Shown: piece by piece, positions 1-64,000 of the stretch
Position numbering within the stretch: the stretch's first letter is position 1
Layout of the letters: each line of letters begins with the position of its first letter
Notes under the pieces: generated by a model
The model's database searches: none
Seen by the model: the letters and a program-made list of their open reading frames with translations, nothing else
What the model was told of the DNA's origin: nothing
Source of the DNA: a virus
Reading direction: 5' to 3' (one strand)
Length of the DNA stretch: 64,000 bases
IMG/VR virus record: IMGVR_UViG_3300040801_006072
Span: 1 to 64,000 of that record
Translations under genes and position numbers: made by a program

Positions 1-252
1 ATCACAATGTATTTCCCCAGTCGGATTTCCGAAAAATCTTGCAACATCGCGTTCCACGCCGCCAACATGAAGTGGTATAGTTAGCTTTACTTCGAGCTTA
101 TTGTTCACAACATCAAAGTTAAATAAAACCACCTGTTTCGTGAGTGTCTCAAAATAAGTATCGCCAATTGCAAAGAACAAACGGAATTTGTATGGCTGAG
201 AAGGCATTAACATGCCCTCTCCTCCGGAACCTTCAATCGATAGCTTTGACAT
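1..252 (-). CDS. tail-tube-like protein, partial (3' end beyond window)
   Basis: Only the first 84 codons are present; the reading frame runs off the left edge. The ATG at 250-252 follows the folE stop directly and has a GGGGG Shine-Dalgarno about 6 nt upstream. The N-terminus, PSQPYKFRLFFAIG, resembles HPKQQYRFRVKFFNFG of the gp19-like tube protein at 61 kb, so I infer a second tail-tube-fold protein (tube, tube-initiator or baseplate-hub type). The missing C-terminus prevents a firm assignment. Confidence 0.6.
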   Translation of the reverse strand, partial: MSKLSIEGSGGEGMLMPSQPYKFRLFFAIGDTYFETLTKQVVLFNFDVVNNKLEVKLTIPLHVGGVERDVARFFGNPTGEIHCD

Positions 253-927
253 TTATTCCCCCTTTGCAAGGCTCATAAATTCTGCACGTACTGCTGGATC
301 ACTTTTAAAGCATCCGCCCAGCTTGCTGGTCACGGTGCTCGAACCAGTGTCTTCTACACCTCTACTTTTAACACAGTAGTGAGTTGCGTCAATTGTTACA
401 GCAACGTTTTCTGTGTTTAGCAGAAATGACAAAGTGTGGAAAATCTGTGATGTGAGTCTTTCTTGCACTTGCGGACGTTTTGCAAAGTACTCAACGATTC
501 TGTTGATCTTACTCAGCCCTAGAACTTTTTGATTCGGAATATAGCCGACAGTTGCAAGTCCGTCAATTACAACAAAATGGTGTTCACAGTTTGACTGAAC
601 GTTGATATTTTTCTCAACTACCATTTCGTCGCACTCGAACTTGTTTTCAACCACAGTCACTTTCGGAAAAGTATCCGGGTCTAGACCATAGAAGATCTCG
701 CTCACATACATTTTTGCTACTCTGTTCGGAGTATCAATTAGACTATCGTCTTCGAGATCAAGTCCAAGAACTTCCATGATATGAGTGAAGTCTTTTTCGA
801 TTAGCTCAATACGCTGCTTTACAGTGTAAGGCTGTTCTTTTAGTGGAGTTTCGACTCCGGCGCTAATTAGGTAATCTCTTACTTTGTGACCCAGTTCCGG
901 ATCGACTTTACGGGTGTCTAAGGACAT
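253..927 (-). CDS. folE: GTP cyclohydrolase I
   Basis: Converts GTP to 7,8-dihydroneopterin triphosphate, the first step of folate and of queuosine/7-deazaguanine precursor synthesis. Zinc ligands are visible as Cys114 and His117 (NCEHHF) and Cys185 (HYC), with the family motif GLSKINRIV and RPQVQERLT after it. The start at 927 is chosen over an in-frame ATG at 990 because AGGAGG lies 6 nt upstream of 927; this gives 224 aa, normal for the family. It sits in the same module as thyA and nrdAB, so folate supply for thymidylate synthesis is the simple reading; a role in modified guanine cannot be excluded. Confidence 0.93.
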   Translation of the reverse strand: MSLDTRKVDPELGHKVRDYLISAGVETPLKEQPYTVKQRIELIEKDFTHIMEVLGLDLEDDSLIDTPNRVAKMYVSEIFYGLDPDTFPKVTVVENKFECDEMVVEKNINVQSNCEHHFVVIDGLATVGYIPNQKVLGLSKINRIVEYFAKRPQVQERLTSQIFHTLSFLLNTENVAVTIDATHYCVKSRGVEDTGSSTVTSKLGGCFKSDPAVRAEFMSLAKGE

Positions 928-964
928 GGATAACCTCCTGTTATCGTTATTATTATAGATACGC

Positions 965-983
965 CACAAGCCTCCTGCTTGTG
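965..983 (-). promoter_or_regulatory. hairpin with SD-like loop upstream of folE
   Basis: Perfect inverted repeat CACAAGC / GCTTGTG with a 5-nt loop. On the minus (mRNA) strand the loop reads AGGAG. It lies between the upstream stop and a TATAATAATA stretch before folE. There is no U-tract, so it is not a classical terminator. Confidence 0.45.
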
Positions 984-991
984 TGTGCACG

Positions 992-999
992 TATTTATC
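992..999 (-). promoter_or_regulatory. late-promoter octamer GATAAATA
   Basis: GATAAATA on the minus strand, 65 nt upstream of the folE start and overlapping the TAA stop of the upstream gene (GGA TAA ATA). It matches the octamer seen before many virion genes here and differs from the T4 late box TATAAATA by one base. Confidence 0.45.
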
Positions 1000-1381
1000 C
1001 TGAGTATTGATCTACGCCACGAGAAATTGACTCGATCGTAAATTTTGCATTCTGCTTTACATAGTCTAGATTATTTTCTGCATCTCTTTCGTCTCGAATT
1101 GCCTGGGCAAGTTTTTCTATTGCATTGATGGCCTTATGCAGTCTATTCTCTAGGTTCATTATTTGTTGTTCCTGTCGGTTAATCTCATCGATCATCTTAT
1201 CTAGGAAACAGTCGCTGGGCCTGTAAGAAGATTCATTGGAGGCCAACTTATCGACCACAAGATCTTTTTGAACTTCGGTATGTATTTGCTCTAATCTATC
1301 TGGAGATATATCGCGAAGTATTTGAGAAACTTTTTCTAATGTGTATTCTTCGTCTGGTGATAGAAACATCATATTACCCAT
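995..1381 (-). CDS. hypothetical coiled-coil protein, 128 aa
   Basis: Function not recognised. The middle (about residues 60-100) is rich in E, Q, R, K and L in heptad-like spacing and probably forms a coiled coil. Starts at residues 1, 4 or 5 are possible; none has a strong Shine-Dalgarno. Its 5' end overlaps the stop of the next gene upstream by 8 nt, so it is probably co-transcribed with the small genes behind thyA. Confidence 0.6.
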   Translation of the reverse strand: MGNMMFLSPDEEYTLEKVSQILRDISPDRLEQIHTEVQKDLVVDKLASNESSYRPSDCFLDKMIDEINRQEQQIMNLENRLHKAINAIEKLAQAIRDERDAENNLDYVKQNAKFTIESISRGVDQYSG

Positions 1382-1583
1382 ATTTTAATTTTTCAGCTAC
1401 TTTGTCGCCAATATGATCGTGCCAAGAGCCAGCAACTAGTTCGGCAAATCCTAAGTCAGTACAAGAAAGCACAGCAGAGGTCCCTTCGCGTTCGACTGTA
1501 TAGGGGTAACGAATCGCAAACCAATGTCGGCGTATCATCATTTTCGGATAAGGCTCCGATACTACGTGGCTAAAACGGATCAT
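1374..1583 (-). CDS. hypothetical protein, 69 aa
   Basis: Small soluble protein with aromatic-rich first half (HWFAIRYPY) and no recognised domain. It overlaps both neighbours (8 and 14 nt), typical of tightly packed phage operons, which is the main support for it being real. Confidence 0.55.
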   Translation of the reverse strand: MIRFSHVVSEPYPKMMIRRHWFAIRYPYTVEREGTSAVLSCTDLGFAELVAGSWHDHIGDKVAEKLKYG

Positions 1584-1803
1584 AGGTGCTGTCTCGATGT
1601 GTCAAGATAACATCACAGGTAGTTCGCGTTGCAAAATCTAGAGCTTGTTCGAAACTAGAATAATATCGAATCGTTGGTGTGTCGAAACTATAGTTTCCTT
1701 TCTCTTTGCAGGTTGTCCAGAACCCTAATCCCAGAAAGCAATTCTTACGCTGTACGTAAAAAGAATCCTGTTCTGGACAATGCCGTATCCTTGCTTTGAT
1801 CAT
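1570..1803 (-). CDS. hypothetical protein, 77 aa, UAG stop
   Basis: Unrecognised small protein. The ATG overlaps the thyA TGA (ATGA), arguing for translational coupling to thyA. It terminates with UAG, one of about eleven genes here that do so, which matters given the CUA-anticodon tRNA at 49.9 kb. No second stop follows closely in frame. Confidence 0.6.
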   Translation of the reverse strand: MIKARIRHCPEQDSFYVQRKNCFLGLGFWTTCKEKGNYSFDTPTIRYYSSFEQALDFATRTTCDVILTHRDSTYDPF

Positions 1804-2657
1804 ACTGCCATGCCTGGTTTATTTTCGAAGTCAGGTAACGGGTCATAGCCAACAAGCTCTACATCTGACCACTCTAATTGTAACATCTTTTCGAACGTAG
1901 AAACATCTTTATGTATCACCAACTGTGGCAAAACTGGAGAGTCTCGTTCGACTAACTCTTCACACATTTCAATTTGATTTTGATAGATGTGGGCGTCCCA
2001 CCCAAAGTACGTAAGCTGGCCCGAGGTCATGCCTAAGTGTGCTGCAAAAAGTTCGTTGAGGAAAGCATAACTCATAATGTTGTAGGGCAAGCCATACGGA
2101 ACATCATTGGAGCGCATTACAAAACAGCTATTCAATCTGTTTGTGATGGTGTCACAGGTGTACATATGCATAAGGTGGCAGGGCGGCAAAGGAGTCTCGT
2201 GTAATTGCTTGGGATTCCATGCTGTCACAATGTGACGACGACTTGTGGGGTTGTTATGCATTGCTTCGAGCATCTCTCTTACTTGATCGACACCGTCGTT
2301 GAGATCACCGTTGCCGCCAAAATTACGCCACTGGTACCCGTAGCCCTTACCCATGTTGCCTTCGTTCAAATAATCGAGGCCAACATTATCTAGAAACTCT
2401 CGAGTGGTGTTGCCTTTCCAGATATTAATATTCTTTTCTTCTAGCTTCTTTGTGTCTGTTTCGCCGCGTAGAAAGAACATGGTCTCTTCAAACGCGATAC
2501 GAAAAGCAACTTTGCGACAAGTGAGAGAAGGAAACCCTTCTTCTAGGTTCCAGTGCAGTGTTGCTCCATTTATGTATCGAGACCCGACACCTGTTCGGTC
2601 GGGCTTGTCGACTCCGTGGTCAAGAATCTGTTTGATTAGATCGAGATAATTTTCCAT
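1800..2657 (-). CDS. thyA: thymidylate synthase
   Basis: Methylates dUMP to dTMP using methylene-tetrahydrofolate. The catalytic Cys160 lies in PLPPCH; the substrate-binding motifs RTGVGS (21-26), MRSNDVPYGLPYN (181-193) and DAHIY (221-225) are intact, and the chain ends in the expected MAV. At 285 aa it is T4 td-like in length with no intron visible. It is the flavin-independent ThyA type, not the ThyX common in cyanophages. The 5' end overlaps the coding end of a membrane protein gene, and folE nearby can supply folate. Confidence 0.96.
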   Translation of the reverse strand: MENYLDLIKQILDHGVDKPDRTGVGSRYINGATLHWNLEEGFPSLTCRKVAFRIAFEETMFFLRGETDTKKLEEKNINIWKGNTTREFLDNVGLDYLNEGNMGKGYGYQWRNFGGNGDLNDGVDQVREMLEAMHNNPTSRRHIVTAWNPKQLHETPLPPCHLMHMYTCDTITNRLNSCFVMRSNDVPYGLPYNIMSYAFLNELFAAHLGMTSGQLTYFGWDAHIYQNQIEMCEELVERDSPVLPQLVIHKDVSTFEKMLQLEWSDVELVGYDPLPDFENKPGMAV

Positions 2658-2982
2658 TGTGTTTTCTCTTATAAATTATTATGTAGATTATTATGCCGGG
2701 TACCGATATTATCCAGGTACACGAAATAGCAAATACCAACAAGCTGTAAACAGCAAGGTCGATCATTGCTAGCAGAGGATGTTGCATTTCTAGATTAAGC
2801 TTCCCGTTATGAAAAACGGGACTGATGCCCAACTGAGAAAATAAATTGTCAGGCTCCGGGTAGTCTTTGAGTAACTGTTCAGTTAAGTATCTTTGGGCTC
2901 GATACACTATCCAAGCGAGCAGAAGCAGACAGCCTATTACATAGGTTATTGCTATTCCTGTAGTGTACACACTAGAAACCAT
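2620..2982 (-). CDS. small membrane protein A
   Basis: About 120 aa with one N-terminal hydrophobic segment (TYVIGCLLLLAWIVY) and two adjacent segments near the C-terminus, then a basic tail. An upstream ATG at 3009 is possible; 2982 is preferred because it overlaps the upstream stop by only a few bases. It resembles the gene upstream in layout and around HPLLAMID / HPVGAVVD. Its position behind a lysin makes a holin-like role possible but unproved. Confidence 0.6.
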   Translation of the reverse strand: MVSSVYTTGIAITYVIGCLLLLAWIVYRAQRYLTEQLLKDYPEPDNLFSQLGISPVFHNGKLNLEMQHPLLAMIDLAVYSLLVFAISCTWIISVPGIIIYIIIYKRKHNGKLSRSNQTDS

Positions 2983-3349
2983 GTCTTTCTCGATCGTATG
3001 CAGAAACATTCCGTGCCAGTCGCAATGCGTTAGACCTTAACAAATGTGCAACTGAGAATATTATGGACAGAGGTAGTATCACCGGCCAAAAGAGCGCCAC
3101 GACACATATAGCAAAGTGTAGTATTACAATATCAACGACGGCGCCTACAGGATGTGTGCCAAACCCGAAGTTTAGGTCTTCTAGGAACATACTGTCGTCG
3201 AGTCGGTCAACTTCTTTACCGGACGAATAAACCCAGACAGACATAAGCAGTCTAGGAACTGAATAGAGAAGTGCGATGGCAGTAAGCATAGTGAATAGTA
3301 GCTCTACCATAACATCTACTCTGCCATTACCAAAGAAGTATTCTATCAT
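2972..3349 (-). CDS. small membrane protein B
   Basis: 125 aa, with an N-terminal hydrophobic helix, an acidic middle (DRLDDSMFLED) and two C-terminal hydrophobic segments. The start overlaps the TGA of the SleB-type lysin (ATGA), so the two are probably translated together. It ends with UAG. Similar architecture to the next gene downstream suggests a tandem duplication. Candidate lysis-accessory protein by context only. Confidence 0.6.
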   Translation of the reverse strand: MIEYFFGNGRVDVMVELLFTMLTAIALLYSVPRLLMSVWVYSSGKEVDRLDDSMFLEDLNFGFGTHPVGAVVDIVILHFAICVVALFWPVILPLSIIFSVAHLLRSNALRLARNVSAYDRERHGF

Positions 3350-3882
3350 TTGGGGTTACCTTTGTCCCTTCTTAGAAAAGTATGATTCCCATACACCACC
3401 GTAGGTGTGTAGTACTGAGCCCAGTCCGGATCGACTAGATTGTGATTGTAATAATGCGTTGCGCCCTGAGTATTATCTTTTGCAACACCACTCATTGCTA
3501 AAAGCGCTACGGTGGCAGCAACTTCAAACGCTTCGATGTTCACCTCAACTGGTTGGTCTCGATACGTTACCATTATTCTGTCTGGCTTACCATCGCAGTA
3601 CCAGCTAAACTGGCACATGTTGATTTCGGGCAACCAAGGAATATCTTCTCTCGGTTTTGCGTACTGCTTGACTACATTGCACACGGTTGATGGGTATCGA
3701 GAATCACGTACTCGAGTCAGTGTAGTGTGTGCTACTGCGAATTGCCCGGCCAGTGGTTCACTTCTTGCTTCGTGGTAAATGTTCAGGGCCATGCAGTATG
3801 CTTCAGGAATAGACACCTGCTCTTCGGATATACCAAGAGAGTTGTTTTCCAGAATTGCAATTAGCAATAATTCTGCAGTCAT
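3346..3882 (-). CDS. SleB-type cell wall hydrolase (endolysin candidate)
   Basis: Matches the Hydrolase_2 / SleB family: ALNIYHEARSEPLAG with probable catalytic Glu38, VAHTTLTRVRDSRYP, the CQFSWYCDG motif and ATHYYN near the C-terminus. Such enzymes cut peptidoglycan. The N-terminus carries a short hydrophobic stretch (LLLIAIL) that is too short to call a signal peptide with confidence. No Shine-Dalgarno precedes the ATG; instead a TTGACC-18-TAGTAT box ends 6 nt before it. The two membrane-protein genes that follow make a plausible lysis cassette. A second wall hydrolase (GH108) lies at 36 kb. Confidence 0.8.
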   Translation of the reverse strand: MTAELLLIAILENNSLGISEEQVSIPEAYCMALNIYHEARSEPLAGQFAVAHTTLTRVRDSRYPSTVCNVVKQYAKPREDIPWLPEINMCQFSWYCDGKPDRIMVTYRDQPVEVNIEAFEVAATVALLAMSGVAKDNTQGATHYYNHNLVDPDWAQYYTPTVVYGNHTFLRRDKGNPK

Positions 3883-3888
3883 GCACTA

Positions 3889-3918
3889 ATACTAGCAATG
3901 ACCCTGAACAGGGGTCAA
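3889..3918 (-). promoter_or_regulatory. possible sigma70-type promoter before lysin gene
   Basis: On the minus strand TTGACC (3913-3918), 18-nt spacer, TAGTAT (3889-3894), then 6 nt to the ATG. The spacer contains an imperfect inverted repeat TGACCC/GGGTCA. The -10 match is only 4/6, so this is tentative. Confidence 0.35.
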
Positions 3919-3928
3919 CAGGTGTTTG

Positions 3929-4705
3929 TTACCTATAAAAAGGCAAGAACTTAACGAATTCTAGTTCGTCGTCCACAAACACGAACATGGTACCAGTAAG
4001 GAAACCTTCAGACGATGTGCTGGGCTTACCGCAACTAGTGTCAGTGAAGAACACTTCGCCGCCTTGGTCGTTTACTACTACCTTTTGCTCGACGTTAGAC
4101 TTTCCCATGGCGTCTCGGTCGTGCCCGACAACTGCTCTGCATCCGTTTGGAATAGCAGTGACCCATGCATAGGTTCTTACCGGGAAACCTCTTTCGTCCT
4201 TGGTTCCGTCGACTTCACCGTAGAGCGAAGTATGCTTGTGAGAAGAACGCAGATCGTCTGGTCTCTCCCAAAGGTCAGCATGTACTCCACCGTGTGCAAA
4301 AATAGTATTGCCATAGTGGAAGTAATGGGCTGCTCTTGGGTGAGTAACCGTTGCCTGGATGTTCCTTGCAAAATCGTCCATGCGAGTTTCGCCGACATCC
4401 TCAAGGGTCGCCAACTGTGACTTGCCTAGCTTTACTGGATTGCCGATTGTCCAACGATAGAACTTTTCTTCGTGGTTGCCAATAACAGCAGCAGCATGAT
4501 TTCTATCAAGCAGATCCTTAGCTAGCTCGACCACTTCGAACGGGTAAACAGATCCGTCAACAAGGTCACCCAGGAACAGAATGAACAGGTCGTTCTCCTG
4601 TGCGTATTCGATTGCTTTGACCAGAGGTGAGAGCTCCGCGTGAATGTCACTTAGGACAATCATTCCTCGGTATGCAGTGCTGTCAACTAAACTTCTCAGG
4701 TCCAT
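3929..4705 (-). CDS. calcineurin-like metallophosphatase (PPP type)
   Basis: Carries the metallophosphoesterase motifs SDIHAE (19-24), GDLVD, GNHEEKF, a FAHGGVH block and VVGHD, as in bacterial Ser/Thr phosphatases, ApaH and Pnkp phosphatase domains. 258 aa. A Shine-Dalgarno AAGGA precedes the ATG. Substrate is not visible from sequence: phosphoprotein, 2',3'-cyclic phosphate or Ap4A are all possible. It is followed upstream by a second, different metallophosphatase, so the phage carries two such enzymes side by side. Confidence 0.85.
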   Translation of the reverse strand: MDLRSLVDSTAYRGMIVLSDIHAELSPLVKAIEYAQENDLFILFLGDLVDGSVYPFEVVELAKDLLDRNHAAAVIGNHEEKFYRWTIGNPVKLGKSQLATLEDVGETRMDDFARNIQATVTHPRAAHYFHYGNTIFAHGGVHADLWERPDDLRSSHKHTSLYGEVDGTKDERGFPVRTYAWVTAIPNGCRAVVGHDRDAMGKSNVEQKVVVNDQGGEVFFTDTSCGKPSTSSEGFLTGTMFVFVDDELEFVKFLPFYR

Positions 4706-4733
4706 CGAAATATCCTTGTATAAAGATATTTAG

Positions 4734-5513
4734 TCAAATGTCAATAAAATGTGTACTGTCGAATCCTATCAGTTCTGGGTTTTCGTATTTGACATACCCT
4801 CTCGGATTTGACATTACCCTCGTGTTTCCTATCATTGTGTCCATTGCATCATGTGTGTGACCGTAGAACCAAAAGTCCGGTTCGTATTCATACATCAGTC
4901 TGTCACAATCTGCGTGGAACGCATAATTTAACTCTTGTCCCTTGAACCGTTCTGCCACTAATGTGCGAGACGGTGAGTGATGAGTTACAACAATAGTACT
5001 ACCGTTGAATGGATTCTGCAACTGTTTTTCGATAAAATCTAGAGACTCTTTGTGGATATTTACGATGTCTTCGGGCACTAGGTTTCGATCACCAATTTTA
5101 ATCAACCGGTGGTCGCTCATGCGCTGGCGCACATGCCACAAAGTGAAAGGATTGCTGTTGTTCATATCTGTCCACATAGTGGATCCAATGAATCTAAGAT
5201 CGCCAAGCTCTACTGTCTGGTTCTCTAGGTAATGGAAATTTTTGATTACCCGTTCGACATTTCTCCATGCTGCTTGGACTTGATAGTATTCGGAACCGTA
5301 GTATTCGTGGTTCCCTAACACATACACCACATCACGAAAACGATCGCAACAATCTTCGACAAGGACATAGGTACTAACATAGTCGCCAATGTCTCCTGCT
5401 AGTACAAGAATAGTCTCGGAATCTTCTGGTAACTCTGGTATACGAAAATCACCGAACTCTAAGTGTATGTCGCTGTATAATCTTACTCGTTGGGCCATGG
5501 GATAGGCATCCAT
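4734..5513 (-). CDS. calcineurin-like metallophosphoesterase
   Basis: Motifs DIHLEF, AGDIGD, GNHEYY, VTHHSPS and FYGHTHD run in the order expected for a dinuclear metallophosphoesterase; 259 aa. Start may be residue 1 (5513, overlapping the upstream gene by 31 nt) or Met6 (5498). It resembles generic phage/bacterial phosphohydrolases rather than the ApaH/PPP type next to it. Substrate unknown. Confidence 0.85.
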   Translation of the reverse strand: MDAYPMAQRVRLYSDIHLEFGDFRIPELPEDSETILVLAGDIGDYVSTYVLVEDCCDRFRDVVYVLGNHEYYGSEYYQVQAAWRNVERVIKNFHYLENQTVELGDLRFIGSTMWTDMNNSNPFTLWHVRQRMSDHRLIKIGDRNLVPEDIVNIHKESLDFIEKQLQNPFNGSTIVVTHHSPSRTLVAERFKGQELNYAFHADCDRLMYEYEPDFWFYGHTHDAMDTMIGNTRVMSNPRGYVKYENPELIGFDSTHFIDI

Positions 5514-5833
5514 CCTAATTCTTTCATTGTTTCTTTTATTCTAGGAGACACTGTGCCTTCGTTGCCGTTGCAATACCAATTTAAATAATCTTCATCGAGC
5601 TTAGAATCCACTATGTTGCGCAAATGTGCGACTACTGCTCCTGCTGTTCTCCAAGTCATCGATTCATACTCCCATCGATCACTTAACATTAAAGATGTCG
5701 CTTCTTCGCCGGTGTCTGGAATTCTAACCCATCTCATATTGCATAGGGAAGCATAGAGTTCGCCTGCAAACTCGTCATCCAGTATTTGCCTAAGGATCAG
5801 CTTAGACTGGTATAGTGATGGTGCTAAGTCCAC
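5483..5833 (-). CDS. hypothetical protein, 116 aa
   Basis: Begins with GTG at 5833. Acidic, no membrane segment, no domain recognised. It overlaps both neighbours (31 nt at its 3' end, 10 nt at its 5' end), indicating one operon with the phosphatases. Confidence 0.6.
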   Translation of the reverse strand: MDLAPSLYQSKLILRQILDDEFAGELYASLCNMRWVRIPDTGEEATSLMLSDRWEYESMTWRTAGAVVAHLRNIVDSKLDEDYLNWYCNGNEGTVSPRIKETMKELGWMPIPWPNE

Positions 5834-6600
5834 AGACTGGTCCTCACATCAATCAAACGATGAAGCATTTCTGTGTCTTCTTTTGCTGACCTCTCTTCAA
5901 GTGATTGGTGCTGATCTGACCAGTTAAGCCATTGAGAGTATGCAAGAGGGTACTCTTTCTTAAACCTAGCATGATCCATTAGGTACGACCAACTCCTTTC
6001 ACTGTAAACTTTTGCGCACTCTTCGGGCATAACTACACTATCGTCACGATAAGGTCGCACATCTTTCCACCAGATATACAGCTTGATCATTTCTCTTGCT
6101 GCTTTGGCCTGAGTATCTGATCTTTCATACTCATCTAAGTCGGGACCATCTAGTCCGCTAGCCCACTCCAAATAAGAAAGACCCAATTCCGGGGATCTAA
6201 AATAACGATCTTTGAATGTTGTGTAGAAAGGAAAATTGCTGAGTATTCTCTCTGCACGACTTAGCTTATCCCAGCGCTCCATGTTTCGAGCAAGTTCTGT
6301 TTCCACAAAGTTCACAAAAATCTCGAAACTGGTATGCAGAAGAATAGTGTCAGTATCATAGTAGGCAGGTTCGAGCCTATTGTTAACTCTGTGATATCCT
6401 ACTGCACGATACCTGAACCAGTCAGCTATTTTTCTGATTCGATGAGATAAGGGTCTCCAAGCTCTCTTGGGGAGAGTACGCATCATAAAATACCTGACTG
6501 GTGCAGCTTCTTTGTATCTCTGATAAAATTCATCCCACCCTTCGGGTGTATCCGAATACGGCGGATTAAATTTCATCCATTTAACAAATTCTTTGATCAT
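5824..6600 (-). CDS. hypothetical protein, 258 aa, UAG stop
   Basis: Trp- and Tyr-rich soluble protein, with a basic patch around residues 40-75 (KRAWRPLSHRIRKIADWFRYR). No domain recognised. Starts with ATGA overlap to the upstream stop and terminates with UAG; the next in-frame stop after it is nine codons on. Confidence 0.65.
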   Translation of the reverse strand: MIKEFVKWMKFNPPYSDTPEGWDEFYQRYKEAAPVRYFMMRTLPKRAWRPLSHRIRKIADWFRYRAVGYHRVNNRLEPAYYDTDTILLHTSFEIFVNFVETELARNMERWDKLSRAERILSNFPFYTTFKDRYFRSPELGLSYLEWASGLDGPDLDEYERSDTQAKAAREMIKLYIWWKDVRPYRDDSVVMPEECAKVYSERSWSYLMDHARFKKEYPLAYSQWLNWSDQHQSLEERSAKEDTEMLHRLIDVRTSLWT

Positions 6601-6815
6601 CTATTGCCGTCGGTTGACTGTGACACAAAACTATTTAATTTTTGTGCTTCGTCGATAATCTCCTCGGTGCTAGGTGCTTTTGTTTGAAGAACATCACACG
6701 GTTTTGCGTCCTTTTGTTCTTCTGCACATTCAGCCTGCTTCTGACCTAGCACAATACTGTACGCCAAGTGTAACAGATCTGATCGTATTTCGTAAGGGGT
6801 CTTCCCTGCCTTCAT
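6597..6815 (-). CDS. hypothetical protein, 72 aa
   Basis: Small protein preceded by an AAGGAG Shine-Dalgarno. Polar, with Cys residues at CAEEQKDAKPCDV; no recognised domain. First gene of a four-gene overlapping run down to 4734. Confidence 0.6.
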   Translation of the reverse strand: MKAGKTPYEIRSDLLHLAYSIVLGQKQAECAEEQKDAKPCDVLQTKAPSTEEIIDEAQKLNSFVSQSTDGNR

Positions 6816-6846
6816 TTTATTCTCCTTGTTGTGTGATTACAGGTAA

Positions 6847-7176
6847 TTAAGTTTGGATGGATTGATCGGGGATCAAGATATTTGATACTGCCCTTTCGTA
6901 TGCATCCCGGAACTGTGCTGCAGGTTTGTAAAAAGCAACTACGTTCTTTCTATCGAAAACAGGATCACTGTTTTCGTCTAGCATCATTAACATTGGCGCA
7001 AACTGTGCTGCAGGCTGACCATTTGCCTGCGGAACCATAACCAATCCAAGTGGCTCTGATACTACTAACTGTGTGTCAGTAACAGAAACCACTTTACCAA
7101 TTACATCGTCCCCTGATGTTAATTTTAGCCCGTAAATTTCGTTTTGCTCTATTTGTGTGTCTTTAATTTGTAACAT
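6847..7176 (-). CDS. small beta-rich protein, possibly Sm-like
   Basis: 109 aa. The start at 7176 overlaps the nrdB stop (TAATG), which is why it is preferred to a longer frame starting inside nrdB. The segment YGLKLTSGDDVIGKVVSVTDTQLVVSEPLG has the strand-turn pattern of Sm/Hfq-like folds (inference from pattern only). Co-translated with nrdB; function unknown. Confidence 0.6.
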   Translation of the reverse strand: MLQIKDTQIEQNEIYGLKLTSGDDVIGKVVSVTDTQLVVSEPLGLVMVPQANGQPAAQFAPMLMMLDENSDPVFDRKNVVAFYKPAAQFRDAYERAVSNILIPDQSIQT

Positions 7177-8312
7177 TATAGCTTGAGTCCTGCGAATGTA
7201 TCGTCTCCGATATCGTTGTTGATGCCGCCTATGAGGTAACTTGTGATTTCCTCTTCCTGTGGCGCCACTTGTGTTGCTTTGGAATTGATCCAGTGTTCTG
7301 TCCAAGGCAACGGGTTGCTAGGTACATTATAAGGACCCTTTAATCCTAATGTACGCATACGCTTGTTGGCTATAAACTGCACATACTCTTTTAGAATTTC
7401 TGCATTCAAGCCAACAATGGAACCTTTGCTGAACAAGTATTCAGCCCACGCTTCTTCTTGCTCAACTGCTTCAGCATACATTTCGTATACCTTAGGTTCA
7501 CATTCTTTTGCAATGTCTGCCATCATCTTGCCTTCACTGCCATCGGCAAACTTCTTTAGGATGTGAGAAGTAATAGCAAGGTGTAAGTTTTCATCGCGAC
7601 AAATCATTTTGATAATCTTTGCAGATTTTTCCATAACGTGCATGGATTCTGCAAATGCCCATGTGCAAGCAAAGCTCACGTAGAAACGAATTCCCTCAAG
7701 AATGTTAATTGCAACAATCATGAGGTACAGCTTTTTACGCAGCTCGTACTCATCCACTTTGATAGTTTTTCCTGCAACTTTGTGAGTGCCGATGCCTAGC
7801 ATGTTGTACCAGTTAGCATATTCAATGAAGTCATCGTAATACTGTGTTACTGCCTTGGCTCTTTCAATTACAGGCTCGATGGACATAATGCCATCTAGCA
7901 TCTTACTCGGATCGTTATAAATTCCTCTGATAATATGTGTATACGAACGAGAGTGAATAGTTTCGAAGAAACTCCATGTCTCAATCAGCGTCTCAAGCTC
8001 AGGCAAAGAACAGTAAGGCAACAGAGCAACGTTTGGTGCACGGCCCTGTACACTGTCTAATAGAATTTGGTAGTACAGGTTGCTGGTAAAAATATGCTGT
8101 CCTGCTTCGCCTAATTCTTTATGGAAGTTTGCCGGATCTCTGTCGAGAGAGATCTCCTCCGGTACCCAGAAAAAGCTCAGTTGCTTTTTGATCTGCTTTT
8201 CGAAGAATTCATACTTCTGTTTGTCATATCTTGCAACGTTGACTGGATCTCCAAAGAACATTGGCTGTTTAGTTGCATCTGTCTTTTCGGTGTTAAATGT
8301 TTGAAATTTCAT
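7176..8312 (-). CDS. nrdB: ribonucleotide reductase class Ia, beta subunit
   Basis: Holds the di-iron centre and tyrosyl radical for reduction of ribonucleotides. Asp86, Glu117, His120 and radical Tyr124 match E. coli Asp84, Glu115, His118 and Tyr122 with a constant offset of two; the second iron site is seen in NILEGIRFY and RDENLHL. The C-terminal tail (DDTFAGLKL) is of the type that docks on NrdA. 378 aa, no intron. Its ATG overlaps the nrdA stop. Confidence 0.96.
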   Translation of the reverse strand: MKFQTFNTEKTDATKQPMFFGDPVNVARYDKQKYEFFEKQIKKQLSFFWVPEEISLDRDPANFHKELGEAGQHIFTSNLYYQILLDSVQGRAPNVALLPYCSLPELETLIETWSFFETIHSRSYTHIIRGIYNDPSKMLDGIMSIEPVIERAKAVTQYYDDFIEYANWYNMLGIGTHKVAGKTIKVDEYELRKKLYLMIVAINILEGIRFYVSFACTWAFAESMHVMEKSAKIIKMICRDENLHLAITSHILKKFADGSEGKMMADIAKECEPKVYEMYAEAVEQEEAWAEYLFSKGSIVGLNAEILKEYVQFIANKRMRTLGLKGPYNVPSNPLPWTEHWINSKATQVAPQEEEITSYLIGGINNDIGDDTFAGLKL

Positions 8313-10588
8313 TATAACTTACAGCCTCCGTCTGTGCAGTCGTTGTCATCGTCAAATTCAATATCGTCGGATTGTCCGTCGTATGTGTTGCAGTAATACA
8401 AAGTCTTGCCGCCAATTCGATAAAAGTAAATGTCATCTTGTATCATGCGAGACATAGGAATCTCTTCCCCTGCAAAGTTTTGAGGGTTGTACCATGTGTT
8501 TGCTGAAATGGTCTGATCAAAATACTTTTGTGCAATTGCCACAATATTGAGATAGCCAATTGTGTTAGGCATATCCCACGCAAGCTCGTATTTATTTTTA
8601 AGGCGCGGATAACCGGGAACAACTTGCTTAAGGCGACCTTGTCCAGAACCTTTTACAGTAATGAAGCCGCGTGGTGGCTCAAATCCATTTGTGCCATTTG
8701 CAATTTGTGCAGACGTTTCCGCTGGCATGCCTGCGCTCAGTGTAGAGTTCATCATGCCATGTTCTTTTACTTGTTCACGTAACCAATCCCAGTCTTGCTT
8801 AGGATTGTGCGGAACAACTTCTTCGTCCAGTTCTTTCTTGTAAGTATCAATTGGCATTATGCCAAGGCTGTATTTGGTCTCGTCGAACTTAGGACAAGGA
8901 GCACCTCTTTCCTTAGCAACAGTCATACTTGCCTTCATTAGATAGAATTGGAACGCTTCCATCATCTCGTCCCAGTGCTCAACGGCACTGTTGTCGGAAT
9001 ATTTGTAATCGTTCTTTGCTAGCCAGTATGCCAAGTTAAAAATGCCAACGCCGATAGGACGACGATTTAAAGTAGCATTACGAGCAGCGGCAACTGGATA
9101 TTCTTGATAGTCTAGCAATTCGTTCAATGCTCTTACTAGCAAATCAAGTGGCTTCTCCATTTCACTTGGTTTCTTGATCTTACCAAGATTCAGTGCTGAC
9201 AGAGTACACAGTGCAATTTCGCCGTCCGGGTCGCCTGGATACTTCATTGGCTTAGTTGGTAGTGTAATCTCTGCACACAGGTTGCTCATTCTAATAGTTG
9301 CAATTGCTTCTAAGAAGCTTCCGTGTGTATTCGCATGGTCAACGTTCAGTTTATAAATGCGACCAGTTTCTTTTCGCTGAGTATGATAAAGAGTAAACAG
9401 TTCGACAGCAGGAATGCTTTTCTTCATAATGCTGGTCTTGCGCTCGTACTGTTCGTACAATTCGCGGAACTTCTCTTGATCATTAAAGAACGCTTCGTGC
9501 ATATCTGGCACTTCGTGTGGACTAAACAGGGTTATGTTTTCGCCTTTAATGAGGCGCTCATACATAAGTCCATTGAACTGAATACCGTAGTCCATGTGTC
9601 TTACCGCAGTTTCTTCTGTTCTTGTGTTACTTCGAAGTGTAAGAATGTTTTCAATTTCTAAGTGCCACAAAGGTGCGTACAGTGTTGCTGCACCACCACG
9701 GACGCCGCCTTGACTACAGCTCTTTACCGCAGACTGGAAAAGACGATAAAATGGCTGTACACCTGTGTGTCGAGTGTCACCACCACGAATCTCGCTGTCC
9801 ACTGCGCGAATGTGTCCGCCTTCGATACCGATGCCTGCTTTGCGACTGATGTAATCCACAATCGCATTTGATGTTGCATTAATAGAATCAAGGCTGTCGC
9901 CGCATTCAATTAGCACACAAGAACTGAACTGCTTAACCTTTGTTCTCATGCCTGCCATGATAGGAGTCGGCAAACTGATATCACCCTGACTCAGTGCATC
10001 GTAAAACTCTTGTACATACTTCAATCTTGTTTCTGCAGGGTAACGATGGAAAAGTGTAGCAGAGATCAAAATGTTAAGATACTGCGGAGTCTCGAACACT
10101 TTCTTAGTAACACGATTCTGAACCAGATACTTTCCGTGAAACTGCTCCATGCCAGCGAAAGAGTGACTGAAGTCACGAGTGTGATCGACAATCTTGTCTA
10201 GCTCTTCCCATTCTTCTTCCGTATACCAGTCCAAAAGTTTACTGGTGTATAGGCCCTGATTGATATTTCTTTTTACTAGATCGAGCAGTGGCCAAGGATC
10301 AAACTGTCCTAATGCTTCTTTACGTAGCTGGAACAGACGCAGGCGAGCAGCTACCCACTGATAGTTAGGCGTTTCTTCCGAGATCAGTTCATGCGCAGTT
10401 GCAATCATGATTTCGTGAATTTCGTCAGTGGTAATGCCTGGGTATAACTGTAACTGAGATTTAGTTTCAATCTGTGATACAGATACACCACTAATGCCGT
10501 CGGTGCCCCAGAAAAGTATTTTATGAATCTTATCGGGATCGAACTCTTCCTTGGTACCATCCCTTTTGGTTACCATGATCTGTTTCAT
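8312..10588 (-). CDS. nrdA: ribonucleotide reductase class Ia, alpha subunit
   Basis: Catalytic subunit making dNDPs. An N-terminal ATP-cone-like segment begins VTKRDGTKEEFDPDKI; the active-site loop NLCAEI carries the catalytic Asn-Cys-Glu; the C-terminal redox pair is in DCTDGGCKL. 758 aa matches the family. AAGGAA lies upstream of the ATG. Forms an operon with nrdB by a one-base overlap. Supplies deoxynucleotides together with ThyA and FolE in the same module. Confidence 0.96.
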   Translation of the reverse strand: MKQIMVTKRDGTKEEFDPDKIHKILFWGTDGISGVSVSQIETKSQLQLYPGITTDEIHEIMIATAHELISEETPNYQWVAARLRLFQLRKEALGQFDPWPLLDLVKRNINQGLYTSKLLDWYTEEEWEELDKIVDHTRDFSHSFAGMEQFHGKYLVQNRVTKKVFETPQYLNILISATLFHRYPAETRLKYVQEFYDALSQGDISLPTPIMAGMRTKVKQFSSCVLIECGDSLDSINATSNAIVDYISRKAGIGIEGGHIRAVDSEIRGGDTRHTGVQPFYRLFQSAVKSCSQGGVRGGAATLYAPLWHLEIENILTLRSNTRTEETAVRHMDYGIQFNGLMYERLIKGENITLFSPHEVPDMHEAFFNDQEKFRELYEQYERKTSIMKKSIPAVELFTLYHTQRKETGRIYKLNVDHANTHGSFLEAIATIRMSNLCAEITLPTKPMKYPGDPDGEIALCTLSALNLGKIKKPSEMEKPLDLLVRALNELLDYQEYPVAAARNATLNRRPIGVGIFNLAYWLAKNDYKYSDNSAVEHWDEMMEAFQFYLMKASMTVAKERGAPCPKFDETKYSLGIMPIDTYKKELDEEVVPHNPKQDWDWLREQVKEHGMMNSTLSAGMPAETSAQIANGTNGFEPPRGFITVKGSGQGRLKQVVPGYPRLKNKYELAWDMPNTIGYLNIVAIAQKYFDQTISANTWYNPQNFAGEEIPMSRMIQDDIYFYRIGGKTLYYCNTYDGQSDDIEFDDDNDCTDGGCKL

Positions 10589-10601
10589 ATACTTTCCTTG
10601 G

Positions 10602-11033
10602 TTATGATATCTGTTTTATTTGTTTGTCAAAAGTGTCTAGAACTTTTAGATTAGATTGCAGATTTGCCAATTTACTTATCGTGCCTAGTTCGTAGTTAAG
10701 TACGTCTTGATTGTCTACGACCGCCACTAAGAAACGGTCACTGCCGTCGTCTATTAACCAAATAGCAACGTCGTGATCTAAAAGTTTTAGAGTATAATAA
10801 ATTAGAAGACTAATGGTGTTTTCGCAGAACTCTTCGTAGTAAAGAATTTCCCACGGCAAGGGCCAAGCCTCTGGCGTGTAAAAGTCTATGCTTCGGGTAC
10901 CTATCGGAACGTCGCGAAAAAAATCTGCAACAGATTCTTTCTGCTGTTCTTTGTCCAGTGATGCAATCTGATTACGAAAATCTTTCCACAGATCACACCT
11001 CTGTTGAGAGGATAGGTTATTCCACTTTGACAC
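10602..11033 (-). CDS. conserved phage hypothetical, 143 aa
   Basis: Soluble protein with a central segment WPLPWEILYYEEFC that I recall from T4-like marine phages, followed by a helix of hydrophobic residues and a beta-rich end. No function known. Lies 13 nt upstream of nrdA in the same direction. Confidence 0.65.
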   Translation of the reverse strand: MSKWNNLSSQQRCDLWKDFRNQIASLDKEQQKESVADFFRDVPIGTRSIDFYTPEAWPLPWEILYYEEFCENTISLLIYYTLKLLDHDVAIWLIDDGSDRFLVAVVDNQDVLNYELGTISKLANLQSNLKVLDTFDKQIKQIS

Positions 11034-11062
11034 AGTCTATCTTATTATTATGTGTTTTGTGT

Positions 11063-12172
11063 TTATGTCAGGCCAGTGCCTGTTTTCCATGAGTCTAAGG
11101 TGTAAGTCATAGTCAAGTCAGCAATGTCGTTGTTTCGAACTACAAGCTGAACAACGTCACTTGACCCGATTGTGGTTAGCCTTGCCTCAAAGAATAAAGT
11201 AGATGTACCACCTACTTCAAGAAACTCATCTGTAACTTGTGCCGGGTTTGGTGTGGCACTTGGGTTACTAACAATTTGCAGGGTCCCTGTTCTGGAATAA
11301 TCTCCTGCAACATTGTTCATACTGTAGTCTACAAAATATGCATCCGCAGTATCAAAAGCTGAATTAAATATTAACACACCTTCGGGTGTGCTGTCAACTG
11401 GAATGTCTACCTGTCGAAGTGGATTTGCGGCTTCCACTACCGCAGTGGTAGTCTCCGTAAAGATCTCAATGTTCTGAGAAACTGTTGCAATACCGAGTGG
11501 TCCGTTATTGGCCTCGTAAATGTCATTCATCAATGACGCAATTGCACCAGTGTCTTCTGTTGTAAATTCGTTTGATAGAATAGGTGGACCCATGCCTGGG
11601 ATTAGATCACCTACATTACGATAATCGTTTGTTATGCCGTCATCGGAGAATTGAAGATCTAAGAATTCGTTTGGACGAGAGCCATCTATAGAAATTCCTA
11701 CGTATGCTTGTGTAACTTGATCAGGAGTAAGCAAATTGTTCAGTGTAGTCAGGTCAGGAAGTGGAGGACTAACAACGCCTGGAACCGGAGACTGACTGTT
11801 AATATATCCTAGGTACGCCCTAGTATAATATTGATAGGTACCTGGGGATACCGAAGAATCTACCAAGTTCACTAGTACAAAGAAATCGCATAGCGTGGCC
11901 AATGTTTCGTATATAGGAAGAATATCGGGGTTTCTGTCTGGAAACGCCACAGCCACAATGTGCTCATTTAAATAACTGTTGCCAATGTCCGGTGTTGCCT
12001 GATCTCGATACAGTTCGATAGTGAGTGGCAATCCTGAACCGGTTGGTCCTGCACCTATGAAAAGTTGTCCAGTATCTAAACAAAATCCTAGTTCAGCAGG
12101 AGCCAGCGGCTGAGGTAAATTTCTTCTCAGTCCACTCTTCTGTTGAAGTTTGGCAATAATCTGATCAGTCAT
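11063..12172 (-). CDS. virion adhesion/fibre protein with Mtd-like N-terminus, 369 aa
   Basis: The N-terminus (IIAKLQQKSGLRRNLPQPL, then ELGFCLDTGQLFIG) has the short beta module seen at the start of many tail fibres and the Bordetella phage Mtd protein; the same module opens the protein at 15729-17756. The remainder is beta-rich and low in charge, ending with a domain similar to the middle of that larger paralogue. Probably tail-fibre or baseplate-peripheral. Start overlaps the upstream stop by one base. Confidence 0.7.
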   Translation of the reverse strand: MTDQIIAKLQQKSGLRRNLPQPLAPAELGFCLDTGQLFIGAGPTGSGLPLTIELYRDQATPDIGNSYLNEHIVAVAFPDRNPDILPIYETLATLCDFFVLVNLVDSSVSPGTYQYYTRAYLGYINSQSPVPGVVSPPLPDLTTLNNLLTPDQVTQAYVGISIDGSRPNEFLDLQFSDDGITNDYRNVGDLIPGMGPPILSNEFTTEDTGAIASLMNDIYEANNGPLGIATVSQNIEIFTETTTAVVEAANPLRQVDIPVDSTPEGVLIFNSAFDTADAYFVDYSMNNVAGDYSRTGTLQIVSNPSATPNPAQVTDEFLEVGGTSTLFFEARLTTIGSSDVVQLVVRNNDIADLTMTYTLDSWKTGTGLT

Positions 12173-15100
12173 TAAGGATTACTCACCAGCTTGTTCTTGA
12201 GGTGATAACGATATGTACCTGTTACTGTTCTGCCTGCGTCTGCAACATTAAACAGCAGTCTACCTGATCTACCAATAACTACTTCGCCCGCTGCTGGAGT
12301 TGCAGTTGGATCAGTAATTATAACAGCAGGTGTGCCGTCTAGGAATATCTGTCTAACACCATCGTCATATTCATATGTAGACAAATCACGGAAGTTGTTA
12401 TCATTGACCAGTCCGTCTACCTCAACATACAGTGAAGTGTCGGTATAATCCAGTACAACATTGTCTACTTCCATTGGGTGGTTTAGTTCCCAGCGGTGTG
12501 CAACAACCATATCATCGGAGTTTGCACCATAAGTATGAACTGTTACTGAATTTCTTAGTAGAGTAATGGCGCCTGCAGTTCTTGAAATTTCCCAATCATC
12601 ATTTGGGTCAAAATCAGTTATTGTAGAAATGTTAGTTACTACACCGTTGTCTACTACCCAAAGATCGACAACACCAGCAGTATTATCAGTTCCGTCTAGC
12701 TCGAGCATCATACCAATATATGGAAGGCCTGAGACAACCGAATTAAGCTGTGAATCACTTAGCCATGTTGCTTTATCAGCATCTCTCACAATACCGAAGA
12801 AAGACTCTTGGCTAAATGCTCCGCCAGTTCGGAAGTGCGGATATAGATTGAATCTAATCGAAAAATCACCGGTTAGTACCTGCTGCGAGAAATCACCAAA
12901 CTGGTCTGCAACTCTAGCTGTTGTGGTGCTGCCGGTCCATCCTGGTTCCGAGAATCTGCTAGCAGATGATTTACTGTTCATATGCAGTGGTTCGCCTACT
13001 ACGGCGCCTGCGGCTACACCTGGCACAGTTGCAGGAACAAACGTATCGCCTTCGATGCTTCCCCATACGTGAGCTTTTAGTTCGTAATCAAACCTAGTAG
13101 CATCGTCTTTGAAGATTCCGTCAGCAACATAAACGTCATAGAAATCAGTAACAATAAAGTTGCCCGGGTCAGCAGGTGATCCTGCGTCCTCTTCAAAACG
13201 AATTTGTAGACCGTCAATTAGCGTTTCGTCACCAACATGAGTTACTTTACTGTTTGGGTTGCCTAGTACCCAGTTCGCTCCGTCCCAGCCAAATTCATCG
13301 TAGATGTCAAATGGGCCGCCGCGGAAGTCATCGCTTGACACATCTTCGTTTGCCATATGATAAATCATCCAACGGTAATCGCCTGCAGAGTTCGCTCTAA
13401 TCTGAGAAATATATAATCCTTGTCCGAGGTATTCTGCTGCGGAGTATATTCCTTCGAAACTACCAAAGTTCACTCGGATGGCTGGGTCACCCGCTTGTCG
13501 ATCTACCAAGGACGCTTGCGATTGACTAGCGTTAATAGCATTACCTACGATAATCCATTCTTTGTCGTTAGTGGAATCATATACCGGGCAAAAATTACAT
13601 CTCTCTAATCCCGTAGTGCCGCCAATTGTAGGGGATCCCCAATCTACAAATCGGAATCCGTCGTCGTCGTATTCATTGACTACCCATGTATAATTCGGCG
13701 TTTCACCAGTAGGGAAAATATTTCTTACTGCGAACCCTTGTAAATTCGGAGTTTCAGTTACAGTATTTAGGAATACTTCGTCCGATGTGCTACCTGCAGA
13801 TCCATCGATACTCCACCAAGTTAGTTGCCCGGCAGTAACAGTATCGTTAAAGCTGGTAGGTGTTAAGATTGCGAAACGCTCAAATGTTGGATTATCACGG
13901 AATGCCCAGTAGTCAAATATTAGGCCATTCATGTTCGCTTCGTTTGCACCGTTAGCCGTTACTCCATCGGTGTCAGCAAAACCTGTAATCAAGAATTGGT
14001 TAGCTGTAGAATTATTCAGTACAGTCCAGTTAGCACCTTGGTCGTCTGAATAGCAAAACTCTTGTCCGAAAATTGCATACCAACGTTCGCCGTTGTTAAT
14101 TCTTAAATCACTGTAGCGAGTGTTAGTACAAATGCCGTAACACGCAGTTGCGTTCTGTACACCAGCTGGTGTAATTTGAGTCACTGTCCACGAAGAACTT
14201 AACGGAGTTCTATCAATTCTCCATAGACCCGTTGCGGCACATGCTACCAATATTGTTCCGTCTTCGAATGTTCTTACCTGTCTGATATCAGTACAAGGCA
14301 GTGCAGGAGTCGAAAGTGTGTCAATAGTCAACTGATCTGCTTTTGCATTGATATTCAGCACATTGATACCGTCTGTGTCCCAGGATACAAATTCTGGGAA
14401 AGCATATCTTTGAATTACAGCTTTTCTACCAGGTACTGTTACAGTTCTAGCTCGCTCAAATTCTCTAGCCTGACAACCATGTACTCTCTCGATTATGTCT
14501 TCCGGCTTGCGATTAATTTCGTCTGGTAGCCAAGGGATGTCGACATCATTGCCTTGGAAACCACCGGAACCTGCAAAGCCTACGTAACTTCTTCTGGAAA
14601 ACTTATATTCTGCTGTACCTACGGCACCACCTGTTGTGATTTCAATTTTGTATAGGCTAGGAAGACCTGGACCTGTCCAGCTAGTATCTGTAGTTATAGT
14701 GTCAGAAACAATTGCTGAACCCAAACTAGTACCAACGTTTGCTGCATCCAAGAATGGCCTCACAGAAGCAAACGGTGGTTGAGTAACCGACTGTGCTCGC
14801 AAGAAAGTGTTTTGGACAACAGTGTCTGTTGGTCTTCTTAGATCAATTTGATGAGTAACACGATTAGCAGTAAAAGGTGCTGGCGGCGAAGCAATGTTAC
14901 TTGTTAACTGTACTCCGGAGAAGAATGAACCTACTGAGTCATTAAGATCAAAGTTTCTGTTAAACTGAATATATCCTTCGAGCTGGCTTTGGCCGCTTCG
15001 GCCTGCACCAGAACCGAAACCATTGTTAAAGTTTCTTCCGGGTGCCAACTGAGGTCTTTCAATAAGACCTTCAGGAAAAGATGCACCAATGCCGCCAATT

Positions 15101-15729
15101 GAGCGATCTAGCGCCTGCTGCAAAAGTTCATCAGTTGTATATTCGAGATCAGGAGCATACTGTGCTGCTTCGTCTGTGTCTAAAAACAGCTGATATCTTG
15201 CAGTCAGAATTTCGCTGGTTGTTTGAGTACATGGAGTAGTCAACGGAGCAACCGAGAACAATTCGTTCGTGTTAACGTTACCATCAGGAGCAATCAGGAA
15301 TGTATTGATTATTCTTGTATTAGTTGTAGGCGGATCCCAACGGTTCTGCCATTGCCAAAACGCAGGATTAGAGCCACCTGGATCAATAAATTCGACCTGT
15401 GGTATGCCAGTGATAACGTCACCGAATATTCCGTCAATCGTATCGGACGTTGTGTCATTTGAGAAACTGTTCACATTGAAAGACGACGCTGTTTTTCCTT
15501 GATATTTTCTAGAAGTCAGTACAATTCGAACACCTGAGCTTATTGATGTTTCTCCGGTAGTAGAATTCCTCGATAAGACAACAACGGGGTTATCGACAAT
15601 GATTTTTTGAAAAACTGCATAACTAACATCATTCTCGATTTCGAATGTTTCTAGCTCTTCTATAGGACGCCATTCGCCATCAACGAATTCTGCTTTATGC
15701 TTAGTTACTGTGTATAATCCTCTTGGCAT
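12172..15729 (-). CDS. large virion adhesin with Asp-box and lectin-like region, 1185 aa
   Basis: Longest gene of the fibre module. An Asp-box SDDQGANW lies at 561-568 within a beta-rich part that looks like a propeller blade series. The C-terminal third (about 900-1090) has the pattern of a laminin-G/concanavalin-like lectin fold (DFSIRFNLYPHF, later DDWEISRTAG). Such parts bind or cleave surface glycans; catalytic residues are not evident, so binding is the safer inference. Overlaps the upstream gene by one base. Confidence 0.7.
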   Translation of the reverse strand: MPRGLYTVTKHKAEFVDGEWRPIEELETFEIENDVSYAVFQKIIVDNPVVVLSRNSTTGETSISSGVRIVLTSRKYQGKTASSFNVNSFSNDTTSDTIDGIFGDVITGIPQVEFIDPGGSNPAFWQWQNRWDPPTTNTRIINTFLIAPDGNVNTNELFSVAPLTTPCTQTTSEILTARYQLFLDTDEAAQYAPDLEYTTDELLQQALDRSIGGIGASFPEGLIERPQLAPGRNFNNGFGSGAGRSGQSQLEGYIQFNRNFDLNDSVGSFFSGVQLTSNIASPPAPFTANRVTHQIDLRRPTDTVVQNTFLRAQSVTQPPFASVRPFLDAANVGTSLGSAIVSDTITTDTSWTGPGLPSLYKIEITTGGAVGTAEYKFSRRSYVGFAGSGGFQGNDVDIPWLPDEINRKPEDIIERVHGCQAREFERARTVTVPGRKAVIQRYAFPEFVSWDTDGINVLNINAKADQLTIDTLSTPALPCTDIRQVRTFEDGTILVACAATGLWRIDRTPLSSSWTVTQITPAGVQNATACYGICTNTRYSDLRINNGERWYAIFGQEFCYSDDQGANWTVLNNSTANQFLITGFADTDGVTANGANEANMNGLIFDYWAFRDNPTFERFAILTPTSFNDTVTAGQLTWWSIDGSAGSTSDEVFLNTVTETPNLQGFAVRNIFPTGETPNYTWVVNEYDDDGFRFVDWGSPTIGGTTGLERCNFCPVYDSTNDKEWIIVGNAINASQSQASLVDRQAGDPAIRVNFGSFEGIYSAAEYLGQGLYISQIRANSAGDYRWMIYHMANEDVSSDDFRGGPFDIYDEFGWDGANWVLGNPNSKVTHVGDETLIDGLQIRFEEDAGSPADPGNFIVTDFYDVYVADGIFKDDATRFDYELKAHVWGSIEGDTFVPATVPGVAAGAVVGEPLHMNSKSSASRFSEPGWTGSTTTARVADQFGDFSQQVLTGDFSIRFNLYPHFRTGGAFSQESFFGIVRDADKATWLSDSQLNSVVSGLPYIGMMLELDGTDNTAGVVDLWVVDNGVVTNISTITDFDPNDDWEISRTAGAITLLRNSVTVHTYGANSDDMVVAHRWELNHPMEVDNVVLDYTDTSLYVEVDGLVNDNNFRDLSTYEYDDGVRQIFLDGTPAVIITDPTATPAAGEVVIGRSGRLLFNVADAGRTVTGTYRYHLKNKLVSNP

Positions 15730-17756
15730 TAAGGTCCACCTATATTAATTCCGTTTAATCGTTCGACAAAGAAGTCAGTTAATTCTGCTCCTTCGCCTTG
15801 AATCTGGGCGCCGCTTGTATCGCTTGCTTGCTCTTGCGGCAAAATTGTTACTTTTGATAAGTTAAAATCATTAAAAAATACACCGGTTGCCTGTATAGGT
15901 GCGCCGGATTGATCTTGTGCAATTACTGTTTCAATTCCTATTCTTCCTATATCAACCGTGATGCTGGCGCGATCGCTGCCAATTGCACAAGTACGACTAG
16001 TATTTATAACTGAACTTTGTTTATTTATCTGTCCAGAAAGCACACGGTCTCTAGCAAAATACAGCTTTGGAGCGCCTAGTCCAAGTGGTCTCCACACTGC
16101 GGCAACAGTATAATAAGCGGTCGGACTAACCGGTATGTTTGCATAGTTTCGATCTTTGCCTGGCACAAATTCGATCAGTACAAAATCGTCGCCGTCGACT
16201 CGGTAGACATTTGTTCCGATGTAGTTGACGCTGGCTGGGTCAGTGATAAACTCTGCATCTGGCGGCCAATTCCAAAAAATCTGTTCAGTATTTGGATCTG
16301 GTGTCTGGCACGGTGGAGTCTGTATTACTGGTTCACCCGATGGATCTAGTATTAGGTCAGTTACAAACAGTGCTGCTGGTCGTTCATTTTCACTCGAACT
16401 TGCAGTGCCGCCGAATCCAGGCTGGCCAACTAGTACCTCGCCTTCACCGGCAATTGTTAATGTTTCTGCCTGCGGCACACGAACAATCTCGACTTCATCA
16501 GAAAGTACCACACTGTTAAACGGATCGGTTACTGTGACTCTTAACACAGTTCCGGTTGCAGGCTGAGCTTGCAGTATTAGACCGGTTACTTGTTCTCCAG
16601 GGTTACTAATGGTGACTGGGTCACCTGACACATACTCCCACAAGAATGTAAAGGTCGATGTGTCCATTATCTCATCGCCCTGTGGATCAAATGTTCTAAC
16701 ATCTACCTGCGTTAGGACACCACATATGACCTGCTGGTCTTCACTAATCTCAATCGCAGCAAGAACCGGGCCGCTCGGTGCTAGATCATCAGCAACACTT
16801 GGCCACCTAACTACTCGGTATGTCATGATCATATCGAGACAGTTATTGTTTTCAGCAACCAGTGAAACAGTGTTAGAAGCACCTGCAAAAGTGGTGTCTA
16901 CTCTGAAGTTAAGGGTTGCAGTAGTCGTACCCTGTAACTCGGTAAAAAATGTATTAAATTCGGCGTCTACAGAGGCCGCTGCGACGTTTATGCGCCCTAC
17001 TCTAGCATACTCACAGGTTTCGCTTACTAGGCTATAATCTATGCTTAATCCTGTGATTGGAGGATAATCAAAGTTCAGTACTTCTTTTTCTGCTGCATCT
17101 ATTCGTATGCTTGTCGGTGCTGCTTCAGTAGCACGAATTGTGGCTCGCTGAATTTCGATGTTGTCAAGTGTATTAACTAGTCCCAGGCTACCGTGAATAG
17201 TGTTTATAAGTTCACTGATGCACCCAATATCTTCGCCTGTGTAGAATGCATCTACATTTGGATCTGCAACATCGCCTCTAGCTGGCAGCGGGTTAAGGTA
17301 GAAATTTTGAAACTGAGTGATTTCACCTACCCAGGTTTCTGTGCCGAGGCCTGCACCAGGTTTGCTTCCTGGTGCTGTCTGATATCCTACATATGCTCTT
17401 TCAACTACTCGTACAGTTTTTGCATTATCCGGATTATCTAAAACAGTTCTGGTCGCAATGCAAAAATAGTCTGCGCCAGTATCAGCAAGAATAGTATTCG
17501 GGTCAAACGTGTCGTTGAAAGTAGGAGGATCAATAAAAAGGATATGATCGTCGATGTACAGATTCGCAATTCCAATATCGTTAGAATCGTACAGACGCGT
17601 GGTTAGGGTGACTGTGCTGTTTGGGTCTTGAGAATTTGCACCAATATAAATCTGTTCGGTGTCTTCAGTGAATCCAATCTCACCCTGGCTTAGAGGCTGC
17701 GGAAGCTCTCGACGTTCGCCTCGGCGATTTTGAATACGAGCAATGATATCTGCCAT
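15729..17756 (-). CDS. virion fibre protein with Mtd-like N-terminus, 675 aa
   Basis: Starts with the same module as the 369-aa protein (RRGERRELPQPLSQGEIGF, then EDTEQIYIGA). A middle part has Ig-like sandwich character (FLWEYVSGDPV; TVTDPFNSVVLSDEVEI), and a later segment has fibronectin-like spacing (YYTVAAVWRPLGLGAPKLYFA). A late octamer lies 24 nt upstream and AGGATG serves as Shine-Dalgarno. With the two downstream genes it forms a one-base-overlap operon. Confidence 0.7.
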   Translation of the reverse strand: MADIIARIQNRRGERRELPQPLSQGEIGFTEDTEQIYIGANSQDPNSTVTLTTRLYDSNDIGIANLYIDDHILFIDPPTFNDTFDPNTILADTGADYFCIATRTVLDNPDNAKTVRVVERAYVGYQTAPGSKPGAGLGTETWVGEITQFQNFYLNPLPARGDVADPNVDAFYTGEDIGCISELINTIHGSLGLVNTLDNIEIQRATIRATEAAPTSIRIDAAEKEVLNFDYPPITGLSIDYSLVSETCEYARVGRINVAAASVDAEFNTFFTELQGTTTATLNFRVDTTFAGASNTVSLVAENNNCLDMIMTYRVVRWPSVADDLAPSGPVLAAIEISEDQQVICGVLTQVDVRTFDPQGDEIMDTSTFTFLWEYVSGDPVTISNPGEQVTGLILQAQPATGTVLRVTVTDPFNSVVLSDEVEIVRVPQAETLTIAGEGEVLVGQPGFGGTASSSENERPAALFVTDLILDPSGEPVIQTPPCQTPDPNTEQIFWNWPPDAEFITDPASVNYIGTNVYRVDGDDFVLIEFVPGKDRNYANIPVSPTAYYTVAAVWRPLGLGAPKLYFARDRVLSGQINKQSSVINTSRTCAIGSDRASITVDIGRIGIETVIAQDQSGAPIQATGVFFNDFNLSKVTILPQEQASDTSGAQIQGEGAELTDFFVERLNGINIGGP

Positions 17757-17779
17757 TTGTACATCCTAACCGTTTTGTG

Positions 17780-17787
17780 TATTTATC
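17780..17787 (-). promoter_or_regulatory. late-promoter octamer GATAAATA
   Basis: GATAAATA 23 nt upstream of the 675-aa fibre gene, in the gap after the PD-(D/E)XK nuclease stop. Spacing to the Shine-Dalgarno and ATG is that expected of a T4-like late promoter. Confidence 0.65.
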
Positions 17788-17795
17788 TAGGTTTA

Positions 17796-18461
17796 CTAGA
17801 TTCCAAACTGGTCGTAGAACGTGTACAAACGATCGTACCACTTCTCCTTGTATTCTCTGAATTCTGCGCCTTCTATTACGAACTCTAAATAATGCCCTGT
17901 ATGGCAGCCCATCATAATCACGCCTTTTTCGATCTGACCGTCGAACATAGCATTGTGTGCTTCTGCGTATGCTGCTAGCTGCAAGAAGTAATCTTCAATC
18001 CATTCTTTCTTTTTGAACTTACGTGAATTTTTAAAATCCATGATTGCCGGCTTGCCATCGTGCACACCAACAAGGTCAGTTGTGCCTGCATACAGTTCCG
18101 GATTGAATAGACCAACTTCTACGCCCCATACTTCGTCAACTTTCGATAGCCCGCGCTTAATGATCATATCTGTCATTAAACGAGTTAGCATATTTCCTTC
18201 AGGCTTAGTGCCTTCTAGAATATAGTTTTCTAAGTTAAGGTGTAGTTGGTTACCAATGTTAACTGCTTGCTTGACAATTCTGTCGGCTTCTTCTTCGCCT
18301 ACAGATTCTCGCCATTTAACTAGAAAGGATTTGTCTTTGGTATTATCTAGGACAGTAGTAACGGACGGCAAAGATCTGCCTTCGCCTACTATGTAGTGTC
18401 GACCGTGTTTTCCTTCTGTTCTTTGGAGTTCTCTATACTTATACGGGTTGGTCAAAGTCAT
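17796..18461 (-). CDS. PD-(D/E)XK exonuclease (RecB/MGME1-like)
   Basis: Nuclease core is visible: His74 in GNQLH, Glu115, Asp129 in GTTDLVG, Asp142-Phe-Lys144, and the QLAAYA helix (161-166). This is the arrangement of RecB-family and MGME1-like DNA exonucleases. 221 aa. It is flanked by virion genes yet has its own near-consensus sigma70 promoter, so it is probably early and acts in recombination or host DNA breakdown. No Shine-Dalgarno; the -10 box is 6 nt from the ATG. The stop is UAG followed immediately by UAA. Confidence 0.85.
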   Translation of the reverse strand: MTLTNPYKYRELQRTEGKHGRHYIVGEGRSLPSVTTVLDNTKDKSFLVKWRESVGEEEADRIVKQAVNIGNQLHLNLENYILEGTKPEGNMLTRLMTDMIIKRGLSKVDEVWGVEVGLFNPELYAGTTDLVGVHDGKPAIMDFKNSRKFKKKEWIEDYFLQLAAYAEAHNAMFDGQIEKGVIMMGCHTGHYLEFVIEGAEFREYKEKWYDRLYTFYDQFGI

Positions 18462-18467
18462 AGGAAG

Positions 18468-18496
18468 ATTATACGCGAAAGTCTAAAGAAAGTCAA
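18468..18496 (-). promoter_or_regulatory. sigma70 promoter, nuclease gene
   Basis: Minus strand: TTGACT (18491-18496), 17-nt spacer, TATAAT (18468-18473); 11 of 12 consensus bases. The ATG begins 6 nt after TATAAT, so transcription should start at or next to the A of the start codon (leaderless). Confidence 0.8.
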
Positions 18497-18502
18497 CCGG
18501 TG

Positions 18503-19654
18503 CTAGCACCAGCAAACTTCCCATCTAATGGTAGATCCTGTTTCAGGATCAACTTGAGCTTCGATAACGTAGCCTAGGTCACGGAAGTATGCTAGGACTT
18601 GTTCGATTTGATCTTTAATACCACAGTCGTCTAGTTGCCCAATCAGTGAGAGATAATAATCTCTAGGATTTGTATTGAAAGGATTAAGATCAATTACAAC
18701 TTCAACTTCGGCATCTGCACCGGATGATGTCGGTGCAGGAACTACCGTTCCTGTGGTATCAGATGAATAATTGGCTCCGCCTGCTGTAACAATTACGTCA
18801 ACAAGTTCGCCCAGTGTCAAACCTACATCAGTCACAGTTTCGGCTCCTGCGCCGTTACCTGTGATGTCCTCAATAAGGATTGTAGGAAGAAGATCGTTGT
18901 ATAGTAGCCCACCGTCAATTACTGTGATGCCTACTACAGAACCTAATGCAACTTGAACTAGGCCTTCGAAGCCAAGCCCGGTAGGATGATTAACTGTTAC
19001 TTCAGCAACAATTGTTTGATAATCCTGACCACCGTCTGTAATTGCAATAGTTTGTATTTCGCCCCCGCTACCAACAGACTGAATTTCAAGGACCGCGCCT
19101 GTACCGGTCAAGTGACTAACTGGAATAACTTCGCCAACTAGATAGTTAACACCTGCGTTCACAATCACTGTATCTGTAATTGCGCCTGTAGTCTCGTCGA
19201 CAATAAGAGTAACTACTGCGCCAGATCCTGCAAGAGTAGTAAAGTCTGCTGTTGCAACAATTGGATCGTAATCGGTTCCGCCTGCTGTTACAGTGAATCC
19301 TGTAACAACACCACTGTCCGACACAGTGACATCTGCTGTTGCACCGGTTCCAATGGGGTGAGTGATTGTGGCTGTTGCAACTACAGGAAAATAATCTTGT
19401 CCAGGAACAGTAACGTTAACATCGCTTACTGCGCTGCGATAAGACATAGGTGTTTGGCCGCCTACTATTACACAGAAGTCGCCGCCGTTGTTAAAACACT
19501 GCATAGCAGTTTCGTCGTATTCACATCCGCTAGTAGCGGTTAGGATAGCTTGCTGAATTGCACAGATTTCTGCCCAGATAACAGAATTGTTTCTAGCCAG
19601 TTTCTTGGCATCACTTGCCGAAGGAAATCCGTTGTTGCCGTTACAAGATGCCAT
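18503..19654 (-). CDS. repeat-containing virion-type protein, 383 aa
   Basis: Residues about 75-320 consist of roughly six imperfect repeats of 40-50 aa with the core V-x-A-G-G-x-(D/N)-Y and G-T/S-G-A, flanked by a conserved-looking N-terminus (Cys at 4, 43, 53 and 61) and a C-terminus with a helical DDCGIKDQIEQVLAYF piece ending in CWC. This beta-repeat type occurs in structural proteins of marine phages; no enzyme motif is seen. UAG stop. Confidence 0.65.
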   Translation of the reverse strand: MASCNGNNGFPSASDAKKLARNNSVIWAEICAIQQAILTATSGCEYDETAMQCFNNGGDFCVIVGGQTPMSYRSAVSDVNVTVPGQDYFPVVATATITHPIGTGATADVTVSDSGVVTGFTVTAGGTDYDPIVATADFTTLAGSGAVVTLIVDETTGAITDTVIVNAGVNYLVGEVIPVSHLTGTGAVLEIQSVGSGGEIQTIAITDGGQDYQTIVAEVTVNHPTGLGFEGLVQVALGSVVGITVIDGGLLYNDLLPTILIEDITGNGAGAETVTDVGLTLGELVDVIVTAGGANYSSDTTGTVVPAPTSSGADAEVEVVIDLNPFNTNPRDYYLSLIGQLDDCGIKDQIEQVLAYFRDLGYVIEAQVDPETGSTIRWEVCWC

Positions 19655-19977
19655 TAAATATCCACTGCCTGTTGTGCCATTTGTGATACACGCATTTCGT
19701 TATCTTCACGTGAATCTTCGTCGCCGCTTACTCCGGCTTCATCGTCTCGTTTGAGCTGCACTTGATCGGGCGTAGCAGACTGCACAAAGGAGTTACCCTT
19801 TAACACAGTCATGATAGAGTTTGAATTTACGTTGTGACCCATGCTCACAAGAGAGCTGACTAATTGGTCTGTAGAAACAAACTCTGCGTCGCGACCTTTG
19901 GCAGCAGCAAGAAGGTCGTTGAGATCAACTTCTAATTGCTCGCTGTAGCCTTCTACTAACAGCTCAACAATCTTCAT
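19654..19977 (-). CDS. small acidic protein with capsid-targeting-like N-terminus, 107 aa
   Basis: Begins MKIVELLVEG; LVE followed by G fits the (L/I)-x-E rule for cleavage by the T4 prohead protease gp21 (family knowledge, inference here). Conserved-looking middle DLLAAAKGRDAEF and SVQSATP-type segment; acidic end. I recall similar proteins in T4-like cyanophages with no known function. One-base overlap with the downstream repeat protein. Confidence 0.65.
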   Translation of the reverse strand: MKIVELLVEGYSEQLEVDLNDLLAAAKGRDAEFVSTDQLVSSLVSMGHNVNSNSIMTVLKGNSFVQSATPDQVQLKRDDEAGVSGDEDSREDNEMRVSQMAQQAVDI

Positions 19978-19978
19978 T

Positions 19979-21442
19979 TTACTTCTTAGCTTGCTTTGCT
20001 CTAGCCAGCATAACCTTCATTTCGTCGATTTTCTTTTTCATAGCTTCGACGGATTCTTTTTTGGTTCTTCCTAGTGGCTCGTCTTCTGGACCGCTAGCAG
20101 CATCGTCGCCGCCAAAATCGTCTAGGTCATCGCCTGCTGGTTCTAGGCTAATGTCTTTTTCAATATCCTTGCTGATATCAATTTCTGCACCGTCAAGGTC
20201 CATATCCATGTCTGTATCAGCTGCGATATCTGCAACATTGCTAGCCATCTTCATAACCATGTCGTCAATTTCGTCCTTGGCTGCATACAGTGAATCCATA
20301 ACGCCTTGTAAGCTGTTTGAGCTAGCAGACTGGAAGTTGCTTGCAATGTTAGGGCCGTATGTTTCACGAACCTGATCGCTTAGTGGCGGAAGGTCTTCGT
20401 TCTGTAGACGACCAATTTTTTCGATCATCTCTTGCACAGTTTTACCAATGCCTTTAACAGCAATAATAATTTCTGCTTCGTCTACTTCAGACTCAAGAAG
20501 GGCGCGTAGCTGCTTTACAAAGTTTTCGCCAATGCCTTCTTTTGCTTTACGAGCTCGCATTCTTTTGCGAAGACTTGCTGCATGATCACTAGTTGTGTCT
20601 ACGCCAGGCTCCTGATAGGTAAAATCAGCCTTTCCTCTGTACTTTGCCTGAGGAGTCGATTTTACGTCCTTGCCGCGGAATGTTTCACGACCTTTGTCGT
20701 CTGTCTTGAACTTTGCTTTATCTTCGTCTAGATCTCTTGGAAAGTCACTCATAAGTCTCTCGTAATACCAGTCTGTTAAGTCGTTGTCTTTGCCAGGTGT
20801 GTGACCGCGGCCAACATAATAGTCGTGCAGCTTGCCTCTCACCTCAGGATTTAGTTTTGCACCAGGTACAATGATAAATGCTTGCACATTTTCAATCTCT
20901 TCTGGAGACATAATATTTGCTAGACGATCGCCCATTCCGCATTCGTCAACATAGTCGCCTTCTTTAACGCTTAGTAGGTCTTTTGCTTTATTAGAAGCAT
21001 CAAAGCGAACTGCATCATCGTGGAATCTCCACTTGCTAGAACGGTAAACCTTCATTGCTTGGTTCATTGCATCTTCGAAGTCGTCGCCAACTTCTACTGC
21101 ATCTGCAACCTGAGTCGCAAGTGAGTTGATTACACGTAGGTAAGGTCCGGAAGTAGAAAAGTCACTTCTAAGCTCGTCTATTCGAGCAGTTTCCATTAAT
21201 GAATCAACTGCCTCAAGCACAAGTAGGGTTTTGGATAGCTCTGGGCAACTGTGAGATACTTTACCGTTTATTTTCATCTGTTCTACAGAGTCAGTTAATG
21301 ACTCTCGAACAGCCTCAAGCTTATGATATGGTGTGTCCTTAGAAATAGACACACCATAGCTTTCTTTGAGGAACTTATTGGCTTTAGCAAATCTCTTAGA
21401 GCTATCTTTGTTGAAATCTTCTAAAAGCATAGCAAAACTCAT
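19979..21442 (-). CDS. acidic head-core/scaffold-like protein, 487 aa
   Basis: N-terminus MSFAMLLEDFNKD contains LLE, a possible prohead-protease site. The C-terminal 120 residues are helical and very acidic (ADTDMDMDLDGAEIDISKD), ending in a basic coiled coil, as in scaffold or core proteins. No catalytic motif. A late octamer lies 22 nt upstream. Assignment to the prohead core is inference from charge, helix content and neighbours. Confidence 0.6.
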   Translation of the reverse strand: MSFAMLLEDFNKDSSKRFAKANKFLKESYGVSISKDTPYHKLEAVRESLTDSVEQMKINGKVSHSCPELSKTLLVLEAVDSLMETARIDELRSDFSTSGPYLRVINSLATQVADAVEVGDDFEDAMNQAMKVYRSSKWRFHDDAVRFDASNKAKDLLSVKEGDYVDECGMGDRLANIMSPEEIENVQAFIIVPGAKLNPEVRGKLHDYYVGRGHTPGKDNDLTDWYYERLMSDFPRDLDEDKAKFKTDDKGRETFRGKDVKSTPQAKYRGKADFTYQEPGVDTTSDHAASLRKRMRARKAKEGIGENFVKQLRALLESEVDEAEIIIAVKGIGKTVQEMIEKIGRLQNEDLPPLSDQVRETYGPNIASNFQSASSNSLQGVMDSLYAAKDEIDDMVMKMASNVADIAADTDMDMDLDGAEIDISKDIEKDISLEPAGDDLDDFGGDDAASGPEDEPLGRTKKESVEAMKKKIDEMKVMLARAKQAKK

Positions 21443-21463
21443 CCTATTGTTTTGATTTTCTAT

Positions 21464-21471
21464 TATTTATC
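21464..21471 (-). promoter_or_regulatory. late-promoter octamer GATAAATA
   Basis: GATAAATA 22 nt upstream of the 487-aa gene; it contains the TAA stop of the preceding gene (AGA TAA ATA). Confidence 0.6.
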
Positions 21472-21928
21472 TTTTTGTAGTAAAAGTGCTACACATTTTT
21501 CGGATGGACTCTTTTGAGTCTCTTGCTAGCTGTTTAGACACTTGATATCGAGCCTGCATGATATCCATGAGGTCGTAATTCCTTTCAGCTCTAGCATTTC
21601 GGTGGGTAACAGAAAAATATCTCATATCATGGTGATGCTTGACGTAGTCACACTCGAGTGCAAGAACCTTTTTGATCTTTTCTCTGTTATTCAGTTGAAA
21701 ATATTTTGCTAATAAAAGGGCAGCTTCTAGCAAATAGATATCGGAATAAAGTTTACGACCGTCTGTTTTGCGAACGAGGTCGAAATAATTATCTGTTCTT
21801 CTGCGAACTGCGACATCGCCTATCACAAATTCTTTTTGATTTTTAGCCAGCATTCGTCGATTTTCATAAATTTCGGAAGCGACTCTATCGACTAATTCTG
21901 CAAAGCTTTCTTTAACTGAGGACACCAT
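21467..21928 (-). CDS. hypothetical protein, 153 aa
   Basis: Helical, basic protein (pattern KKVLALECDYVKHHHDMRYFSV), no recognised domain. Sits inside the head-core-like group, so a virion or assembly role is possible. Preceded by the 237-aa gene with a 6-nt gap. Confidence 0.6.
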   Translation of the reverse strand: MVSSVKESFAELVDRVASEIYENRRMLAKNQKEFVIGDVAVRRRTDNYFDLVRKTDGRKLYSDIYLLEAALLLAKYFQLNNREKIKKVLALECDYVKHHHDMRYFSVTHRNARAERNYDLMDIMQARYQVSKQLARDSKESIRKMCSTFTTKR

Positions 21929-21934
21929 AGCTGA

Positions 21935-22648
21935 TTACTTTTTCTTCTTTTCTCTTTTTCTACGATTTTTAGCACGAAGCCTATCTGTCGGCTTATGTGC
22001 TGTGTTGCCAATCACGGAAGGTGCTGCTGCTATTGCTCCAGCAGCAGTGGCTCCGCCACTAGCCATCTCTTCGATGTCGATGCCAGCAAGCTCTTGTATT
22101 CTACGAATCTCTTCTTGCTCAGCTGAGTTATTTACCTGTACTTTTTGGCGGGCTGCGTAGCTTGTGCCTTTAGTTGCTCCGCGTTTCATTGCAGAGCCTA
22201 AGTCGCTAAGGAAACTTTTAGGTGCACCAAACATGTCTTGGTCCACTTTAAATGTTTGGCCGTCTTTGGTTTTGACTTCGTACTCCCTGCCCATTTTTCT
22301 AGTAATCTCGACGTCTAGGTCGTCGTCAGCTATTCCTGTTACTGTTCCGGAATTGCCCACTTTAGTTTGTGTGTGATCAATTTTTCCGTCAGGCTTGACG
22401 TATGTGCTCTGTGCTGTTGCAGCAGCATTGTCGTCGGAGTCATCCATATCGGTATCACTACTGGTAGTAGTTGTTTGCTGATAGAACGCACTCTTGTCTG
22501 TATTAGCTTCTCTCAGTTTCAAATATTCAGAAAAGCTTGCATCTTTAATAGCTGCTCTGGCCTGGTCCTCAGTTATGTCAAGCTGTTCGGCTATTTGCTT
22601 TTCTGTTCTGTCTTGTAGATGAAAATTAATTTTATCTGAGAAGCTCAT
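21935..22648 (-). CDS. hypothetical low-complexity protein with LAGI motif, 237 aa
   Basis: Opens with a helix-turn-helix-like segment (EKQIAEQLDITEDQARAAI), then a Thr/Asp-rich disordered stretch, a beta segment VEITRKMGREYEVKTKDGQ and a C-terminal end of Lys/Arg runs (RRKREKKKK). RRIQELAGI repeats a short motif found in two other proteins here. Probably nucleic-acid binding; role in head or packaging is a guess. Confidence 0.6.
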   Translation of the reverse strand: MSFSDKINFHLQDRTEKQIAEQLDITEDQARAAIKDASFSEYLKLREANTDKSAFYQQTTTTSSDTDMDDSDDNAAATAQSTYVKPDGKIDHTQTKVGNSGTVTGIADDDLDVEITRKMGREYEVKTKDGQTFKVDQDMFGAPKSFLSDLGSAMKRGATKGTSYAARQKVQVNNSAEQEEIRRIQELAGIDIEEMASGGATAAGAIAAAPSVIGNTAHKPTDRLRAKNRRKREKKKK

Positions 22649-22649
22649 A

Positions 22650-22934
22650 TTATGTCCTATTTAATCTACGTATTCTTTTGGAAGTAGGATTAATTCTTTT
22701 GGTTCGTCTTGCTTTTCTTGCCATCCTAAATCCTTTAGCAGCACGAGTCTTTTTCATTACTCTGCTTTTTTTGATATCCTTCGGAGCATTACACTGTGCA
22801 GGACTAGAAACAACACGACCCTTTCGTGGACCGCTAACACAGCGAGTCTTGCGTACGATCTTGCTTCCACTCTTTGCCCACACTCTCTTTTCGAGTAGGT
22901 CTTCAAAGTCCTGTGTGATCTCTTCGATAATCAT
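22650..22934 (-). CDS. strongly basic candidate internal head protein, 94 aa
   Basis: N-terminus MIIEEITQDFEDLLEKR is acidic and contains LLE, then the rest is packed with Lys and Arg (KKTRAAKGFRMARKARRTKR). The middle RKTRCVSGPRKGRVVSSP is a motif I recall in many T4-like cyanophages. An acidic propeptide on a protamine-like body fits a capsid-targeted DNA-binding internal protein processed by the prohead protease; this is inference. Confidence 0.65.
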   Translation of the reverse strand: MIIEEITQDFEDLLEKRVWAKSGSKIVRKTRCVSGPRKGRVVSSPAQCNAPKDIKKSRVMKKTRAAKGFRMARKARRTKRINPTSKRIRRLNRT

Positions 22935-23428
22935 TACAGTTTATCTACTCTAATAAATTCCATGTTCTTAGGGGTTCCGCTTAACGATCCATCTACTGTG
23001 GTGATTCGAACACCACTCTCAATGATAACTCCGTCTAGTTCTCTTACCAGCAAGCCAACTGGATCATCTGTCTTAAAGTCTTTCCATGCGTCGGCACGTT
23101 CTACGGCAAATCTCCAAACATATCCTTCGCCTGTTAACGAAGGTGCGCCTTCGGTTTCTAGATTAAGAACAGGCTCGGGGTTGTTCATAATGGTCGGAAC
23201 AGCACGTAAGCCAATACTTTGAAAAAGTATTTCAAAGTTTTTCTGACTTTGATCTAAAATATCATCTGTTACTTGTATATTAATCTGTCTGGCAGTTTCC
23301 TCAATCTCAGGAGGATTAGGAGAAGGGTCAGTAAAAGCACCAGGAGACAGAGAATACACAATATAGAATTGCAGATCCCCTGCTAAATTTTGCTGCATAC
23401 TAGCAGCACCATGAATTCTCGTTGGCAT
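22934..23428 (-). CDS. NGG-family small structural protein, 164 aa
   Basis: N-terminus (MPTRIHGAASMQQNLAGDLQF) aligns with three proteins at 30.8-32.9 kb that begin with NGG(V/I). Acidic, beta-rich. AAGGAGG Shine-Dalgarno 5 nt upstream of ATG and a late octamer 23 nt upstream indicate strong late expression. Probably fibre- or capsid-associated. Confidence 0.65.
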   Translation of the reverse strand: MPTRIHGAASMQQNLAGDLQFYIVYSLSPGAFTDPSPNPPEIEETARQINIQVTDDILDQSQKNFEILFQSIGLRAVPTIMNNPEPVLNLETEGAPSLTGEGYVWRFAVERADAWKDFKTDDPVGLLVRELDGVIIESGVRITTVDGSLSGTPKNMEFIRVDKL

Positions 23429-23450
23429 TTCGGCCTCCTTTATTTCTTAC

Positions 23451-23458
23451 TATTTATC
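23451..23458 (-). promoter_or_regulatory. late-promoter octamer GATAAATA
   Basis: GATAAATA 22 nt before the ATG of the 164-aa gene with the Shine-Dalgarno in between; located in a true intergenic gap. Confidence 0.7.
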
Positions 23459-23488
23459 AGAAAAAAGGAGGCACACGCTATTCTGTGA

Positions 23489-24460
23489 TTACCAAACAGT
23501 GCGCTGGCGGTAAATTTCCATAATTACAGAAGCTTGCCAGTTGGTGTTAGAAATATTCTTACAGTGAATACGCAAATAATACCCTGGTCTAATCTCAGCA
23601 GTTTCGTCAGAGCTCATAGTAAAGTAGTTCGACGCAGAACCAAAACACGGAACCTTATTTACATATTTACTGCATCGCCAGTCTACATCTACCATGTTAT
23701 AACGTCCGGTACCTGCAAAGTTGGGTGTAAGATTTCCATCTTCGAAGTCCCAGTCTCCATCCATATTAAATGTTCTAGGTATCAGTGTCGGGTTTCCTGC
23801 AAACCCATGTGTACCAGTGCCTGGGCCGCCAGGCGAATATTTAACATAATGGGCGCCAGGTACCTCAGGTATTGCTTCTAACACTAAATCCAAATTAGCT
23901 AGAGTTTGAAGAGGTGTAGGTTCAGACATAATGTATGCGCTGACATAATCTCCAATTCCACCGTCGTCGAATTTCAAGTATGCTTCGTGAATCCACACAC
24001 GCCCAAATTCAGCATGATTAAATTTAATATCTTTAATTACTTCTGGTGTCCCGATGGTCATCTGAAAGTTAAGGAGATCTCCTCCGCCCACTACGTTTGG
24101 ATCTGTGCTGTCGCCAGCGCCTGTCCATACCACAAACGTTTCTGGTTCTCCCTGTAACTCTGGCTTAGCAGAACTGTGCACTGCTACTTTGTTACCTAGG
24201 GCCACAGTTTTCTGACTGATTTCAACTTCAGTCAAAGTGTTTTGTAACCATTCCCAACCTTGCACTGCATCAGAAAACGTCTGTGCGCCGTCGCCTACCA
24301 GTACCAGGCCAGCGGTAACATCTACCATAAGACTTTGATCTTTTCTAAAAATTAGATATTCATCGGTATCTAGTGTATATGTTTCTGTATCGTTGATTGT
24401 CTGTCCGGAATATGTTTTCGCAGAACCAGACACGTTAGTTAATGTGATTGTTCTTGACAT
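23489..24460 (-). CDS. fibre-module structural protein, 323 aa
   Basis: The first 75 residues (ITLTNVSGSAKTYSGQTINDTETYTL...) share the fold pattern of the N-termini of the 953- and 886-aa fibres downstream in sequence. The rest is a beta-rich, aromatic domain ending WQASVIMEIYRQRTVW, like a trimeric tip. Receptor-binding or fibre-hinge role inferred from position. Confidence 0.6.
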   Translation of the reverse strand: MSRTITLTNVSGSAKTYSGQTINDTETYTLDTDEYLIFRKDQSLMVDVTAGLVLVGDGAQTFSDAVQGWEWLQNTLTEVEISQKTVALGNKVAVHSSAKPELQGEPETFVVWTGAGDSTDPNVVGGGDLLNFQMTIGTPEVIKDIKFNHAEFGRVWIHEAYLKFDDGGIGDYVSAYIMSEPTPLQTLANLDLVLEAIPEVPGAHYVKYSPGGPGTGTHGFAGNPTLIPRTFNMDGDWDFEDGNLTPNFAGTGRYNMVDVDWRCSKYVNKVPCFGSASNYFTMSSDETAEIRPGYYLRIHCKNISNTNWQASVIMEIYRQRTVW

Positions 24461-24475
24461 GGTTCTTTATTCCTC

Positions 24476-25273
24476 TTAATCGTCGTCGTCGTTCGACGAG
24501 AAATCGCTACTAAAATTATAGCCAGTGTTTGTTGTTGTGCTATCGGTAACAATAAATGTTAGTTGCACCACAGGATGGTCGCTGTTGGTTCCACGATCTA
24601 ACATGTATACACCGATTTTATCTCCAATGACGAACTCAATCGGAGATGAAAAACTTGTCTCTATGTGTGCCCGTGCATTTCTTATTTCTATTTCGTGGAC
24701 CATTGTTTTGTTACTTATGGGGTTTCCACCTACGGAAGATTTCCAAATTTGCAAATCAGTATCTACGCCAGTATCTGAATTAGAAAATGTTATTGCAAGC
24801 AAACGACAATTAAACGGAACAATGTAAGGATTTCTATCTGAAGATGTGCCGCTGTCGTTCGTTTCTGTTCTTAACCAGCTGTTTCCGACACTAGATGAAG
24901 AATGCGAAAATCCTACAGAAACAGTTTTTCCAATTAGATTAGTAAGATCGCCTGCTGCTGCATTGGCAACTTCTTGTAAGACAAAGTCGTGTATTCTCTG
25001 TGAAGACCACAACTGATCTACTGCTGTGACTCCGTCGTCAATGATAACTTCGTCGACTTCGAGTTGATTGTCCGGACATTCCCAATTTGCCAATATGAGA
25101 TCTAGTTCTGCTTCCTCTTCGGCAGTCAGCGTGCCGTTAAAATCAAACATAACTGTGCCGTTGCCCAAATCAATCATCTGAGTAGCAGTATTAGTGATTG
25201 TAGGATTACTGTTAACGCTGTCTAACAGTGCACCTGGACACTCTGTTGTAAATGTTCTTGAATATTGCGCCAT
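24476..25273 (-). CDS. fibre-module structural protein, 265 aa
   Basis: N-terminal half has a helical FNGTLTAEEEAELDLILANWECP segment followed by a flexible linker; the C-terminal domain from about residue 115 has a jelly-roll strand pattern (DTDLQIWKS; IEIRNARAHI; GDKIGVYMLDRG) related to the caps on the 886- and 343-aa proteins. Ends in a poly-acidic tail. Probably part of the tail-fibre complex. Confidence 0.6.
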   Translation of the reverse strand: MAQYSRTFTTECPGALLDSVNSNPTITNTATQMIDLGNGTVMFDFNGTLTAEEEAELDLILANWECPDNQLEVDEVIIDDGVTAVDQLWSSQRIHDFVLQEVANAAAGDLTNLIGKTVSVGFSHSSSSVGNSWLRTETNDSGTSSDRNPYIVPFNCRLLAITFSNSDTGVDTDLQIWKSSVGGNPISNKTMVHEIEIRNARAHIETSFSSPIEFVIGDKIGVYMLDRGTNSDHPVVQLTFIVTDSTTTNTGYNFSSDFSSNDDDD

Positions 25274-28134
25274 TATGATGGTCCGTCTATTTCTTCAATA
25301 AGCAAGCGACACGAATTAGGCTCTGTTGTACAACCACCTATGTATTCTCTAATTTGCACTCTCACGTTATCGCCACTGGTAATATTTACCAGCCATGTCA
25401 CTGAATGTGTGTTAAGGCCGGTACTGGACTGTCTGTGATAACCATTAGCAAGTGTTCCTGTTATTGCTGTTCCGTTGAGTGCTAATCTTTGCTCTGTTCC
25501 TGATCTGCCGCCGGTGGAGTCGCCTGTAATCTCAGATGTAATTTTAAACCAGCCCGTTTTGTTAATTATGACAATGCCGCCACCATACACATAGATGCTG
25601 TCGTTTCGAATGTTAGTGTTAAACAACGCTGTTACAAATGTAGTAGTTAGCGTCTGAGACGTTCCTCCGTTGTGAGCCAAAAAGAACTGTTTCAGCTCTT
25701 GCCCAACAGTAATGTCTGCTACACCGCCTCCGGCATCTGTTGCTGTTACTCCGGTGCCAGTAAAGTTTAAGGTATCAAAGGTACCCAGTAATGCACCTTC
25801 GTCGTTAACGATAATCTCGGTGCCAGAGCCAGGTAATCCCTGTTCACCTTGAGCGCCTTCTAGTTTTTTAACTAGGAATAGTGCATCTGTAAATAGGTTT
25901 TCAGCAGTGGTAGCTGCCTGTATCTGCACTGTTAGAAAATCATTTGCTGCCAGGGTTGCATACACTTTTACAGACAGTGGCGTAACGACGTTGTTTGAGT
26001 CACCGGGGTCACCACTTTGTTGTGTGGTTCCTGGAATAACAACACTGTCGTTGATCCGTACTCGTCCTTGCACTTCGTCGTCTGCAGACAAGAAGTAATA
26101 AATTTCATATGTACCGGCTTCTTTGACTTCAATTCGATCTGGTGTACCTGGTGCAAGGTGTTCTATTACTGTAGAATCATTTTCAAAATCGGTCGTGTCA
26201 AAGTTAAGATCAGTCCACGTCAAAGGAATTCCGTTTAGAACAGTTGATCGTCTCGCTTGCACAGCAGACAAGTCGCCAATTGTTCCTGTGTCGCCTTTGT
26301 CTCCTTTAAGACCTTGCAATCTCCATGCCGACAAATAAACACCGTTTGGATAACTTGGTGAGCCAGATGTTATCTGCGTCTGGAACGTAATAGTATCACC
26401 TGCTGTACAGTCACAGATAAACGGTGTTACCATCGGGTTCATATCCTGCCTGTTAGAAGCAGGAATGACTGTAGTTCCGTTCTGTAGTGCTCTAGTTTCC
26501 TGGTCACCGCCTGTTACTTCAGCAGTAAAGATAAAGTAATACAGTCCTGTTTCACCAATATTAATTTGCGTAGTATCTACGCTGTCTCTTTCTAGTATAG
26601 CTGGTTCATTCTGTACAATTATGTTTGTAAACGATATGTCACCGAATGTTCCGGGGATCGCTACGCTACTTGGATTTTCTAATTGCAGCGACGGTATATT
26701 GGCTGCAACAAAATTTTCATTGACCCATTCGGTGCCGTTGTAACTTAGTACTTCGCCGTTAACTGGAGAAGTAATAGTTACATCGCCTAATTGATCAATG
26801 TCGTAGTCGCCTTCTTCGGCCACAACCGCGCCAGTTCTGCCAAATACGCTATCGACCGGAACACTAGTAAGGTATCCTGCGTCGTTGACAAACACCGAGA
26901 CATTGTCGCCTATGCTAGTATAGTCTGCATCGTTTACTAGTACACTGACATTATCGCCGGGTTGTACAGCCGAATTGGCCACGCCTTCTGTTGTATCTAG
27001 TCTGCCTGCAACTTCGTCTAGAGCTGCCTGTACATTAGTCGCTACTAGCGTGGAGGTAGCCGGATTATAATCAATTTGTATCGCATCGTAATCGCCGGTC
27101 TCTGCGACAACAGCGCCGGTTCTTCCGAACACACTGGTAACAGAATCTGCAGGAAAGCTCACAAACTCAAGTGCATTGCCTGCACCATTCACCGCAACTG
27201 CTTGTCCTGCTGCTCCAGTATAGTTCGCTGGCGTATCTGTAAGGTCTAAGAAAGTCGATGGTGGTGTGGTTGCACTAATTTCTAAGGTTTCGTTTGCACC
27301 GTCGTTTAGTTCAGTCAGTGTTATGTTAGACCCGGCTACTAATTTTTCAGATAAAAAGCCCGGTGTTGTGTCGTTGTTTGATACTTTTACTAATTCATCA
27401 GTAGGCGAGCTCTGTTGTCCACCACTAATGAGAAATGTGTATTTGTCCCCGTTCGACAGTGAACCGCCTAGCAATGCAACATTGGTAATGTTATACGTAA
27501 CAAAATTAGCACCCGGAGTATTTCCTGTAATTTCTGCGGTGAATCCCCGGGTCGAATCATCTTCTTCTTGTGCATAAATTATGCCTTGTTCGAAGAAATT
27601 CAGAATGTTAGTGAGATCGGCACCCTGATCATTTTCATAATCAATACGAAGAGTTGTAGCCGATGTCGGAGTAGCGTTAAATTTAAACTCAGAAGTGTCC
27701 GGTGCTGATCCACCTGTGTTACTATCGTATGTCCATTCGCCTAGGCCAAGAATGCCGCCAGCAATTGTAGTAACCGGTGCAGCTTGCCATGTCTGAGTTC
27801 CTAAATCGTATCTCAGAACAAAATCTTCAGTGACTCCGGTTGTGTCCACATCATCTAGCTGGTTAAGAGTTGCACCAAAAATTCGATAGTTAGGACTGTT
27901 TGCATTTTCAATTACAACAAGGCCTTCTGCTATAGTAAGCGGAGTAGTATCGTCAAGTGGATCGAGAACAGCAACTTGACTTGCCGACACTGCTGCCGGC
28001 AAGTCATCGCTAATTGCAATATTATGTGCTGCTTCCTGTCTTAGGTCTGCTTCGTCGTTTGGATTAGTTAGTTCGATGCCCAAATCATCTATCGAAACAG
28101 ACCCTGCAGAAATATTGCGGATTCTAAAACCCAT
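25273..28134 (-). CDS. long tail fibre with C1q-like and collagen-like modules, 953 aa
   Basis: Order: N-terminal attachment domain (1-80), beta repeats with FGRTGAVVAE at 336-345 and 431-440 and GDNVSV repeats at 393 and 409, then three C1q/TNF-like jelly rolls (about 482-607, 622-758, 815-950). Short Gly-x-x stretches, GLKGDKGDTG (608-617) and GAQGEQGLPGSG (760-771), join them and suggest trimerisation. Such tips bind cell-surface sugars or proteins. Distal tail fibre is the likely role. Confidence 0.75.
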   Translation of the reverse strand: MGFRIRNISAGSVSIDDLGIELTNPNDEADLRQEAAHNIAISDDLPAAVSASQVAVLDPLDDTTPLTIAEGLVVIENANSPNYRIFGATLNQLDDVDTTGVTEDFVLRYDLGTQTWQAAPVTTIAGGILGLGEWTYDSNTGGSAPDTSEFKFNATPTSATTLRIDYENDQGADLTNILNFFEQGIIYAQEEDDSTRGFTAEITGNTPGANFVTYNITNVALLGGSLSNGDKYTFLISGGQQSSPTDELVKVSNNDTTPGFLSEKLVAGSNITLTELNDGANETLEISATTPPSTFLDLTDTPANYTGAAGQAVAVNGAGNALEFVSFPADSVTSVFGRTGAVVAETGDYDAIQIDYNPATSTLVATNVQAALDEVAGRLDTTEGVANSAVQPGDNVSVLVNDADYTSIGDNVSVFVNDAGYLTSVPVDSVFGRTGAVVAEEGDYDIDQLGDVTITSPVNGEVLSYNGTEWVNENFVAANIPSLQLENPSSVAIPGTFGDISFTNIIVQNEPAILERDSVDTTQINIGETGLYYFIFTAEVTGGDQETRALQNGTTVIPASNRQDMNPMVTPFICDCTAGDTITFQTQITSGSPSYPNGVYLSAWRLQGLKGDKGDTGTIGDLSAVQARRSTVLNGIPLTWTDLNFDTTDFENDSTVIEHLAPGTPDRIEVKEAGTYEIYYFLSADDEVQGRVRINDSVVIPGTTQQSGDPGDSNNVVTPLSVKVYATLAANDFLTVQIQAATTAENLFTDALFLVKKLEGAQGEQGLPGSGTEIIVNDEGALLGTFDTLNFTGTGVTATDAGGGVADITVGQELKQFFLAHNGGTSQTLTTTFVTALFNTNIRNDSIYVYGGGIVIINKTGWFKITSEITGDSTGGRSGTEQRLALNGTAITGTLANGYHRQSSTGLNTHSVTWLVNITSGDNVRVQIREYIGGCTTEPNSCRLLIEEIDGPS

Positions 28135-28145
28135 TAGATATTACC

Positions 28146-30806
28146 TTATCCTCTCCACTTTAACCAGATAGTAATAACAGTGTCGTCTACAGGGCCGCCT
28201 GTTGCAGCACCACGTAGTCGAATTTTTTCACCTGCTGCTACATCGATGTTGTCAGTCACACTGCTGTACTCATTCTGTCCGTTAACCGCAGGGTTAAAAG
28301 AAATGAATCCTGCTGTGTTGAGCGCGCCGTCGATATATAGGTCAATGTCTTTCACGTTGTTATTGTCATCGGAAGTGTGCGCAGTAACTTTAACAATAGT
28401 TGCGTCTAGTGGAACAATATAACCACTTTCTGCGTCAACTGCTCCGCCAATTTGCACCCAATCATTGTTGCCAATTCTGTTCTCACTCCATGTAATTGCT
28501 GTTGTTTCAACACTTAGCACTTTGTTAGAGCGTGTTGTGTCAACAAGAGTAAGAACTTCTTGGCCGCCGATTGTGGTAACTGCAAGACCGCTTGGTAGTC
28601 CCAAAATATCGGAAACGCCATCGGCAATTTCCTGACCAGTCATCTTTTGGTTAGCAGTTGCTGAATCGTTGTAAACTAGTACTTCATCTGCTGCTGTTAG
28701 GTTTTCACCAGCGGCTGCTTGACCAGTAATGTCGTGCCCGAGTGTTGGGTTACCAGCAACGCCGTCTGCGTTGTCAATAGTTAGACCAGCTTCAGCGCCG
28801 GCACCTTCGACCGCGATTGAAACATTACTGTAGTTTCCTGCTCCGTCGCCTACTAGTATGCCTGTTCCGCCTGCCACACCATTAACAATCCCTAGATCGT
28901 CGACAACGTCTTGGAAACTGTATCGAACAGTGTTAGCACTTTCGCCGACAACAAGCTCGTCAGTTAAATCAACTGTGCCGGCGCCTGCTGTTAGGTCAGC
29001 AACACTTAGATCAAAGCTAACTGCTGCGGCTGCGCCTGCTGTAGCTGTCACAACAACACCGTCTCCAGTAAAGTTTACAGTGTCACTAGGGCTGTCTGCT
29101 GTAGCTGTTCCGGTGTCACCTACAATAACACCGAATGCGTTAGCTGCTCCTGCGTTAGCAATTTCACTTACGGTGTAGTATTCGTTTGCACCAGAGGTTA
29201 TGTTGTAAACTGCAAGTCTGTCGTTGCCGTCAACTGCATCACTACGTACAGGAAGGTTGTTAATGTCTAGACCGAGTGTTGGGTTACCAGCAGTACCATC
29301 TGCATTTGCAACAACCAAGCCGTCAAGTGCGCCAGTGCCGTCAACAGCAATACTTACTGTAGAATAAGTTCCGGCGTTGTTAATGATTAGTCCATCAGTT
29401 GTTACACCGTTAACAACATTAAGGTCAGATAGGAAGTCTGCAACAGTGGTGTTGCGAGTTGTATTCGAATCTGAAACATCATTGAATGCAATCTCGTCAG
29501 TGGTAGCGATTGTCGCTGCTGTAAGGTTATCAATATCAAGACTGAATTCGCTACCTGTCAGAGCAAGACCAGGACCTGCTGTAAATGAGCTGCTTTCGCT
29601 GAATTGTACCCAAACAATCGGATCTGTGTTCAGCGTTAGGACACCATCGCCCTGTACTACCCATCCAGTTGCTGCCCACTGCGTTCCATTCTCAACAAAC
29701 GTGTAATTGCCGCCAGACACTTCGCTTGCTGGCGACCCATCTTGATCGGGTGCACGCTCGATCGCTCCGGCTGCGCCTGCTGTTGTTACAACATAGATTC
29801 CGTTCTGTAAATTGTCTGTTTGATCTTTAACAAGAATGCGGTCGCCGACCTGGAAACCACCAACTGCTGTTGGTACACCATCGAATATAGCATCAGATGT
29901 TAGATCGACGCCAGTGAAAGATCCTGTTCCGCCTGTTCCGCCTACAGCACTATATGTGCCTCCGATGTCGCTTACTGTAGCACCACGCACAGATTCTTTT
30001 GGATCAAGGCCGCTTGCAACGCTATCGACGTATTCTTTGTTTGTTGCGTCTGTCGGATTAACCGGTGCGTCAACAATTGTTAAATCCGCTCCGGAAGAAA
30101 CGGTAATACTTGCACCACTTGCAACATTAAGTGTGCCGCTATCTAGTGTGTCGCCCGTGTTGCGCAGGAAGACATCGTCAACATCAACCTGCATTGTACC
30201 GGCACCATCATTATATACAAAGGTGGTGTCTGTACCGTTTTGGAATGCGCCGCCGATTATATCTTCTACAGCTTCAATTACATCTGCGTCAGCTGTAAAA
30301 TCAACAACATCTAAGTTTGTGCCATCTCCCTTAAAGATGTAAGGAACACCATTTGTTTTAGCAGACGCATCATCAACGTCGCTCAGGTCGCCCAGTGCAA
30401 TATCGGAAGCTAGTACACTTGGTGTAACTGGCTGGAAAGATCCGCCACTAAACTGTAGTACGTCGTTTGGACCCGGTGTGCCAGTAACGTCATCTAGGTC
30501 ACTGATTACTGCGCCGCGAATACCAAAGTGCACATCGTTAGCTGCTTGTAGTGCTCTTAAACTATCTACAGCATTAAGGTTGCCTACTGCACCGTCTCTC
30601 GGATCTTCGACTACTAATTCCGGAACCGTAAATGGTGCTGTACCGTTAATTGCTGCTTCTAGGTCACCGCCTGAAGCAGAAAGAAAAATGTCGTTTGCTT
30701 GCTCATCAGTTAGATCGTAGACTGTGCCAATTACACCCGAAATGGTAATACCCAGGTCATTGATTTCTACTGCACTATTGGTGAGCTTTACTAATCTAAT
30801 GCCCAT
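28146..30806 (-). CDS. long tail fibre, 886 aa
   Basis: N-terminal domain (MGIRLVKLTNSAVEINDLGI) matches the 953-aa fibre. Long Gly/Ala/Thr/Val-rich shaft containing duplicated blocks (VNGVTTDGLIINNAGTYSTVSIAVDGTGA and VNGVAGGTGILVGDGAGNYSNVSIAVEGAGA regions, each followed by an AGNPTLG-type turn). The C-terminal about 110 aa (NDWVQIGGAVDAESGYIV ... DDTVITIWLKWRG) is shared with the next gene upstream. Tail fibre with exchangeable cap. Confidence 0.75.
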   Translation of the reverse strand: MGIRLVKLTNSAVEINDLGITISGVIGTVYDLTDEQANDIFLSASGGDLEAAINGTAPFTVPELVVEDPRDGAVGNLNAVDSLRALQAANDVHFGIRGAVISDLDDVTGTPGPNDVLQFSGGSFQPVTPSVLASDIALGDLSDVDDASAKTNGVPYIFKGDGTNLDVVDFTADADVIEAVEDIIGGAFQNGTDTTFVYNDGAGTMQVDVDDVFLRNTGDTLDSGTLNVASGASITVSSGADLTIVDAPVNPTDATNKEYVDSVASGLDPKESVRGATVSDIGGTYSAVGGTGGTGSFTGVDLTSDAIFDGVPTAVGGFQVGDRILVKDQTDNLQNGIYVVTTAGAAGAIERAPDQDGSPASEVSGGNYTFVENGTQWAATGWVVQGDGVLTLNTDPIVWVQFSESSSFTAGPGLALTGSEFSLDIDNLTAATIATTDEIAFNDVSDSNTTRNTTVADFLSDLNVVNGVTTDGLIINNAGTYSTVSIAVDGTGALDGLVVANADGTAGNPTLGLDINNLPVRSDAVDGNDRLAVYNITSGANEYYTVSEIANAGAANAFGVIVGDTGTATADSPSDTVNFTGDGVVVTATAGAAAAVSFDLSVADLTAGAGTVDLTDELVVGESANTVRYSFQDVVDDLGIVNGVAGGTGILVGDGAGNYSNVSIAVEGAGAEAGLTIDNADGVAGNPTLGHDITGQAAAGENLTAADEVLVYNDSATANQKMTGQEIADGVSDILGLPSGLAVTTIGGQEVLTLVDTTRSNKVLSVETTAITWSENRIGNNDWVQIGGAVDAESGYIVPLDATIVKVTAHTSDDNNNVKDIDLYIDGALNTAGFISFNPAVNGQNEYSSVTDNIDVAAGEKIRLRGAATGGPVDDTVITIWLKWRG

Positions 30807-30820
30807 CTTTTAATCTCCTG

Positions 30821-31852
30821 TTATGCCCGCCATTTGAACGTGAGTTTTATGACGGTGTCATCTATTCTGCCCGGAGTCCCATCCTGGGCACGAAGTCTAA
30901 TTATATCGCCCTGATTAAAGTTGATATCTATCGTCGTATTTATAAACGTACTGTTAACATTGCCTGTCAGTGTGCCAATATTGCCGGTGTCTAAGCCGTT
31001 TATATACAAGTGTATGTCTTTGTCATTGTTGTTTACATTTGCACAATGACCGGTGGCATGAGTAATAGTTCCGTCGAATTCTGCAACGTAGCCGCTCAAG
31101 GCATCACGGCTATTTCCTATTCTAATCCACTCTAAATTCCTTAGCACATTATCTGTGTATACTACAGAATTTTCTGCTATAGAAAGTGTTTTACTTCTTA
31201 CTGTATCTTCAAATACAGGTGTTTCTTGACCATTAATAATTGCTGTTTGTAGAGGAGTTGCATCTGTGAACTCTAATGCAGTTTCTCCTGCATTTACAAT
31301 CGGTACTCGGCCAGCTTGTCCTATGTAAGTAGACGGAGTATCGGTTAACGCAATAAAGGTACTCGATCCTCCGCCTGTGTCTGGGATAAAAATAATCCCG
31401 TCTTCTGTCGGATTAACAACTAATTTGTGATTTGCAAATCCGGTATAATCTGCAGGTGTGTCTGAAAGACCTAAGAAATCACTTGCTCCTGGTGTTCCAG
31501 ATCCTATTAGATCATAAAAAACTTCTTCAACTACTACACCAGAAACGTCAACTCCATCGACGCCAATGGTGCCTAGTGCATTAATGACAACTTCCATTTC
31601 GGCTGCTGTCCAGTCTGCTCTGTTTGTCTCGAGTGCCAGAGAAATACCCAAACAGTTTGTGATTGGGTTCATAATTACAAGAGTTGCCTTTTGTGACAAC
31701 TCTGTAAAAATGATTTCGGCGGCCGAATTATGAATCGGTTGTCCAGTGCCGTCTATTGCACCAGAGAAATCTGCGCCAACAATACGAAAGTGGCGCAGCG
31801 ATCCTGTGAGTACCTGATCTCGAAAGACGCCGCCGTTAGTCCTTTCCGGCAT
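30821..31852 (-). CDS. NGG-family fibre protein with shared C-terminal cap, 343 aa
   Basis: Starts MPERTNGGVFRDQVLTGSLRHF like the other NGG proteins. The middle has two TGFAN/YIGQAG repeats (LSDTPADYTGFANH and LTDTPSTYIGQAGR). The C-terminal domain (LEWIRIGNSRDALSGYV ... DDTVIKLTFKWRA) is homologous to that of the 886-aa fibre, so the two probably compete for or share a receptor-binding tip. Confidence 0.7.
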   Translation of the reverse strand: MPERTNGGVFRDQVLTGSLRHFRIVGADFSGAIDGTGQPIHNSAAEIIFTELSQKATLVIMNPITNCLGISLALETNRADWTAAEMEVVINALGTIGVDGVDVSGVVVEEVFYDLIGSGTPGASDFLGLSDTPADYTGFANHKLVVNPTEDGIIFIPDTGGGSSTFIALTDTPSTYIGQAGRVPIVNAGETALEFTDATPLQTAIINGQETPVFEDTVRSKTLSIAENSVVYTDNVLRNLEWIRIGNSRDALSGYVAEFDGTITHATGHCANVNNNDKDIHLYINGLDTGNIGTLTGNVNSTFINTTIDINFNQGDIIRLRAQDGTPGRIDDTVIKLTFKWRA

Positions 31853-31863
31853 CGGCTACTCCC

Positions 31864-32364
31864 TTAGGCTAGTTCGAAAGGAACTTCCGTAATAACAACC
31901 GTAGTCGAAACATTAGCTGTTGCAGGCGCTACTGTATTATCACCAACTGCGCCGCCACTTGTGGTTGGAACATCAACGGTTGCGCCAAGTGTTGCCACTG
32001 CTGCAATCATTGCAGCAACATCTACATCGCCGTTCATATCAATCCAACCAAATGCAGAACCTTCACAAGAAAAATGTATTTCAGTTTCTGCGCCAGGTGC
32101 GCCAATCACACCAATTTCAGTGATTGAACATCTTTCTGAAATTTGACGAAGTGCTAGATCTGCTAATGAACCAGGCACAGGGCGGTCCTCACCGACTAGC
32201 GGATAGCTAGTAACCGGAGTAGCGCCTTGAGCAACACCGTTTTGCAGAGTGACAGTACCGTCACTCACAGTGTAAGCAAAAGCACCTGTCATTTTGAAAT
32301 ATAGTAATTTGCCAGCCAGCATCTGGTCTGTGATGATGCCGCCGTTAACTCTAGGTGTAGGCAT
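31864..32364 (-). CDS. NGG-family small structural protein, 166 aa
   Basis: MPTPRVNGGIITDQMLAGKLLYFKM start aligns with the 343-, 164- and 149-aa proteins. Acidic, beta-rich, with a low-complexity Ala/Thr/Val end. GGAGAA Shine-Dalgarno and a late octamer 32 nt upstream. Likely fibre-associated. Confidence 0.65.
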   Translation of the reverse strand: MPTPRVNGGIITDQMLAGKLLYFKMTGAFAYTVSDGTVTLQNGVAQGATPVTSYPLVGEDRPVPGSLADLALRQISERCSITEIGVIGAPGAETEIHFSCEGSAFGWIDMNGDVDVAAMIAAVATLGATVDVPTTSGGAVGDNTVAPATANVSTTVVITEVPFELA

Positions 32365-32395
32365 TGTTATTCTCCATAGAATGCGTAATTTCTAT

Positions 32396-32403
32396 TATTT
32401 ATC
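32396..32403 (-). promoter_or_regulatory. late-promoter octamer GATAAATA
   Basis: GATAAATA 31 nt before the 166-aa gene and directly downstream of the 32.4-kb terminator; it restarts transcription for the fibre operon. Confidence 0.7.
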
Positions 32404-32440
32404 TAATTTTGCAGTTCCATGGTTATAGAAATTTTAGTCA

Positions 32441-32468
32441 AAAAAAAGCAGCCCGGAGGCTGCTTTTT
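32441..32468 (-). terminator. rho-independent terminator
   Basis: On the minus strand AAAAAGCAGCC-TCCG-GGCTGC followed by seven U; stem of 6 GC-rich pairs extended by A-U pairs. It follows the 149-aa gene and precedes a new late promoter. It shares the TCCG tetraloop with the terminator after gp18. Confidence 0.92.
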
Positions 32469-32489
32469 GTATTTGTATTAAGAACTGAA

Positions 32490-32939
32490 TTAGCTCTTGT
32501 TCTCTGGACCAAAGCGGTCTGCTGTCCAGTATTCGCCACTTCCTTCTGGGAACTCAATAAGGTCGCCTGTTGGGTAAGCGTCTAGTCCGCTGAATGCAGC
32601 GTAAACAATAGTGTTTAGGTCTGCACTGAAAGCTGCGCCAGTGTCGTCGAAGCCGTCTAGTGTTACAGGTGCAGGTAGAATACCTGTAGTACCGTCGTCA
32701 CTTGGCCAGCCTTGGCTAGAACCAAATAGTACGTCAACCTGTGTACCACCGTTATAAAGAGGACCTACTGCAATAACAGTTCCTCTCTGCTGAATTAGTT
32801 CCATTGCTTTAACTAGAACCGAATCAGTTACGTCAAACGCAGAAGTTGTAACATCAGCAGAAAAAGTTAGAGTGATAAAGTCAACTTTACGCTCTGCCCA
32901 AAAACCTTTTTGTACGCCACCATTTACTTTAGCAGTCAT
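32490..32939 (-). CDS. NGG-family protein, own promoter and terminator, 149 aa
   Basis: Begins MTAKVNGGVQKGFWAERKVDFITL. It is the only gene of the family in a one-gene late unit: octamer at 33001-33008, GGAG Shine-Dalgarno, and a strong terminator 22 nt after the stop. This arrangement, shared with the sheath gene's terminator type, suggests an abundant virion protein. Function unknown. Confidence 0.7.
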   Translation of the reverse strand: MTAKVNGGVQKGFWAERKVDFITLTFSADVTTSAFDVTDSVLVKAMELIQQRGTVIAVGPLYNGGTQVDVLFGSSQGWPSDDGTTGILPAPVTLDGFDDTGAAFSADLNTIVYAAFSGLDAYPTGDLIEFPEGSGEYWTADRFGPENKS

Positions 32940-32973
32940 GATAGTATCTCCATAAATATATTAATTCTTTTCA

Positions 32974-32990
32974 CAAGCGCCAATCGCTTG
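32974..32990 (-). promoter_or_regulatory. 5'-leader hairpin
   Basis: CAAGCG-5 nt-CGCTTG inverted repeat in the leader of the 149-aa gene, between octamer and Shine-Dalgarno. May stabilise the mRNA; no U-tract. Confidence 0.35.
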
Positions 32991-33000
32991 CTGTTAACTT

Positions 33001-33008
33001 TATTTATC
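33001..33008 (-). promoter_or_regulatory. late-promoter octamer GATAAATA
   Basis: GATAAATA 61 nt upstream of the 149-aa gene; gives a leader of about 55 nt that contains the hairpin at 32974-32990. Confidence 0.6.
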
Positions 33009-33012
33009 TTTT

Positions 33013-33324
33013 TTAGGAATTTTCTCGATCTTTGCGCATCATTGTGACTCTGCGCTTCATCTGGGGAGTTTGAAGTTCTTTTCGTGCATCTTGTGCAGCA
33101 GAAATAAATTTGTTAAGGTTAGAATTGATCATTTGATGGTCAACATAGTCAATGTCGCCCTCTGCTGCTCGTTCGCTCATGTCTTGCAACAGTTTAGAAA
33201 TTCTAGCATCAATTTGACTAAGGGTGAGTCTACCATAGCCGTGAATTAACACTTCCGGATCTTGAGGATCGAAATTTCTCTTATCGTATATTTCACCTGA
33301 TTCTCTAAGATCCCGAATTCTCAC
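33013..33324 (-). CDS. small protein with capsid-targeting-like N-terminus, 103 aa
   Basis: GTG start with a GAGG Shine-Dalgarno. MRIRDLRESGE contains L-R-E before S, fitting the prohead-protease rule. Remainder is helical and basic (EARKELQTPQMKRRVTMMRKDR). Last gene of the 33-39 kb late cluster. Candidate internal head protein. Confidence 0.6.
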   Translation of the reverse strand: MRIRDLRESGEIYDKRNFDPQDPEVLIHGYGRLTLSQIDARISKLLQDMSERAAEGDIDYVDHQMINSNLNKFISAAQDARKELQTPQMKRRVTMMRKDRENS

Positions 33325-33328
33325 TGCC

Positions 33329-33706
33329 CTATCCTCTCGGAAGAGTATCCATCTCGTTCCAGTAGTCCATCGGATCTTGATATCCGTTCTTTCGTGCTGC
33401 TGCGTTTAGCTTGTCCATATCGAAATCTCGATACTTTCTAAACAGCATATCAATCGGATCGCCATCTGGATACACCTGACCTACCATATCGGTAAAGATT
33501 CTCCAGTACTTGTCTAGTAGCTCACCTTGATCGGGTTTGTCTTTTGAAGGCGGAACAGTTGCTTTCCATGCTGCAATACCTTCTGCATCTCCCGGACGAA
33601 AACGCTTGGTCTTACCAGTAATAGGATGAGTTGCAACTACGCGGCCTGGTGCCTCTTCCAGGTCTTCGTTATTTACTGCTGATTCTGTGATCTCATAAAG
33701 TCTCAT
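33329..33706 (-). CDS. small protein with capsid-targeting-like N-terminus, 125 aa, UAG stop
   Basis: MRLYEITESAVNN has I-T-E before S. The body includes PITGKTKRFRPGDAEGIAAWKA, a basic-then-amphipathic segment, and Tyr/Asp-rich C-terminal half. UAG stop with the next in-frame stop eight codons later. Candidate head-internal protein; no enzyme motif. Confidence 0.6.
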   Translation of the reverse strand: MRLYEITESAVNNEDLEEAPGRVVATHPITGKTKRFRPGDAEGIAAWKATVPPSKDKPDQGELLDKYWRIFTDMVGQVYPDGDPIDMLFRKYRDFDMDKLNAAARKNGYQDPMDYWNEMDTLPRG

Positions 33707-34128
33707 TATCCACCTACAAATTTTTGTCCGTCAAGATAGTCTTCTGGTCCGTCTTTCATTGTGGCATACTTGCCTGACTTGGTTCCTGCGATCTCTTTCT
33801 CTTTAACAGTATCGATGTCTTCTAGATCATAATCAATTATTCCTGCTTTCTTGGCATTTTGGAATACTTGCTGTACTAAAGGATCTTGACGATGATGCTT
33901 ATCTTTAAGCAAATACCGACGAAGATCATCTAATTGCCATGATACGATTCCCTCATAGTGTTCTGCTTCGTCATAATCAACAACGTCTTCGTCGCCTTGT
34001 CCAGCGTGACCCGCTCTAAGCCAAAGACTGTCTACATGATCAATTGCTTTAATAAGATCGCTGAGCTCCATTGCAGACCAGTTGTGTGTATTCTCAGTTA
34101 CGCTTTCTGTAATTTCTTTAACTTTCAT
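33706..34128 (-). CDS. small protein with capsid-targeting-like N-terminus, 140 aa
   Basis: Start placed at 34128 (MKVKEITESVTEN) rather than at an upstream frame start, because it overlaps the upstream stop by 11 nt and then shows the same N-terminal pattern as its neighbours (I-T-E before S). Rest acidic and helical, with YDLEDIDTVKEKE. Function unknown. Confidence 0.6.
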   Translation of the reverse strand: MKVKEITESVTENTHNWSAMELSDLIKAIDHVDSLWLRAGHAGQGDEDVVDYDEAEHYEGIVSWQLDDLRRYLLKDKHHRQDPLVQQVFQNAKKAGIIDYDLEDIDTVKEKEIAGTKSGKYATMKDGPEDYLDGQKFVGG

Positions 34129-35002
34129 CTTGCATATATTTAGCAATTTCTGAGGGGTACTCAAAATTGCCACCCTTTACTTTTGTCTCTTGGAAATTTT
34201 TAGCCATCTCTTTAAAAATTGCTTCTTGTTCCTTTTCGCCGAACGACTTTTTAACTGCTGCTACAATTGATTCGACCGAATTCAACGACTCTTTCCCCGC
34301 CTGCCCTTTAAATAGTGTTTTTGCAATTTTGTCAGCATCACGAAGGGGCTCAGTGAGCACAACTTCTTCTTGCTTTTTGATGGTTTGCCCTGTACGACTA
34401 TTTATGCGACTTTTTCGATGAACTTTCACTAGTCCGTCTTTCGGAGACCATTTCCATCGAATAACTTCCTGTGGTCTTCCGAAATCGTCGAGCTCGGAAG
34501 TTGCATCTCTATCCAGGTGAGCAGCGACTGCGCAAAGAGCTACATTACGGTGTGCTCCTTTCAGTTTTGATTCCCCTTCGCCTGGCGAATGGCGATACAC
34601 CTTAAGCCAATCCTTTTCGCCGAACATGAAGTCAACCTGTACATACCCTGTTCTGGGATGTCGTTGATCGTTATCGGGATTGTAATTTTGAATAGGCGCA
34701 TTAATTGACAACAATTGCCCTTGCCGTCTAACAGAATCAGACCCGAACACACTTTGCAGTTTGTTATGAAATGCTTCAAGTGCCTCGGGCTGTAACGGAT
34801 CTACTACAACATCGATATCACCAGAATACTCTTTCTTGCCTACCGATCCTAATACTCGGTTATCAAGGTCTTTAATCCCGGTAATCTTTTGTAGATATTT
34901 GAGAGTGGGTTCGATTTCACTCCGATGTATTACACCGGAGTTGTCGAACATGTTGCCTCCCTCGTTAATTACAGGAGAGGACTTGATTTCGCTGAGGCGC
35001 AT
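34118..35002 (-). CDS. nucleotidyltransferase-fold protein, 294 aa
   Basis: Pol-beta-type nucleotidyltransferase core: GSVGKKEYSGDIDVVVD gives the Gly52-Ser53 motif and Asp62/Asp64, and VQVDFMFG supplies the third Asp (Asp124). The N-terminus MRLSEIKSSPVINEG is like its neighbours, with I-N-E before G as a possible processing site. Its C-terminal third is basic. Adds nucleotides to an unknown acceptor (RNA end, protein, drug). Its place in a late virion cluster, near a ligase, is unusual. Confidence 0.75.
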   Translation of the reverse strand: MRLSEIKSSPVINEGGNMFDNSGVIHRSEIEPTLKYLQKITGIKDLDNRVLGSVGKKEYSGDIDVVVDPLQPEALEAFHNKLQSVFGSDSVRRQGQLLSINAPIQNYNPDNDQRHPRTGYVQVDFMFGEKDWLKVYRHSPGEGESKLKGAHRNVALCAVAAHLDRDATSELDDFGRPQEVIRWKWSPKDGLVKVHRKSRINSRTGQTIKKQEEVVLTEPLRDADKIAKTLFKGQAGKESLNSVESIVAAVKKSFGEKEQEAIFKEMAKNFQETKVKGGNFEYPSEIAKYMQDES

Positions 35003-35004
35003 GT

Positions 35005-35229
35005 TTAAAGGTCTATGTCGAAATCTTTAATGATAGACTTGTAATTGCCCACAAGCTTGTCTTGCTTCGACCACATCGCTTCGATTTGCTTGAGGGCCTG
35101 GGTTGCACGACGATCTCCGACTTGCTGTTTTTTCAAGTCTGATATAATCTTGCGGTATTGACGAGCTGTTAGTTTAAGATCATCCTCGATGTTCTCGTCA
35201 ACTGGTTTTTTAATTTCACTCAGACGCAC
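35005..35229 (-). CDS. small protein with capsid-targeting-like N-terminus, 74 aa
   Basis: MRLSEIKKPVDENIED; helical, basic C-terminal part with a coiled-coil pattern (QYRKIISDLKKQQVGDRRATQALKQIE region). No domain recognised. Two-base gap to the next gene. Candidate internal protein. Confidence 0.55.
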   Translation of the reverse strand: MRLSEIKKPVDENIEDDLKLTARQYRKIISDLKKQQVGDRRATQALKQIEAMWSKQDKLVGNYKSIIKDFDIDL

Positions 35230-35233
35230 AGTA

Positions 35234-35698
35234 TTACCATTTACGACACGACCAGTATCTGGCCTTGTGCTTCGGTCCCGGATTATCGCAGTTATGTCTA
35301 GCTCTGAAACTTTTTCTTGCTTTAGGATTAGACTTTTTAATCTTCATGTCTGGATCACCAAAGTTTACCTTAACAACATTGCCTTTGGGATTCTTCACAT
35401 AAACTTTAAATTTTTTAACATCGCCTCGCATTGGCTTGTTTAGTTTAACTTTGCGTCCTTGATACTCTGCTTCGCCCAACGATGACTCAACCTCCTCGTC
35501 TAGCAAGTCAGATTCGAAAAATACTTCCTCGACTTCTTCTAAGGTAATTTCGTCTAGTTCGTAGCCTTCTGGGACACAGTTAGGAACCTTTTTTCCGTTC
35601 TTTGTTTTGTGTCCGACCATTTGATAGCCTTTCCAGCAAGGGTCGCCGCCTTTAATTCTTTTATTTTCACCTTCATTTAAAATATCAGAAAGTCTCAT
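35234..35698 (-). CDS. basic phage protein with capsid-targeting-like N-terminus, 154 aa
   Basis: MRLSDILNEGENKR has L-N-E before G. Two segments I recall as recurrent in T4-like cyanophage virion proteins: GGDPCWKGYQMVGHKTKNG near the N-terminus and the basic C-terminal block with KSNPKARKSFRARHNCDNPG ending YWSCRKW. An acidic middle joins them. Processed head protein is the best guess. Confidence 0.65.
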   Translation of the reverse strand: MRLSDILNEGENKRIKGGDPCWKGYQMVGHKTKNGKKVPNCVPEGYELDEITLEEVEEVFFESDLLDEEVESSLGEAEYQGRKVKLNKPMRGDVKKFKVYVKNPKGNVVKVNFGDPDMKIKKSNPKARKSFRARHNCDNPGPKHKARYWSCRKW

Positions 35699-35978
35699 CT
35701 GGATTTTCCCCTACGCACTGATTATGCTTTTCCTGCGCTTTATATTCCAATGAAGTTCTTGCGCTATCTAGATAATCTTTTGCCAGTGTAATTTTTGATT
35801 GAACCTAGCCCTCTAGACCCTCACTTTCGGGAATATCTTTAATAAGGTCATGCAAAAACTTGCTGTCTTGCTGTATGCGATGCAAGGCAGCTTTGGCCAT
35901 ATGCACTTCATGATCGTCCTTTTGGTTATAAGGATTATCAATTGCCTTCTGCGGAATCTGGATTTCGTCTAATTTCAT
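35685..35978 (-). CDS. late protein interrupted by one in-frame UAG, 97 codons
   Basis: Frame from ATG 35978 to TGA 35685-35687 is open except for UAG at codon 58 (35805-35807). The sequence around it, EGLEG-UAG-VQSKITLAKDYLD, belongs to a short family I recall in T4-like cyanophages with Trp at the interrupted position. Its true stop overlaps the next start by 14 nt, as usual here, which argues that the full frame is the gene. Without readthrough a 57-aa peptide is made. No Shine-Dalgarno; late octamer 5 nt upstream. The DDHEVHMAKAAL part is helical; function unknown. Confidence 0.7.
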
Positions 35979-35983
35979 ACTGG

Positions 35984-35991
35984 TATTTATC
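35984..35991 (-). promoter_or_regulatory. late octamer GATAAATA, leaderless position
   Basis: GATAAATA-CCAGT-ATG: only 5 nt between octamer and start codon, no Shine-Dalgarno. It overlaps the UAG stop of the muramidase gene. Confidence 0.6.
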
Positions 35992-36605
35992 TATTGTATC
36001 TTATCTATCACCAGTCGGTTGACCCAACCTCGAATAAACCTTTCCTGTGTGCTGTCTTCTTCGGCTCTTCCTACGTAAAATGAGCCGCGCAATATAAGCA
36101 ATAGCTTGAGCACGTAAATATCGCTCTCTACGCTAAGACACTTGGTTAGTGCCATAGCAGTACGTGTTCCTGCCCAGCCGTCGACTTTGAGATCTTCGAA
36201 CAGTGCTTGATCACGATTCAGCATGTTTAGCGTCCTTTGCAGGAATTCTGCTGCTCGCTTCACACCCATGTTAACAGAACAATCGAACATTTCTGCTGCA
36301 ATTTCTTTAGATTTGCTGCTCACACTGTCTAGGTTTAACTGACTGTGGTTCCAGAAGTTCTCGTAATAAAAGTGTTTAACCCAATAATTAAGTTCTTCGT
36401 CGGCATACAAGCATTCAGGAAAATCTTCTTGCTCCTTTAGTTCGTCTACAACTTTCCAGCCAGGCCAATTAGGCCAATAAACTCTGCTCACACCCTTATA
36501 TGTTTCTCCGCCATAGTCAGAAGGATCATCTACATAGCCTCCTTCGGCACTGCGAGTGAAAGCATAAGCCTCTAAAAATACTTCAGGTATAGCTACGTCT
36601 GTCAT
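35991..36605 (-). CDS. GH108 N-acetylmuramidase (endolysin), UAG stop
   Basis: Glycoside hydrolase 108 motif SAEGGYVDDPSDYGGETYKGVS with catalytic Glu21, followed by a peptidoglycan-binding-type C-terminal domain (about 105-180: EMFDCSVNMGVKRAAEFLQ ... DGWAGTRT). Cleaves the glycan backbone. 204 aa. The stop is UAG, and the next codons INTS lead in frame into the ATG of the following gene, so readthrough would give a fusion. Whether it is a free endolysin or a virion enzyme is open. Confidence 0.85.
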   Translation of the reverse strand: MTDVAIPEVFLEAYAFTRSAEGGYVDDPSDYGGETYKGVSRVYWPNWPGWKVVDELKEQEDFPECLYADEELNYWVKHFYYENFWNHSQLNLDSVSSKSKEIAAEMFDCSVNMGVKRAAEFLQRTLNMLNRDQALFEDLKVDGWAGTRTAMALTKCLSVESDIYVLKLLLILRGSFYVGRAEEDSTQERFIRGWVNRLVIDKIQ

Positions 36606-38068
36606 GATATTTCTCCTAGCTGTCTTCCGACTAGCAGTTTAATTAGGTCTTGTGTGCTATCTGCGGATTTAGCACCTTTCTTCATGTTTTCTAATTCACC
36701 GAACAGTGATGCAAACGCCTGTAGTGTTTTCTTGTCGACTTCGTCTGTGTAGCCAAATTTTCTTTTGCTGTCGCCCACGTCAAGCTCGATGCTAAGATCA
36801 GCTTTGGTATCGTTATATTCTGACAAAAGATTTTCTAACTTGGTTTCGTATTGGTTGATTACACTGACCCAATATTGTTGTAACTCGGGGAAGTTAGTAC
36901 CGTCTGCTAGATTATCTAGTATCTCTTCACGACTGTCGCCCTGCTTCCTAAGATGACGCTTGGCCTGTGTAGTACCTAGTTCAGGGTGACCAATGGCAGA
37001 AGATAAGCTGCCTAGAAGCTTACCTAAGAAACTCTCTACGGTGTTGACTGACCTAGGCTTTTCGCGAAGGTCGTTGCGCACTTGCCATATAAAGTCTTTT
37101 GCTGTAGTAAACAGATCTTTGTCCACTACCTTGAACTGGTCGCCTGTTTTCTTGTGGCGGAATACTACGCCTTCAATCCAACCACCATCTTCGACTTCTG
37201 GGCCAAATTCGCTTTTGATTTGTCTAACCAAGCGATTAAGCAGAATTTCTTTGATGCGCAGCTTATAGCCATCTTTGCTTTCGCCGCCTATCATTTCATG
37301 CTGTATTTCTTCTCGCTTGGTTTTAAGCTGCTCTTTGACACTACGCCAGTTTTGGGGTTCTACGGAATCTGGTCTACGGTTTAAAGGTAGTGCCAAAACT
37401 TCTGCATTTGAAAACTTCCATACACCAGAAGGCTGTTTAAGATATGCTTCTAATTTATCGAGCTCTGCATGAATGCGATCTTTTATCTCATCGTCTATCA
37501 TGCTTTCACTGTCCCATGTGGGTGTCCTGCTAAAAGACCAGCGGTGTGTTTCTGGTGCAGTCTTGATTGTCTTTCCGTCAACAGTATAAGGTGCGTTTAC
37601 ACGAACTGTAACGATATCTCCGTCTAATGCTTTATGAAGATGGGCAATGTCTACGTCACCCTCAACTACTCGCAAAAGAATAATCTCGTTCTCTTCGCTT
37701 GAGTAAGGTACTGCATTAGGTAGTGTACCAAACAGAACTTCAACTTCTATTCTGTCACCGCTTCTCATTCCGGCTTCTCGCATAACAGAAGCCTTTTGTT
37801 CTAGTGCAAGGTGAGCGGATCGCTGAAAGGTAGTAGAAAAATTAATGGGATAATCGTCAGCATTGTAAACTCGCTGTCCTCCCTTATCCTCACGAGTGGT
37901 GTAGAAGCCGTAGTCGTCAATGCCGAACTGTATATTGGCGCCATCTACTTTTTCAGATATCTCGTAATCTTCAAAGTTTCTCAGTGCATCTATAAACTGA
38001 TCAACTGCGAGATCCTCGACGTGAGTAATGCCTTCGAATGTTGACTTACGTAGTTCGCCGAATTTCAT
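36602..38068 (-). CDS. ATP-dependent RNA/DNA ligase-like protein, 488 aa
   Basis: Covalent nucleotidyltransferase motifs: motif I EKVDGANIQFG with Lys40, Arg59 after it, motif III RIEVEVLFG (107-114), motif IV EGVVFR (299-304) and motif V FKVVDK (312-317). This is the ligase/capping-enzyme superfamily, closest in style to Rnl-type RNA ligases. The gap between III and IV is long (about 185 aa) and a C-terminal extension of 170 aa is unassigned. N-terminus MKFGELRKS recalls the late-cluster proteins. Late-operon position is unusual for a repair enzyme. ATGA overlap with the muramidase. Confidence 0.75.
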   Translation of the reverse strand: MKFGELRKSTFEGITHVEDLAVDQFIDALRNFEDYEISEKVDGANIQFGIDDYGFYTTREDKGGQRVYNADDYPINFSTTFQRSAHLALEQKASVMREAGMRSGDRIEVEVLFGTLPNAVPYSSEENEIILLRVVEGDVDIAHLHKALDGDIVTVRVNAPYTVDGKTIKTAPETHRWSFSRTPTWDSESMIDDEIKDRIHAELDKLEAYLKQPSGVWKFSNAEVLALPLNRRPDSVEPQNWRSVKEQLKTKREEIQHEMIGGESKDGYKLRIKEILLNRLVRQIKSEFGPEVEDGGWIEGVVFRHKKTGDQFKVVDKDLFTTAKDFIWQVRNDLREKPRSVNTVESFLGKLLGSLSSAIGHPELGTTQAKRHLRKQGDSREEILDNLADGTNFPELQQYWVSVINQYETKLENLLSEYNDTKADLSIELDVGDSKRKFGYTDEVDKKTLQAFASLFGELENMKKGAKSADSTQDLIKLLVGRQLGEIS

Positions 38069-38083
38069 AGTTCGACCTATGTG

Positions 38084-38710
38084 TTAGGATTTTCTTTTAC
38101 GACCGAACATGTGTTCGTCGGTGTTTGATTCCTCTGCAGGCAAAAACTCTGCTGCAATCTGTCGGAAAACGTCTTTGATCTGCTTATTGGTAATAGCAGT
38201 CTCATTTAGGATAGATTCGTCTAGGCCTTCTTCGCCCATGTATTTGAGAACTTGCTTTTGCAATCCTCTTTGCACAATTCCTCTAGCAAGCTTTGACACA
38301 ATTTCGCTTTCGCCTTGAGAAGTAACACCGACTTGCTGGAAAGACTTTTTGATCTCTCGATCAGAGAATCCCATCTGTTGTAACAGACGAACAATCTCTT
38401 GTGTCCTTGATGGCTTACCTGAATTTTCCCAAACATCGAAAATGTCTTCGTAGCTGACTGTGCTCTTGCCTCGAACAGGATCAACTACATTGCGTTTGAT
38501 GTCTCGGCCTATTTCTCGAGCAGCACCTTTGGCACGATCGACTTGGTCTCGTGCTCGTTGCTTCAATGATTTTCCGATCTCTAGTGGTGCCTCATTAATG
38601 CCGGCAAGTTTCTTTAACCGTTCGGTCTCTTCAGTCTTGGCATTGCTATTGCGAATCTTAACAATCGTGTGAAAAATTTCTCGTATTGTCTCTGTGCTTA
38701 AATTAGACAT
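38084..38710 (-). CDS. hypothetical helical protein with LAGI motif, 208 aa
   Basis: Start at the ATG at 38710, overlapping the upstream stop; a TTG-initiated extension is less likely. Contains TERLKKLAGINEAP, a motif shared with two other proteins here, then a basic region (KQRARDQVDRAKGAAREIGRDIKR) and a C-terminal helical part. Basic and possibly DNA-binding; no enzyme motif. Confidence 0.6.
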   Translation of the reverse strand: MSNLSTETIREIFHTIVKIRNSNAKTEETERLKKLAGINEAPLEIGKSLKQRARDQVDRAKGAAREIGRDIKRNVVDPVRGKSTVSYEDIFDVWENSGKPSRTQEIVRLLQQMGFSDREIKKSFQQVGVTSQGESEIVSKLARGIVQRGLQKQVLKYMGEEGLDESILNETAITNKQIKDVFRQIAAEFLPAEESNTDEHMFGRKRKS

Positions 38711-39035
38711 GACGTTTGAGTTCCCTAGCAAGCTGTTCTTTTTGCTGATCTGTCAGCTTATCGTCAATTACACTTTTCACTCTATCTAGTGCGGCGGCAT
38801 CGACATCAGAAACACCGGTTGATTTATCCACTAGCAAATTTTGCAGTTTGGTTCTAACTTTATCCGGCAACACAAAATTATACTCGTCCTTTAGAAAACC
38901 CGTCAAGAACTCGTATACATGCTGTCCTTGTGCCTGCTCTCCTGGTGTGTCCGGGGTAGCAATTCCGTTGCCCTTAGCATACTGCAACCATGCTCCTACT
39001 AATTTCTCGACTCTAGGATCATTTTCAGGAATCAT
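38703..39035 (-). CDS. hypothetical protein, 110 aa
   Basis: Helical soluble protein with no recognised domain. Overlaps both neighbours by 8-11 nt inside the late cluster. Confidence 0.6.
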   Translation of the reverse strand: MIPENDPRVEKLVGAWLQYAKGNGIATPDTPGEQAQGQHVYEFLTGFLKDEYNFVLPDKVRTKLQNLLVDKSTGVSDVDAAALDRVKSVIDDKLTDQQKEQLARELKRHV

Positions 39036-39279
39036 CTTCTTTGTTCTCCTTGACCTTGCGAATCGATCTGCTGAAACGTCTTGGGTCTTGCCCTTTGATG
39101 CTGCTCAAGAATCTGCGCTTGAGCTGGTCTGCTTCCTCTTCTGAATAAGTCTCCTCGATCATTTCCAGTAGAAATATAGCAGACGAAATAACGTGGTGAG
39201 CTCTTGTCTCGATTAAGTCTTCTTTGTTCTTCTCGGGAACAAATGTACTGATCTCGTGTAAGATGCTTTTGCTAGACAC
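39025..39279 (-). CDS. conserved phage hypothetical, 84 aa
   Basis: GTG start, AAAGG Shine-Dalgarno. The pattern LHEISTFVPEKNKEDLIETRAHHVISSAIFL is one I recall from T4-like cyanophages next to gp41. First gene of the 33-39 kb late cluster; function unknown. Confidence 0.65.
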   Translation of the reverse strand: MSSKSILHEISTFVPEKNKEDLIETRAHHVISSAIFLLEMIEETYSEEEADQLKRRFLSSIKGQDPRRFSRSIRKVKENKEDDS

Positions 39280-39306
39280 AATAATACCTTTCGGGCCGGT
39301 TTTCTG

Positions 39307-39314
39307 TATTTATC
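39307..39314 (-). promoter_or_regulatory. late-promoter octamer GATAAATA
   Basis: GATAAATA 27 nt before the GTG of the 84-aa gene, in the gap after gp41; the late promoter that starts the 33-39 kb cluster. Confidence 0.7.
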
Positions 39315-39317
39315 AGC

Positions 39318-40733
39318 TTATTCCATTCCTTTGAGAAGATTACGCAAGGCTGTTGCCTTATTTGCCGTATCTGCCGGCGTATCCTTCTCTTTATTAGGCG
39401 CTGTGGGCAGGCCGTTGCTAGGTTTCACCACGCTCTTTTGCTTGAGTGTGTCCATGATATTCTTTGTTGTAGCTTCAACTGCGCCAGCATCGTCGTCGTC
39501 GAGATCACTTATGCGAAGTGTCTTTTGATTAAATGCTAAGTCGACCTTAGAACCTACACCTGAACTAGAACGTGTCTTCATAAACTGTACTTGATAGCGC
39601 CCAGCTTCTTTCATCGCCATTGTTGAGAAAATTGCAATCACATTATCCGCAGTGTTCACCTTGGAAATACCTCCTGCAATGTGACTGGCATCAAATTCTA
39701 TTTCCTCAAACGATCCTCTGTTTAGCTGCGAAGCTGTAGCAAACAACACATCTAGGTCTGCTGCTAAGTTTCTAAATTCTTCCGAAACATACTTGTCCTT
39801 AATAAACTGGTCGCTTGGCGCCACTTTTACAGTGACTGGCCAACACAGGTCAAGATAGTCAACAAGGATCGCATCTGTCTTTATGCCTGTTTGCACTTCG
39901 TACTCTTTTACGTATGCTCGAATATCATTCACTGTGCTACCACTTGGCATGTACTTTAGTCGTACATTACCCTTGTGCTTTTTGTGGAAGCTCTTAACAC
40001 GCATCGCAACGTCTTCGGAGTTTTTAAGTACTTCTCTAGTCTCGTATCCTGCTGTCATTGCGTCTAATCTCATGGCACATAAGTTCTCACTAAGCTCAAG
40101 TGTTATGTAGACCACGTTTAGTCCTTCGATTGCCCAATTTATGGCTAAATTTTGCAGGAATAAGCTCTTCCCTGCTCCAGGTTGTCCCGCAAAGATTGTG
40201 ATCTCTCCTCGGTTGAAACCACCATACAATTTCTTGTCTACATCGCGCCAGCCAGTGCTGAGCAGGCCGCTGTTATTCTTAATTGCCTCTAGTCGAGCTA
40301 GCGGATCTGCAAAGTAGTCTGTGCCTAGATCTTTAACCAGTCCAATCTGCACAGCTTCTTTAATCTTTGCTTCTACTTCGCCATATCTGCTTTCTTCTAG
40401 GAGATCTGGGGAACTAAGAATTGCTAGCTCTAGTGCTTTGTGTCGACAGAACTTCTCATAGGAATTCAAGAACCATTCTTTATGATTATCTGCAATTCCG
40501 GAGACTACTTCAATCTCTTTGCCAGCGACTGCCCTAATCTGCTCGATTGTCGGAAGTGCATTGTAGTCGTTTGAGTGACTGCTCAGGAACTCAATAGTGC
40601 GCTTGTTAATTTCGCTGTTGAAATATTTTGAATCGGTAATGCCTTTGCATCTTACAAACAGTTCAGGATCACTTACCATGAACTGTATAAAGAGATCTTC
40701 GATCTCTTTGGTATAATCTTTAATGTCTATCAT
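39318..40733 (-). CDS. 41: replicative DNA helicase (gp41, DnaB-type)
   Basis: Hexameric 5'-3' helicase of the replication fork. Walker A GQPGAGKS at 183-190, Walker B-like DAILVDYLDL, and a preceding N-terminal helical domain as in DnaB/gp41; 471 aa. Overlaps the primase gene by 14 nt, so the two primosome subunits are co-translated. Low-complexity acidic/Lys C-terminus. Confidence 0.92.
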   Translation of the reverse strand: MIDIKDYTKEIEDLFIQFMVSDPELFVRCKGITDSKYFNSEINKRTIEFLSSHSNDYNALPTIEQIRAVAGKEIEVVSGIADNHKEWFLNSYEKFCRHKALELAILSSPDLLEESRYGEVEAKIKEAVQIGLVKDLGTDYFADPLARLEAIKNNSGLLSTGWRDVDKKLYGGFNRGEITIFAGQPGAGKSLFLQNLAINWAIEGLNVVYITLELSENLCAMRLDAMTAGYETREVLKNSEDVAMRVKSFHKKHKGNVRLKYMPSGSTVNDIRAYVKEYEVQTGIKTDAILVDYLDLCWPVTVKVAPSDQFIKDKYVSEEFRNLAADLDVLFATASQLNRGSFEEIEFDASHIAGGISKVNTADNVIAIFSTMAMKEAGRYQVQFMKTRSSSGVGSKVDLAFNQKTLRISDLDDDDAGAVEATTKNIMDTLKQKSVVKPSNGLPTAPNKEKDTPADTANKATALRNLLKGME

Positions 40734-41751
40734 TCTTACTCATTTTCCATTTTAATTGTATTTTTGTCGGATTCCGTTCCGATGAGTCTATGATTGATCT
40801 TAGCGTTAATATTCTGCCATACTTTCTTGTTGCTTCTGCCGCATCTTTTATTCCATCACCCCATTCTGGAAAAGCAACTCGCCAACCCTCTTTGACTGCG
40901 ATCTCAACCAGTGTGTCTCCTGCTTTGTCTCGGTCCGGACACACAATGACTTTCTTGCCTAGTGTTTTAATAATTTGTGCTTGCTCTGGATCCAAGGTAT
41001 TGTGACAAGAACTTATGCCGTCGACGAAGTACGCATCAAACACACCTTCACACAGTATTACATATTCTCTTTCAAAGCCGTATTGATTGCTTAGATTATA
41101 TATGTAATTTTCCGGCATACGGTTAAGATATTTGGGCACGCTCTTGTTAGGCGTTTTGCCAAAGTATCTACCAGTGTATCCTACTATTTCACCGCGGAAC
41201 CAAAACGGCAGCAACAGTCTTTTATTAAAGGTGTATTCTTTGTCTGGTGTCCAATACACATGTCGGAAATTAGTAAATCCCCTGTTCAATGCATAGTCAG
41301 CTACCTGTAGGAAATTAGGATCTGTGCATCCTTGGTCAGCCCAGTCTTGCAAGGTTCTAGAATCCTTAGGCAATGCCATTGGTTTCCAGTTTTTAGTGAT
41401 GATGCCACGAAGCTGAATGTCGTTGCTTGATTCTACTGCATTTTGTTCTTTGAACAATTCGAAGTTCAGTTTACGTATGTCGTACTGGCTAACTCCGATC
41501 TCTTTAAGGAATCGTATAAACTTCTTACTGAACGTTTGACCAGGTGACCAAACTGCATCATACCCGCAGTTGAAACAATGGGCTGCTATTTTTCCGTCAG
41601 GAGAGAATAACACACCGAATCTGCCTCGGGTGTCTCTCGACTCACCACTCAGGTGGCACAACATACAGTTTCGTGTTAGCCAGCCTTTTCTAGATTTTTT
41701 GACTGGCCCGAGATGCTGTATGATCAGTTCTTGTAATAATTTTTGAACCAT
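40720..41751 (-). CDS. 61: DNA primase (gp61)
   Basis: Makes RNA primers with gp41. N-terminal zinc-binding pattern C29-x2-C32 ... HC59-x2-C62, then a Toprim catalytic domain with Glu234 (ILCEGVFDAY) and DRD at 272-274 (VCPDRDKAG). 343 aa. Own sigma70-type promoter with TATAAT ending 8 nt before ATG; the ATG overlaps one arm of an inverted repeat. Confidence 0.92.
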   Translation of the reverse strand: MVQKLLQELIIQHLGPVKKSRKGWLTRNCMLCHLSGESRDTRGRFGVLFSPDGKIAAHCFNCGYDAVWSPGQTFSKKFIRFLKEIGVSQYDIRKLNFELFKEQNAVESSNDIQLRGIITKNWKPMALPKDSRTLQDWADQGCTDPNFLQVADYALNRGFTNFRHVYWTPDKEYTFNKRLLLPFWFRGEIVGYTGRYFGKTPNKSVPKYLNRMPENYIYNLSNQYGFEREYVILCEGVFDAYFVDGISSCHNTLDPEQAQIIKTLGKKVIVCPDRDKAGDTLVEIAVKEGWRVAFPEWGDGIKDAAEATRKYGRILTLRSIIDSSERNPTKIQLKWKMSKNDRH

Positions 41752-41790
41752 ACTGAGGTATTATAGCACAGATACTCAGTATTTTACAAG
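41751..41790 (-). promoter_or_regulatory. sigma70-type promoter with flanking inverted repeat
   Basis: TATAAT (41760-41765) with a -35 TTGTAA at 18-nt spacing. Arms TACTGAG (41751-41757) and CTCAGTA (41775-41781) flank the -10 box; the first arm includes the start codon. Possible operator. No Shine-Dalgarno precedes ATG. Confidence 0.6.
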
Positions 41791-41802
41791 TCGAAAGACT
41801 CG

Positions 41803-42690
41803 TTAGCTTCTGAGTATAATCTTCTTAAGTGTGCCGGGTTCAACAACTTCCATTGAAGGTGTGTACCTGAACTTAAAGAACATCACGTTAGCTTCAAACG
41901 AAAATGCTTGGGTCCCAAAGAATTCGATGAACTCGAGCATCTCCGATCCGGTCACTACCTGAATATTAAACCAATGGTCTGTTGTCGGATCGCTTTGTGG
42001 ATTGATATCTAGTGTACCTAACAACTCTAGTGTTCCTGTGAATCTGTTGTCCTGGTCGGTATACACAGAAAAACTGTGAGTAGAGTTAGTATGGTTCTGT
42101 ACTCTACCTGCAGGAATAGTGGAACTATAAAACTGACTGATGATAGGTGTATTTCCGTTTACCAGTGTTCTCTGTTCTGTCCAATCATCTTCCTCGATGA
42201 TGAAACTAGGCCTAGGCACACGTTCTGCTTGGCCTGTAATTCTCACTGTGGTAACAATGTTGCTATCAGTATCAGTAAATACCGGAGTAGTAAGTGACTC
42301 ACCAATGCGCCCTGGTACAAAGTCCTTTTGTCCTACAATTACCAATTCATACAATCCTTGTGCAAGGTTTGCAATATCACCTTCGTTCAAATCCAAAAAT
42401 AGCATTCCGATTGCAGTGTTTGTTCTGCAAGGCTTTTCGAGCACTAGCTCACGATTTTCAGTATTAAACAATCTACCGTACAATTGATAGGTGCAGATGT
42501 TTATTGGCTTACGGTCCGGATCAAACACACGGAATTTCAACGTATTATCCATGCCTTTGTGGACTTTAATTTCTCGACGGTTCATAGGCGCATTATCCGT
42601 ATCGATGCAGGTGATCCTATCGTCGCACATGAGTAGACGTCGAACGTCGTCAAATAGATAGAGATCAGTCAGTGTTGTTTTCATGTACAT
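41803..42690 (-). CDS. baseplate/tail structural protein with BppU-like N-terminus, 295 aa
   Basis: Residues about 40-130 have the pattern of the BppU-type beta module of baseplate proteins (KVHKGMDNTLKFRVFDPDRKPI ... GLYELVIV). C-terminal beta domain ending PSMEVVEPGTLKKIILRS. A second ATG at 42684 is possible. No Shine-Dalgarno; late octamer 5 nt before the ATG, so a leaderless late mRNA is predicted. Placed among replication genes though structural. Confidence 0.6.
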   Translation of the reverse strand: MYMKTTLTDLYLFDDVRRLLMCDDRITCIDTDNAPMNRREIKVHKGMDNTLKFRVFDPDRKPINICTYQLYGRLFNTENRELVLEKPCRTNTAIGMLFLDLNEGDIANLAQGLYELVIVGQKDFVPGRIGESLTTPVFTDTDSNIVTTVRITGQAERVPRPSFIIEEDDWTEQRTLVNGNTPIISQFYSSTIPAGRVQNHTNSTHSFSVYTDQDNRFTGTLELLGTLDINPQSDPTTDHWFNIQVVTGSEMLEFIEFFGTQAFSFEANVMFFKFRYTPSMEVVEPGTLKKIILRS

Positions 42691-42695
42691 ACAGC

Positions 42696-42703
42696 TATTT
42701 ATC
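42696..42703 (-). promoter_or_regulatory. late octamer GATAAATA, leaderless position
   Basis: GATAAATA-GCTGT-ATG with no Shine-Dalgarno. Divergent to the octamer of the plus-strand gene 41 nt away. Confidence 0.6.
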
Positions 42704-42743
42704 TGGATGTTACCAAGAATTCATAGGGGACGAATAGCTCCAT

Positions 42744-42751
42744 AATAAATA
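42744..42751 (+). promoter_or_regulatory. late octamer AATAAATA, leaderless position, plus strand
   Basis: AATAAATA-GCTTT-GTG: 5 nt between octamer and the GTG start of the only plus-strand gene; same spacing and spacer as the minus-strand cases. Confidence 0.55.
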
Positions 42752-42756
42752 GCTTT

Positions 42757-43125
42757 GTGGATATTACAGAAGTACAAGAAAAGTTCCCGTTCCTAACCGG
42801 TCTGAAATACCAAGATCGGGAATTCCTCTGCATCATACAAAATCATAGTGACAAGATCATGAGCTTCTATGATTTCAATCAAATCTCCACATCAGCAGAA
42901 AAACAACTGTTTTTAGACTATGGCGATACATGGTGGTGGGAATCGAACAGACTTCTGCCTATCAATATCTTCCTAACAGGAAAAATGGCTCACTTCAGGT
43001 ACTGCTTAAAAACAGTAGCAATGAAAGATGTAGAAATTCTGTTCGGTCCCACAACAAGTCTTAATAACCTAATGAAGAAAAGAATCAAAAAGCGTCAGAT
43101 TCAACTCGTTAGGAAATCCGATTAA
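42757..43125 (+). CDS. conserved phage hypothetical, 122 aa, only plus-strand gene
   Basis: GTG start. Contains FLDYGDTWWWESNR and LPINIFL, a block I recall as conserved in T4-like cyanophages, and a basic C-terminus (KKRIKKRQIQLVRK). Faces the release-factor gene tail to tail, the two stops overlapping. Function unknown; RNA or DNA binding possible from charge. Confidence 0.75.
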   Translation: MDITEVQEKFPFLTGLKYQDREFLCIIQNHSDKIMSFYDFNQISTSAEKQLFLDYGDTWWWESNRLLPINIFLTGKMAHFRYCLKTVAMKDVEILFGPTTSLNNLMKKRIKKRQIQLVRKSD

Positions 43126-43805
43126 ATCTTCTTTCCTTTTAGCACATCCTTTAACACCAACTTATTATTTGTAGAATGAACCAATACCGTGTTGTCCTTC
43201 TCACGGTAAGTTTTGATCTTATCTCCACGCATACCCGATCCTGCTAGATCTTTGCACATTGCTTTCTCTTCGCAGCGCCGAATTGACTCGTAATGTTCGC
43301 GAACACGCTCTTCTAACAAACGCCTAGCTTCGGTGCGATTATAGTGCTGGCACTTCTTTGCGCTTTTCGCTTCAATGCCCGTTGGCAAATGTCGCATGAC
43401 GACACAGCTTTCAGTTTTGTTGCGATGTTGGCCGCCTGGGCCAGAATCTTTAGTTGTGAATGTTTCTATGTCACTATCATGTAACTCGTAGTTCACAACA
43501 TCTTGTTTCTTACGAGCAACCACAGTCACAGTAGAAGTGTGCACACGACCACGAGTTTCCGTAGGTGGGACTCTTTGCCAGCGATGGCCGCCGGATTCAT
43601 TCAGTAAGGGTTGTAGGTTTTTCTCTTTACCAGAACAGCAAAGAGTAATGGAATTTCAGCCGCAGGCTGCTCGAGACTCAGCAATGGTCTCTACGTGAAG
43701 ATTGTGCTTGGCACAGTAATTTTGATAAATCGATGCTTGCTTCTCTACTAATAGCTTTGCATCATCGCCGCCTTCGGCAGCTCTAATTTCAAGTAGTAAT
43801 TTCAT
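43122..43805 (-). CDS. class I release factor (RF1 type) with in-frame UGA at codon 50
   Basis: Hydrolyses peptidyl-tRNA at stop codons. Reads EIRAAEGGDDAK at the start of domain 2, PPT (80-82, RF1-type PxT codon-recognition motif) in GGHRWQRVPPTETRGRVHTS, and GGQ (124-126). Domain 1 of cellular RF1 is absent and the C-terminal helix is shortened. The frame is continuous except UGA at 43656-43658, at a position where cellular RF1 has an aromatic residue (GGY). GGAGGT precedes ATG. Expression needs UGA readthrough or internal starts; an internal GTG at 43544 would give a GGQ-only, ArfB-like product. Confidence 0.8.
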
Positions 43806-43822
43806 AGTTATTACCTCCGTAC

Positions 43823-43830
43823 TATTTATA
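43823..43830 (-). promoter_or_regulatory. late-promoter octamer TATAAATA
   Basis: Exact T4 late box TATAAATA 17 nt before the release-factor ATG, with GGAGG between. Confidence 0.65.
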
Positions 43831-44097
43831 CTACGCGGACTCTAGGCCTAAGTCTAGCAATGCTTTCCTCGTTACATCTTCAAGTCTCATAATAGACAGA
43901 AAACATTCTACTGCATCTTCATAATCGCTAAACCAAGTTTCCATGCCGCTGTCGTCAAGGCCCCAGGCACACACCACATACTCTTTTGTAACTGGGCTTT
44001 GGTCTAAGGACACTTCGACATATTGGTCAAGATCAGAACACTTGATCGAAGGATACCAATCTTCGGACGTCCTCTTAAGACAATTAAAAGTTTTCAT
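43831..44097 (-). CDS. hypothetical protein, 88 aa, UAG stop
   Basis: ATG at 44097 (or 44103) overlaps the end of the DnaE-like gene. Acidic, Trp/Tyr-containing, no recognised domain. UAG stop leads into the TATAAATA box of the release factor. Confidence 0.55.
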   Translation of the reverse strand: MKTFNCLKRTSEDWYPSIKCSDLDQYVEVSLDQSPVTKEYVVCAWGLDDSGMETWFSDYEDAVECFLSIMRLEDVTRKALLDLGLESA

Positions 44098-44674
44098 ATG
44101 CATTTGCCTGTTCAAGTAATAGATTCATTTGGACCACAATGCTGAGTGCATATGCAACAGAGTGGCTCTTTTTAAAATGGTACGATCCGTCGGCAGGTTT
44201 GTCCCACACGGTCTCGGAAATCACCTCCCATGGCTTATTTTGCAGGTGCGCTTTGGACGGGCGAATAATCGCAAGCAACATTGCTAACTGCTCGACGGAT
44301 CGTGGTTTGTGAGCTTTCACCAAACGATAATAGTCGCCAATGTGAAATAGCTCTTTTACAATTTCTTCTACCTCTAGCAAAGTCCAATCTGGTTCTTTGC
44401 TTAGTAATTTGTCTAAGTGTGCTTCGTTGCGCACATCCTCGTAGATACTAACATTAAGACAATCAATTTTAAAATACCCCAACAGTTCGGCATCTTTGTA
44501 ATCAATATTAGCTTGATTGGTAAATGGATCTTTCGGAATGTTCTGCAAATAGATTCCTGTTTTGTGCTTCTCCATTTCCTTGCGGCGCTGAATACTTGCG
44601 TCGGCAAAACGCAAACCCTGCAGAGCACGATCACGATCTGCAAAATCGATATCTACGTCTGCTTGAATTATCAT
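44084..44674 (-). CDS. DnaE (Pol III alpha)-derived fragment, 196 aa
   Basis: Short pieces recall the C-family polymerase: ADVDIDFADRDRA (like DIDFDFx in DnaE), DAELLGYFKID, RSVEQLAMLLAIIRPSK and FKKSHSVAYALSIVVQMNL (like FNKSHAAAYALIAYQTAWLK). The catalytic palm acidic set and PHP domain are missing, so it cannot be a polymerase. Similar small proteins exist, as I recall, in T4-like cyanophages. A clamp- or template-binding role is possible. Confidence 0.7.
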   Translation of the reverse strand: MIIQADVDIDFADRDRALQGLRFADASIQRRKEMEKHKTGIYLQNIPKDPFTNQANIDYKDAELLGYFKIDCLNVSIYEDVRNEAHLDKLLSKEPDWTLLEVEEIVKELFHIGDYYRLVKAHKPRSVEQLAMLLAIIRPSKAHLQNKPWEVISETVWDKPADGSYHFKKSHSVAYALSIVVQMNLLLEQANAYENF

Positions 44675-45354
44675 AGACCCGCCTCGTTAAGCACAGTTTT
44701 GATAAATTTTACATCTTCCTGATTTTTAGTGATCCTGCTTGTCCATATGCCTGGATTAATAATCGGCTCAATCATTGCGTATTGTTCCTCATTGAACCTA
44801 TCCATCAGTCCATCGGCGCTAGGTGCAAGATACAAAACCCAGGGGCTAATCTTGCCTGTCTTTAAATAGTATACAGCTTCTTGTGTTGTTGCACTGCGGA
44901 AAAAGTCATTAAAATTGTTGCCCGATTCTTCTGCCCACTCTGTAAAAAATAGCATTGTTCTTTCCAACGCTCGCTCGGGTGGCTCTTTTTTCATAAGCTC
45001 GACAAGATATGTTTCGTAAACGTAATCCTTTTGCCAATCTTTCAACTTCACCGAATTCTTAATCACAAAGTCTACAAAGTTATCTGTGTTAATCGGATTC
45101 AGTTCTGCAAGGTGTCTGCCGAACTTAACAAAAGCAGTGTAGTATTGACTGTCGATAAAATCTTCAAACGACTTGGGATTCTTCGCAGTAGTTGTTAACT
45201 CGAAGAATCGCTGAAAGACTCGGAACCCCAATCTACTGCCAATGCTGTCTCGGTCTGCATATCTCCTTTTCTTAGGGCACATGTGAGAACTCAGGGTTTT
45301 CTCCTGAGCAAATGACTTTTTACAGAATTTACATTTGAAAGGTTTATTTGACAA
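44671..45354 (-). CDS. zinc-finger protein, conserved in T4-like marine phages, 227 aa
   Basis: N-terminal C2H2-like finger: CKFC ... H-x-C (residues 8-26: FKCKFCKKSFAQ, SSHMCPKK). The remainder is helical with many aromatic residues. Overlaps both neighbours by a few bases. Function unknown; position among replication genes suggests a replication or transcription role. Confidence 0.65.
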   Translation of the reverse strand: MSNKPFKCKFCKKSFAQEKTLSSHMCPKKRRYADRDSIGSRLGFRVFQRFFELTTTAKNPKSFEDFIDSQYYTAFVKFGRHLAELNPINTDNFVDFVIKNSVKLKDWQKDYVYETYLVELMKKEPPERALERTMLFFTEWAEESGNNFNDFFRSATTQEAVYYLKTGKISPWVLYLAPSADGLMDRFNEEQYAMIEPIINPGIWTSRITKNQEDVKFIKTVLNEAGL

Positions 45355-45784
45355 TTTCTTTTATTTCTTTGTCGTCATATCCGGCAGCAATCAAGGTGTC
45401 TACTATTTCTTCTTTGCTGGATATAGTTTCTAACAACTCAAGCTCGTCATTCTTGAGACTTGGGTAAATCTTAGACAGTGTTTCCTGGACCTTATTTTTG
45501 CCTCGTGTCTTTCCCGGCTTAATCCATTGATGAAACTGTTTAGTTCCTGTGCCGCACAGCGCCATCAGTTTCCACTGTAATTCAGGATGCTTTGTTAGAG
45601 CACTGAAGTTGTGATTAACAAACTCATTTACCATAATGAGATAGTGGTCTGCTGTTCGGCCTTTACAAGAGCTCAGCCAGCGCATGGTAATCCATGCGAC
45701 GAACTCTTTCTTTTTATCATCGTCTAGCCTATTATAAAAGTCCTTGTCGCCCTGGTCAAGTGCAGGCAGGACTTCTTTAAACAT
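45344..45784 (-). CDS. possible clamp-loader small subunit (gp62-like), 146 aa
   Basis: ATG at 45784 preferred over a TTG start at 45829. FKEVLPALDQGDKDFY start and the segment HPELQWKLMALCGTGTKQFHQWI have the spacing of T4 gp62 (AMNLIGSGLSDEAHFNYL), but identity is too low to be certain. gp44 is not in the window. Alternative: unassigned T4-like replication accessory protein. Confidence 0.4.
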   Translation of the reverse strand: MFKEVLPALDQGDKDFYNRLDDDKKKEFVAWITMRWLSSCKGRTADHYLIMVNEFVNHNFSALTKHPELQWKLMALCGTGTKQFHQWIKPGKTRGKNKVQETLSKIYPSLKNDELELLETISSKEEIVDTLIAAGYDDKEIKEIVK

Positions 45785-46064
45785 GTCTAATTTTTTTGCC
45801 ACGTGTTTTCTCTTTCTGGTTAGGACCAATAAGTGCAGGATTTTTTAGTGCCCAGTTGAACAAACTTGTGCTATTCAGTTTGCCTTTGAGCATGAGAACA
45901 TTTAAGAGTTGCTCGTCCTCTGTGTGTACCTCAACAACTTGTCGATATGTTTCGTCTTGAGTAATTCGATAGTGCGTAAACCCTAGCTCTTGTAAGTATC
46001 GATGCAAGGGCAGTTCTGAGGAAGCACTGCGAGTTAGTGCATATTCAAATGCAAACTTTCTCAC
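45777..46064 (-). CDS. hypothetical protein, 95 aa
   Basis: Small, basic C-terminus (KEKTRGKKIRHV), no recognised domain. Overlaps both neighbours. Confidence 0.55.
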   Translation of the reverse strand: MRKFAFEYALTRSASSELPLHRYLQELGFTHYRITQDETYRQVVEVHTEDEQLLNVLMLKGKLNSTSLFNWALKNPALIGPNQKEKTRGKKIRHV

Positions 46065-46564
46065 GAAAATAATTCGCCTACACTCAAGCTATCGGGTATC
46101 TTGTTTTTCTCTTTCACAAAAATTGCACAGCGAGGCTTATCACCTTCCTCTAGAGGAACCACAAGCATGGTGCCGTGTCTCAATTTCGGAAAATACCATT
46201 TTACTTCTGCATACACATTTACGATATTTACTTCGAACGGTTCGGGAACCATGTGATGAAGTGGATTGAATACTGTGGTGAAGAATCCCCTATCATTCAA
46301 TTCAGTTAGAGGCATAATCTCGATATCCGAGTAATCTTCGTCACACACCACAATTGACCAGTCAAGTGGCATTTGTATTCTATTCTCACCAATCTGCAAC
46401 ACAATCGCAGGAGCATAAAATGACTCTAGGAAGATCAAAGGAATAAAATAGTAGTCGGTGTTGCTAGGATCTGTAGTATCAAACACACAGTAACGAATGT
46501 CCTCTACTTCATCAGGAATCCTATTTAATTCATAACTCTTGTTTTCGTGGGTTAGTATTAGCAT
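46061..46564 (-). CDS. conserved phage hypothetical, 167 aa
   Basis: Beta-rich acidic protein with IQMPLDWSIVVCDEDYSDIEIMPLTELNDRGF, a long block of the sort conserved among T4-like marine phages next to uvsW. Function not known. ATGA-type overlap with the next gene. Confidence 0.65.
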   Translation of the reverse strand: MLILTHENKSYELNRIPDEVEDIRYCVFDTTDPSNTDYYFIPLIFLESFYAPAIVLQIGENRIQMPLDWSIVVCDEDYSDIEIMPLTELNDRGFFTTVFNPLHHMVPEPFEVNIVNVYAEVKWYFPKLRHGTMLVVPLEEGDKPRCAIFVKEKNKIPDSLSVGELFS

Positions 46565-46565
46565 A

Positions 46566-46856
46566 TTATCTTGTCGTCGCTTCGTGTGAATAGTGTTCTA
46601 GGTGCTCTTTAAAATCCATTCCGCTCCTGAGACGAATCAGCATTTCTGCCTGATCCATTTCATCATCCCATTCGAGATACACAGCTAAGAATCTCGACTC
46701 AAGTAGATCAGGACAAATCTCGTCGTAATGGCCTATAGCAAAAGCTTTATTCGGAAATATAATTTCCAGAATGTCTTGAATTAGGCGGAAATCTAAAACA
46801 CTTATTTTTGTTAAAATTTCTCGTGGATTGTCGAGTTCGTGTTTTTCAACCAGCAT
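46566..46856 (-). CDS. hypothetical acidic protein, 96 aa
   Basis: Starts within the uvsW stop (ATGA-type overlap). Acidic and helical, no recognised domain. Could be a small partner of UvsW by position only. Confidence 0.6.
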   Translation of the reverse strand: MLVEKHELDNPREILTKISVLDFRLIQDILEIIFPNKAFAIGHYDEICPDLLESRFLAVYLEWDDEMDQAEMLIRLRSGMDFKEHLEHYSHEATTR

Positions 46857-48289
46857 CAGTAATTTAGCTTATGTACCTTGTGAGGATACCCTGCTTCCTT
46901 GTAGTGTTTCTTTCTTTTTGTTAGGTGTCGTTTTGCATACTTACAACTAGACGTGATGTCGTATACGTTTACGAAGTCTTTGTCTTCTGCTACACGAAGT
47001 CCTCGACCAATCGACTGTATCACTCTCACAAAACTTTTCCCGGGCTCAATCAACACGAGATTAAAAATACGGTTGATGTTAATTCCAGTAGATGCAACAC
47101 CGTATGTAGCAATGATCAACTTATTATCTTCGAACTGTACAGATTTGTATTCTTCCTTCCTATCAGTGGATTTTACTTTACCACTAATAAATACCCCGCC
47201 CAAATGCTCTTCGAGCATTTCACCGGTTTGCACACGATCAACAAGAACCAATGTGTTTCCTTGTTGTGCTAGTCCAGAGATCTTATCTGCAATAAATTCA
47301 ATTCTGTCGCTACAGGTAGTGAGCCATTTTAGCTCTGCTTGATAGTTATTAAAGCCGCCAGGATCCTGTAGCTGCCAAATATCAATATGGCAATTAGCAA
47401 GGTATCCTTTTTCTTGCAGATCTGAGGCTTTAATTTCGCCTGCTGTAGGACCAATACATGCCAACACACCTACCTTTTCGTATTCTTCTTCGGGCAGTGT
47501 TCCAGTTAGTCCCCAACGGATCGGACAATGCGCAAACTCTTGGCTTAGTAGTCGCTTCAGTACATCTGCTTTTGCTTTGTGAACTTCGTCTACTATCACT
47601 GCTGCCACACCGTCTGTCATTGCGTCGATAGAGCCATCTCTTTTCTTTTTCAGTACTTCTAGGCTTTGCCATGTGCAAATGGTATGAGTGTGCCCTACTT
47701 CTTTTCTATCTCCGTAATACACACCTACATCAAGCCCAAAGTTAATGTAATCTTCTTCTGTTTGTGTAACTAGATCCTTAGTAGGAACAATAACCACACT
47801 GCGACCGTATTGCTCGACTTTGTGCGACAGGATAGCAGTAATAATTGTCTTGCCGCCAGCAGTGGGGCAAATGTTAACTGACTGTGTTTCCTGTAAAGAA
47901 CTGTTAATGACGCCGACTTGATAGTCTCTTAGCACAACAGGCTGGCCAGCTAGCGGGTGTCCTTCGGGCCACTTAACATGACTGTAACTGTTTTCGTCTA
48001 CTTCTTGAAACTCGAAGCTGTAGTGTGTCCTTCGGTCATCAAGTTCAATGTCATAACCAGCAGAATATACGATCGGCAATATGCGATCTAAAAGATTGAT
48101 ATAGGTTCGACCACCAGTGTCACAGAATGTAATATTTCCATTCCATCGGCCTAATTTATAGGCCGGAGTATGCCTAGCATACGGAAGGAAGTAAGTAAGT
48201 TCTTTTACGATTTTTCTGCGAGTTTCTACATCTAAATTGCTTAGACGGCAGTTGACTTCATCCTTGATTTCTAGAATACACTGCTTCAT
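46856..48289 (-). CDS. uvsW: recombination/repair DNA helicase UvsW
   Basis: SF2 helicase that unwinds branched DNA and R-loops and helps shift from origin to recombination-dependent replication in T4. Motif I PTAGGKT (142-148), DEVH box (234-237), and C-terminal helicase motifs (TGININRIFN, QSIGRGLR). Start at 48289 chosen because AAGGA lies 4 nt upstream. 477 aa. First gene of an early operon with a perfect sigma70 promoter. Confidence 0.93.
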   Translation of the reverse strand: MKQCILEIKDEVNCRLSNLDVETRRKIVKELTYFLPYARHTPAYKLGRWNGNITFCDTGGRTYINLLDRILPIVYSAGYDIELDDRRTHYSFEFQEVDENSYSHVKWPEGHPLAGQPVVLRDYQVGVINSSLQETQSVNICPTAGGKTIITAILSHKVEQYGRSVVIVPTKDLVTQTEEDYINFGLDVGVYYGDRKEVGHTHTICTWQSLEVLKKKRDGSIDAMTDGVAAVIVDEVHKAKADVLKRLLSQEFAHCPIRWGLTGTLPEEEYEKVGVLACIGPTAGEIKASDLQEKGYLANCHIDIWQLQDPGGFNNYQAELKWLTTCSDRIEFIADKISGLAQQGNTLVLVDRVQTGEMLEEHLGGVFISGKVKSTDRKEEYKSVQFEDNKLIIATYGVASTGININRIFNLVLIEPGKSFVRVIQSIGRGLRVAEDKDFVNVYDITSSCKYAKRHLTKRKKHYKEAGYPHKVHKLNY

Positions 48290-48305
48290 AAAATCCTTTT
48301 TGCTT

Positions 48306-48334
48306 ATTATAATGCCAGCGTTCCATGCTGTCAA
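48306..48334 (-). promoter_or_regulatory. perfect sigma70 promoter, uvsW
   Basis: TTGACA (48329-48334), 17-nt spacer, TATAAT (48306-48311): 12 of 12 consensus. Followed by a 16-nt gap with Shine-Dalgarno before the uvsW ATG. Confidence 0.92.
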
Positions 48335-48336
48335 GA

Positions 48337-48362
48337 GAAACGTGGCCCGAAAGCCACGTTTC
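48337..48362 (-). terminator. hairpin, possible weak terminator
   Basis: Perfect 10-bp stem GAAACGTGGC/GCCACGTTTC with a 6-nt loop, between the 127-aa gene and the uvsW promoter. The U-tract on the minus strand is short, so termination may be incomplete. Confidence 0.6.
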
Positions 48363-48371
48363 ATTCTTTTG

Positions 48372-48755
48372 TTACTTGTCTTCGAACTCCTCCTTTAACT
48401 TCAGGTATTGTTCTCGACGTCTTTCTTCGGCTGCTTTTTCTTCCTTGAGCTTTCGGGCCTTTTCGCGATGTTCTTTCTTGCGCTGTTCCTCGGCCTGCCT
48501 GGTCTTTTCTTTTTCCATCCACTCTTCATCCCAAAGATAGCTAGCAGGGATTGTGTGGTGGTCGGATTCGTAATAACCGCAGCAACTCTGGGAAGTATGG
48601 ATCGTCATAGAATACGAATCGAAATCAATGTGTTCGATGTATTCTCGATCACGGCCGTTTGCCTTAAGCCAAAGATTACCGATATCTTCTGCTCTCTCAT
48701 AAATCTCTTCATGTGCACGAGCAAAAACTGCGTATCTGCGTTCGGTGATAGCCAT
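48372..48755 (-). CDS. hypothetical protein with charged coiled-coil end, 127 aa
   Basis: N-terminal globular part (SQSCCGYYESDHHTIPASYLW) and a C-terminal half of Lys/Glu/Arg repeats (EEQRKKEHREKARKLKEEKA), a long helix. No recognised domain. Ends before the hairpin at 48.35 kb. Confidence 0.6.
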   Translation of the reverse strand: MAITERRYAVFARAHEEIYERAEDIGNLWLKANGRDREYIEHIDFDSYSMTIHTSQSCCGYYESDHHTIPASYLWDEEWMEKEKTRQAEEQRKKEHREKARKLKEEKAAEERRREQYLKLKEEFEDK

Positions 48756-49204
48756 TATGCAACCTCCTCCATCTTTGCAACAGTGTTAGGATCGATTAAT
48801 TTCCAACCCTTAATGATCTCAGCTACAGACTTGAGAGCATCTTCGTCGATGGTTCCGCCAAAAGGACCGAGCAGTTCAGCTCTTCGTTTCTTGGCGTATG
48901 GAGTATCACCTTCGATGCCTATACAGATTTTCCATTTGGCCTGCTCGAAAGCATAGTACGGCGGCTGGCCATGGACTTTGTAGTTAGGAACAAACAGCTT
49001 GTGAATGTCCTTCCCACGAAGTAGGGCATATAGCAGATGGTGTTCGCACTTCAGACTGCTGGCAAAGTATGGGGTTCCACCCCAGTACTTCATTTCCTGT
49101 TTTTTTGCCTGACCCGAATTGATGTAGTCTTTCCAGGCCTGTCTGAATTGCAGGTAGTGGTCTTTTGTTTCAAAAAAGTTGTATTGTGCGTTTTCGATTT
49201 TCAT
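48755..49204 (-). CDS. hypothetical protein, 149 aa
   Basis: Unrecognised soluble protein with Tyr/Trp-rich pieces (GGTPYFASSLKCEHHLLYALL). Leader contains the inverted repeat at 49227-49255 and GGAG before the ATG. Early accessory region. Confidence 0.6.
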   Translation of the reverse strand: MKIENAQYNFFETKDHYLQFRQAWKDYINSGQAKKQEMKYWGGTPYFASSLKCEHHLLYALLRGKDIHKLFVPNYKVHGQPPYYAFEQAKWKICIGIEGDTPYAKKRRAELLGPFGGTIDEDALKSVAEIIKGWKLIDPNTVAKMEEVA

Positions 49205-49226
49205 GGTTTGTTTCTCCGTAAATTAA

Positions 49227-49255
49227 GGTTTGTAGTTTGCACAGATATACAAACC
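49227..49255 (-). promoter_or_regulatory. leader hairpin
   Basis: Perfect 8-bp arms GGTTTGTA/TACAAACC, 13-nt loop, extendable to 11 bp with a bulge, 22 nt upstream of the 149-aa gene start. Possible translational operator or mRNA-stability hairpin. Confidence 0.4.
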
Positions 49256-49275
49256 CTTACGGGGAACCACGAATA

Positions 49276-49437
49276 CTAGGAATCTAGGTCCAGATCATCT
49301 TCCTTTTCCTCCTCTTCTGGTTGTGATGAGTAAAAAGGTGTGTTCCTTTCTTCCCATCGTTTAGCAGCGGTAAGCTGCACTGTTAAATCCTTCTTGGCTG
49401 CTTCAAGCGCAAGTTGGAATGCTGTCTTCTTCGTCAT
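49276..49437 (-). CDS. small acidic protein, 53 aa, UAG stop
   Basis: MTKKTAFQLALEAAKKDL start overlaps the upstream gene by 35 nt; C-terminus is a run of Glu/Asp. A longer frame that begins upstream reads antiframe over the 88-aa gene and is rejected. UAG stop. Confidence 0.45.
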   Translation of the reverse strand: MTKKTAFQLALEAAKKDLTVQLTAAKRWEERNTPFYSSQPEEEEKEDDLDLDS

Positions 49438-49669
49438 CGAACGGACTCGGCTGAGGATATCTCTCAAGCCAGTTGTAGAACAGGTCCCAAATCGGGTCCT
49501 CTTCTTCCGGATAGTAAGGCTTCTGTGCCCAACGATCCCACGAAAACATCGGTCCACAGTACGGATGGAACTCCATCCACACATAACGATTGCCGACATG
49601 GAAACGAAATCTAGGGTGATTTGTTCCGCAAAGTATCAGCGATCCGTCTTTGGACGATACGCAACTCAT
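49403..49669 (-). CDS. hypothetical protein, 88 aa
   Basis: Aromatic-rich (YVWMEFHPYCGPMFSWDRW), overlaps the I78-like stop (TAATG). No recognised domain; the density of Trp/Tyr/Pro suggests a compact beta protein. Confidence 0.55.
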   Translation of the reverse strand: MSCVSSKDGSLILCGTNHPRFRFHVGNRYVWMEFHPYCGPMFSWDRWAQKPYYPEEEDPIWDLFYNWLERYPQPSPFDDEEDSIPTCA

Positions 49670-49860
49670 TAACCTACACCCTGAATTTCAGTGATCACAT
49701 CGTTCTCAATGATCACGTTAACCCTGTCTAGTCGATAATCACAGGTACCCATCATCCACTCGCCGTCGACTTTGGCCTTACGTAGTACCATGTCTGCGAG
49801 ACTGAGGAGTGCCTCAGCTTCGGGTATTGTCTTACCAATCAGTTGGTCAAAGTTTTGCAT
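49669..49860 (-). CDS. I78-family inhibitor-like protein, 63 aa
   Basis: IGKTIPEAEALL and the C-terminal CDYRLDRVNVIIENDVITEIQGVG resemble peptidase inhibitor I78 (which ends with a DYRPDRLNV-type strand and G). Size fits. GGGAG Shine-Dalgarno. Own sigma70 promoter copied from the tRNA promoter. A role against host proteases is inference. Confidence 0.6.
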   Translation of the reverse strand: MQNFDQLIGKTIPEAEALLSLADMVLRKAKVDGEWMMGTCDYRLDRVNVIIENDVITEIQGVG

Positions 49861-49882
49861 AATCTTCTCCCATTGCAGACTG

Positions 49883-49911
49883 ACAGTAGCAATATTTAGC
49901 TTCGATGTCAA
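49883..49911 (-). promoter_or_regulatory. sigma70 promoter, I78-like gene
   Basis: TTGACA (49906-49911), 17-nt spacer, TACTGT (49883-49888). The spacer ends AATATTGC like that of the tRNA promoter 123 nt away. Confidence 0.7.
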
Positions 49912-49922
49912 CCTATGTTTGG

Positions 49923-49995
49923 TGCTCCGGGTGGGACTCGAACCCACGACCGGCGGTTTTAGAGGCCGCTGCTCTGCCAACTGAGCTACCGGAAC
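49923..49995 (-). tRNA. tRNA with CUA anticodon (amber suppressor type)
   Basis: 73 nt folding as a standard cloverleaf: acceptor GTTCCGG/CCGGAGC (one G-U), D-stem GCTC/GAGC, T-stem GTGGG/CCCAC, 5-nt variable loop, discriminator A73. Anticodon loop is CTCTAAA: C32 U33, anticodon CUA, A37 A38, so it reads UAG. The stem has a C31-A39 mismatch. The loop differs by one base from the tRNA-Trp loop CTCCAAA, but A73 and G1-C72 are not Trp identity elements, so the charged amino acid is unknown. No encoded CCA. Confidence 0.85.
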
Positions 49996-50005
49996 GTATG
50001 TAGCT

Positions 50006-50034
50006 ATAGTAGCAATATTGCTCTTCGTTGTCAA
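50006..50034 (-). promoter_or_regulatory. sigma70 promoter, tRNA
   Basis: TTGACA (50029-50034), 17-nt spacer containing AGCAATATTGCT (perfect 12-bp palindrome, 50011-50022), TACTAT (50006-50011), then 10 nt to the tRNA 5' end. Confidence 0.75.
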
Positions 50035-50471
50035 GAAAGGATATATTCTTTTGCAAGCTCTGCACGAATCTTCATCAAAAGCTTGCCCAAGTGGTTTTCT
50101 CCTTCGCCGTCGCAAACACCCCAGAACTTATCGCCCCAGGTATTTCCTTCGACTAGCTCGCAATCCCCTGTAAGCAGTAGCATCTCTCTCATGCTCGGAA
50201 CAGAAAACTTAGCACGTAGAATATTTTCCATCACTTCAAGTTTCACTGTTTCCCAATCTTCTCGCAAAGGCACCATTCTGCCGGCTCGCTTGGCTTGGCC
50301 CGGTGTACGGCAATTACGAATAAAGTCTTTCCACACAGGATCGTTTGTCTTAGCACACATATATGCATGTTCGGAACTAGGATACTCATATCCATCATAG
50401 ATTACTTTACAGTAATAGAAGTTAGACAGAAAATGAAATTCGTCTGAGAAATTATTAATCGATTCTTGCAT
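50031..50471 (-). CDS. NADAR-domain (YbiA-like) protein
   Basis: NADAR family: FLSNFYYCKVIYDGYEYPSSEHAYM, the TPGQAKRAGR segment, and DKFWGVCDGEGENHLGKLLM. Members remove ADP-ribose from nucleobases or act on related N-glycosides; some reverse DarT-type DNA ADP-ribosylation used in phage defence. 146 aa, single domain. Overlaps uvsY by 17 nt, so expressed with recombination genes. Counter-defence is inference. Confidence 0.85.
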   Translation of the reverse strand: MQESINNFSDEFHFLSNFYYCKVIYDGYEYPSSEHAYMCAKTNDPVWKDFIRNCRTPGQAKRAGRMVPLREDWETVKLEVMENILRAKFSVPSMREMLLLTGDCELVEGNTWGDKFWGVCDGEGENHLGKLLMKIRAELAKEYILS

Positions 50472-50919
50472 CGTCTAAGCCTGCTACTCTCAATCTAGTG
50501 ATGTGTCCTACCATCCACGACTTTTGATCAAGTCCTTTCATAATGCCTAAAAACTTGTTACGCAGTAGTGCAAACTCATTTACGATCATTGTCAAGTCCA
50601 CTACGTCTTGCTCACCATCGATATATTTTTCTGCATCTCTGCTTGATAACTGTCGATTGTAAGTTTCTAGATACTTCTTGAAGCAGTGAGATCTTTTCTT
50701 TCTTAGTTCAATTTGCAAGAACTCAAGAATGGCCTCAAGCTCTTGCAATTGAGTAAAACGGTATTCAACATGACCCGGAAGTTCCGAGCCATGTTTTTCG
50801 ATTGTCTTATCTTTCATGCTAAGATCTCTTTTTGCCTCGGCATACTCCTTTTCGAAGTAGTCGATACAATTCGGTATCTCAGCTAGATTGTTTGATACTT
50901 TATAGTACCATCCGCTCAT
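50455..50919 (-). CDS. uvsY: recombination mediator UvsY
   Basis: Loads UvsX onto gp32-coated DNA in T4. Recognised from the C-terminal pattern SSRDAEKYIDGEQDVVDLTMI, NEFALLRNKFLGIMKGLDQKSW and the closing LRVAGLDDARID; 154 aa. In the uvsX-to-NADAR operon, each gene overlapping the next. Confidence 0.88.
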   Translation of the reverse strand: MSGWYYKVSNNLAEIPNCIDYFEKEYAEAKRDLSMKDKTIEKHGSELPGHVEYRFTQLQELEAILEFLQIELRKKRSHCFKKYLETYNRQLSSRDAEKYIDGEQDVVDLTMIVNEFALLRNKFLGIMKGLDQKSWMVGHITRLRVAGLDDARID

Positions 50920-51218
50920 TAAAGGACTCTCTTAATACCGTGTTCCATTGCTTCGACAAACATGTGTGCTCGTCTAGCTCTGTTTTCCGAACGCTCTTTG
51001 ACACGCATTACTTTCTGCGGAACATCTAAATGCTCCACCAGCATGTCGTGCAATGCAGTAAGGTTATTCGGCTCTGTTACCCAACGCACTGCTTCGGGCG
51101 TAGTTGCCAGCGACTTTTTAAGTTCTCCAACTAGCATAAGTGTGCGTTCTGCATCGCCGTCTTCAATTGCGTTTTCAAGCAGCGCCACAATAGTTTCGAC
51201 ACTAATAGTCATAGTCAT
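50919..51218 (-). CDS. hypothetical protein, 99 aa
   Basis: ATG at 51218 after GAGG chosen; earlier in-frame start lacks support. Helical, basic end (RVKERSENRARRAHMF). No recognised domain. Between UvsY and the 78-aa gene. Confidence 0.6.
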   Translation of the reverse strand: MTMTISVETIVALLENAIEDGDAERTLMLVGELKKSLATTPEAVRWVTEPNNLTALHDMLVEHLDVPQKVMRVKERSENRARRAHMFVEAMEHGIKRVL

Positions 51219-51438
51219 CGTCTTCGTCCTCTTCGTATTCGTCAACACCGTATAAGCTTTTCACGGCTGCGCCTAGTGGGCGGTCTAGTGTGTCAACTGC
51301 TTCTTCTAACCCATCTGCGTAGCCGTGCTCGTCGAACACGGCCACAATTGCATCAGCAACATCGAGCCTTTCTTTCTGGGGAACAAAAGGCTTTAATCTT
51401 GCCCAGAGCTCAGTGATAAGATCTACATCAGGCTGCAT
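51202..51438 (-). CDS. conserved acidic protein after uvsX, 78 aa, UAG stop
   Basis: MQPDVDLITELWARLKPFVPQKERLDVADAIVAVFDEHGY is a pattern I recall beside uvsX in T4-like cyanophages; C-terminus is a Glu/Asp/Tyr tail (EYEEDEDDDYDY). Function unknown. UAG stop. Confidence 0.65.
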   Translation of the reverse strand: MQPDVDLITELWARLKPFVPQKERLDVADAIVAVFDEHGYADGLEEAVDTLDRPLGAAVKSLYGVDEYEEDEDDDYDY

Positions 51439-52507
51439 CTTCGTCCTCTTCGATAGTATCTACTCTTACTTCAAAGTCGTCGGAAGTAAATTCGCTCATA
51501 ATAAGATCAAGTAGCTCGCGATTATTTGCAAAATTCTTCTTGAACTCTTTGAACTCTTCCCCGGTTCTTTTCGAAACATACTTATGCTTGGTGCTGTCTT
51601 TTACGATCACACCTGTTTTTTCAAAAAGATCAAACAGCCCTGAGTAAGGATCCATGCCAGTTTCGTATGGAATGTAAACATCTACAGTCTCAAACGGCTT
51701 GGCGTAACGTGACTTAACAACTTTACAAGTTGCCTTAATACCACGGACGTCTGTAACCTTGTTGCCTTTTTCATCTTCCTTTAGCTTCTTCTTGCGCATT
51801 GCAACTACAATGCTAGATGCATAAATGAAGCCTTCGCCACCGGAAATCTTGTCGTCCGGATCGAACATGTCTTGGCTTGCATAAGTGTGGTTAGTAGCAA
51901 CCAGGCCAATGTCGTATGGCGCAATCATGTTAACAGTTCTGCTAACCAGCGCCTTGAGCTGCTTGGCCTTAATACCCATATCGCCTTTCATGTCGCCCTT
52001 TTCAAACTGATCTACCTGGGTAGGAGTTTGCAACATGCCCACTGAGTCCACAATAAACAGAACCTTGGGACGATTCTCCGGGTCAGCATCATCGTATTCT
52101 AGTTTGTAGTCTTGCATGAATCCGTTGATGATTTGTGCTACTTCGTTAACCATAGAAACACCAATGCGAAGCAACTTATCTTCTGATGTATCTACGCCTA
52201 GTGCATGTAGCCACTCCTCGTCAAGTGCGTTTTCACTGTCAAGCAAAACAACAAAACATCCTTGCTCCTGTGCATACTTAGCTAGGTTACCGGAACAAAT
52301 GTAACTCTTGCCTGCGCCGGATTGACCAGCAAACACAGTTACCTTACCTAGGGGCACACCTTTGTTAAAGTCTCCCGAGATAAGATAGTTTAGGCAATAG
52401 TTTCCGGTGCTAACCCAAGTCTTAGGGTCGTTAAAGCCGGTGCTAATGCCAGTAATACTCTTAGTAATTCCCTTTCGAAATTTCGAGGGATCAAATGGTC
52501 GAGTCAT
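51428..52507 (-). CDS. uvsX: RecA-like recombinase UvsX
   Basis: Strand-exchange protein of recombination-dependent replication. Walker A GQSGAGKS (61-68), Walker B KVLFIVDSVG (148-157), long acidic tail. Start at 52507 has GGAG 7 nt upstream. 359 aa. Follows a terminator-like hairpin after gp32, so it may be less abundant than gp32 from that transcript. Confidence 0.93.
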   Translation of the reverse strand: MTRPFDPSKFRKGITKSITGISTGFNDPKTWVSTGNYCLNYLISGDFNKGVPLGKVTVFAGQSGAGKSYICSGNLAKYAQEQGCFVVLLDSENALDEEWLHALGVDTSEDKLLRIGVSMVNEVAQIINGFMQDYKLEYDDADPENRPKVLFIVDSVGMLQTPTQVDQFEKGDMKGDMGIKAKQLKALVSRTVNMIAPYDIGLVATNHTYASQDMFDPDDKISGGEGFIYASSIVVAMRKKKLKEDEKGNKVTDVRGIKATCKVVKSRYAKPFETVDVYIPYETGMDPYSGLFDLFEKTGVIVKDSTKHKYVSKRTGEEFKEFKKNFANNRELLDLIMSEFTSDDFEVRVDTIEEDEDAA

Positions 52508-52520
52508 TAGGAATCTCCAG

Positions 52521-52544
52521 AAAAAGGGGTGCGGGTGCACCCCT
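52521..52544 (-). terminator. terminator between gp32 and uvsX
   Basis: Minus strand GGGGTGC-ACCC-GCACCCC followed by TTTTTC; 7-bp GC-rich stem. Located between the gp32 stop and the uvsX Shine-Dalgarno. Confidence 0.8.
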
Positions 52545-52552
52545 GATCGTTA

Positions 52553-53557
52553 TTACTTGTTTCTGCTACGAATCATGTTGAGAATGTCTTCTGCCGACTT
52601 AGTGCCGCCTTCATTCTCTTCAGATGCTGCTGGTGCAGCAGCTGGCTCTTCTGCTTTGACAGTAGCTTCTTCTTTTGTTTCGAAAGGAATATCACCGTCG
52701 TCGTCTGCTGGTGCAGGTTCTGCTTTAGGAGCAGCCTGTACAGACACTTTAGGTGAAGAATCTTCTTGATACTCGAAACCATATGGACGATAGTGCTGTG
52801 CCCAACGGCTTGGGTCGTACAGCTCGCCTGCTAGTGATGCTTCGAACATCTCGAAAATAGCTGCCAGTTGCTCTGGGGAAGGCTTCTTAGGCAAGTATTC
52901 AGACAGATCTTTTAGACCGTACTTTTCAATTGCCTCTAGCTGATCCTCAGTTAATGCAGACTCTCTTCTGTTCCACTTAGAAGCACTGTAATCAGCATAA
53001 TCACCTTTTTGGTTTCTGGTGATAGTAAAGTCAGTGCCGTTGATGTAGTCAGTCGGAATAGTCTCAAACTCTGGATCAAGCAAACTGGTTTTGATGATGT
53101 TGAAAATCTGCTTGCCGATTACAAATCTACGAATTGGATTTTCTGGCTTCTCATCTTCCTTAAGAGGGTCGTCAATAACAAGACCCTGGAAAATGTACGA
53201 GCGCTTTTTCCAATACTTGCTTGCAGTTGGCTTTAGACTTTCGTCGTTCCACCATGGCTTGGTCTCAGTTAAGATTGGGCAAGTTTCGCCCCACATCTCA
53301 ACGCAAGGTACGTCGATTCTCACAGTCTTGCTTTCGTCGTCGCCCTTGATGCCCGGGAAGTCCAAGCGAATAATCTGCTTCTCTACCCAGAAGAAAGTGT
53401 TATCCTCGTTTGCATCGGGAAGGAATCTTACTCGAGCAGAGCTATCTAGAGGAATGTTCCAAAACGGATAATTGTCGCTTGGACCTCTAGAAGTGTTGTT
53501 TTCGTTGCGTGAATTTTGTGCCTGAAGTTTGGCACGGATCTCTTGAAGGGATGCCAT
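52553..53557 (-). CDS. 32: single-stranded DNA-binding protein gp32
   Basis: N-terminal basic LAST-type segment (ASLQEIRAKLQAQNSRN), OB core with PFWNIPLDSSARVRFLPD and VPCVEMWGETCPIL (only two of the four T4 zinc ligands are evident), then a long acidic Ala/Glu tail and terminal ENEGGTKSAEDILNMIRSR. 334 aa. Own consensus promoter and a structured 5' leader. Confidence 0.92.
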   Translation of the reverse strand: MASLQEIRAKLQAQNSRNENNTSRGPSDNYPFWNIPLDSSARVRFLPDANEDNTFFWVEKQIIRLDFPGIKGDDESKTVRIDVPCVEMWGETCPILTETKPWWNDESLKPTASKYWKKRSYIFQGLVIDDPLKEDEKPENPIRRFVIGKQIFNIIKTSLLDPEFETIPTDYINGTDFTITRNQKGDYADYSASKWNRRESALTEDQLEAIEKYGLKDLSEYLPKKPSPEQLAAIFEMFEASLAGELYDPSRWAQHYRPYGFEYQEDSSPKVSVQAAPKAEPAPADDDGDIPFETKEEATVKAEEPAAAPAASEENEGGTKSAEDILNMIRSRNK

Positions 53558-53572
53558 TTTATTATTCTCCTA

Positions 53573-53602
53573 AATGCTATATTACCATTCCTGCGTAGCA
53601 TT
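53573..53602 (-). promoter_or_regulatory. candidate translational operator, gp32 leader
   Basis: Inverted repeat AATGCTA ... TAGCATT with a 16-nt loop, ending just upstream of the AGGAGA Shine-Dalgarno. T4 gp32 represses its own mRNA through a leader structure; an analogous role is inferred here. Confidence 0.45.
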
Positions 53603-53717
53603 ATCAGCAGGGGCTTTAGTTATTATATTGAACGCTTGTCCTGTTTGAGGCCTACTTGCGGTCGCGTTATTCCGCTTTCTACCTTGTGTAGTGTGAGCCA
53701 GGCAGCGTATGGTGAGT

Positions 53718-53747
53718 ATTATACACTGCCCTGTTTCACTTTGTCAA
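53718..53747 (-). promoter_or_regulatory. sigma70 promoter, gp32
   Basis: TTGACA (53742-53747), 18-nt spacer, TATAAT (53718-53723): both boxes exact. Predicts a leader of about 155 nt. Confidence 0.88.
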
Positions 53748-53756
53748 CTGATATTC

Positions 53757-55037
53757 TTAAATAAAAGTGTACGTATATTTATCAAAAAACTCTTCCCACT
53801 CGACTGATTCGTGAACAGGTGTTTTTGGTTCTTGGGCTGGCTGTGGCTGAGAATTTTCTAAAACACTTGAAATGATATCTCTTTCAAATGCTGTTAGTTC
53901 GGATTCTTTGCATAGCTTTCTGCCAATCTTTCCTACGTATGCTGCAAGGTCTTCATTCTCTACAATACGACCTGCAAGATCAATTAAGTGGTTTCCCATC
54001 TTTGCTTCTTGGCTGGAAAATTCTACAACACTGTCCATTACGGATACTCGGTCTGTTACATAAACTGTTGCAGATGCTGCTTCTTCAATTTTACGAAGCT
54101 TCTGTTCTTTCTCTGTTACCAAACGATTTACGATCGGAAGAACGTCGTCAAACTTTTCATCAAAGCGCTTAACAGTGAACATGTCACGAAGTGAAGAAAG
54201 ATCAACTTCACTTTCCTGTAGTTCCATATCCTGCTCTTCGATTCGAGAACTAATAGACTCATATGTCTTCATGCCCGAAAGTCTTTTTAGTTCAGTTTTG
54301 ATTCCTTCGATGTTTTCTTTGACTGTAGCAACTACGTCAGTAGTATCTTCGTTAATTAAGTTATTAGATTTCACATAACGCAAAAATTCATTTAGGCGAA
54401 GTAGGTGGCTAACACTTTCGGTAACGTAACTTCCAACAATATCGTGCATTTGGCCGCCTGCTGCCAAGTGGCGAGCCATTGCTCTAGCACCACCCAAGTG
54501 GTTATGTGGGAAGCGGAATTTTTCTCCGCCCATCTCTAAAAAGATAGACTGGATGTTGCGGCTTCTAGCACCACGTGACTCTTCGTCTACCGGTGTCTTG
54601 TGCTTAACTAAAATGCGAACATTTTCTAGTGTTTGATGGCTAGTCTTTTTGCTACCATCCATTTTAGAAAGTCCTTCTGCTACGTTTGTCATCTGGTTAT
54701 TCCTTTCTATCTTTGCTTTGTACGAAAAATCTTTTGGCTTAATAGACTTGTTGTAGTTTCGCACAGTGTAATTCATTAAAAATTCATTTGCCAGGCGCTT
54801 CATGTTTCGCTGCAACTGTCGATTTTCATCTAACGATTGAGTGTTGCTTTGGCTTAATTGAACTTCGTTGTTTTGTTCGTCAATAGTAACCATAAGTCCG
54901 CTATCTGTTGAAAAGAAGCGTTTTGCAGCAGCAGGGTCTACAGTTTCTGTTCCCTCTGCTGTATACATTTTGACCTGGTGTCCGAAACCTTTCATAACAC
55001 CGAAAATCTTTTCAGCTAACTTATCTACTAGTATCAT
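53757..55037 (-). CDS. conserved phage protein, probably head-related, 426 aa
   Basis: Helical acidic protein with the block IFLEMGGEKFRFPHNHLGGARAMARHL, a pattern I recall in T4-like marine phages without known function. Leaderless late octamer upstream and position between gp17 and gp32 suggest a virion or assembly role. Coiled-coil region around 255-310. Confidence 0.65.
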   Translation of the reverse strand: MILVDKLAEKIFGVMKGFGHQVKMYTAEGTETVDPAAAKRFFSTDSGLMVTIDEQNNEVQLSQSNTQSLDENRQLQRNMKRLANEFLMNYTVRNYNKSIKPKDFSYKAKIERNNQMTNVAEGLSKMDGSKKTSHQTLENVRILVKHKTPVDEESRGARSRNIQSIFLEMGGEKFRFPHNHLGGARAMARHLAAGGQMHDIVGSYVTESVSHLLRLNEFLRYVKSNNLINEDTTDVVATVKENIEGIKTELKRLSGMKTYESISSRIEEQDMELQESEVDLSSLRDMFTVKRFDEKFDDVLPIVNRLVTEKEQKLRKIEEAASATVYVTDRVSVMDSVVEFSSQEAKMGNHLIDLAGRIVENEDLAAYVGKIGRKLCKESELTAFERDIISSVLENSQPQPAQEPKTPVHESVEWEEFFDKYTYTFI

Positions 55038-55043
55038 AAACTG

Positions 55044-55051
55044 TATTTATC
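55044..55051 (-). promoter_or_regulatory. late octamer GATAAATA, leaderless position
   Basis: GATAAATA-CAGTTT-ATG, 6 nt to the start codon, no Shine-Dalgarno. Confidence 0.6.
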
Positions 55052-55055
55052 TAAA

Positions 55056-56630
55056 TTAAATAAATGCAACGGGGAGCGGGGCATCGCCGTCGTCTACTTC
55101 GACTTCACCAGTAACGACACTGGTATTAAGTGCTGCCCAGGACATCTCATCCCAACTTGCAACATATTCTGCCATTCTACAGAACAACACAGTGGACATA
55201 ACTAAGTCGTCTGTGTTTCCATGTTTTGCACCGTATGAATTACCTGACGCAACAAATGTCTTTAGTTCGGAAATTAATGCTTTAGAATTTATTTTCATCT
55301 TCTCGCTTTCAATTAAGCTCTTCATTCTAGAACAGGCTTCCATTTTCGATCTGTTGGTTGTTGCAAAACCTTTTCTCTTACCGTTCACTTTATTGTGTGG
55401 ATCGTGCAGCATTGTGCCGGGGATATTTTCTTCGCCGGTATCTCTAATCACTACCAGTGCTGCTTCGCCTAGTGTATTATTTTCTACACTCCAGTAAATT
55501 TCAGGCTGACCTTGTTGCTCAATTTCTTTGGCGATTTCCCGAAGAGTCTTAATTTGTCCTTCGATAGGTGTCTTATTGTGCTGCCATTCAGCGACTTGTT
55601 TTAGTGTAGGCAACTCATATACTTGTATAGCAGCATTGTCGCCTCCCGTTCCCATGCTTGGGTCAAGACTGATAACATATGCACAAGTAGGTTTGATTGG
55701 TTCGTACCAACGAACTTGCCCGGTTTTCCTAATAGGATCAATTCCTTCGAGCTTGGTAAGTTTTGCAGAATTAATAAGTGTTTCTTCGAACGAGATGAAC
55801 TCGCATTCGTGCTCACGTAAGAATCTGTCTTCGCCCAGTTCTTCTCTTTGTTCTGCTGCCCACTTTTCGTCACGGTCTGGATGCTCATCCCATTTAGCAA
55901 AATAAGGTTTAAATCCGTTCCTGCCAACTTCCTGCTCGTTGCCATACTCGTCCATTAGCTTGTTGGCGCCGAACCAAATGTCTGCAAACTGGTCTTCGTC
56001 GGTGTTTGGGGTAGAAGTAATGATTACTTTACCACCGGTTGATACTGTTGGAGATATAGAAGTCCAAAACTCACGAGCAATGTTAGGCTCAATGAACGCA
56101 AACTCGTCCACGTATACTAGCGAAATACTCATGCCACGGCCTGTTTTAGCAGTGGTTGTTTTTGCTACAATTCTGGAACTATTATCAAATTCTACGGACT
56201 TCTTATTATAAGTCAATACACCCGATCGAATATGGTCAGGCATATTTTCATAGGCATACTGAATACGTCCCATAATTTCAAGTGCATCGTCTCCTGACTT
56301 AGATGCAATTAGAACAGTTACGTCTTCATTGAACATTGCATACCAGAGCAAATATCCGGCTGCAACTGTGGTTTTACCTAACTGGCGACCCAGCATGTTG
56401 ATAGACTTACGATAGTTGTGATAACAATCAACAAGTCCTAACTGGTAATCAAATGGTTTGAAGGGGATGCTGCCTTTCGTAGGATGCTGTACCATCATGA
56501 AATTTTCCATGAAGTACAACGGACCCGATACCGGATCCGTGCATCTTGTTAGCTCCTCAATTTGCTCCGGCGTATATCGTACTTTCTTATACGCCTTCTT
56601 GATGAGCCTGTCGTCACCATAGGCAGACAT
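55056..56630 (-). CDS. 17: terminase large subunit (gp17)
   Basis: DNA-packaging motor ATPase and headful nuclease. Walker A GRQLGKTT (81-88), Walker B VYVDEF (172-177), coupling motif TSTPN (205-209), nuclease Asp323 in SLDPSMGTGGD. 524 aa, T4 gp17-like length, no intron. Start overlaps the 143-aa gene stop. Confidence 0.95.
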   Translation of the reverse strand: MSAYGDDRLIKKAYKKVRYTPEQIEELTRCTDPVSGPLYFMENFMMVQHPTKGSIPFKPFDYQLGLVDCYHNYRKSINMLGRQLGKTTVAAGYLLWYAMFNEDVTVLIASKSGDDALEIMGRIQYAYENMPDHIRSGVLTYNKKSVEFDNSSRIVAKTTTAKTGRGMSISLVYVDEFAFIEPNIAREFWTSISPTVSTGGKVIITSTPNTDEDQFADIWFGANKLMDEYGNEQEVGRNGFKPYFAKWDEHPDRDEKWAAEQREELGEDRFLREHECEFISFEETLINSAKLTKLEGIDPIRKTGQVRWYEPIKPTCAYVISLDPSMGTGGDNAAIQVYELPTLKQVAEWQHNKTPIEGQIKTLREIAKEIEQQGQPEIYWSVENNTLGEAALVVIRDTGEENIPGTMLHDPHNKVNGKRKGFATTNRSKMEACSRMKSLIESEKMKINSKALISELKTFVASGNSYGAKHGNTDDLVMSTVLFCRMAEYVASWDEMSWAALNTSVVTGEVEVDDGDAPLPVAFI

Positions 56631-57061
56631 TACTCAGAAATAAACTTACGGTACTCGTAAACTAGTTCTTTGTGAATTTCTTTGCTTTCTACAACTTCGT
56701 CGCGATATTCAATCTCGCCCGCTTTTTGCATCGGGTTATCGCCTTGATCGGAAGAAGCAGGACCTGCATCGTCAACTACGTTAGAAGTGGCGCCAGTTGG
56801 AAAATAATCACTGTGGTACTTTGATGTTTTATGCTGACGATCATAACCGTTGTTTAGATCACCAACTACATGTTCGTTCAAAGACTCTGTCTCGCTTTCC
56901 GACACAATCTTTAGCCACTTTTCCATTTCTGTGTCGGTTGACTTAGTGGTCATATCTTCAACGCTGTTCATGCCACCGACTACGCTTTCGTCTAACTTTG
57001 TGCTTTCCTTAACAGGAGGCAGGCCAGCTAGTGCTCTAATTTCGTTCAAATCCTTGCTCAT
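56630..57061 (-). CDS. acidic protein with LAGL motif, 143 aa
   Basis: Starts LNEIRALAGLPPV, a short motif also in the 208- and 237-aa proteins. Otherwise acidic, polar, probably disordered (SSDQGDNPMQ). No domain. Between gp17 and the 224-aa gene. Confidence 0.55.
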   Translation of the reverse strand: MSKDLNEIRALAGLPPVKESTKLDESVVGGMNSVEDMTTKSTDTEMEKWLKIVSESETESLNEHVVGDLNNGYDRQHKTSKYHSDYFPTGATSNVVDDAGPASSDQGDNPMQKAGEIEYRDEVVESKEIHKELVYEYRKFISE

Positions 57062-57071
57062 CTGTTCCTCC

Positions 57072-57746
57072 TTAGGATTTATTAATTAATGACGGCTTCT
57101 TTGGTGCTCGACCAAAGATGCTAAGTGAATTTTCATCACGTTGATCGTTAAAGCTGTCGTAATCACTAGGTAGTGATTCTGCATAGTCATTTTCTTCAGG
57201 CAAACTCAAAGGACTTTCGATAATGTCAACAGTTCTCATATCACGAGCAGCCTGTAGCTGCTTTAAGAATTCCGTATTGTACTTTTCGCCGTACAGTTCC
57301 GAAGCTTCTTCGTTTGTGATATCGTTTTCGTAACCTTCTTCACCCAGTACAGGATTATAATTTTCCTTATACTCTTGGCTTGTGACGTCTAGATGAAATT
57401 CTGTCTCTAGTCCGCGAGGATCATTGTCAGAATAAACAACTACGCTCTGTTCTGTAATACCTAATGCACTTGAGATATAAGTTTCAAGAAAATCTCTGCT
57501 AGCAGGGTATACAGTTACAATCTCGGAAATATAAACAGGAGTGTTCCTAACATTAGGAAAATCTAGGGGACTTTCCTGAATAGGAGTTCTCTTAAATGCA
57601 GTTGCTGATTTAATCTCGTATCTTGCTAATGCAGATTCGAGCTTATCCATCATCTTTTCAGTGACGACATCAACTGCAAGCTTCAATGTGAAACGATACT
57701 CCTTCTGGTTCTCAGAAAAGTATTCCTTAAAAACTTTATCAGTCAT
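57072..57746 (-). CDS. conserved phage hypothetical, 224 aa
   Basis: MTDKVFKEYFSENQKEYRF N-terminus is of a type I recall in T4-like cyanophages near gp16/gp17. Mixed alpha/beta first half, acidic linker. Late octamer 29 nt upstream with TGGAG. Function unknown. Confidence 0.6.
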   Translation of the reverse strand: MTDKVFKEYFSENQKEYRFTLKLAVDVVTEKMMDKLESALARYEIKSATAFKRTPIQESPLDFPNVRNTPVYISEIVTVYPASRDFLETYISSALGITEQSVVVYSDNDPRGLETEFHLDVTSQEYKENYNPVLGEEGYENDITNEEASELYGEKYNTEFLKQLQAARDMRTVDIIESPLSLPEENDYAESLPSDYDSFNDQRDENSLSIFGRAPKKPSLINKS

Positions 57747-57773
57747 GATAAACTCCAGTAAATAAGTTTTTTA

Positions 57774-58274
57774 CTATTTATCAGAGTTGTCGGAAACTAT
57801 TGCACCCTTGATGTGCTTGAGTAGGTCTGCTCGGTCAAATTCGGAAGAATTATCGTCGTCATCGTTGTTGCCGGTATCTTTATCGATCTTCATCTTCTTT
57901 AACTGAAGATCAATCATTTTCAGCTTCTTGCTAACCTTTGCATCTTTGGCTTCCATAGCAGTTTTCAACATAGTAGCAGCAACTTCAAGGACCTTACCTG
58001 TGTGCATGTCTGGCATATTTTTACTAAGGTCGTTTAGCTCTTTAAATGACGTTAGTGCTCTTTCTGCAATGTCGTCCATTTCGTCGTCATGTTCGATGAG
58101 ACCAGTAACACTGTTTAATGCTAGATCGATCTTTTCCGAATTGCTTAACGCCTTCATGACCTCAACTGCTTCTGCTATTGCTTCCTCTTTCGACGGCGCA
58201 GAGATTTCTTCTTCGGCTTCTTCAACTTCATCCATTGGAGGCAAGTCTAATAATTCTTCTAAACGTTTAGTCAT
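57774..58274 (-). CDS. 16: terminase small subunit (gp16-like), UAG stop
   Basis: Acidic N-terminus, then the helical core KIDLALNSVTGLIEHDDEMDDIAERAL and KKLKMIDLQLKKMK typical of gp16-like packaging regulators. 166 aa, close to T4 gp16. UAG stop is immediately followed by UAA in frame. Stop codon is formed inside the late octamer of the next gene (GAT AAA TAG). Confidence 0.8.
   Translation of the reverse strand: MTKRLEELLDLPPMDEVEEAEEEISAPSKEEAIAEAVEVMKALSNSEKIDLALNSVTGLIEHDDEMDDIAERALTSFKELNDLSKNMPDMHTGKVLEVAATMLKTAMEAKDAKVSKKLKMIDLQLKKMKIDKDTGNNDDDDNSSEFDRADLLKHIKGAIVSDNSDK
57775..57782 (-). promoter_or_regulatory. late-promoter octamer GATAAATA
   Basis: GATAAATA 28 nt before the 224-aa gene; encodes the last codons and stop of gp16. 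Confidence 0.65.
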
Positions 58275-58896
58275 TGTTCTTCTCCATCCAGACGCGCTTT
58301 CCGTTGACTACTTTCCAAGTTCTTCCTCGATGTTTAGCTCCACATTTTAACTTTTGCTCTGGTGTTCTATTGCGTCTAGCTTCTTCGGCTTTAAGTCTTG
58401 CCTCAGTTCTAGCCTTCTTAACACCGGTGGTTGCCTGACTTATCTTTTCCGATCTCTCCTTTGTATATGTATGCGGTGCGCAGCAAGAATTTAACATCCA
58501 CTGTTTCTTTTCTTCGTCGGTCATCTTAGCAAACTTCTTCTTCTGCGTGTCTGAAATCTTACTCTTAAATTCTGCTGTGCGTGGTCCGTGTGCGCCTCTA
58601 TATTCACCGAAGCCGTTTGATCGGTTTATCCAGTTCGTATTAACACGAACATTTAGTCTGCGCAATACTTTGGCCTCCCACAAGGCAGCTTTGGTTTGGT
58701 CATCGAACGTTTGACGAATTTCCACATCAAATGAATCCTTACCGTATTGCTCAATGAGTTCCTTTACGTATTTCGATGTCGTGAAATAGGTAACCCACAG
58801 CTCACTCGGATCTGCATTTTTACTGTATCTAACACCATAGTATCTTTGACTCGTAGGTCTGTGATACAAATAATAGGTGTAGAATTTCTTGGTCAT
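58267..58896 (-). CDS. GIY-YIG homing endonuclease
   Basis: YTYYLYHRPTSQRYYGVRYSK is the GIY-YIG opening, with Glu in LWEAKVL; the second half has two NUMOD3-like DNA-binding repeats (AEFKSKISDTQKKKFA and TKERSEKISQATTGVKKAR). 209 aa. Sits between gp4-like and gp16, overlapping both starts, so it is fitted into the operon. Free-standing, no intron or intein visible. Confidence 0.82.
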   Translation of the reverse strand: MTKKFYTYYLYHRPTSQRYYGVRYSKNADPSELWVTYFTTSKYVKELIEQYGKDSFDVEIRQTFDDQTKAALWEAKVLRRLNVRVNTNWINRSNGFGEYRGAHGPRTAEFKSKISDTQKKKFAKMTDEEKKQWMLNSCCAPHTYTKERSEKISQATTGVKKARTEARLKAEEARRNRTPEQKLKCGAKHRGRTWKVVNGKRVWMEKNND

Positions 58897-58897
58897 A

Positions 58898-59335
58898 TCA
58901 TTTACCTTTGTAATTACGAAATATGCTATCTTCGTTAATTACACGAAATACTGCACCACGGTCGTTTGCCCATTTTTGGGCTGCTTTCCATTTAGCTGCG
59001 TTAACTGCTAGTGCCAGTTTATCCTTTTCTTTTTTTGCTTCGCCCACAAAAGTCTGCTTTCGGGGCTTAATTTCCCACAATTCTAATCTAGTGTTTCCGT
59101 TTCTGTCTTCAAACAACACAGTAAAATCGGGCACATAGACTGTGTATTTACCGGTGAGTGGATTGGTATAGGGTATTTTAATGGACTCGCTTGCCCACTG
59201 AATTATATTTTGATGCTCATCTAGCATACGACAAATCACAAGTTCCCATGAACTTCTGTACGTAATAGGGTAGCCGCCTACATATTTGTCAGGATTCTGT
59301 GGTTGAAAGCTTCCGCTTAGGAATTTCTTAGCCAT
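58898..59335 (-). CDS. 4: head completion protein gp4-like (TnsA-type nuclease fold)
   Basis: YRSSWE, YVPDF and ELWEIKP give the acidic-acidic-ExK pattern of TnsA/RecB-like nucleases; T4-like gp4/gp50 head-completion proteins carry this. 145 aa. Processes or protects DNA ends at head completion. ATGA overlap with the homing endonuclease. Confidence 0.75.
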   Translation of the reverse strand: MAKKFLSGSFQPQNPDKYVGGYPITYRSSWELVICRMLDEHQNIIQWASESIKIPYTNPLTGKYTVYVPDFTVLFEDRNGNTRLELWEIKPRKQTFVGEAKKEKDKLALAVNAAKWKAAQKWANDRGAVFRVINEDSIFRNYKGK

Positions 59336-59336
59336 A

Positions 59337-59816
59337 TTATGCCCTTATTGATCTTGATTTTAGGCTCTGGCTATTGTTTACGTTTGAAACTAGTTCCTGT
59401 TGTTCGCCGACGTTGCGAATAATATTGAGGTTTGGGTATGTGCTAGGAGCTAATGCGGTATTACCGGGAATCGATTCTAACAATTCAATCGGAGAAACAC
59501 CCTGTAATCTAGCTGAGTCAATTATTAGTGTTGCAAGTGTTGCAGCATTCGTGGTAGACGCACCTCTGCTTTGGAAGTATCCAAAAACAGCAGTATATGT
59601 ATTCTCCGGTAATGCTCCTCTTACTAGCTGTGCATCTTGTAATTCGACTGCGGCAGCAGCAGGGAAAAATTCTGTGCCTTTGCTAGATGCAAAAGTATTC
59701 CTAAATGCACCTTGTATATTACGAACACGTTTCCTAGCGCCAGATTGTTGCAGGATCGTATTCGAGAAACGATCTACACCTACACTTGCAACATCATCTG
59801 AAAAAGGATTAGCCAT
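59337..59816 (-). CDS. tail-region structural protein, 159 aa
   Basis: Hydrophilic protein, Ala/Ser/Asn-rich, no domain recognised. Starts inside the stop of the upstream baseplate-type gene and precedes gp4. Virion assembly role inferred from position. Confidence 0.6.
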   Translation of the reverse strand: MANPFSDDVASVGVDRFSNTILQQSGARKRVRNIQGAFRNTFASSKGTEFFPAAAAVELQDAQLVRGALPENTYTAVFGYFQSRGASTTNAATLATLIIDSARLQGVSPIELLESIPGNTALAPSTYPNLNIIRNVGEQQELVSNVNNSQSLKSRSIRA

Positions 59817-60955
59817 CAGTTATTAATATCTCTTGCAACTCGTCGTATATCAGGATACGAAGTTGGCACACGGTTAATTACTGCTGAGAAGTCTCTAATT
59901 TCCGGAGCTTCAACAATTGGTTCGTCTACACCAAGTACGTCAATCTGTATTTGGTTGAATAGTGCGCTTGCACTTGCTGCTCTTCCTAGAACGCCCTGTG
60001 CTTCGCGCTTAGTGTTTCTCAATAATTCAAGCGGGGTCTGACTGTTGCCAATTGAACTAAACGGTGTTTGGTCAACGTCTTCTTCTGCTGGTTGGGAAAC
60101 ACGAGTTGAAAGATCTGTTTGAGCAAACTTAGTAAACTCTTGTAGTTCTAGTGCACCCGATGTGCTGAGATCAAAGAAATCTACAGCATCAGAATCAATT
60201 TCAGGATTCACAGCATTCTCACTTGTATCCAACAGCAAACCTGTTTTATATTCTAGCCATTCGTATTCGAATGTCATGTTAACTTCTACAGTTTGACTAG
60301 AATCGTAAGCCAGTGTGTCGTGATCAAATGAACTGATGCGAGGATTAAAGAGCGTGGTCTTGTTAACTCGTCTGCCTTGCACCTGATAAATGTCAATGCT
60401 CTTAAATAAGTACTTCTGGTTCTGTACCTGACTGATGTTATAACCGAACTGTTCACTTTCAAATGCAAGTGGATTAGTTCGTCCAAGCTGCTTTGCTAGT
60501 GTAGATGGGTTTCCGTCGTGGAAGTAATACTCATAATAAGCAGACCAAATTCTTAAGGTGAGTCCACCCACGATATCATGGAATGTAATTCTAGCTGGTT
60601 GCCAGTCTAAGCGCTGCTGATTAATTCTGTGGCGATTGTATTCGTTTATTACATCGGTGCTAATATTGATACCAGGAAGTGCCACATTTTTAATAAGAGG
60701 CATTGCACCGACAACAGCTCTGCTACCATCGTCGCCAAACCTGCTTTTAATGTATTCTTCTAGTTCGCCATTATAATTGATTTTCACATAATATTGAAAA
60801 CCAAGGAACGGAGTACGGTTAACAAACGTTTGATTGTTAACACCGAAAACATTAGCCGCAAGACTAGGAGATCTTACGACCTCCTCTTCTTGACCGAGTG
60901 AATTGGAGAGTATGTTAGATACTCTCCCTGTGATATCGCCTAATAAGTCAGGCAC
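59816..60955 (-). CDS. tail tube-associated/baseplate protein (gp48/gp54-like), 379 aa
   Basis: GTG start with AGGAGG. FLGFQYYVKINYNGELEEYIK, an ITFHDIVGGL block and VEVNMTFEYEWLEY fit the tube-fold family (gp19, gp48, gp54). Longer than gp19, so tube-initiator or cap is likelier than tube itself. A long helical C-terminus follows. Confidence 0.6.
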   Translation of the reverse strand: MPDLLGDITGRVSNILSNSLGQEEEVVRSPSLAANVFGVNNQTFVNRTPFLGFQYYVKINYNGELEEYIKSRFGDDGSRAVVGAMPLIKNVALPGINISTDVINEYNRHRINQQRLDWQPARITFHDIVGGLTLRIWSAYYEYYFHDGNPSTLAKQLGRTNPLAFESEQFGYNISQVQNQKYLFKSIDIYQVQGRRVNKTTLFNPRISSFDHDTLAYDSSQTVEVNMTFEYEWLEYKTGLLLDTSENAVNPEIDSDAVDFFDLSTSGALELQEFTKFAQTDLSTRVSQPAEEDVDQTPFSSIGNSQTPLELLRNTKREAQGVLGRAASASALFNQIQIDVLGVDEPIVEAPEIRDFSAVINRVPTSYPDIRRVARDINN

Positions 60956-60967
60956 TAAAGCCTCCTA

Positions 60968-61582
60968 TTAACCGAAGGTTGCTCCGCCTGTTGGGCTCGG
61001 TAGATCGATGAACGGATCATCGCCTACTGTGTTACCACCGTTGTTGTTTGGACCAGTTAGGTTAGTAGCCACGTCGTAACGCACTGTTAGTTCAACCATG
61101 TTTGGTTCAGAAACGGAGTAATCGCCATCTGGATATGAAACGTTTTGCAGGAAGCAACCGTCGCATCTCCATGTTTCTAATTCTTCGTTTGTGGTACCGT
61201 CTAGGGAATCAATTTCCATTGAAAACTTATAGTTAACACCAGCAACTGCAGAAGTCTGCTCGAAATGGTTCATCTGCTTCTGTAGCTGTGCACCTACCGC
61301 AGAAATAACTGCGTTGTTGATATCATCACGTAGAGTGATTGTTACTGGTTCCCAGGCATGCTTACCTGCGATGTAACCAATAGAGTTGTATGCGTGTAGC
61401 TCTACTTCAGTGTGAGAAATCTTAGGGCGTGTAACAGTCATGACGTTTTGCGTCATTTCACGAATGGAGTCATTGAGTCCGAAGTTGAAGAACTTAACCC
61501 TAAAACGATACTGCTGCTTTGGATGCAGGATGCCAAGGTTTTCTCCATCTAGCGGTACACCAAATTTGGATAGGTCTGCCAT
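60968..61582 (-). CDS. 19: tail tube protein gp19
   Basis: Forms the inner tube for DNA passage. HPKQQYRFRVKFFNF, WEPVTITLRDDINNAV and MVELTVRYDV are typical; 204 aa matches T4-like gp19. AGGAGA Shine-Dalgarno and a late octamer 33 nt upstream. Confidence 0.88.
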   Translation of the reverse strand: MADLSKFGVPLDGENLGILHPKQQYRFRVKFFNFGLNDSIREMTQNVMTVTRPKISHTEVELHAYNSIGYIAGKHAWEPVTITLRDDINNAVISAVGAQLQKQMNHFEQTSAVAGVNYKFSMEIDSLDGTTNEELETWRCDGCFLQNVSYPDGDYSVSEPNMVELTVRYDVATNLTGPNNNGGNTVGDDPFIDLPSPTGGATFG

Positions 61583-61614
61583 GTTATTCTCCTAAGAACA
61601 AAAATGCTTGCATG

Positions 61615-61622
61615 TATTTATC
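61615..61622 (-). promoter_or_regulatory. late-promoter octamer GATAAATA
   Basis: GATAAATA 32 nt before the gp19 ATG. Confidence 0.7.
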
Positions 61623-61636
61623 AAATGAAGAAGAAT

Positions 61637-61951
61637 TTATTTCCATGGTCCCCAATGACGATTACGTGCCATTGTTCGTATTGCATCTACTCTTTCGTAT
61701 TTGACAGGATCTTGCACATTCATTAGTTCGTAATACTGTGAAGTTGGCATAGAAATTCCTCGATTTTCACTGTTATCAATCACAGTGTCGCCTATTTCAT
61801 TCCATGCATGTGGGAAAGTTTTTCCTTCAATATTAGTGACAGTCCCGTGCACAAGAACAATGCTCTCATCATCAGCATCGATCATGTTTCGACCTGCTAC
61901 CTTAAAGCAGTCACCGCACGCCTGTTCTGTCAAAAGTTCATATAGCTTCAT
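61637..61951 (-). CDS. small protein with capsid-targeting-like N-terminus, 104 aa
   Basis: MKLYELLTEQACGDCF has L-T-E before Q. Rest is soluble, Asp/Glu and aromatic; pattern DESIVLVHGTVTNIEGKTFPHAW looks like a small ADP-ribose-transfer-style or beta protein but no family is certain. No Shine-Dalgarno; octamer CATAAATA 6 nt upstream. Lies between gp18 and gp19. Confidence 0.65.
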   Translation of the reverse strand: MKLYELLTEQACGDCFKVAGRNMIDADDESIVLVHGTVTNIEGKTFPHAWNEIGDTVIDNSENRGISMPTSQYYELMNVQDPVKYERVDAIRTMARNRHWGPWK

Positions 61952-61957
61952 ACGTTA

Positions 61958-61965
61958 TATTTATG
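61958..61965 (-). promoter_or_regulatory. late octamer CATAAATA, leaderless position
   Basis: CATAAATA-TAACGT-ATG, 6 nt to start codon, no Shine-Dalgarno; just downstream of the gp18 terminator. Confidence 0.55.
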
Positions 61966-61993
61966 CCAATATAGCTTTGTAAGTTATACCCAC

Positions 61994-62017
61994 AAAAAAA
62001 GGGCCCGGAGGCCCTTT
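61994..62017 (-). terminator. rho-independent terminator after gp18
   Basis: Minus strand AAAGGGCC-TCCG-GGCCCTTT followed by U-rich tract; 8-bp stem. Same TCCG loop as the 32.4-kb terminator. Confidence 0.93.
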
Positions 62018-62033
62018 AAGTGTTCTGTAAGCT

Positions 62034-64000
62034 TTATGCTTCGCCGATGTTCGCCGACAGGTCTGCACCTGTGTTTCTGATACGAATCGGAATGAAGATA
62101 AATTCAACTGCTCTTGTTGGTACAATAGCAATGTCAATCCAAAGCTCATTTCGATCAATTCTTGCAGGTGTATTGTTGCTTTCGTCACATACGACCAAGA
62201 AGTCAGTAATGCCACGCAGTGTAACCAGTTCTGCAAGGAAACGATCAAATGCATCTTGTGCATTAGAACGTGTCTGGCTGTCGTTTGGTTCGAACAAGAA
62301 CGGTCTGGACAGTTCTTCTGCTTGGAATCGAATGTAGTTAATTAGTCGTGCTACATTGATTCTGCTTAATGCACCGTCGGTTGGGTTGCGAGTCTTTTGA
62401 CCATATGCAACAAGACCGCTATTCGGAATAAACGCAATTGGGTTCACATCGTTCACATAAAGTGTGTCACGCTGCCCTTCGTTAAGCGTTACTGCAACAA
62501 ACTCACCTTCACTGTTCACATAACCAACTGCTGTTGCGTTATCGATTCTGCCTCGTGTTAAGCCGGCTGGTGCAAACCATGGGAATGCAACCTGATCGTT
62601 AAACGCAATAGTCCTTAGCATCATGTGGCTAGCAGGTACAACTACGTTGCTACCGTCGATGTTAGTCGAAAGTCCACTTGGGTAGTAAACACCTAAGTTA
62701 GGATCGGTTGTGACAAGTCCATCCTGGCCGTTTCCTGATGCATTGTTTGCATTAGTTGTCCATGCTTGTAGTGCAGTGCTGTTCGATGGAAGATCGAACG
62801 GACTGTCTGCAACAATAAACGCAGTTTCTTTACGATCAACGTTTAGAGCAACCATCTCGTCAATTGTCTCTGGGTAGCCCGGAGAAGCAATTAGGTTGAA
62901 GAACAAGAACTCGGAACGAATGTCTTCGTTATTGACAATCGATGCCTGGATAGCTTGCACAATAACTGCTCGCTGTGCATCGTCGCCCATTAGTGGAGAA
63001 CCGTCTAGGTCGTTGCCTGAAGCATTTACCCAGCGTCCTTCAACTACTGGATTACCAAAACCATCTTCGTCAACTACTCTGTCAGCGTCCCAAACTCTTA
63101 CACCTCGTGTAGAGAATCTGGTGTTCCACAGTAAGAAACCTTCAGGATACGCATCTGCATCAGGAGCATCAATGTCTAGGTCAGGTGCGCCAGGTGTTCC
63201 GCCGTTATTATTACCGGTGTCAGTTCCAAACTCTGGGTCTGGACGAGCATCTGTGAAAATAATACCATTGTTAGTGGTCTGGTCTGCGTTATCAATTAGA
63301 ATCCAACGCAGTTCGCTTGCTCTCCAGCGCTGAATCACAGGATATGCATCAAGCTGGTCTGTATCAACCCAAAGGTCACCGTCTACAAGAGTTGCACCAG
63401 TCTGAACTGGATCGGTAGCTTGTAGATAAAGTGTAGGTTGACCCAGTATTGGAGTAAATCCTGGTAGGCTAACATTTTCCCAGCTATTGCCTGATCCTTT
63501 GATCAGCAAGTCAACTGTAGAAAGTCCGTCGCCATCTGTGCCTACTTCTGGGTTGTACCAGTATACGCCATCTGCTGGGCCCTGGCGAGGTTCTGTCGGA
63601 GAAGCTTGGTAAGCATCCTGTCCTAGTGTTACCCAGACTGTTCCGTCCCAGCGCTTAATTAATAGTGTTGCTGCTAGTGGGTCAAAGTCAATGTAAAAAT
63701 CGCCAACTGCTAGACTAGCACCATAGAAAGCATTAGCCGCAGTGTCATCTTCTAGTAGAGGTGCTGTCTGCTGAACATACTGTCCAGTGTCTGCAGATAG
63801 TACGCTGATTACGTATGCTGATCCGCCAGCGCCTGTAGATGTCTTAAGCCAGTAGTCGCCTAGTGCTAGTGCAGTAGAACCGTCGCTTTGTGTTGTTGGG
63901 AAAATCGGATCTGCTTGGAAGTCAGATGCAGTAGTATCAAGTCTCACCCATGTGCCAACTGCTGGTCCGCCTGCAAGGGCTTTTACGTAATATTCTACCT
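62034..64000 (-). CDS. 18: tail sheath protein gp18 (5' end beyond window)
   Basis: Contractile sheath. The reading frame stays open through 64000, so the window lacks the start; at least 655 codons are seen. C-terminal part AFIPNSGLVAYGQKTRN, RINVARLINYIRFQAEELSRPFLFEPND and the closing VEFIFIPIRIRNTGADL are typical. Strong terminator follows. Confidence 0.9.
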   Translation of the reverse strand, partial: VEYYVKALAGGPAVGTWVRLDTTASDFQADPIFPTTQSDGSTALALGDYWLKTSTGAGGSAYVISVLSADTGQYVQQTAPLLEDDTAANAFYGASLAVGDFYIDFDPLAATLLIKRWDGTVWVTLGQDAYQASPTEPRQGPADGVYWYNPEVGTDGDGLSTVDLLIKGSGNSWENVSLPGFTPILGQPTLYLQATDPVQTGATLVDGDLWVDTDQLDAYPVIQRWRASELRWILIDNADQTTNNGIIFTDARPDPEFGTDTGNNNGGTPGAPDLDIDAPDADAYPEGFLLWNTRFSTRGVRVWDADRVVDEDGFGNPVVEGRWVNASGNDLDGSPLMGDDAQRAVIVQAIQASIVNNEDIRSEFLFFNLIASPGYPETIDEMVALNVDRKETAFIVADSPFDLPSNSTALQAWTTNANNASGNGQDGLVTTDPNLGVYYPSGLSTNIDGSNVVVPASHMMLRTIAFNDQVAFPWFAPAGLTRGRIDNATAVGYVNSEGEFVAVTLNEGQRDTLYVNDVNPIAFIPNSGLVAYGQKTRNPTDGALSRINVARLINYIRFQAEELSRPFLFEPNDSQTRSNAQDAFDRFLAELVTLRGITDFLVVCDESNNTPARIDRNELWIDIAIVPTRAVEFIFIPIRIRNTGADLSANIGEA

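What the first reader, a model, noticed from the sequence alone, without database searches (positions are those of the whole stretch)
35685..35978. Late gene with a single in-frame UAG at a conserved Trp position
Open frame from ATG to TGA except UAG at codon 58; the natural stop overlaps the next start, so the whole frame appears selected. In relatives I recall GLEGWVQSKIT, with Trp where UAG stands. A CUA tRNA is encoded 14 kb away. This looks like a gene that depends on suppression, so the tRNA could act as a timing or dosage switch for it.
Basis: partly seen in the sequence, partly recalled or inferred. Interest (0 to 1): 0.85.

Follow-up and report, generated by a model that had tools for sequence, protein, structure and literature searches.

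The report
Phage gene with stop at invariant tryptophan
A T4-like phage gene really does carry a stop codon exactly where every relative has tryptophan, and the phage has a tRNA that could read it, but nothing shows this is a deliberate switch; nearby lies a stronger find, a phage release-factor gene that, like most of its relatives, can be made only if the ribosome gets past a UGA stop.

Summary
In detail: window 35685-35978 (-) is one coding frame broken once, by UAG at codon 58 (35805-35807). It is the only stop in the 69-kb record with clear coding on both sides and no restart. An unbiased relative set has Trp (TGG) there in 80/80 loci. A well-folded CUA tRNA lies at 49920-49995.

The "switch" is not supported. 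UAG ends about ten other genes. The closest relative keeps the CUA tRNA at the same place but lacks this gene. The tRNA is not clearly a Trp tRNA. Only one metagenomic contig exists, without reads. Most likely this is a real amber allele of a small accessory gene, tolerated because the phage suppressor tRNA reads it partly.

The better find is 43122-43805: an RF1-class release factor interrupted by in-frame UGA (43656-43658). Of 85 phage homologues, 67 carry in-frame UGA and 13 a CUUUGA +1-frameshift site like bacterial prfB. The mechanism switches on the tree, while neighbouring genes are not UGA-recoded. I found no report of a UGA-gated phage RF1, and a 2025 survey found no such control of bacterial RF1.

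The parts
35685..35978 (-). Amber-interrupted gene, 97 sense positions plus stop; predicted two-helix hairpin domain (DHEV...EGLEG-W-VQSKIT family), function unknown
   Evidence: Translation; family alignment; AlphaFold2 model, helices 23-45 and 55-89; only stop in 69 kb with coding on both sides
35805..35807 (-). In-frame UAG, codon 58, in place of an invariant TGG (Trp)
   Evidence: 80/80 TGG in an unbiased relative set
35991..36605 (-). Lysozyme gene (GH108 + PG_binding_3) ending in UAG at 35991-35993, in the same frame as the amber gene, four codons before its ATG
   Evidence: Pfam; frame
35234..35698 (-). Next gene (DPCWKGY / RHNCDNPGP motifs); its ATG overlaps the end of the amber gene; third gene of a cassette absent from the closest relative
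49920..49995 (-). tRNA gene with CUA anticodon (ARAGORN label Pyl reflects the anticodon only); A73, Lys/Trp-like, charging unknown
   Evidence: ARAGORN, Rfam 63.2 bits, fold, syntenic CUA tRNA in L082, relatives
43122..43805 (-). RF1-class peptide release factor (PPT and GGQ motifs, no domain 1), needs bypass of an in-frame UGA
   Evidence: NCBIfam RF1 182.5 bits against RF2 103.2; PDB matches; translation
43656..43658 (-). In-frame UGA, codon 50 of the release-factor gene; same frame on both sides
   Evidence: UGA gate in 80 of 85 homologues

Best explanation
The UAG is a real amber codon that replaced an invariant TGG (one G-to-A change) in a small accessory gene of a T4-like phage that otherwise uses the standard code. 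Without suppression the ribosome stops after 57 residues and the second helix of the predicted hairpin is lost. With the phage's own CUA tRNA, some ribosomes insert an amino acid (Lys, Gln or Trp; which one is unknown) and make the 97-residue protein. The pre-existing suppressor tRNA most likely let the mutation be tolerated; the gene was not built as a switch. Shown: the codon, the invariance of Trp, intact coding downstream, the tRNA gene and its retention in a relative. Inferred: that the tRNA is charged, that it reads this UAG, and that the product matters.
For: Coding signal and family motif continue unbroken past the UAG, with no other stop or frameshift. Trp is invariant in 80/80 unbiased loci. 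The CUA tRNA folds properly and is kept at the same place in the closest relative with a different but still paired acceptor stem. The rest of the contig is clean: genes compared with G001 are collinear and show no broken frames that need explaining. The gene belongs to a cassette absent from G001, hence dispensable in this lineage.
Against: A single metagenomic record without reads; no close relative with the gene, so neither fixation nor selection on the part after the UAG can be measured. If the tRNA inserts Lys or Gln, an invariant Trp would be lost, which argues against a working product. About ten genes end in UAG, so strong suppression would be costly.
Confidence: 0.5

Rival explanations
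1. The amber is a consensus error, a minority strain variant, or a freshly broken copy of a dispensable cassette gene; no full-length protein is made and the CUA tRNA is unrelated to it.
For: One contig only; one base change; the cassette is absent from the closest relative, so the gene can be lost. CUA tRNAs occur in related and unrelated phages without such a gene. Trp is invariant in all relatives, so a non-Trp insertion might not rescue.
Against: No other unexplained broken gene was found in the contig, and the part beyond the UAG shows no decay. The co-presence of a CUA tRNA makes a purely dead allele less necessary.
Confidence: 0.36
2. One reading: the amber is selected, and the CUA tRNA sets timing or dosage of the full-length protein.
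For: Single UAG at an invariant Trp plus a phage CUA tRNA; the same window holds another gene whose expression needs a stop-codon bypass.
Against: The amber is not conserved in any relative. The sister keeps the tRNA without the gene. UAG ends about ten genes without special backup stops. No excess of UAG-interrupted genes in relatives that carry CUA tRNAs.
Confidence: 0.1
3. Two UAGs in one frame serve to make a minor lysozyme-hairpin fusion: the lysozyme gene ends in UAG in frame with the amber gene, so suppression of both gives a protein of about 306 residues.
For: Frame continuity from 36638 to 35685 broken only by UAGs at 35991 and 35805.
Against: In-frame arrangement has a one in three chance; double suppression is inefficient; no lysozyme neighbour of the hairpin domain was found in the relative loci; the amber gene has its own ATG.
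Confidence: 0.02
4. The phage is TAG-recoded (code 15) and the UAG is simply a sense codon.
For: A CUA tRNA is present.
Against: Only one in-frame UAG in 69 kb; about ten genes end in UAG; the release factor encoded is RF1-class, whereas TAG-recoding phages are reported to carry RF2 (PMC13037316).
Confidence: 0.02

Closest known systems
CUA suppressor-type tRNAs in phages such as Sinorhizobium phage Phosso and Xanthomonas phage XacN1
   Same: Same anticodon and a very similar tRNA core (87% and 81% identity)
   Different: There no amber-interrupted gene has been tied to the tRNA; here one candidate exists
TAG-recoded (code 15) phages such as crAss-like and Lak phages
   Same: CUA tRNA; in-frame UAG in a gene
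   Different: One in-frame UAG only, UAG still used as a normal stop, RF1-class instead of RF2 factor
Bacterial prfB (RF2) programmed +1 frameshift
   Same: Early UGA gates a release-factor gene; 13 phage relatives have CUUUGA, most with an upstream purine-rich SD-like stretch
   Different: The factor is RF1-class; the site lies in domain 2, not near the N-terminus of a full-length RF2; most members, the window included, use in-frame UGA read-through instead of a shift
RF1 genes of code-4 phages (described in PMC10746230)
   Same: Phage-encoded RF1; in-frame UGA
   Different: Neighbouring genes use TGG for Trp (1.7% of codons) and 84 of 281 long ORFs end in TGA, so the surveyed phages are not code 4; only the release-factor gene is interrupted

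Membership tests
TAG-recoded (code 15) phage | Many genes with in-frame UAG | tested here: not met
   One such stop in 69 kb
TAG-recoded (code 15) phage | UAG avoided as terminator | tested here: not met
   About ten genes end in UAG
TAG-recoded (code 15) phage | CUA tRNA | tested here: met
Programmed read-through gene | The stop is conserved among relatives | tested here: not met
   TGG in 80/80 unbiased loci; no close relative carries the gene
Programmed read-through gene | Coding conserved after the stop | tested here: met
   Family motif and codon signal continue
Amber suppressor tRNA | CUA anticodon in a foldable tRNA | tested here: met
Amber suppressor tRNA | Charged and reads UAG in vivo; amino acid known | not testable with these tools
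   Sequence is ambiguous between Lys-like and Trp-like
Class-I release factor RF1 | GGQ and PxT motifs, RF1 above RF2 score | tested here: met
   182.5 against 103.2 bits; PPT and GGQ
Class-I release factor RF1 | Full length with domain 1 | tested here: not met
   Profile match starts at position 106 of 347; below the curated RF1 cut-off
prfB-type UGA gate | Early UGA that must be bypassed | tested here: met
   43656-43658 in the window and 80 of 85 homologues
prfB-type UGA gate | CUUUGA slip site with upstream SD-like stretch | tested here: not met
   Not in the window gene (in-frame UGA); CUUUGA present in 13 relatives incl. sister L191, most with the SD-like stretch
prfB-type UGA gate | Encoded factor reads UGA (autoregulation) | not testable with these tools
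   The PxT motif predicts UAA/UAG, so the gate would sense RF2 or UGA decoding, not itself

The most novel reading that the evidence does not exclude
The phage carries a termination-control circuit: a CUA tRNA that raises UAG decoding, an RF1-class factor that restores UAG/UAA termination but is made only when UGA is bypassed (a sensor of weak RF2), and at least one gene whose full-length product follows the resulting UAG state.
Probability: 0.1. Interest if true: 0.9.

Novelty: new variant of a known kind. Interest (0 to 1): 0.62.

Why it matters
The amber gene would be a rare natural case of a phage nonsense allele living with its own suppressor in an otherwise standard code, a plausible first step toward stop-codon recoding. 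The release-factor finding matters more: phage RF1-class genes appear to be gated by UGA through two different mechanisms that replace each other in evolution, although bacterial RF1 is reported to lack such control. It makes a direct question testable: do these phages sense RF2 or UGA decoding during infection to decide when to take over UAA/UAG termination?

Tried and rejected
TAG recoding of the whole phage: rejected. UGA recoding (code 4) as the reason for the release-factor UGA: rejected for the surveyed loci (the rough coverage table alone was not clean enough to decide). Hidden paralogue of the amber gene that would make it redundant: none in 69 kb. The amber gene in the closest relative: absent with its whole cassette, so no close comparison was possible. 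Shorter extensions behind UAG stops as a trace of suppression: no difference from TAA/TGA genes (few genes). Co-occurrence of CUA tRNA and UGA-gated release factor: the window and five gated phages (G003, G011, G012, G013, G018) have CUA, one has a UUA tRNA (record of L207), two have none in the regions read (G020, G021), and records without the release factor are split two and two, so nothing is concluded. No phage, Pfam or PHROG match for the amber gene, so its function stays unknown.

Full report
What is there. The window is 64 kb of a 69,037-base virus record of metagenomic origin, T4-like by terminase and tail sheath. On the minus strand 35978-35685 there is one reading frame, ATG to TGA, of 97 sense positions with a single UAG at codon 58 (35805-35807). 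The next gene starts inside its end. Directly upstream, a lysozyme gene (GH108 plus PG_binding_3) ends in UAG and is in the same frame, four codons before the ATG. A scan of the whole record for stops flanked on both sides by coding sequence without a restart gives only this UAG.

Trp conservation. The first search used a pattern that contains the Trp, so its 80/80 Trp is biased. I repeated it with an alignment of the 45 residues before the Trp (A2): 80/80 loci again have TGG, in 42 distinct peptides. In the alignment of the whole domain, G54-L-E-G-W-V-Q-S-K-I-T64 is invariant. An AlphaFold2 model from 25 sequences shows two helices, 23-45 and 55-89, with residue 58 at the start of the second (mean pLDDT 77, above 90 over the helices). 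Termination at codon 58 would remove that helix, so the 57-residue product is unlikely to work (inference).

The tRNA. The CUA tRNA at 49995-49920 (-) matches the tRNA family (63.2 bits) and folds as a cloverleaf-like structure. The closest relative by terminase (67%, L082, record G001) has a CUA tRNA at the same syntenic place with a different but still paired acceptor stem. The best nucleotide matches are tRNA-Lys genes of Streptomyces phages (88%) and CUA tRNAs of Sinorhizobium phage Phosso (87%) and Xanthomonas phage XacN1 (81%). The anticodon loop CUCUAAA followed by A39 is one change from a typical tRNA-Trp loop and also one change from a tRNA-Lys loop (comparison with tRNA-Trp from my own knowledge), so the inserted amino acid is open.

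Why I do not call it a switch. G001 is collinear with the window from 59.8 to 31.9 kb but lacks the three genes 35234-36605 altogether, while it keeps the tRNA. About ten window genes and four G001 genes end in UAG, with extensions no different from those of other genes. Three CUA-bearing phages read almost whole (G011-G013) and part of a fourth (G003) show no excess of UAG-interrupted genes. So the tRNA is not kept for this gene, and the amber is seen only in this record. The simplest account is a nonsense allele tolerated because a suppressor is present; an error or a dead gene is the main rival, and only reads can decide.

The stronger finding in the same window. At 43805-43122 (-) lies a peptide release factor with GGQ and a PPT motif, RF1-like rather than RF2-like (182.5 against 103.2 bits) and without domain 1 (PDB matches). 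It is interrupted by an in-frame UGA at codon 50 (43656-43658) with the same frame on both sides. A profile search gave 80 IMG/VR loci; with four huge-phage records and the window, 85 genes were compared (75 distinct sequences). Sixty-seven have in-frame UGA: most at codon 36, others near codons 42 and 50, always early. Thirteen have instead a break of frame at CUUUGA, most with a purine-rich stretch such as GGAGG or GGGAG just upstream, the layout of the bacterial prfB +1 frameshift. Four show no gate and one (L244) is unresolved. Three closely related genes carry UGA and also UAG, at codon 50. A tree of the 75 distinct sequences puts the window (UGA read-through) as sister of L191 (frameshift) with 100/99 support and needs several changes between the classes. 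The flanking genes are not recoded: TGG makes up 1.7% of codons in long ORFs and 84 of 281 such ORFs end in TGA. Hence the UGA is specific to the release-factor gene.

Reading of that pattern. A gate that is kept while its mechanism and exact position change is best explained by selection for UGA dependence itself (inference, about 0.8 likely). Since the PxT motif predicts reading of UAA and UAG, the gate would measure RF2 activity or UGA decoding, and the factor would supply UAA/UAG termination when RF2 is short. If the factor turns out to read UGA, it would be plain self-regulation as in prfB. The library I could search describes the prfB gate as RF2-specific and finds no such control of bacterial prfA (PMC12421855); it mentions release factor 1 in code-4 phages (PMC10746230) and in huge phages (PMC7162821), but I found no report of a UGA gate in phage RF1 genes. 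Subscription papers and preprints are largely absent, so novelty is provisional.

Link between the two. Both bear on UAG: the tRNA would raise read-through, the RF1-class factor would lower it. A circuit is possible but unproven; CUA tRNAs were found both with and without the release factor. I give that reading 0.1. The interest score is carried mainly by the release-factor gate; the amber gene alone would be about 0.35.

Noticed in passing
window 43122-43805 (-), UGA at 43656-43658; L162, L163, L165, L191-L270: RF1-class phage release-factor genes need bypass of an early UGA: 67 of 85 by in-frame UGA, 13 by a prfB-like CUUUGA +1 shift, in phages that are not UGA-recoded.
   Followed up: yes
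L197, L198 (5001-5657) and L202 (3194-3850): These release-factor genes carry two in-frame stops, UGA at codon 42 and UAG at codon 50; relatives have UGA at the second place.
   Followed up: partly
L244 5001-5658: Release-factor gene whose N- and C-terminal parts lie in different frames around a UAG, without the CUUUGA site; mechanism unresolved.
   Followed up: no
L403 13775-13850 (-), record of L207: A tRNA with UUA (ochre) anticodon in a phage whose release-factor gene uses the CUUUGA frameshift.
   Followed up: no
L082 9153-9162: The UAG stop of the gene upstream of the CUA tRNA is formed by the first bases of the tRNA itself (GTCCCTGTAG).
   Followed up: no
window 35685-36638 (-): Lysozyme gene and amber gene share one frame broken only by two UAGs, so double suppression would give a fusion protein.
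   Followed up: partly
L384-L398, L404-L407, L413, L419; L271, L272: CUA-anticodon tRNAs are common in tRNA-rich phages of this survey that do not appear TAG-recoded; what they are for is open.
   Followed up: partly

Follow-up and report, generated by a model that had tools for sequence, protein, structure and literature searches.

The virus record analysed here carries a lone tRNA gene with the anticodon CUA, which is conserved in its lineage, in a phage that keeps the standard genetic code. The same phage has two genes with in-frame stop codons, a UAG in a small accessory gene and a UGA in the gene of an RF1-type release factor, and in-frame UGAs recur in a family of strongly diverged phage RF1s. 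We give about even chances to the reading that the tRNA is a real amber suppressor-type tRNA of a standard-code phage and part of a gene set adjusting translation termination. The broader proposal is that many large standard-code phages carry a UGA-interrupted RF1 needing readthrough which, with a CUA tRNA in a subset of them, would form a phage-run termination switch; we hold it tentatively, at slightly below even chances. The release-factor family is more interesting than the tRNA, although its mechanism is one that we infer. The features concerned are collected in Table 1.

Table 1. Features of the window considered in this work
Feature	Position	Strand	Basis
Small gene, 97 codons plus stop UGA, family 'DHEVQMAR...LEGWVQSKIT', one in-frame UAG	35685..35978	-	ORF list, homologue scans
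In-frame UAG at the Trp (TGG) position of homologues	35805..35807	-	homologue scans
Endolysin-like gene (Glyco_hydro_108 + PG_binding_3), UAG stop, same frame as small gene	35991..36605	-	ORFs, domains
RF1-like class I release factor, domain 1 absent, PPT motif, GGQ motif, one in-frame UGA	43122..43805	-	domain search, RF1 profile
In-frame UGA, codon 50 of release-factor gene	43656..43658	-	translation through stop
CUA tRNA (amber suppressor type), encoded CCA, G1-C72, A73, C31-A39 mismatch	49920..49995	-	ARAGORN, Rfam RF00005, CUA kept in L002, L003, L037
Putative sigma-70-type promoter TTGACA-17-TACTAT, extended -10 TG, ends 11 nt before tRNA	50006..50034	-	consensus match only

A CUA tRNA gene and its conservation

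The window, by which we mean the whole stretch of 64,000 nucleotides that was analysed, belongs to a 69 kb IMG/VR record. Its protein families (UvsX, UvsY-like, gp32-like, DnaB, terminase and class Ia ribonucleotide reductase) mark a T4-like tailed phage. The terminase shares 66% identity with its counterpart in the Pseudomonas jumbo phage PA5oct, so the record may represent only a portion of a larger genome.

The original prediction had claimed a tRNA with the anticodon CUA and had proposed ARAGORN as a check. When run, ARAGORN called a single tRNA in the window, with the anticodon CUA, and the Rfam model RF00005 aligned end to end on positions 49995-49923 (63.2 bits, E 2.3e-11), which bore out the claim. 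The predicted extent, 49923-49995, matched the Rfam span, but the gene is longer, comprising 76 nt with the CCA end encoded at 49920-49922. Having a CUA anticodon within a complete tRNA fold, it is of the phage amber suppressor type. The "Pyl" tag returned by ARAGORN is set by the CUA anticodon alone, and the Rfam match describes an ordinary full-length tRNA. Such a fold differs from the shape of tRNA-Pyl.

Canonical lengths had been predicted for all parts of the molecule. This held for the class I tRNA and its anticodon loop CUCUAAA, in which U33 is followed by C34, U35, A36 and A37, but not for the anticodon stem, where a mismatch had been overlooked: in the Rfam alignment the stem has 4 bp plus C31-A39 adjoining the loop, and this pair is open in the minimum-energy fold too. 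We considered whether the mismatch marks phage CUA tRNAs in general and discarded the idea, as it was found in 6/9 tRNAs of a first set but in only 20/117 of a broad set. Compared with sense tRNAs (18/335), these 20 cases, counted among the matches listed, represent an excess (p 3e-4); the 31-39 mismatch is therefore enriched in phage CUA tRNAs without defining them.

The putative promoter of the tRNA has a perfect TTGACA as its -35 box and a spacer of 17 bases, and in the relative L002 the equivalent place before the tRNA is occupied by TTGACA-17-TATAGT. Late-type promoters (GATAAATA/TATAAATA) are scattered across the 69 kb record. Judging by this match to the sigma-70-type consensus, the tRNA is probably an early transcript made from its own host-type promoter. 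The original prediction had passed over this promoter, as well as the in-frame UAG and the release-factor gene described below. Promoter-like, near-identical sequences (TTGACA...TATTGCTACTRT) are present on both sides of the tRNA, at 49883-49911 and 50006-50034 (minus strand). Immediately upstream lies a gene with a NADAR domain (50031-50471, minus strand), whose function is possibly related to NAD or ADP-ribose.

Relatives of the phage were collected through their gp32 and UvsX proteins. Three of them (L002, L003 and L037) have one CUA tRNA each and no second tRNA in the record. In L002 and L003 the genes preceding the tRNA are those of the window, and in L037 it is found ~3 kb further on. 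The four tRNAs diverge widely outside the anticodon loop, and CUA is kept in 4/4, at UvsX identities of about 65-75% for the relatives keeping the tRNA in place. Since three divergent relatives retain the anticodon and the neighbourhood despite the divergence of the remaining tRNA sequence, the CUA anticodon is, judging by these comparisons, conserved in the lineage and not a product of chance. The conservation in place of a lone CUA tRNA also suggests a specific use. In L003 (9153-9162) and L037 (15094-15103), the upstream gene overlaps the CUA tRNA and takes its UAG stop from tRNA bases 8-10, so that the suppressor would read a stop codon lying within its own gene.

Further CUA tRNAs were found in Sinorhizobium phage Phosso (two), in XacN1 (two in the part read) and in Stenotrophomonas phage RAS14. 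A pattern scan of viral contigs returned at least 119 stretches, corresponding to at least 117 distinct CUA tRNA sequences. Lone tRNAs of this kind are thus common in standard-code phages, and they are already known without a target having been found: CUA tRNAs with no known target were reported in Xanthomonas phage XacN1 (PMC5852040) and in Stenotrophomonas phage Summit (PMC9022506), and the novelty of the present one had been overstated. RAS14 additionally encodes a putative UUA (ochre) suppressor tRNA (L537, 2428-2502). The XacN1 tRNAs (L507, 16047-16205) are adjacent and have identical bodies but different acceptor stems, with A73 in one and G73 in the other, and may be charged by different synthetases.

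The genetic code and a candidate UAG target

Among the ORFs of at least 70 aa in the 69 kb record, 56 end in TAA, 17 in TGA and 14 in TAG, so that UAG accounts for 16% of the terminators. The coding fraction is 0.966 under the standard code and 0.956 with UAG as sense. Global recoding of UAG (code 15) was discarded, as reading UAG as sense did not raise the coding coverage. The original prediction, which had counted about eleven genes ending in UAG within the window and had argued against a global reassignment, was right on both points, the count being eleven minus-strand ORFs. The relatives have a similar code usage, and UAG still ends genes in them.

The 69 kb record yielded only a single in-frame UAG, located in the small gene of Table 1, which reads ...ESEGLEG(UAG)VQSKITLAKDYLDS... 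around this codon. The product resembles its family equally on the two sides, with 51% similarity before the UAG and 50% after it. Homologues in viral contigs had TGG (Trp) at the UAG site in 81/81 cases when the scan query contained the Trp. A second scan with the Trp omitted from the query gave the same 81/81 (46 distinct; the motif EGWVQSKI in only 44). The scan of viral contigs revealed no further phage with a UAG at this position. A late-type promoter, GATAAATA, lies just before the small gene, at 35984-35991.

Based on these data, the UAG would be a candidate target of the suppressor. It is equally possible that it is a recent nonsense mutation, tolerated thanks to the suppressor, since there is a single in-frame UAG and it lies in an accessory gene that, with its neighbour, is missing from the corresponding place of the relatives G009 and G001. 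A single transition converts TGG to TAG.

The latter possibility is part of a wider alternative, in which the tRNA has no dedicated target and serves as general insurance against nonsense mutations or slightly modifies termination by the host, the UAG at 35805 being a recent mutation and the release factor unrelated. We regard this as a serious contender, somewhat short of an even chance. It fits with the target-less tRNAs of XacN1 and Summit, with our search of genes that have homologues in Phosso, XacN1 or RAS14, which gave no convincing in-frame UAG, and with the UAG terminators of the lineage, which are neither depleted nor enriched for nearby second (fail-safe) stops. The retention in place of the lone CUA tRNA in the diverged relatives speaks against it, as does the pattern of in-frame UGAs in the RF1 family described below, which is not that of decay.

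RF1-type release factors with an in-frame UGA

A release-factor domain search found PF00472 in the window, and reading upstream from it delimited a gene whose translation is MKLLLEIRAAEGGDDAKLL...ESRAACG(UGA)NSITLCC...ESGGHRWQRVPPTETRGRVHTST...GPGGQHRN.... The similarity to RF1 starts at domain 2, and the RF1 profile scored 181.9 bits with X at the UGA; the product also matched solved RF1 structures, with E down to 6e-36. The PPT (PxT) codon-recognition motif and an intact GGQ identify it as a class I factor of the RF1 type. RF1 was likewise the best NCBIfam match, although the product, lacking domain 1, scored below the cut-off for full-length factors. The gene is preceded by the late-type promoter TATAAATA at 43823-43830 and by a GGAGG ribosome site, and this segment is missing from G009 and G001 at the corresponding place.

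We compared 13 phage RF1s without domain 1, from the window, five LR records of uncultured huge phages, G026, G051, G065, G044, G047, G073 and G002. In-frame UGAs were present in 12/13, amounting to 14 UGA with 0 UAG and 0 UAA. Among the LR records, LR756504 and LR756502 have one UGA each, LR745206 and LR756501 two each, and LR756511 none. The six CUA-tRNA phages picked by tRNA pattern (G026, G051, G065, G044, G047 and G073) share one UGA position, as does G002, and with one UGA of LR756501 this makes eight UGAs in the column of the conserved Trp of bacterial RF1. Over the family the UGAs occupy several sites, all between codons 34 and 54. No pair of these factors exceeds 61% identity, the median being 37%. 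A binomial estimate for 8/12 at one codon gives ~2e-14, which serves as a guide only because the phages are not independent.

The coding frame after the UGA is frame 0; in the four RF1s tested for them, the +1 and -1 frames close quickly. An autoregulation of the prfB type, with UGA and a +1 frameshift, was discarded on this basis, as the frame conserved past the UGA is frame 0. On the evidence of these alignments, the recurring in-frame UGA of the phage RF1 family is not decay. The literature searched, most subscription journals lying outside its scope, gave no description of phage RF1 genes with an in-frame UGA.

Could the UGA be a sense codon throughout these phages? In sampled stretches of W06, W07, G026, G051, G065, G047 and G002, coverage under the standard code was about equal to that with UGA as sense, numerous ORFs ended in UGA, and we saw no UCA tRNA. 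The UGA-recoding test left out LR756501 and LR756502, and the factor of W08 (LR756511) is the one without UGA. No further in-frame stops were found in genes with homologues in W06 and W07. The sampled phages thus gave no sign of global UGA recoding, with the test being weak for G044 and G073 because these are GC-rich (0.54).

These results bear on another origin of the family, by acquisition of the RF1 genes from phages or hosts with recoded UGA (code 4 or 25, UGA being Trp or Gly), which would leave them untranslatable in standard-code hosts. Code 4 phages with RF1, a UGA-reading tRNA and TrpRS were reported (PMC10746230), and the alignment of eight UGAs with the conserved Trp of RF1 would be compatible with such a source. 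We nevertheless consider it unlikely, given that the genes are intact except for the UGA across a large divergence, that UGA is the sole stop type and falls at several sites confined to codons 34-54, and that UGA terminates elsewhere in these phages, with no UCA tRNA seen in the sampled parts.

Regarding a connection with the tRNA, genes with an RF-1 domain were present in 14/43 CUA-tRNA phage records vs 1/24 relatives selected without regard to a CUA tRNA. Of these 14, which include short RF-domain proteins of other types, only 6 belong to the RF1 type lacking domain 1, and the single case among the 24 is G002, where the tRNA is called with the anticodon "ctaa". The pattern search detected no CUA tRNA in the four 635-735 kb phages with a UGA-bearing RF1, so the two genes are not strictly linked. 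Taken together, the link between the CUA tRNA and the UGA-bearing RF1 is only suggestive. In the 134 kb record of G002 (L726, 13264-17650), the UGA-bearing RF1, a tmRNA and the CUA-type tRNA ("ctaa" by ARAGORN) are found within ~5 kb.

Charging, a possible termination switch and known systems

The bases of the tRNA that bear on its identity are G1-C72, A73 and U35 in a class I body. In bacteria, lysine identity (class II LysRS) relies on A73 and U35, and in E. coli an amber suppressor carrying U35 and A73 is prone to insert lysine (PMC9976931). The window tRNA has this identity in part, with A73 and U35 present and U34 and U36 absent. Its body was nearest to tRNA-Lys in the set compared, a comparison that is biased since the bacterial members came from a pattern scan using part of the window tRNA itself. 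Because of A73 and U35, lysine is our best guess for the amino acid and is favoured over Trp. Class Ic synthetases (PF00579, TrpRS/TyrRS family) gave no match in the eight phage records searched, and the LysRS family (PF00152) gave a weak partial match in Phosso only. Charging by a host enzyme is most likely.

Bacterial Trp identity consists of G73, A1-U72 and the anticodon CCA (PMC9976931), and we rejected it for this tRNA, which has A73, G1-C72 and CUA, with C35 lost; the original prediction had been correct in holding A73 against Trp. Hence, charging with Trp, such that UAG and UGA would both be read as Trp at a few sites, seems improbable given these bases, the body nearest to tRNA-Lys and the lack of a PF00579 match in the records searched, even though the UAG site is an invariant Trp in homologues, many UGA sites fall on Trp columns in the alignment and the anticodon arm of a Phosso CUA tRNA equals that of the Atu_ph07 tRNA-Trp except for one anticodon change.

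Returning to the reading that we favour, a phage-run adjustment of termination, the CUA tRNA would be transcribed early from its own host-type promoter and charged by the host, probably with lysine. It would then cause partial readthrough of UAG alongside host RF1, shifting this codon towards sense, and the only candidate UAG target seen is the late gene at 35685-35978. The RF1-type factor, expressed from a late promoter, would be made only by readthrough of its in-frame UGA. When termination by host RF2 at UGA is weak, the phage RF1 would shift UAG and UAA back towards stop, and in this way might act as a counterweight to the CUA tRNA.

Phage suppressor tRNAs without recoding have been reported repeatedly with no target or purpose. 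Here, one lineage conserves a CUA tRNA along with a candidate target codon, and a companion family of UGA-bearing release factors exists in strongly diverged phages. Bacterial RF2 is regulated via a UGA in its own gene, and a phage RF1 with an in-frame UGA would be a new case of recoding, one that would open the direct study of stop-codon control by phages during infection.

As in XacN1 (PMC5852040) and Summit (PMC9022506), the phage has a class I CUA tRNA, UAG still acts as a terminator and there is no global recoding. Unlike in those phages, the window tRNA is alone, has its own putative promoter and is kept in place in the lineage, and the phage has a gene with an in-frame UAG at an invariant Trp. 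The code 15 phages (UAG = Gln; crAss-like and Lak, PMC9523058) also encode a CUA tRNA, but they recode UAG globally, which the window phage does not. A weakened anticodon stem, tied to stop-codon readthrough in tRNAs with 4-bp anticodon stems (PMC13092985), is seen here too; the opened pair is 27-43 in those tRNAs and 31-39, adjoining the loop, in the window tRNA.

Regarding the release factor, passages of PMC7162821 report that huge phages encode release factors 1 and 2. Those factors are class I, as here, and the paper lists them with no mention of an in-frame UGA in these passages; we found in-frame UGAs in members from uncultured phages of 635-735 kb. The closest parallel is the programmed UGA frameshift of bacterial prfB (PMC12421855), where an early in-frame UGA in a release-factor gene likewise needs recoding; bacterial prfA has no conserved premature stop (PMC12421855). 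The phage genes differ from prfB in being phage-borne, of the RF1 type and devoid of domain 1, in continuing in frame 0 instead of +1, and in having the UGA further in, at codons 34-54. The UGA-bearing phage RF1 family looks like an undescribed way to control gene ends.
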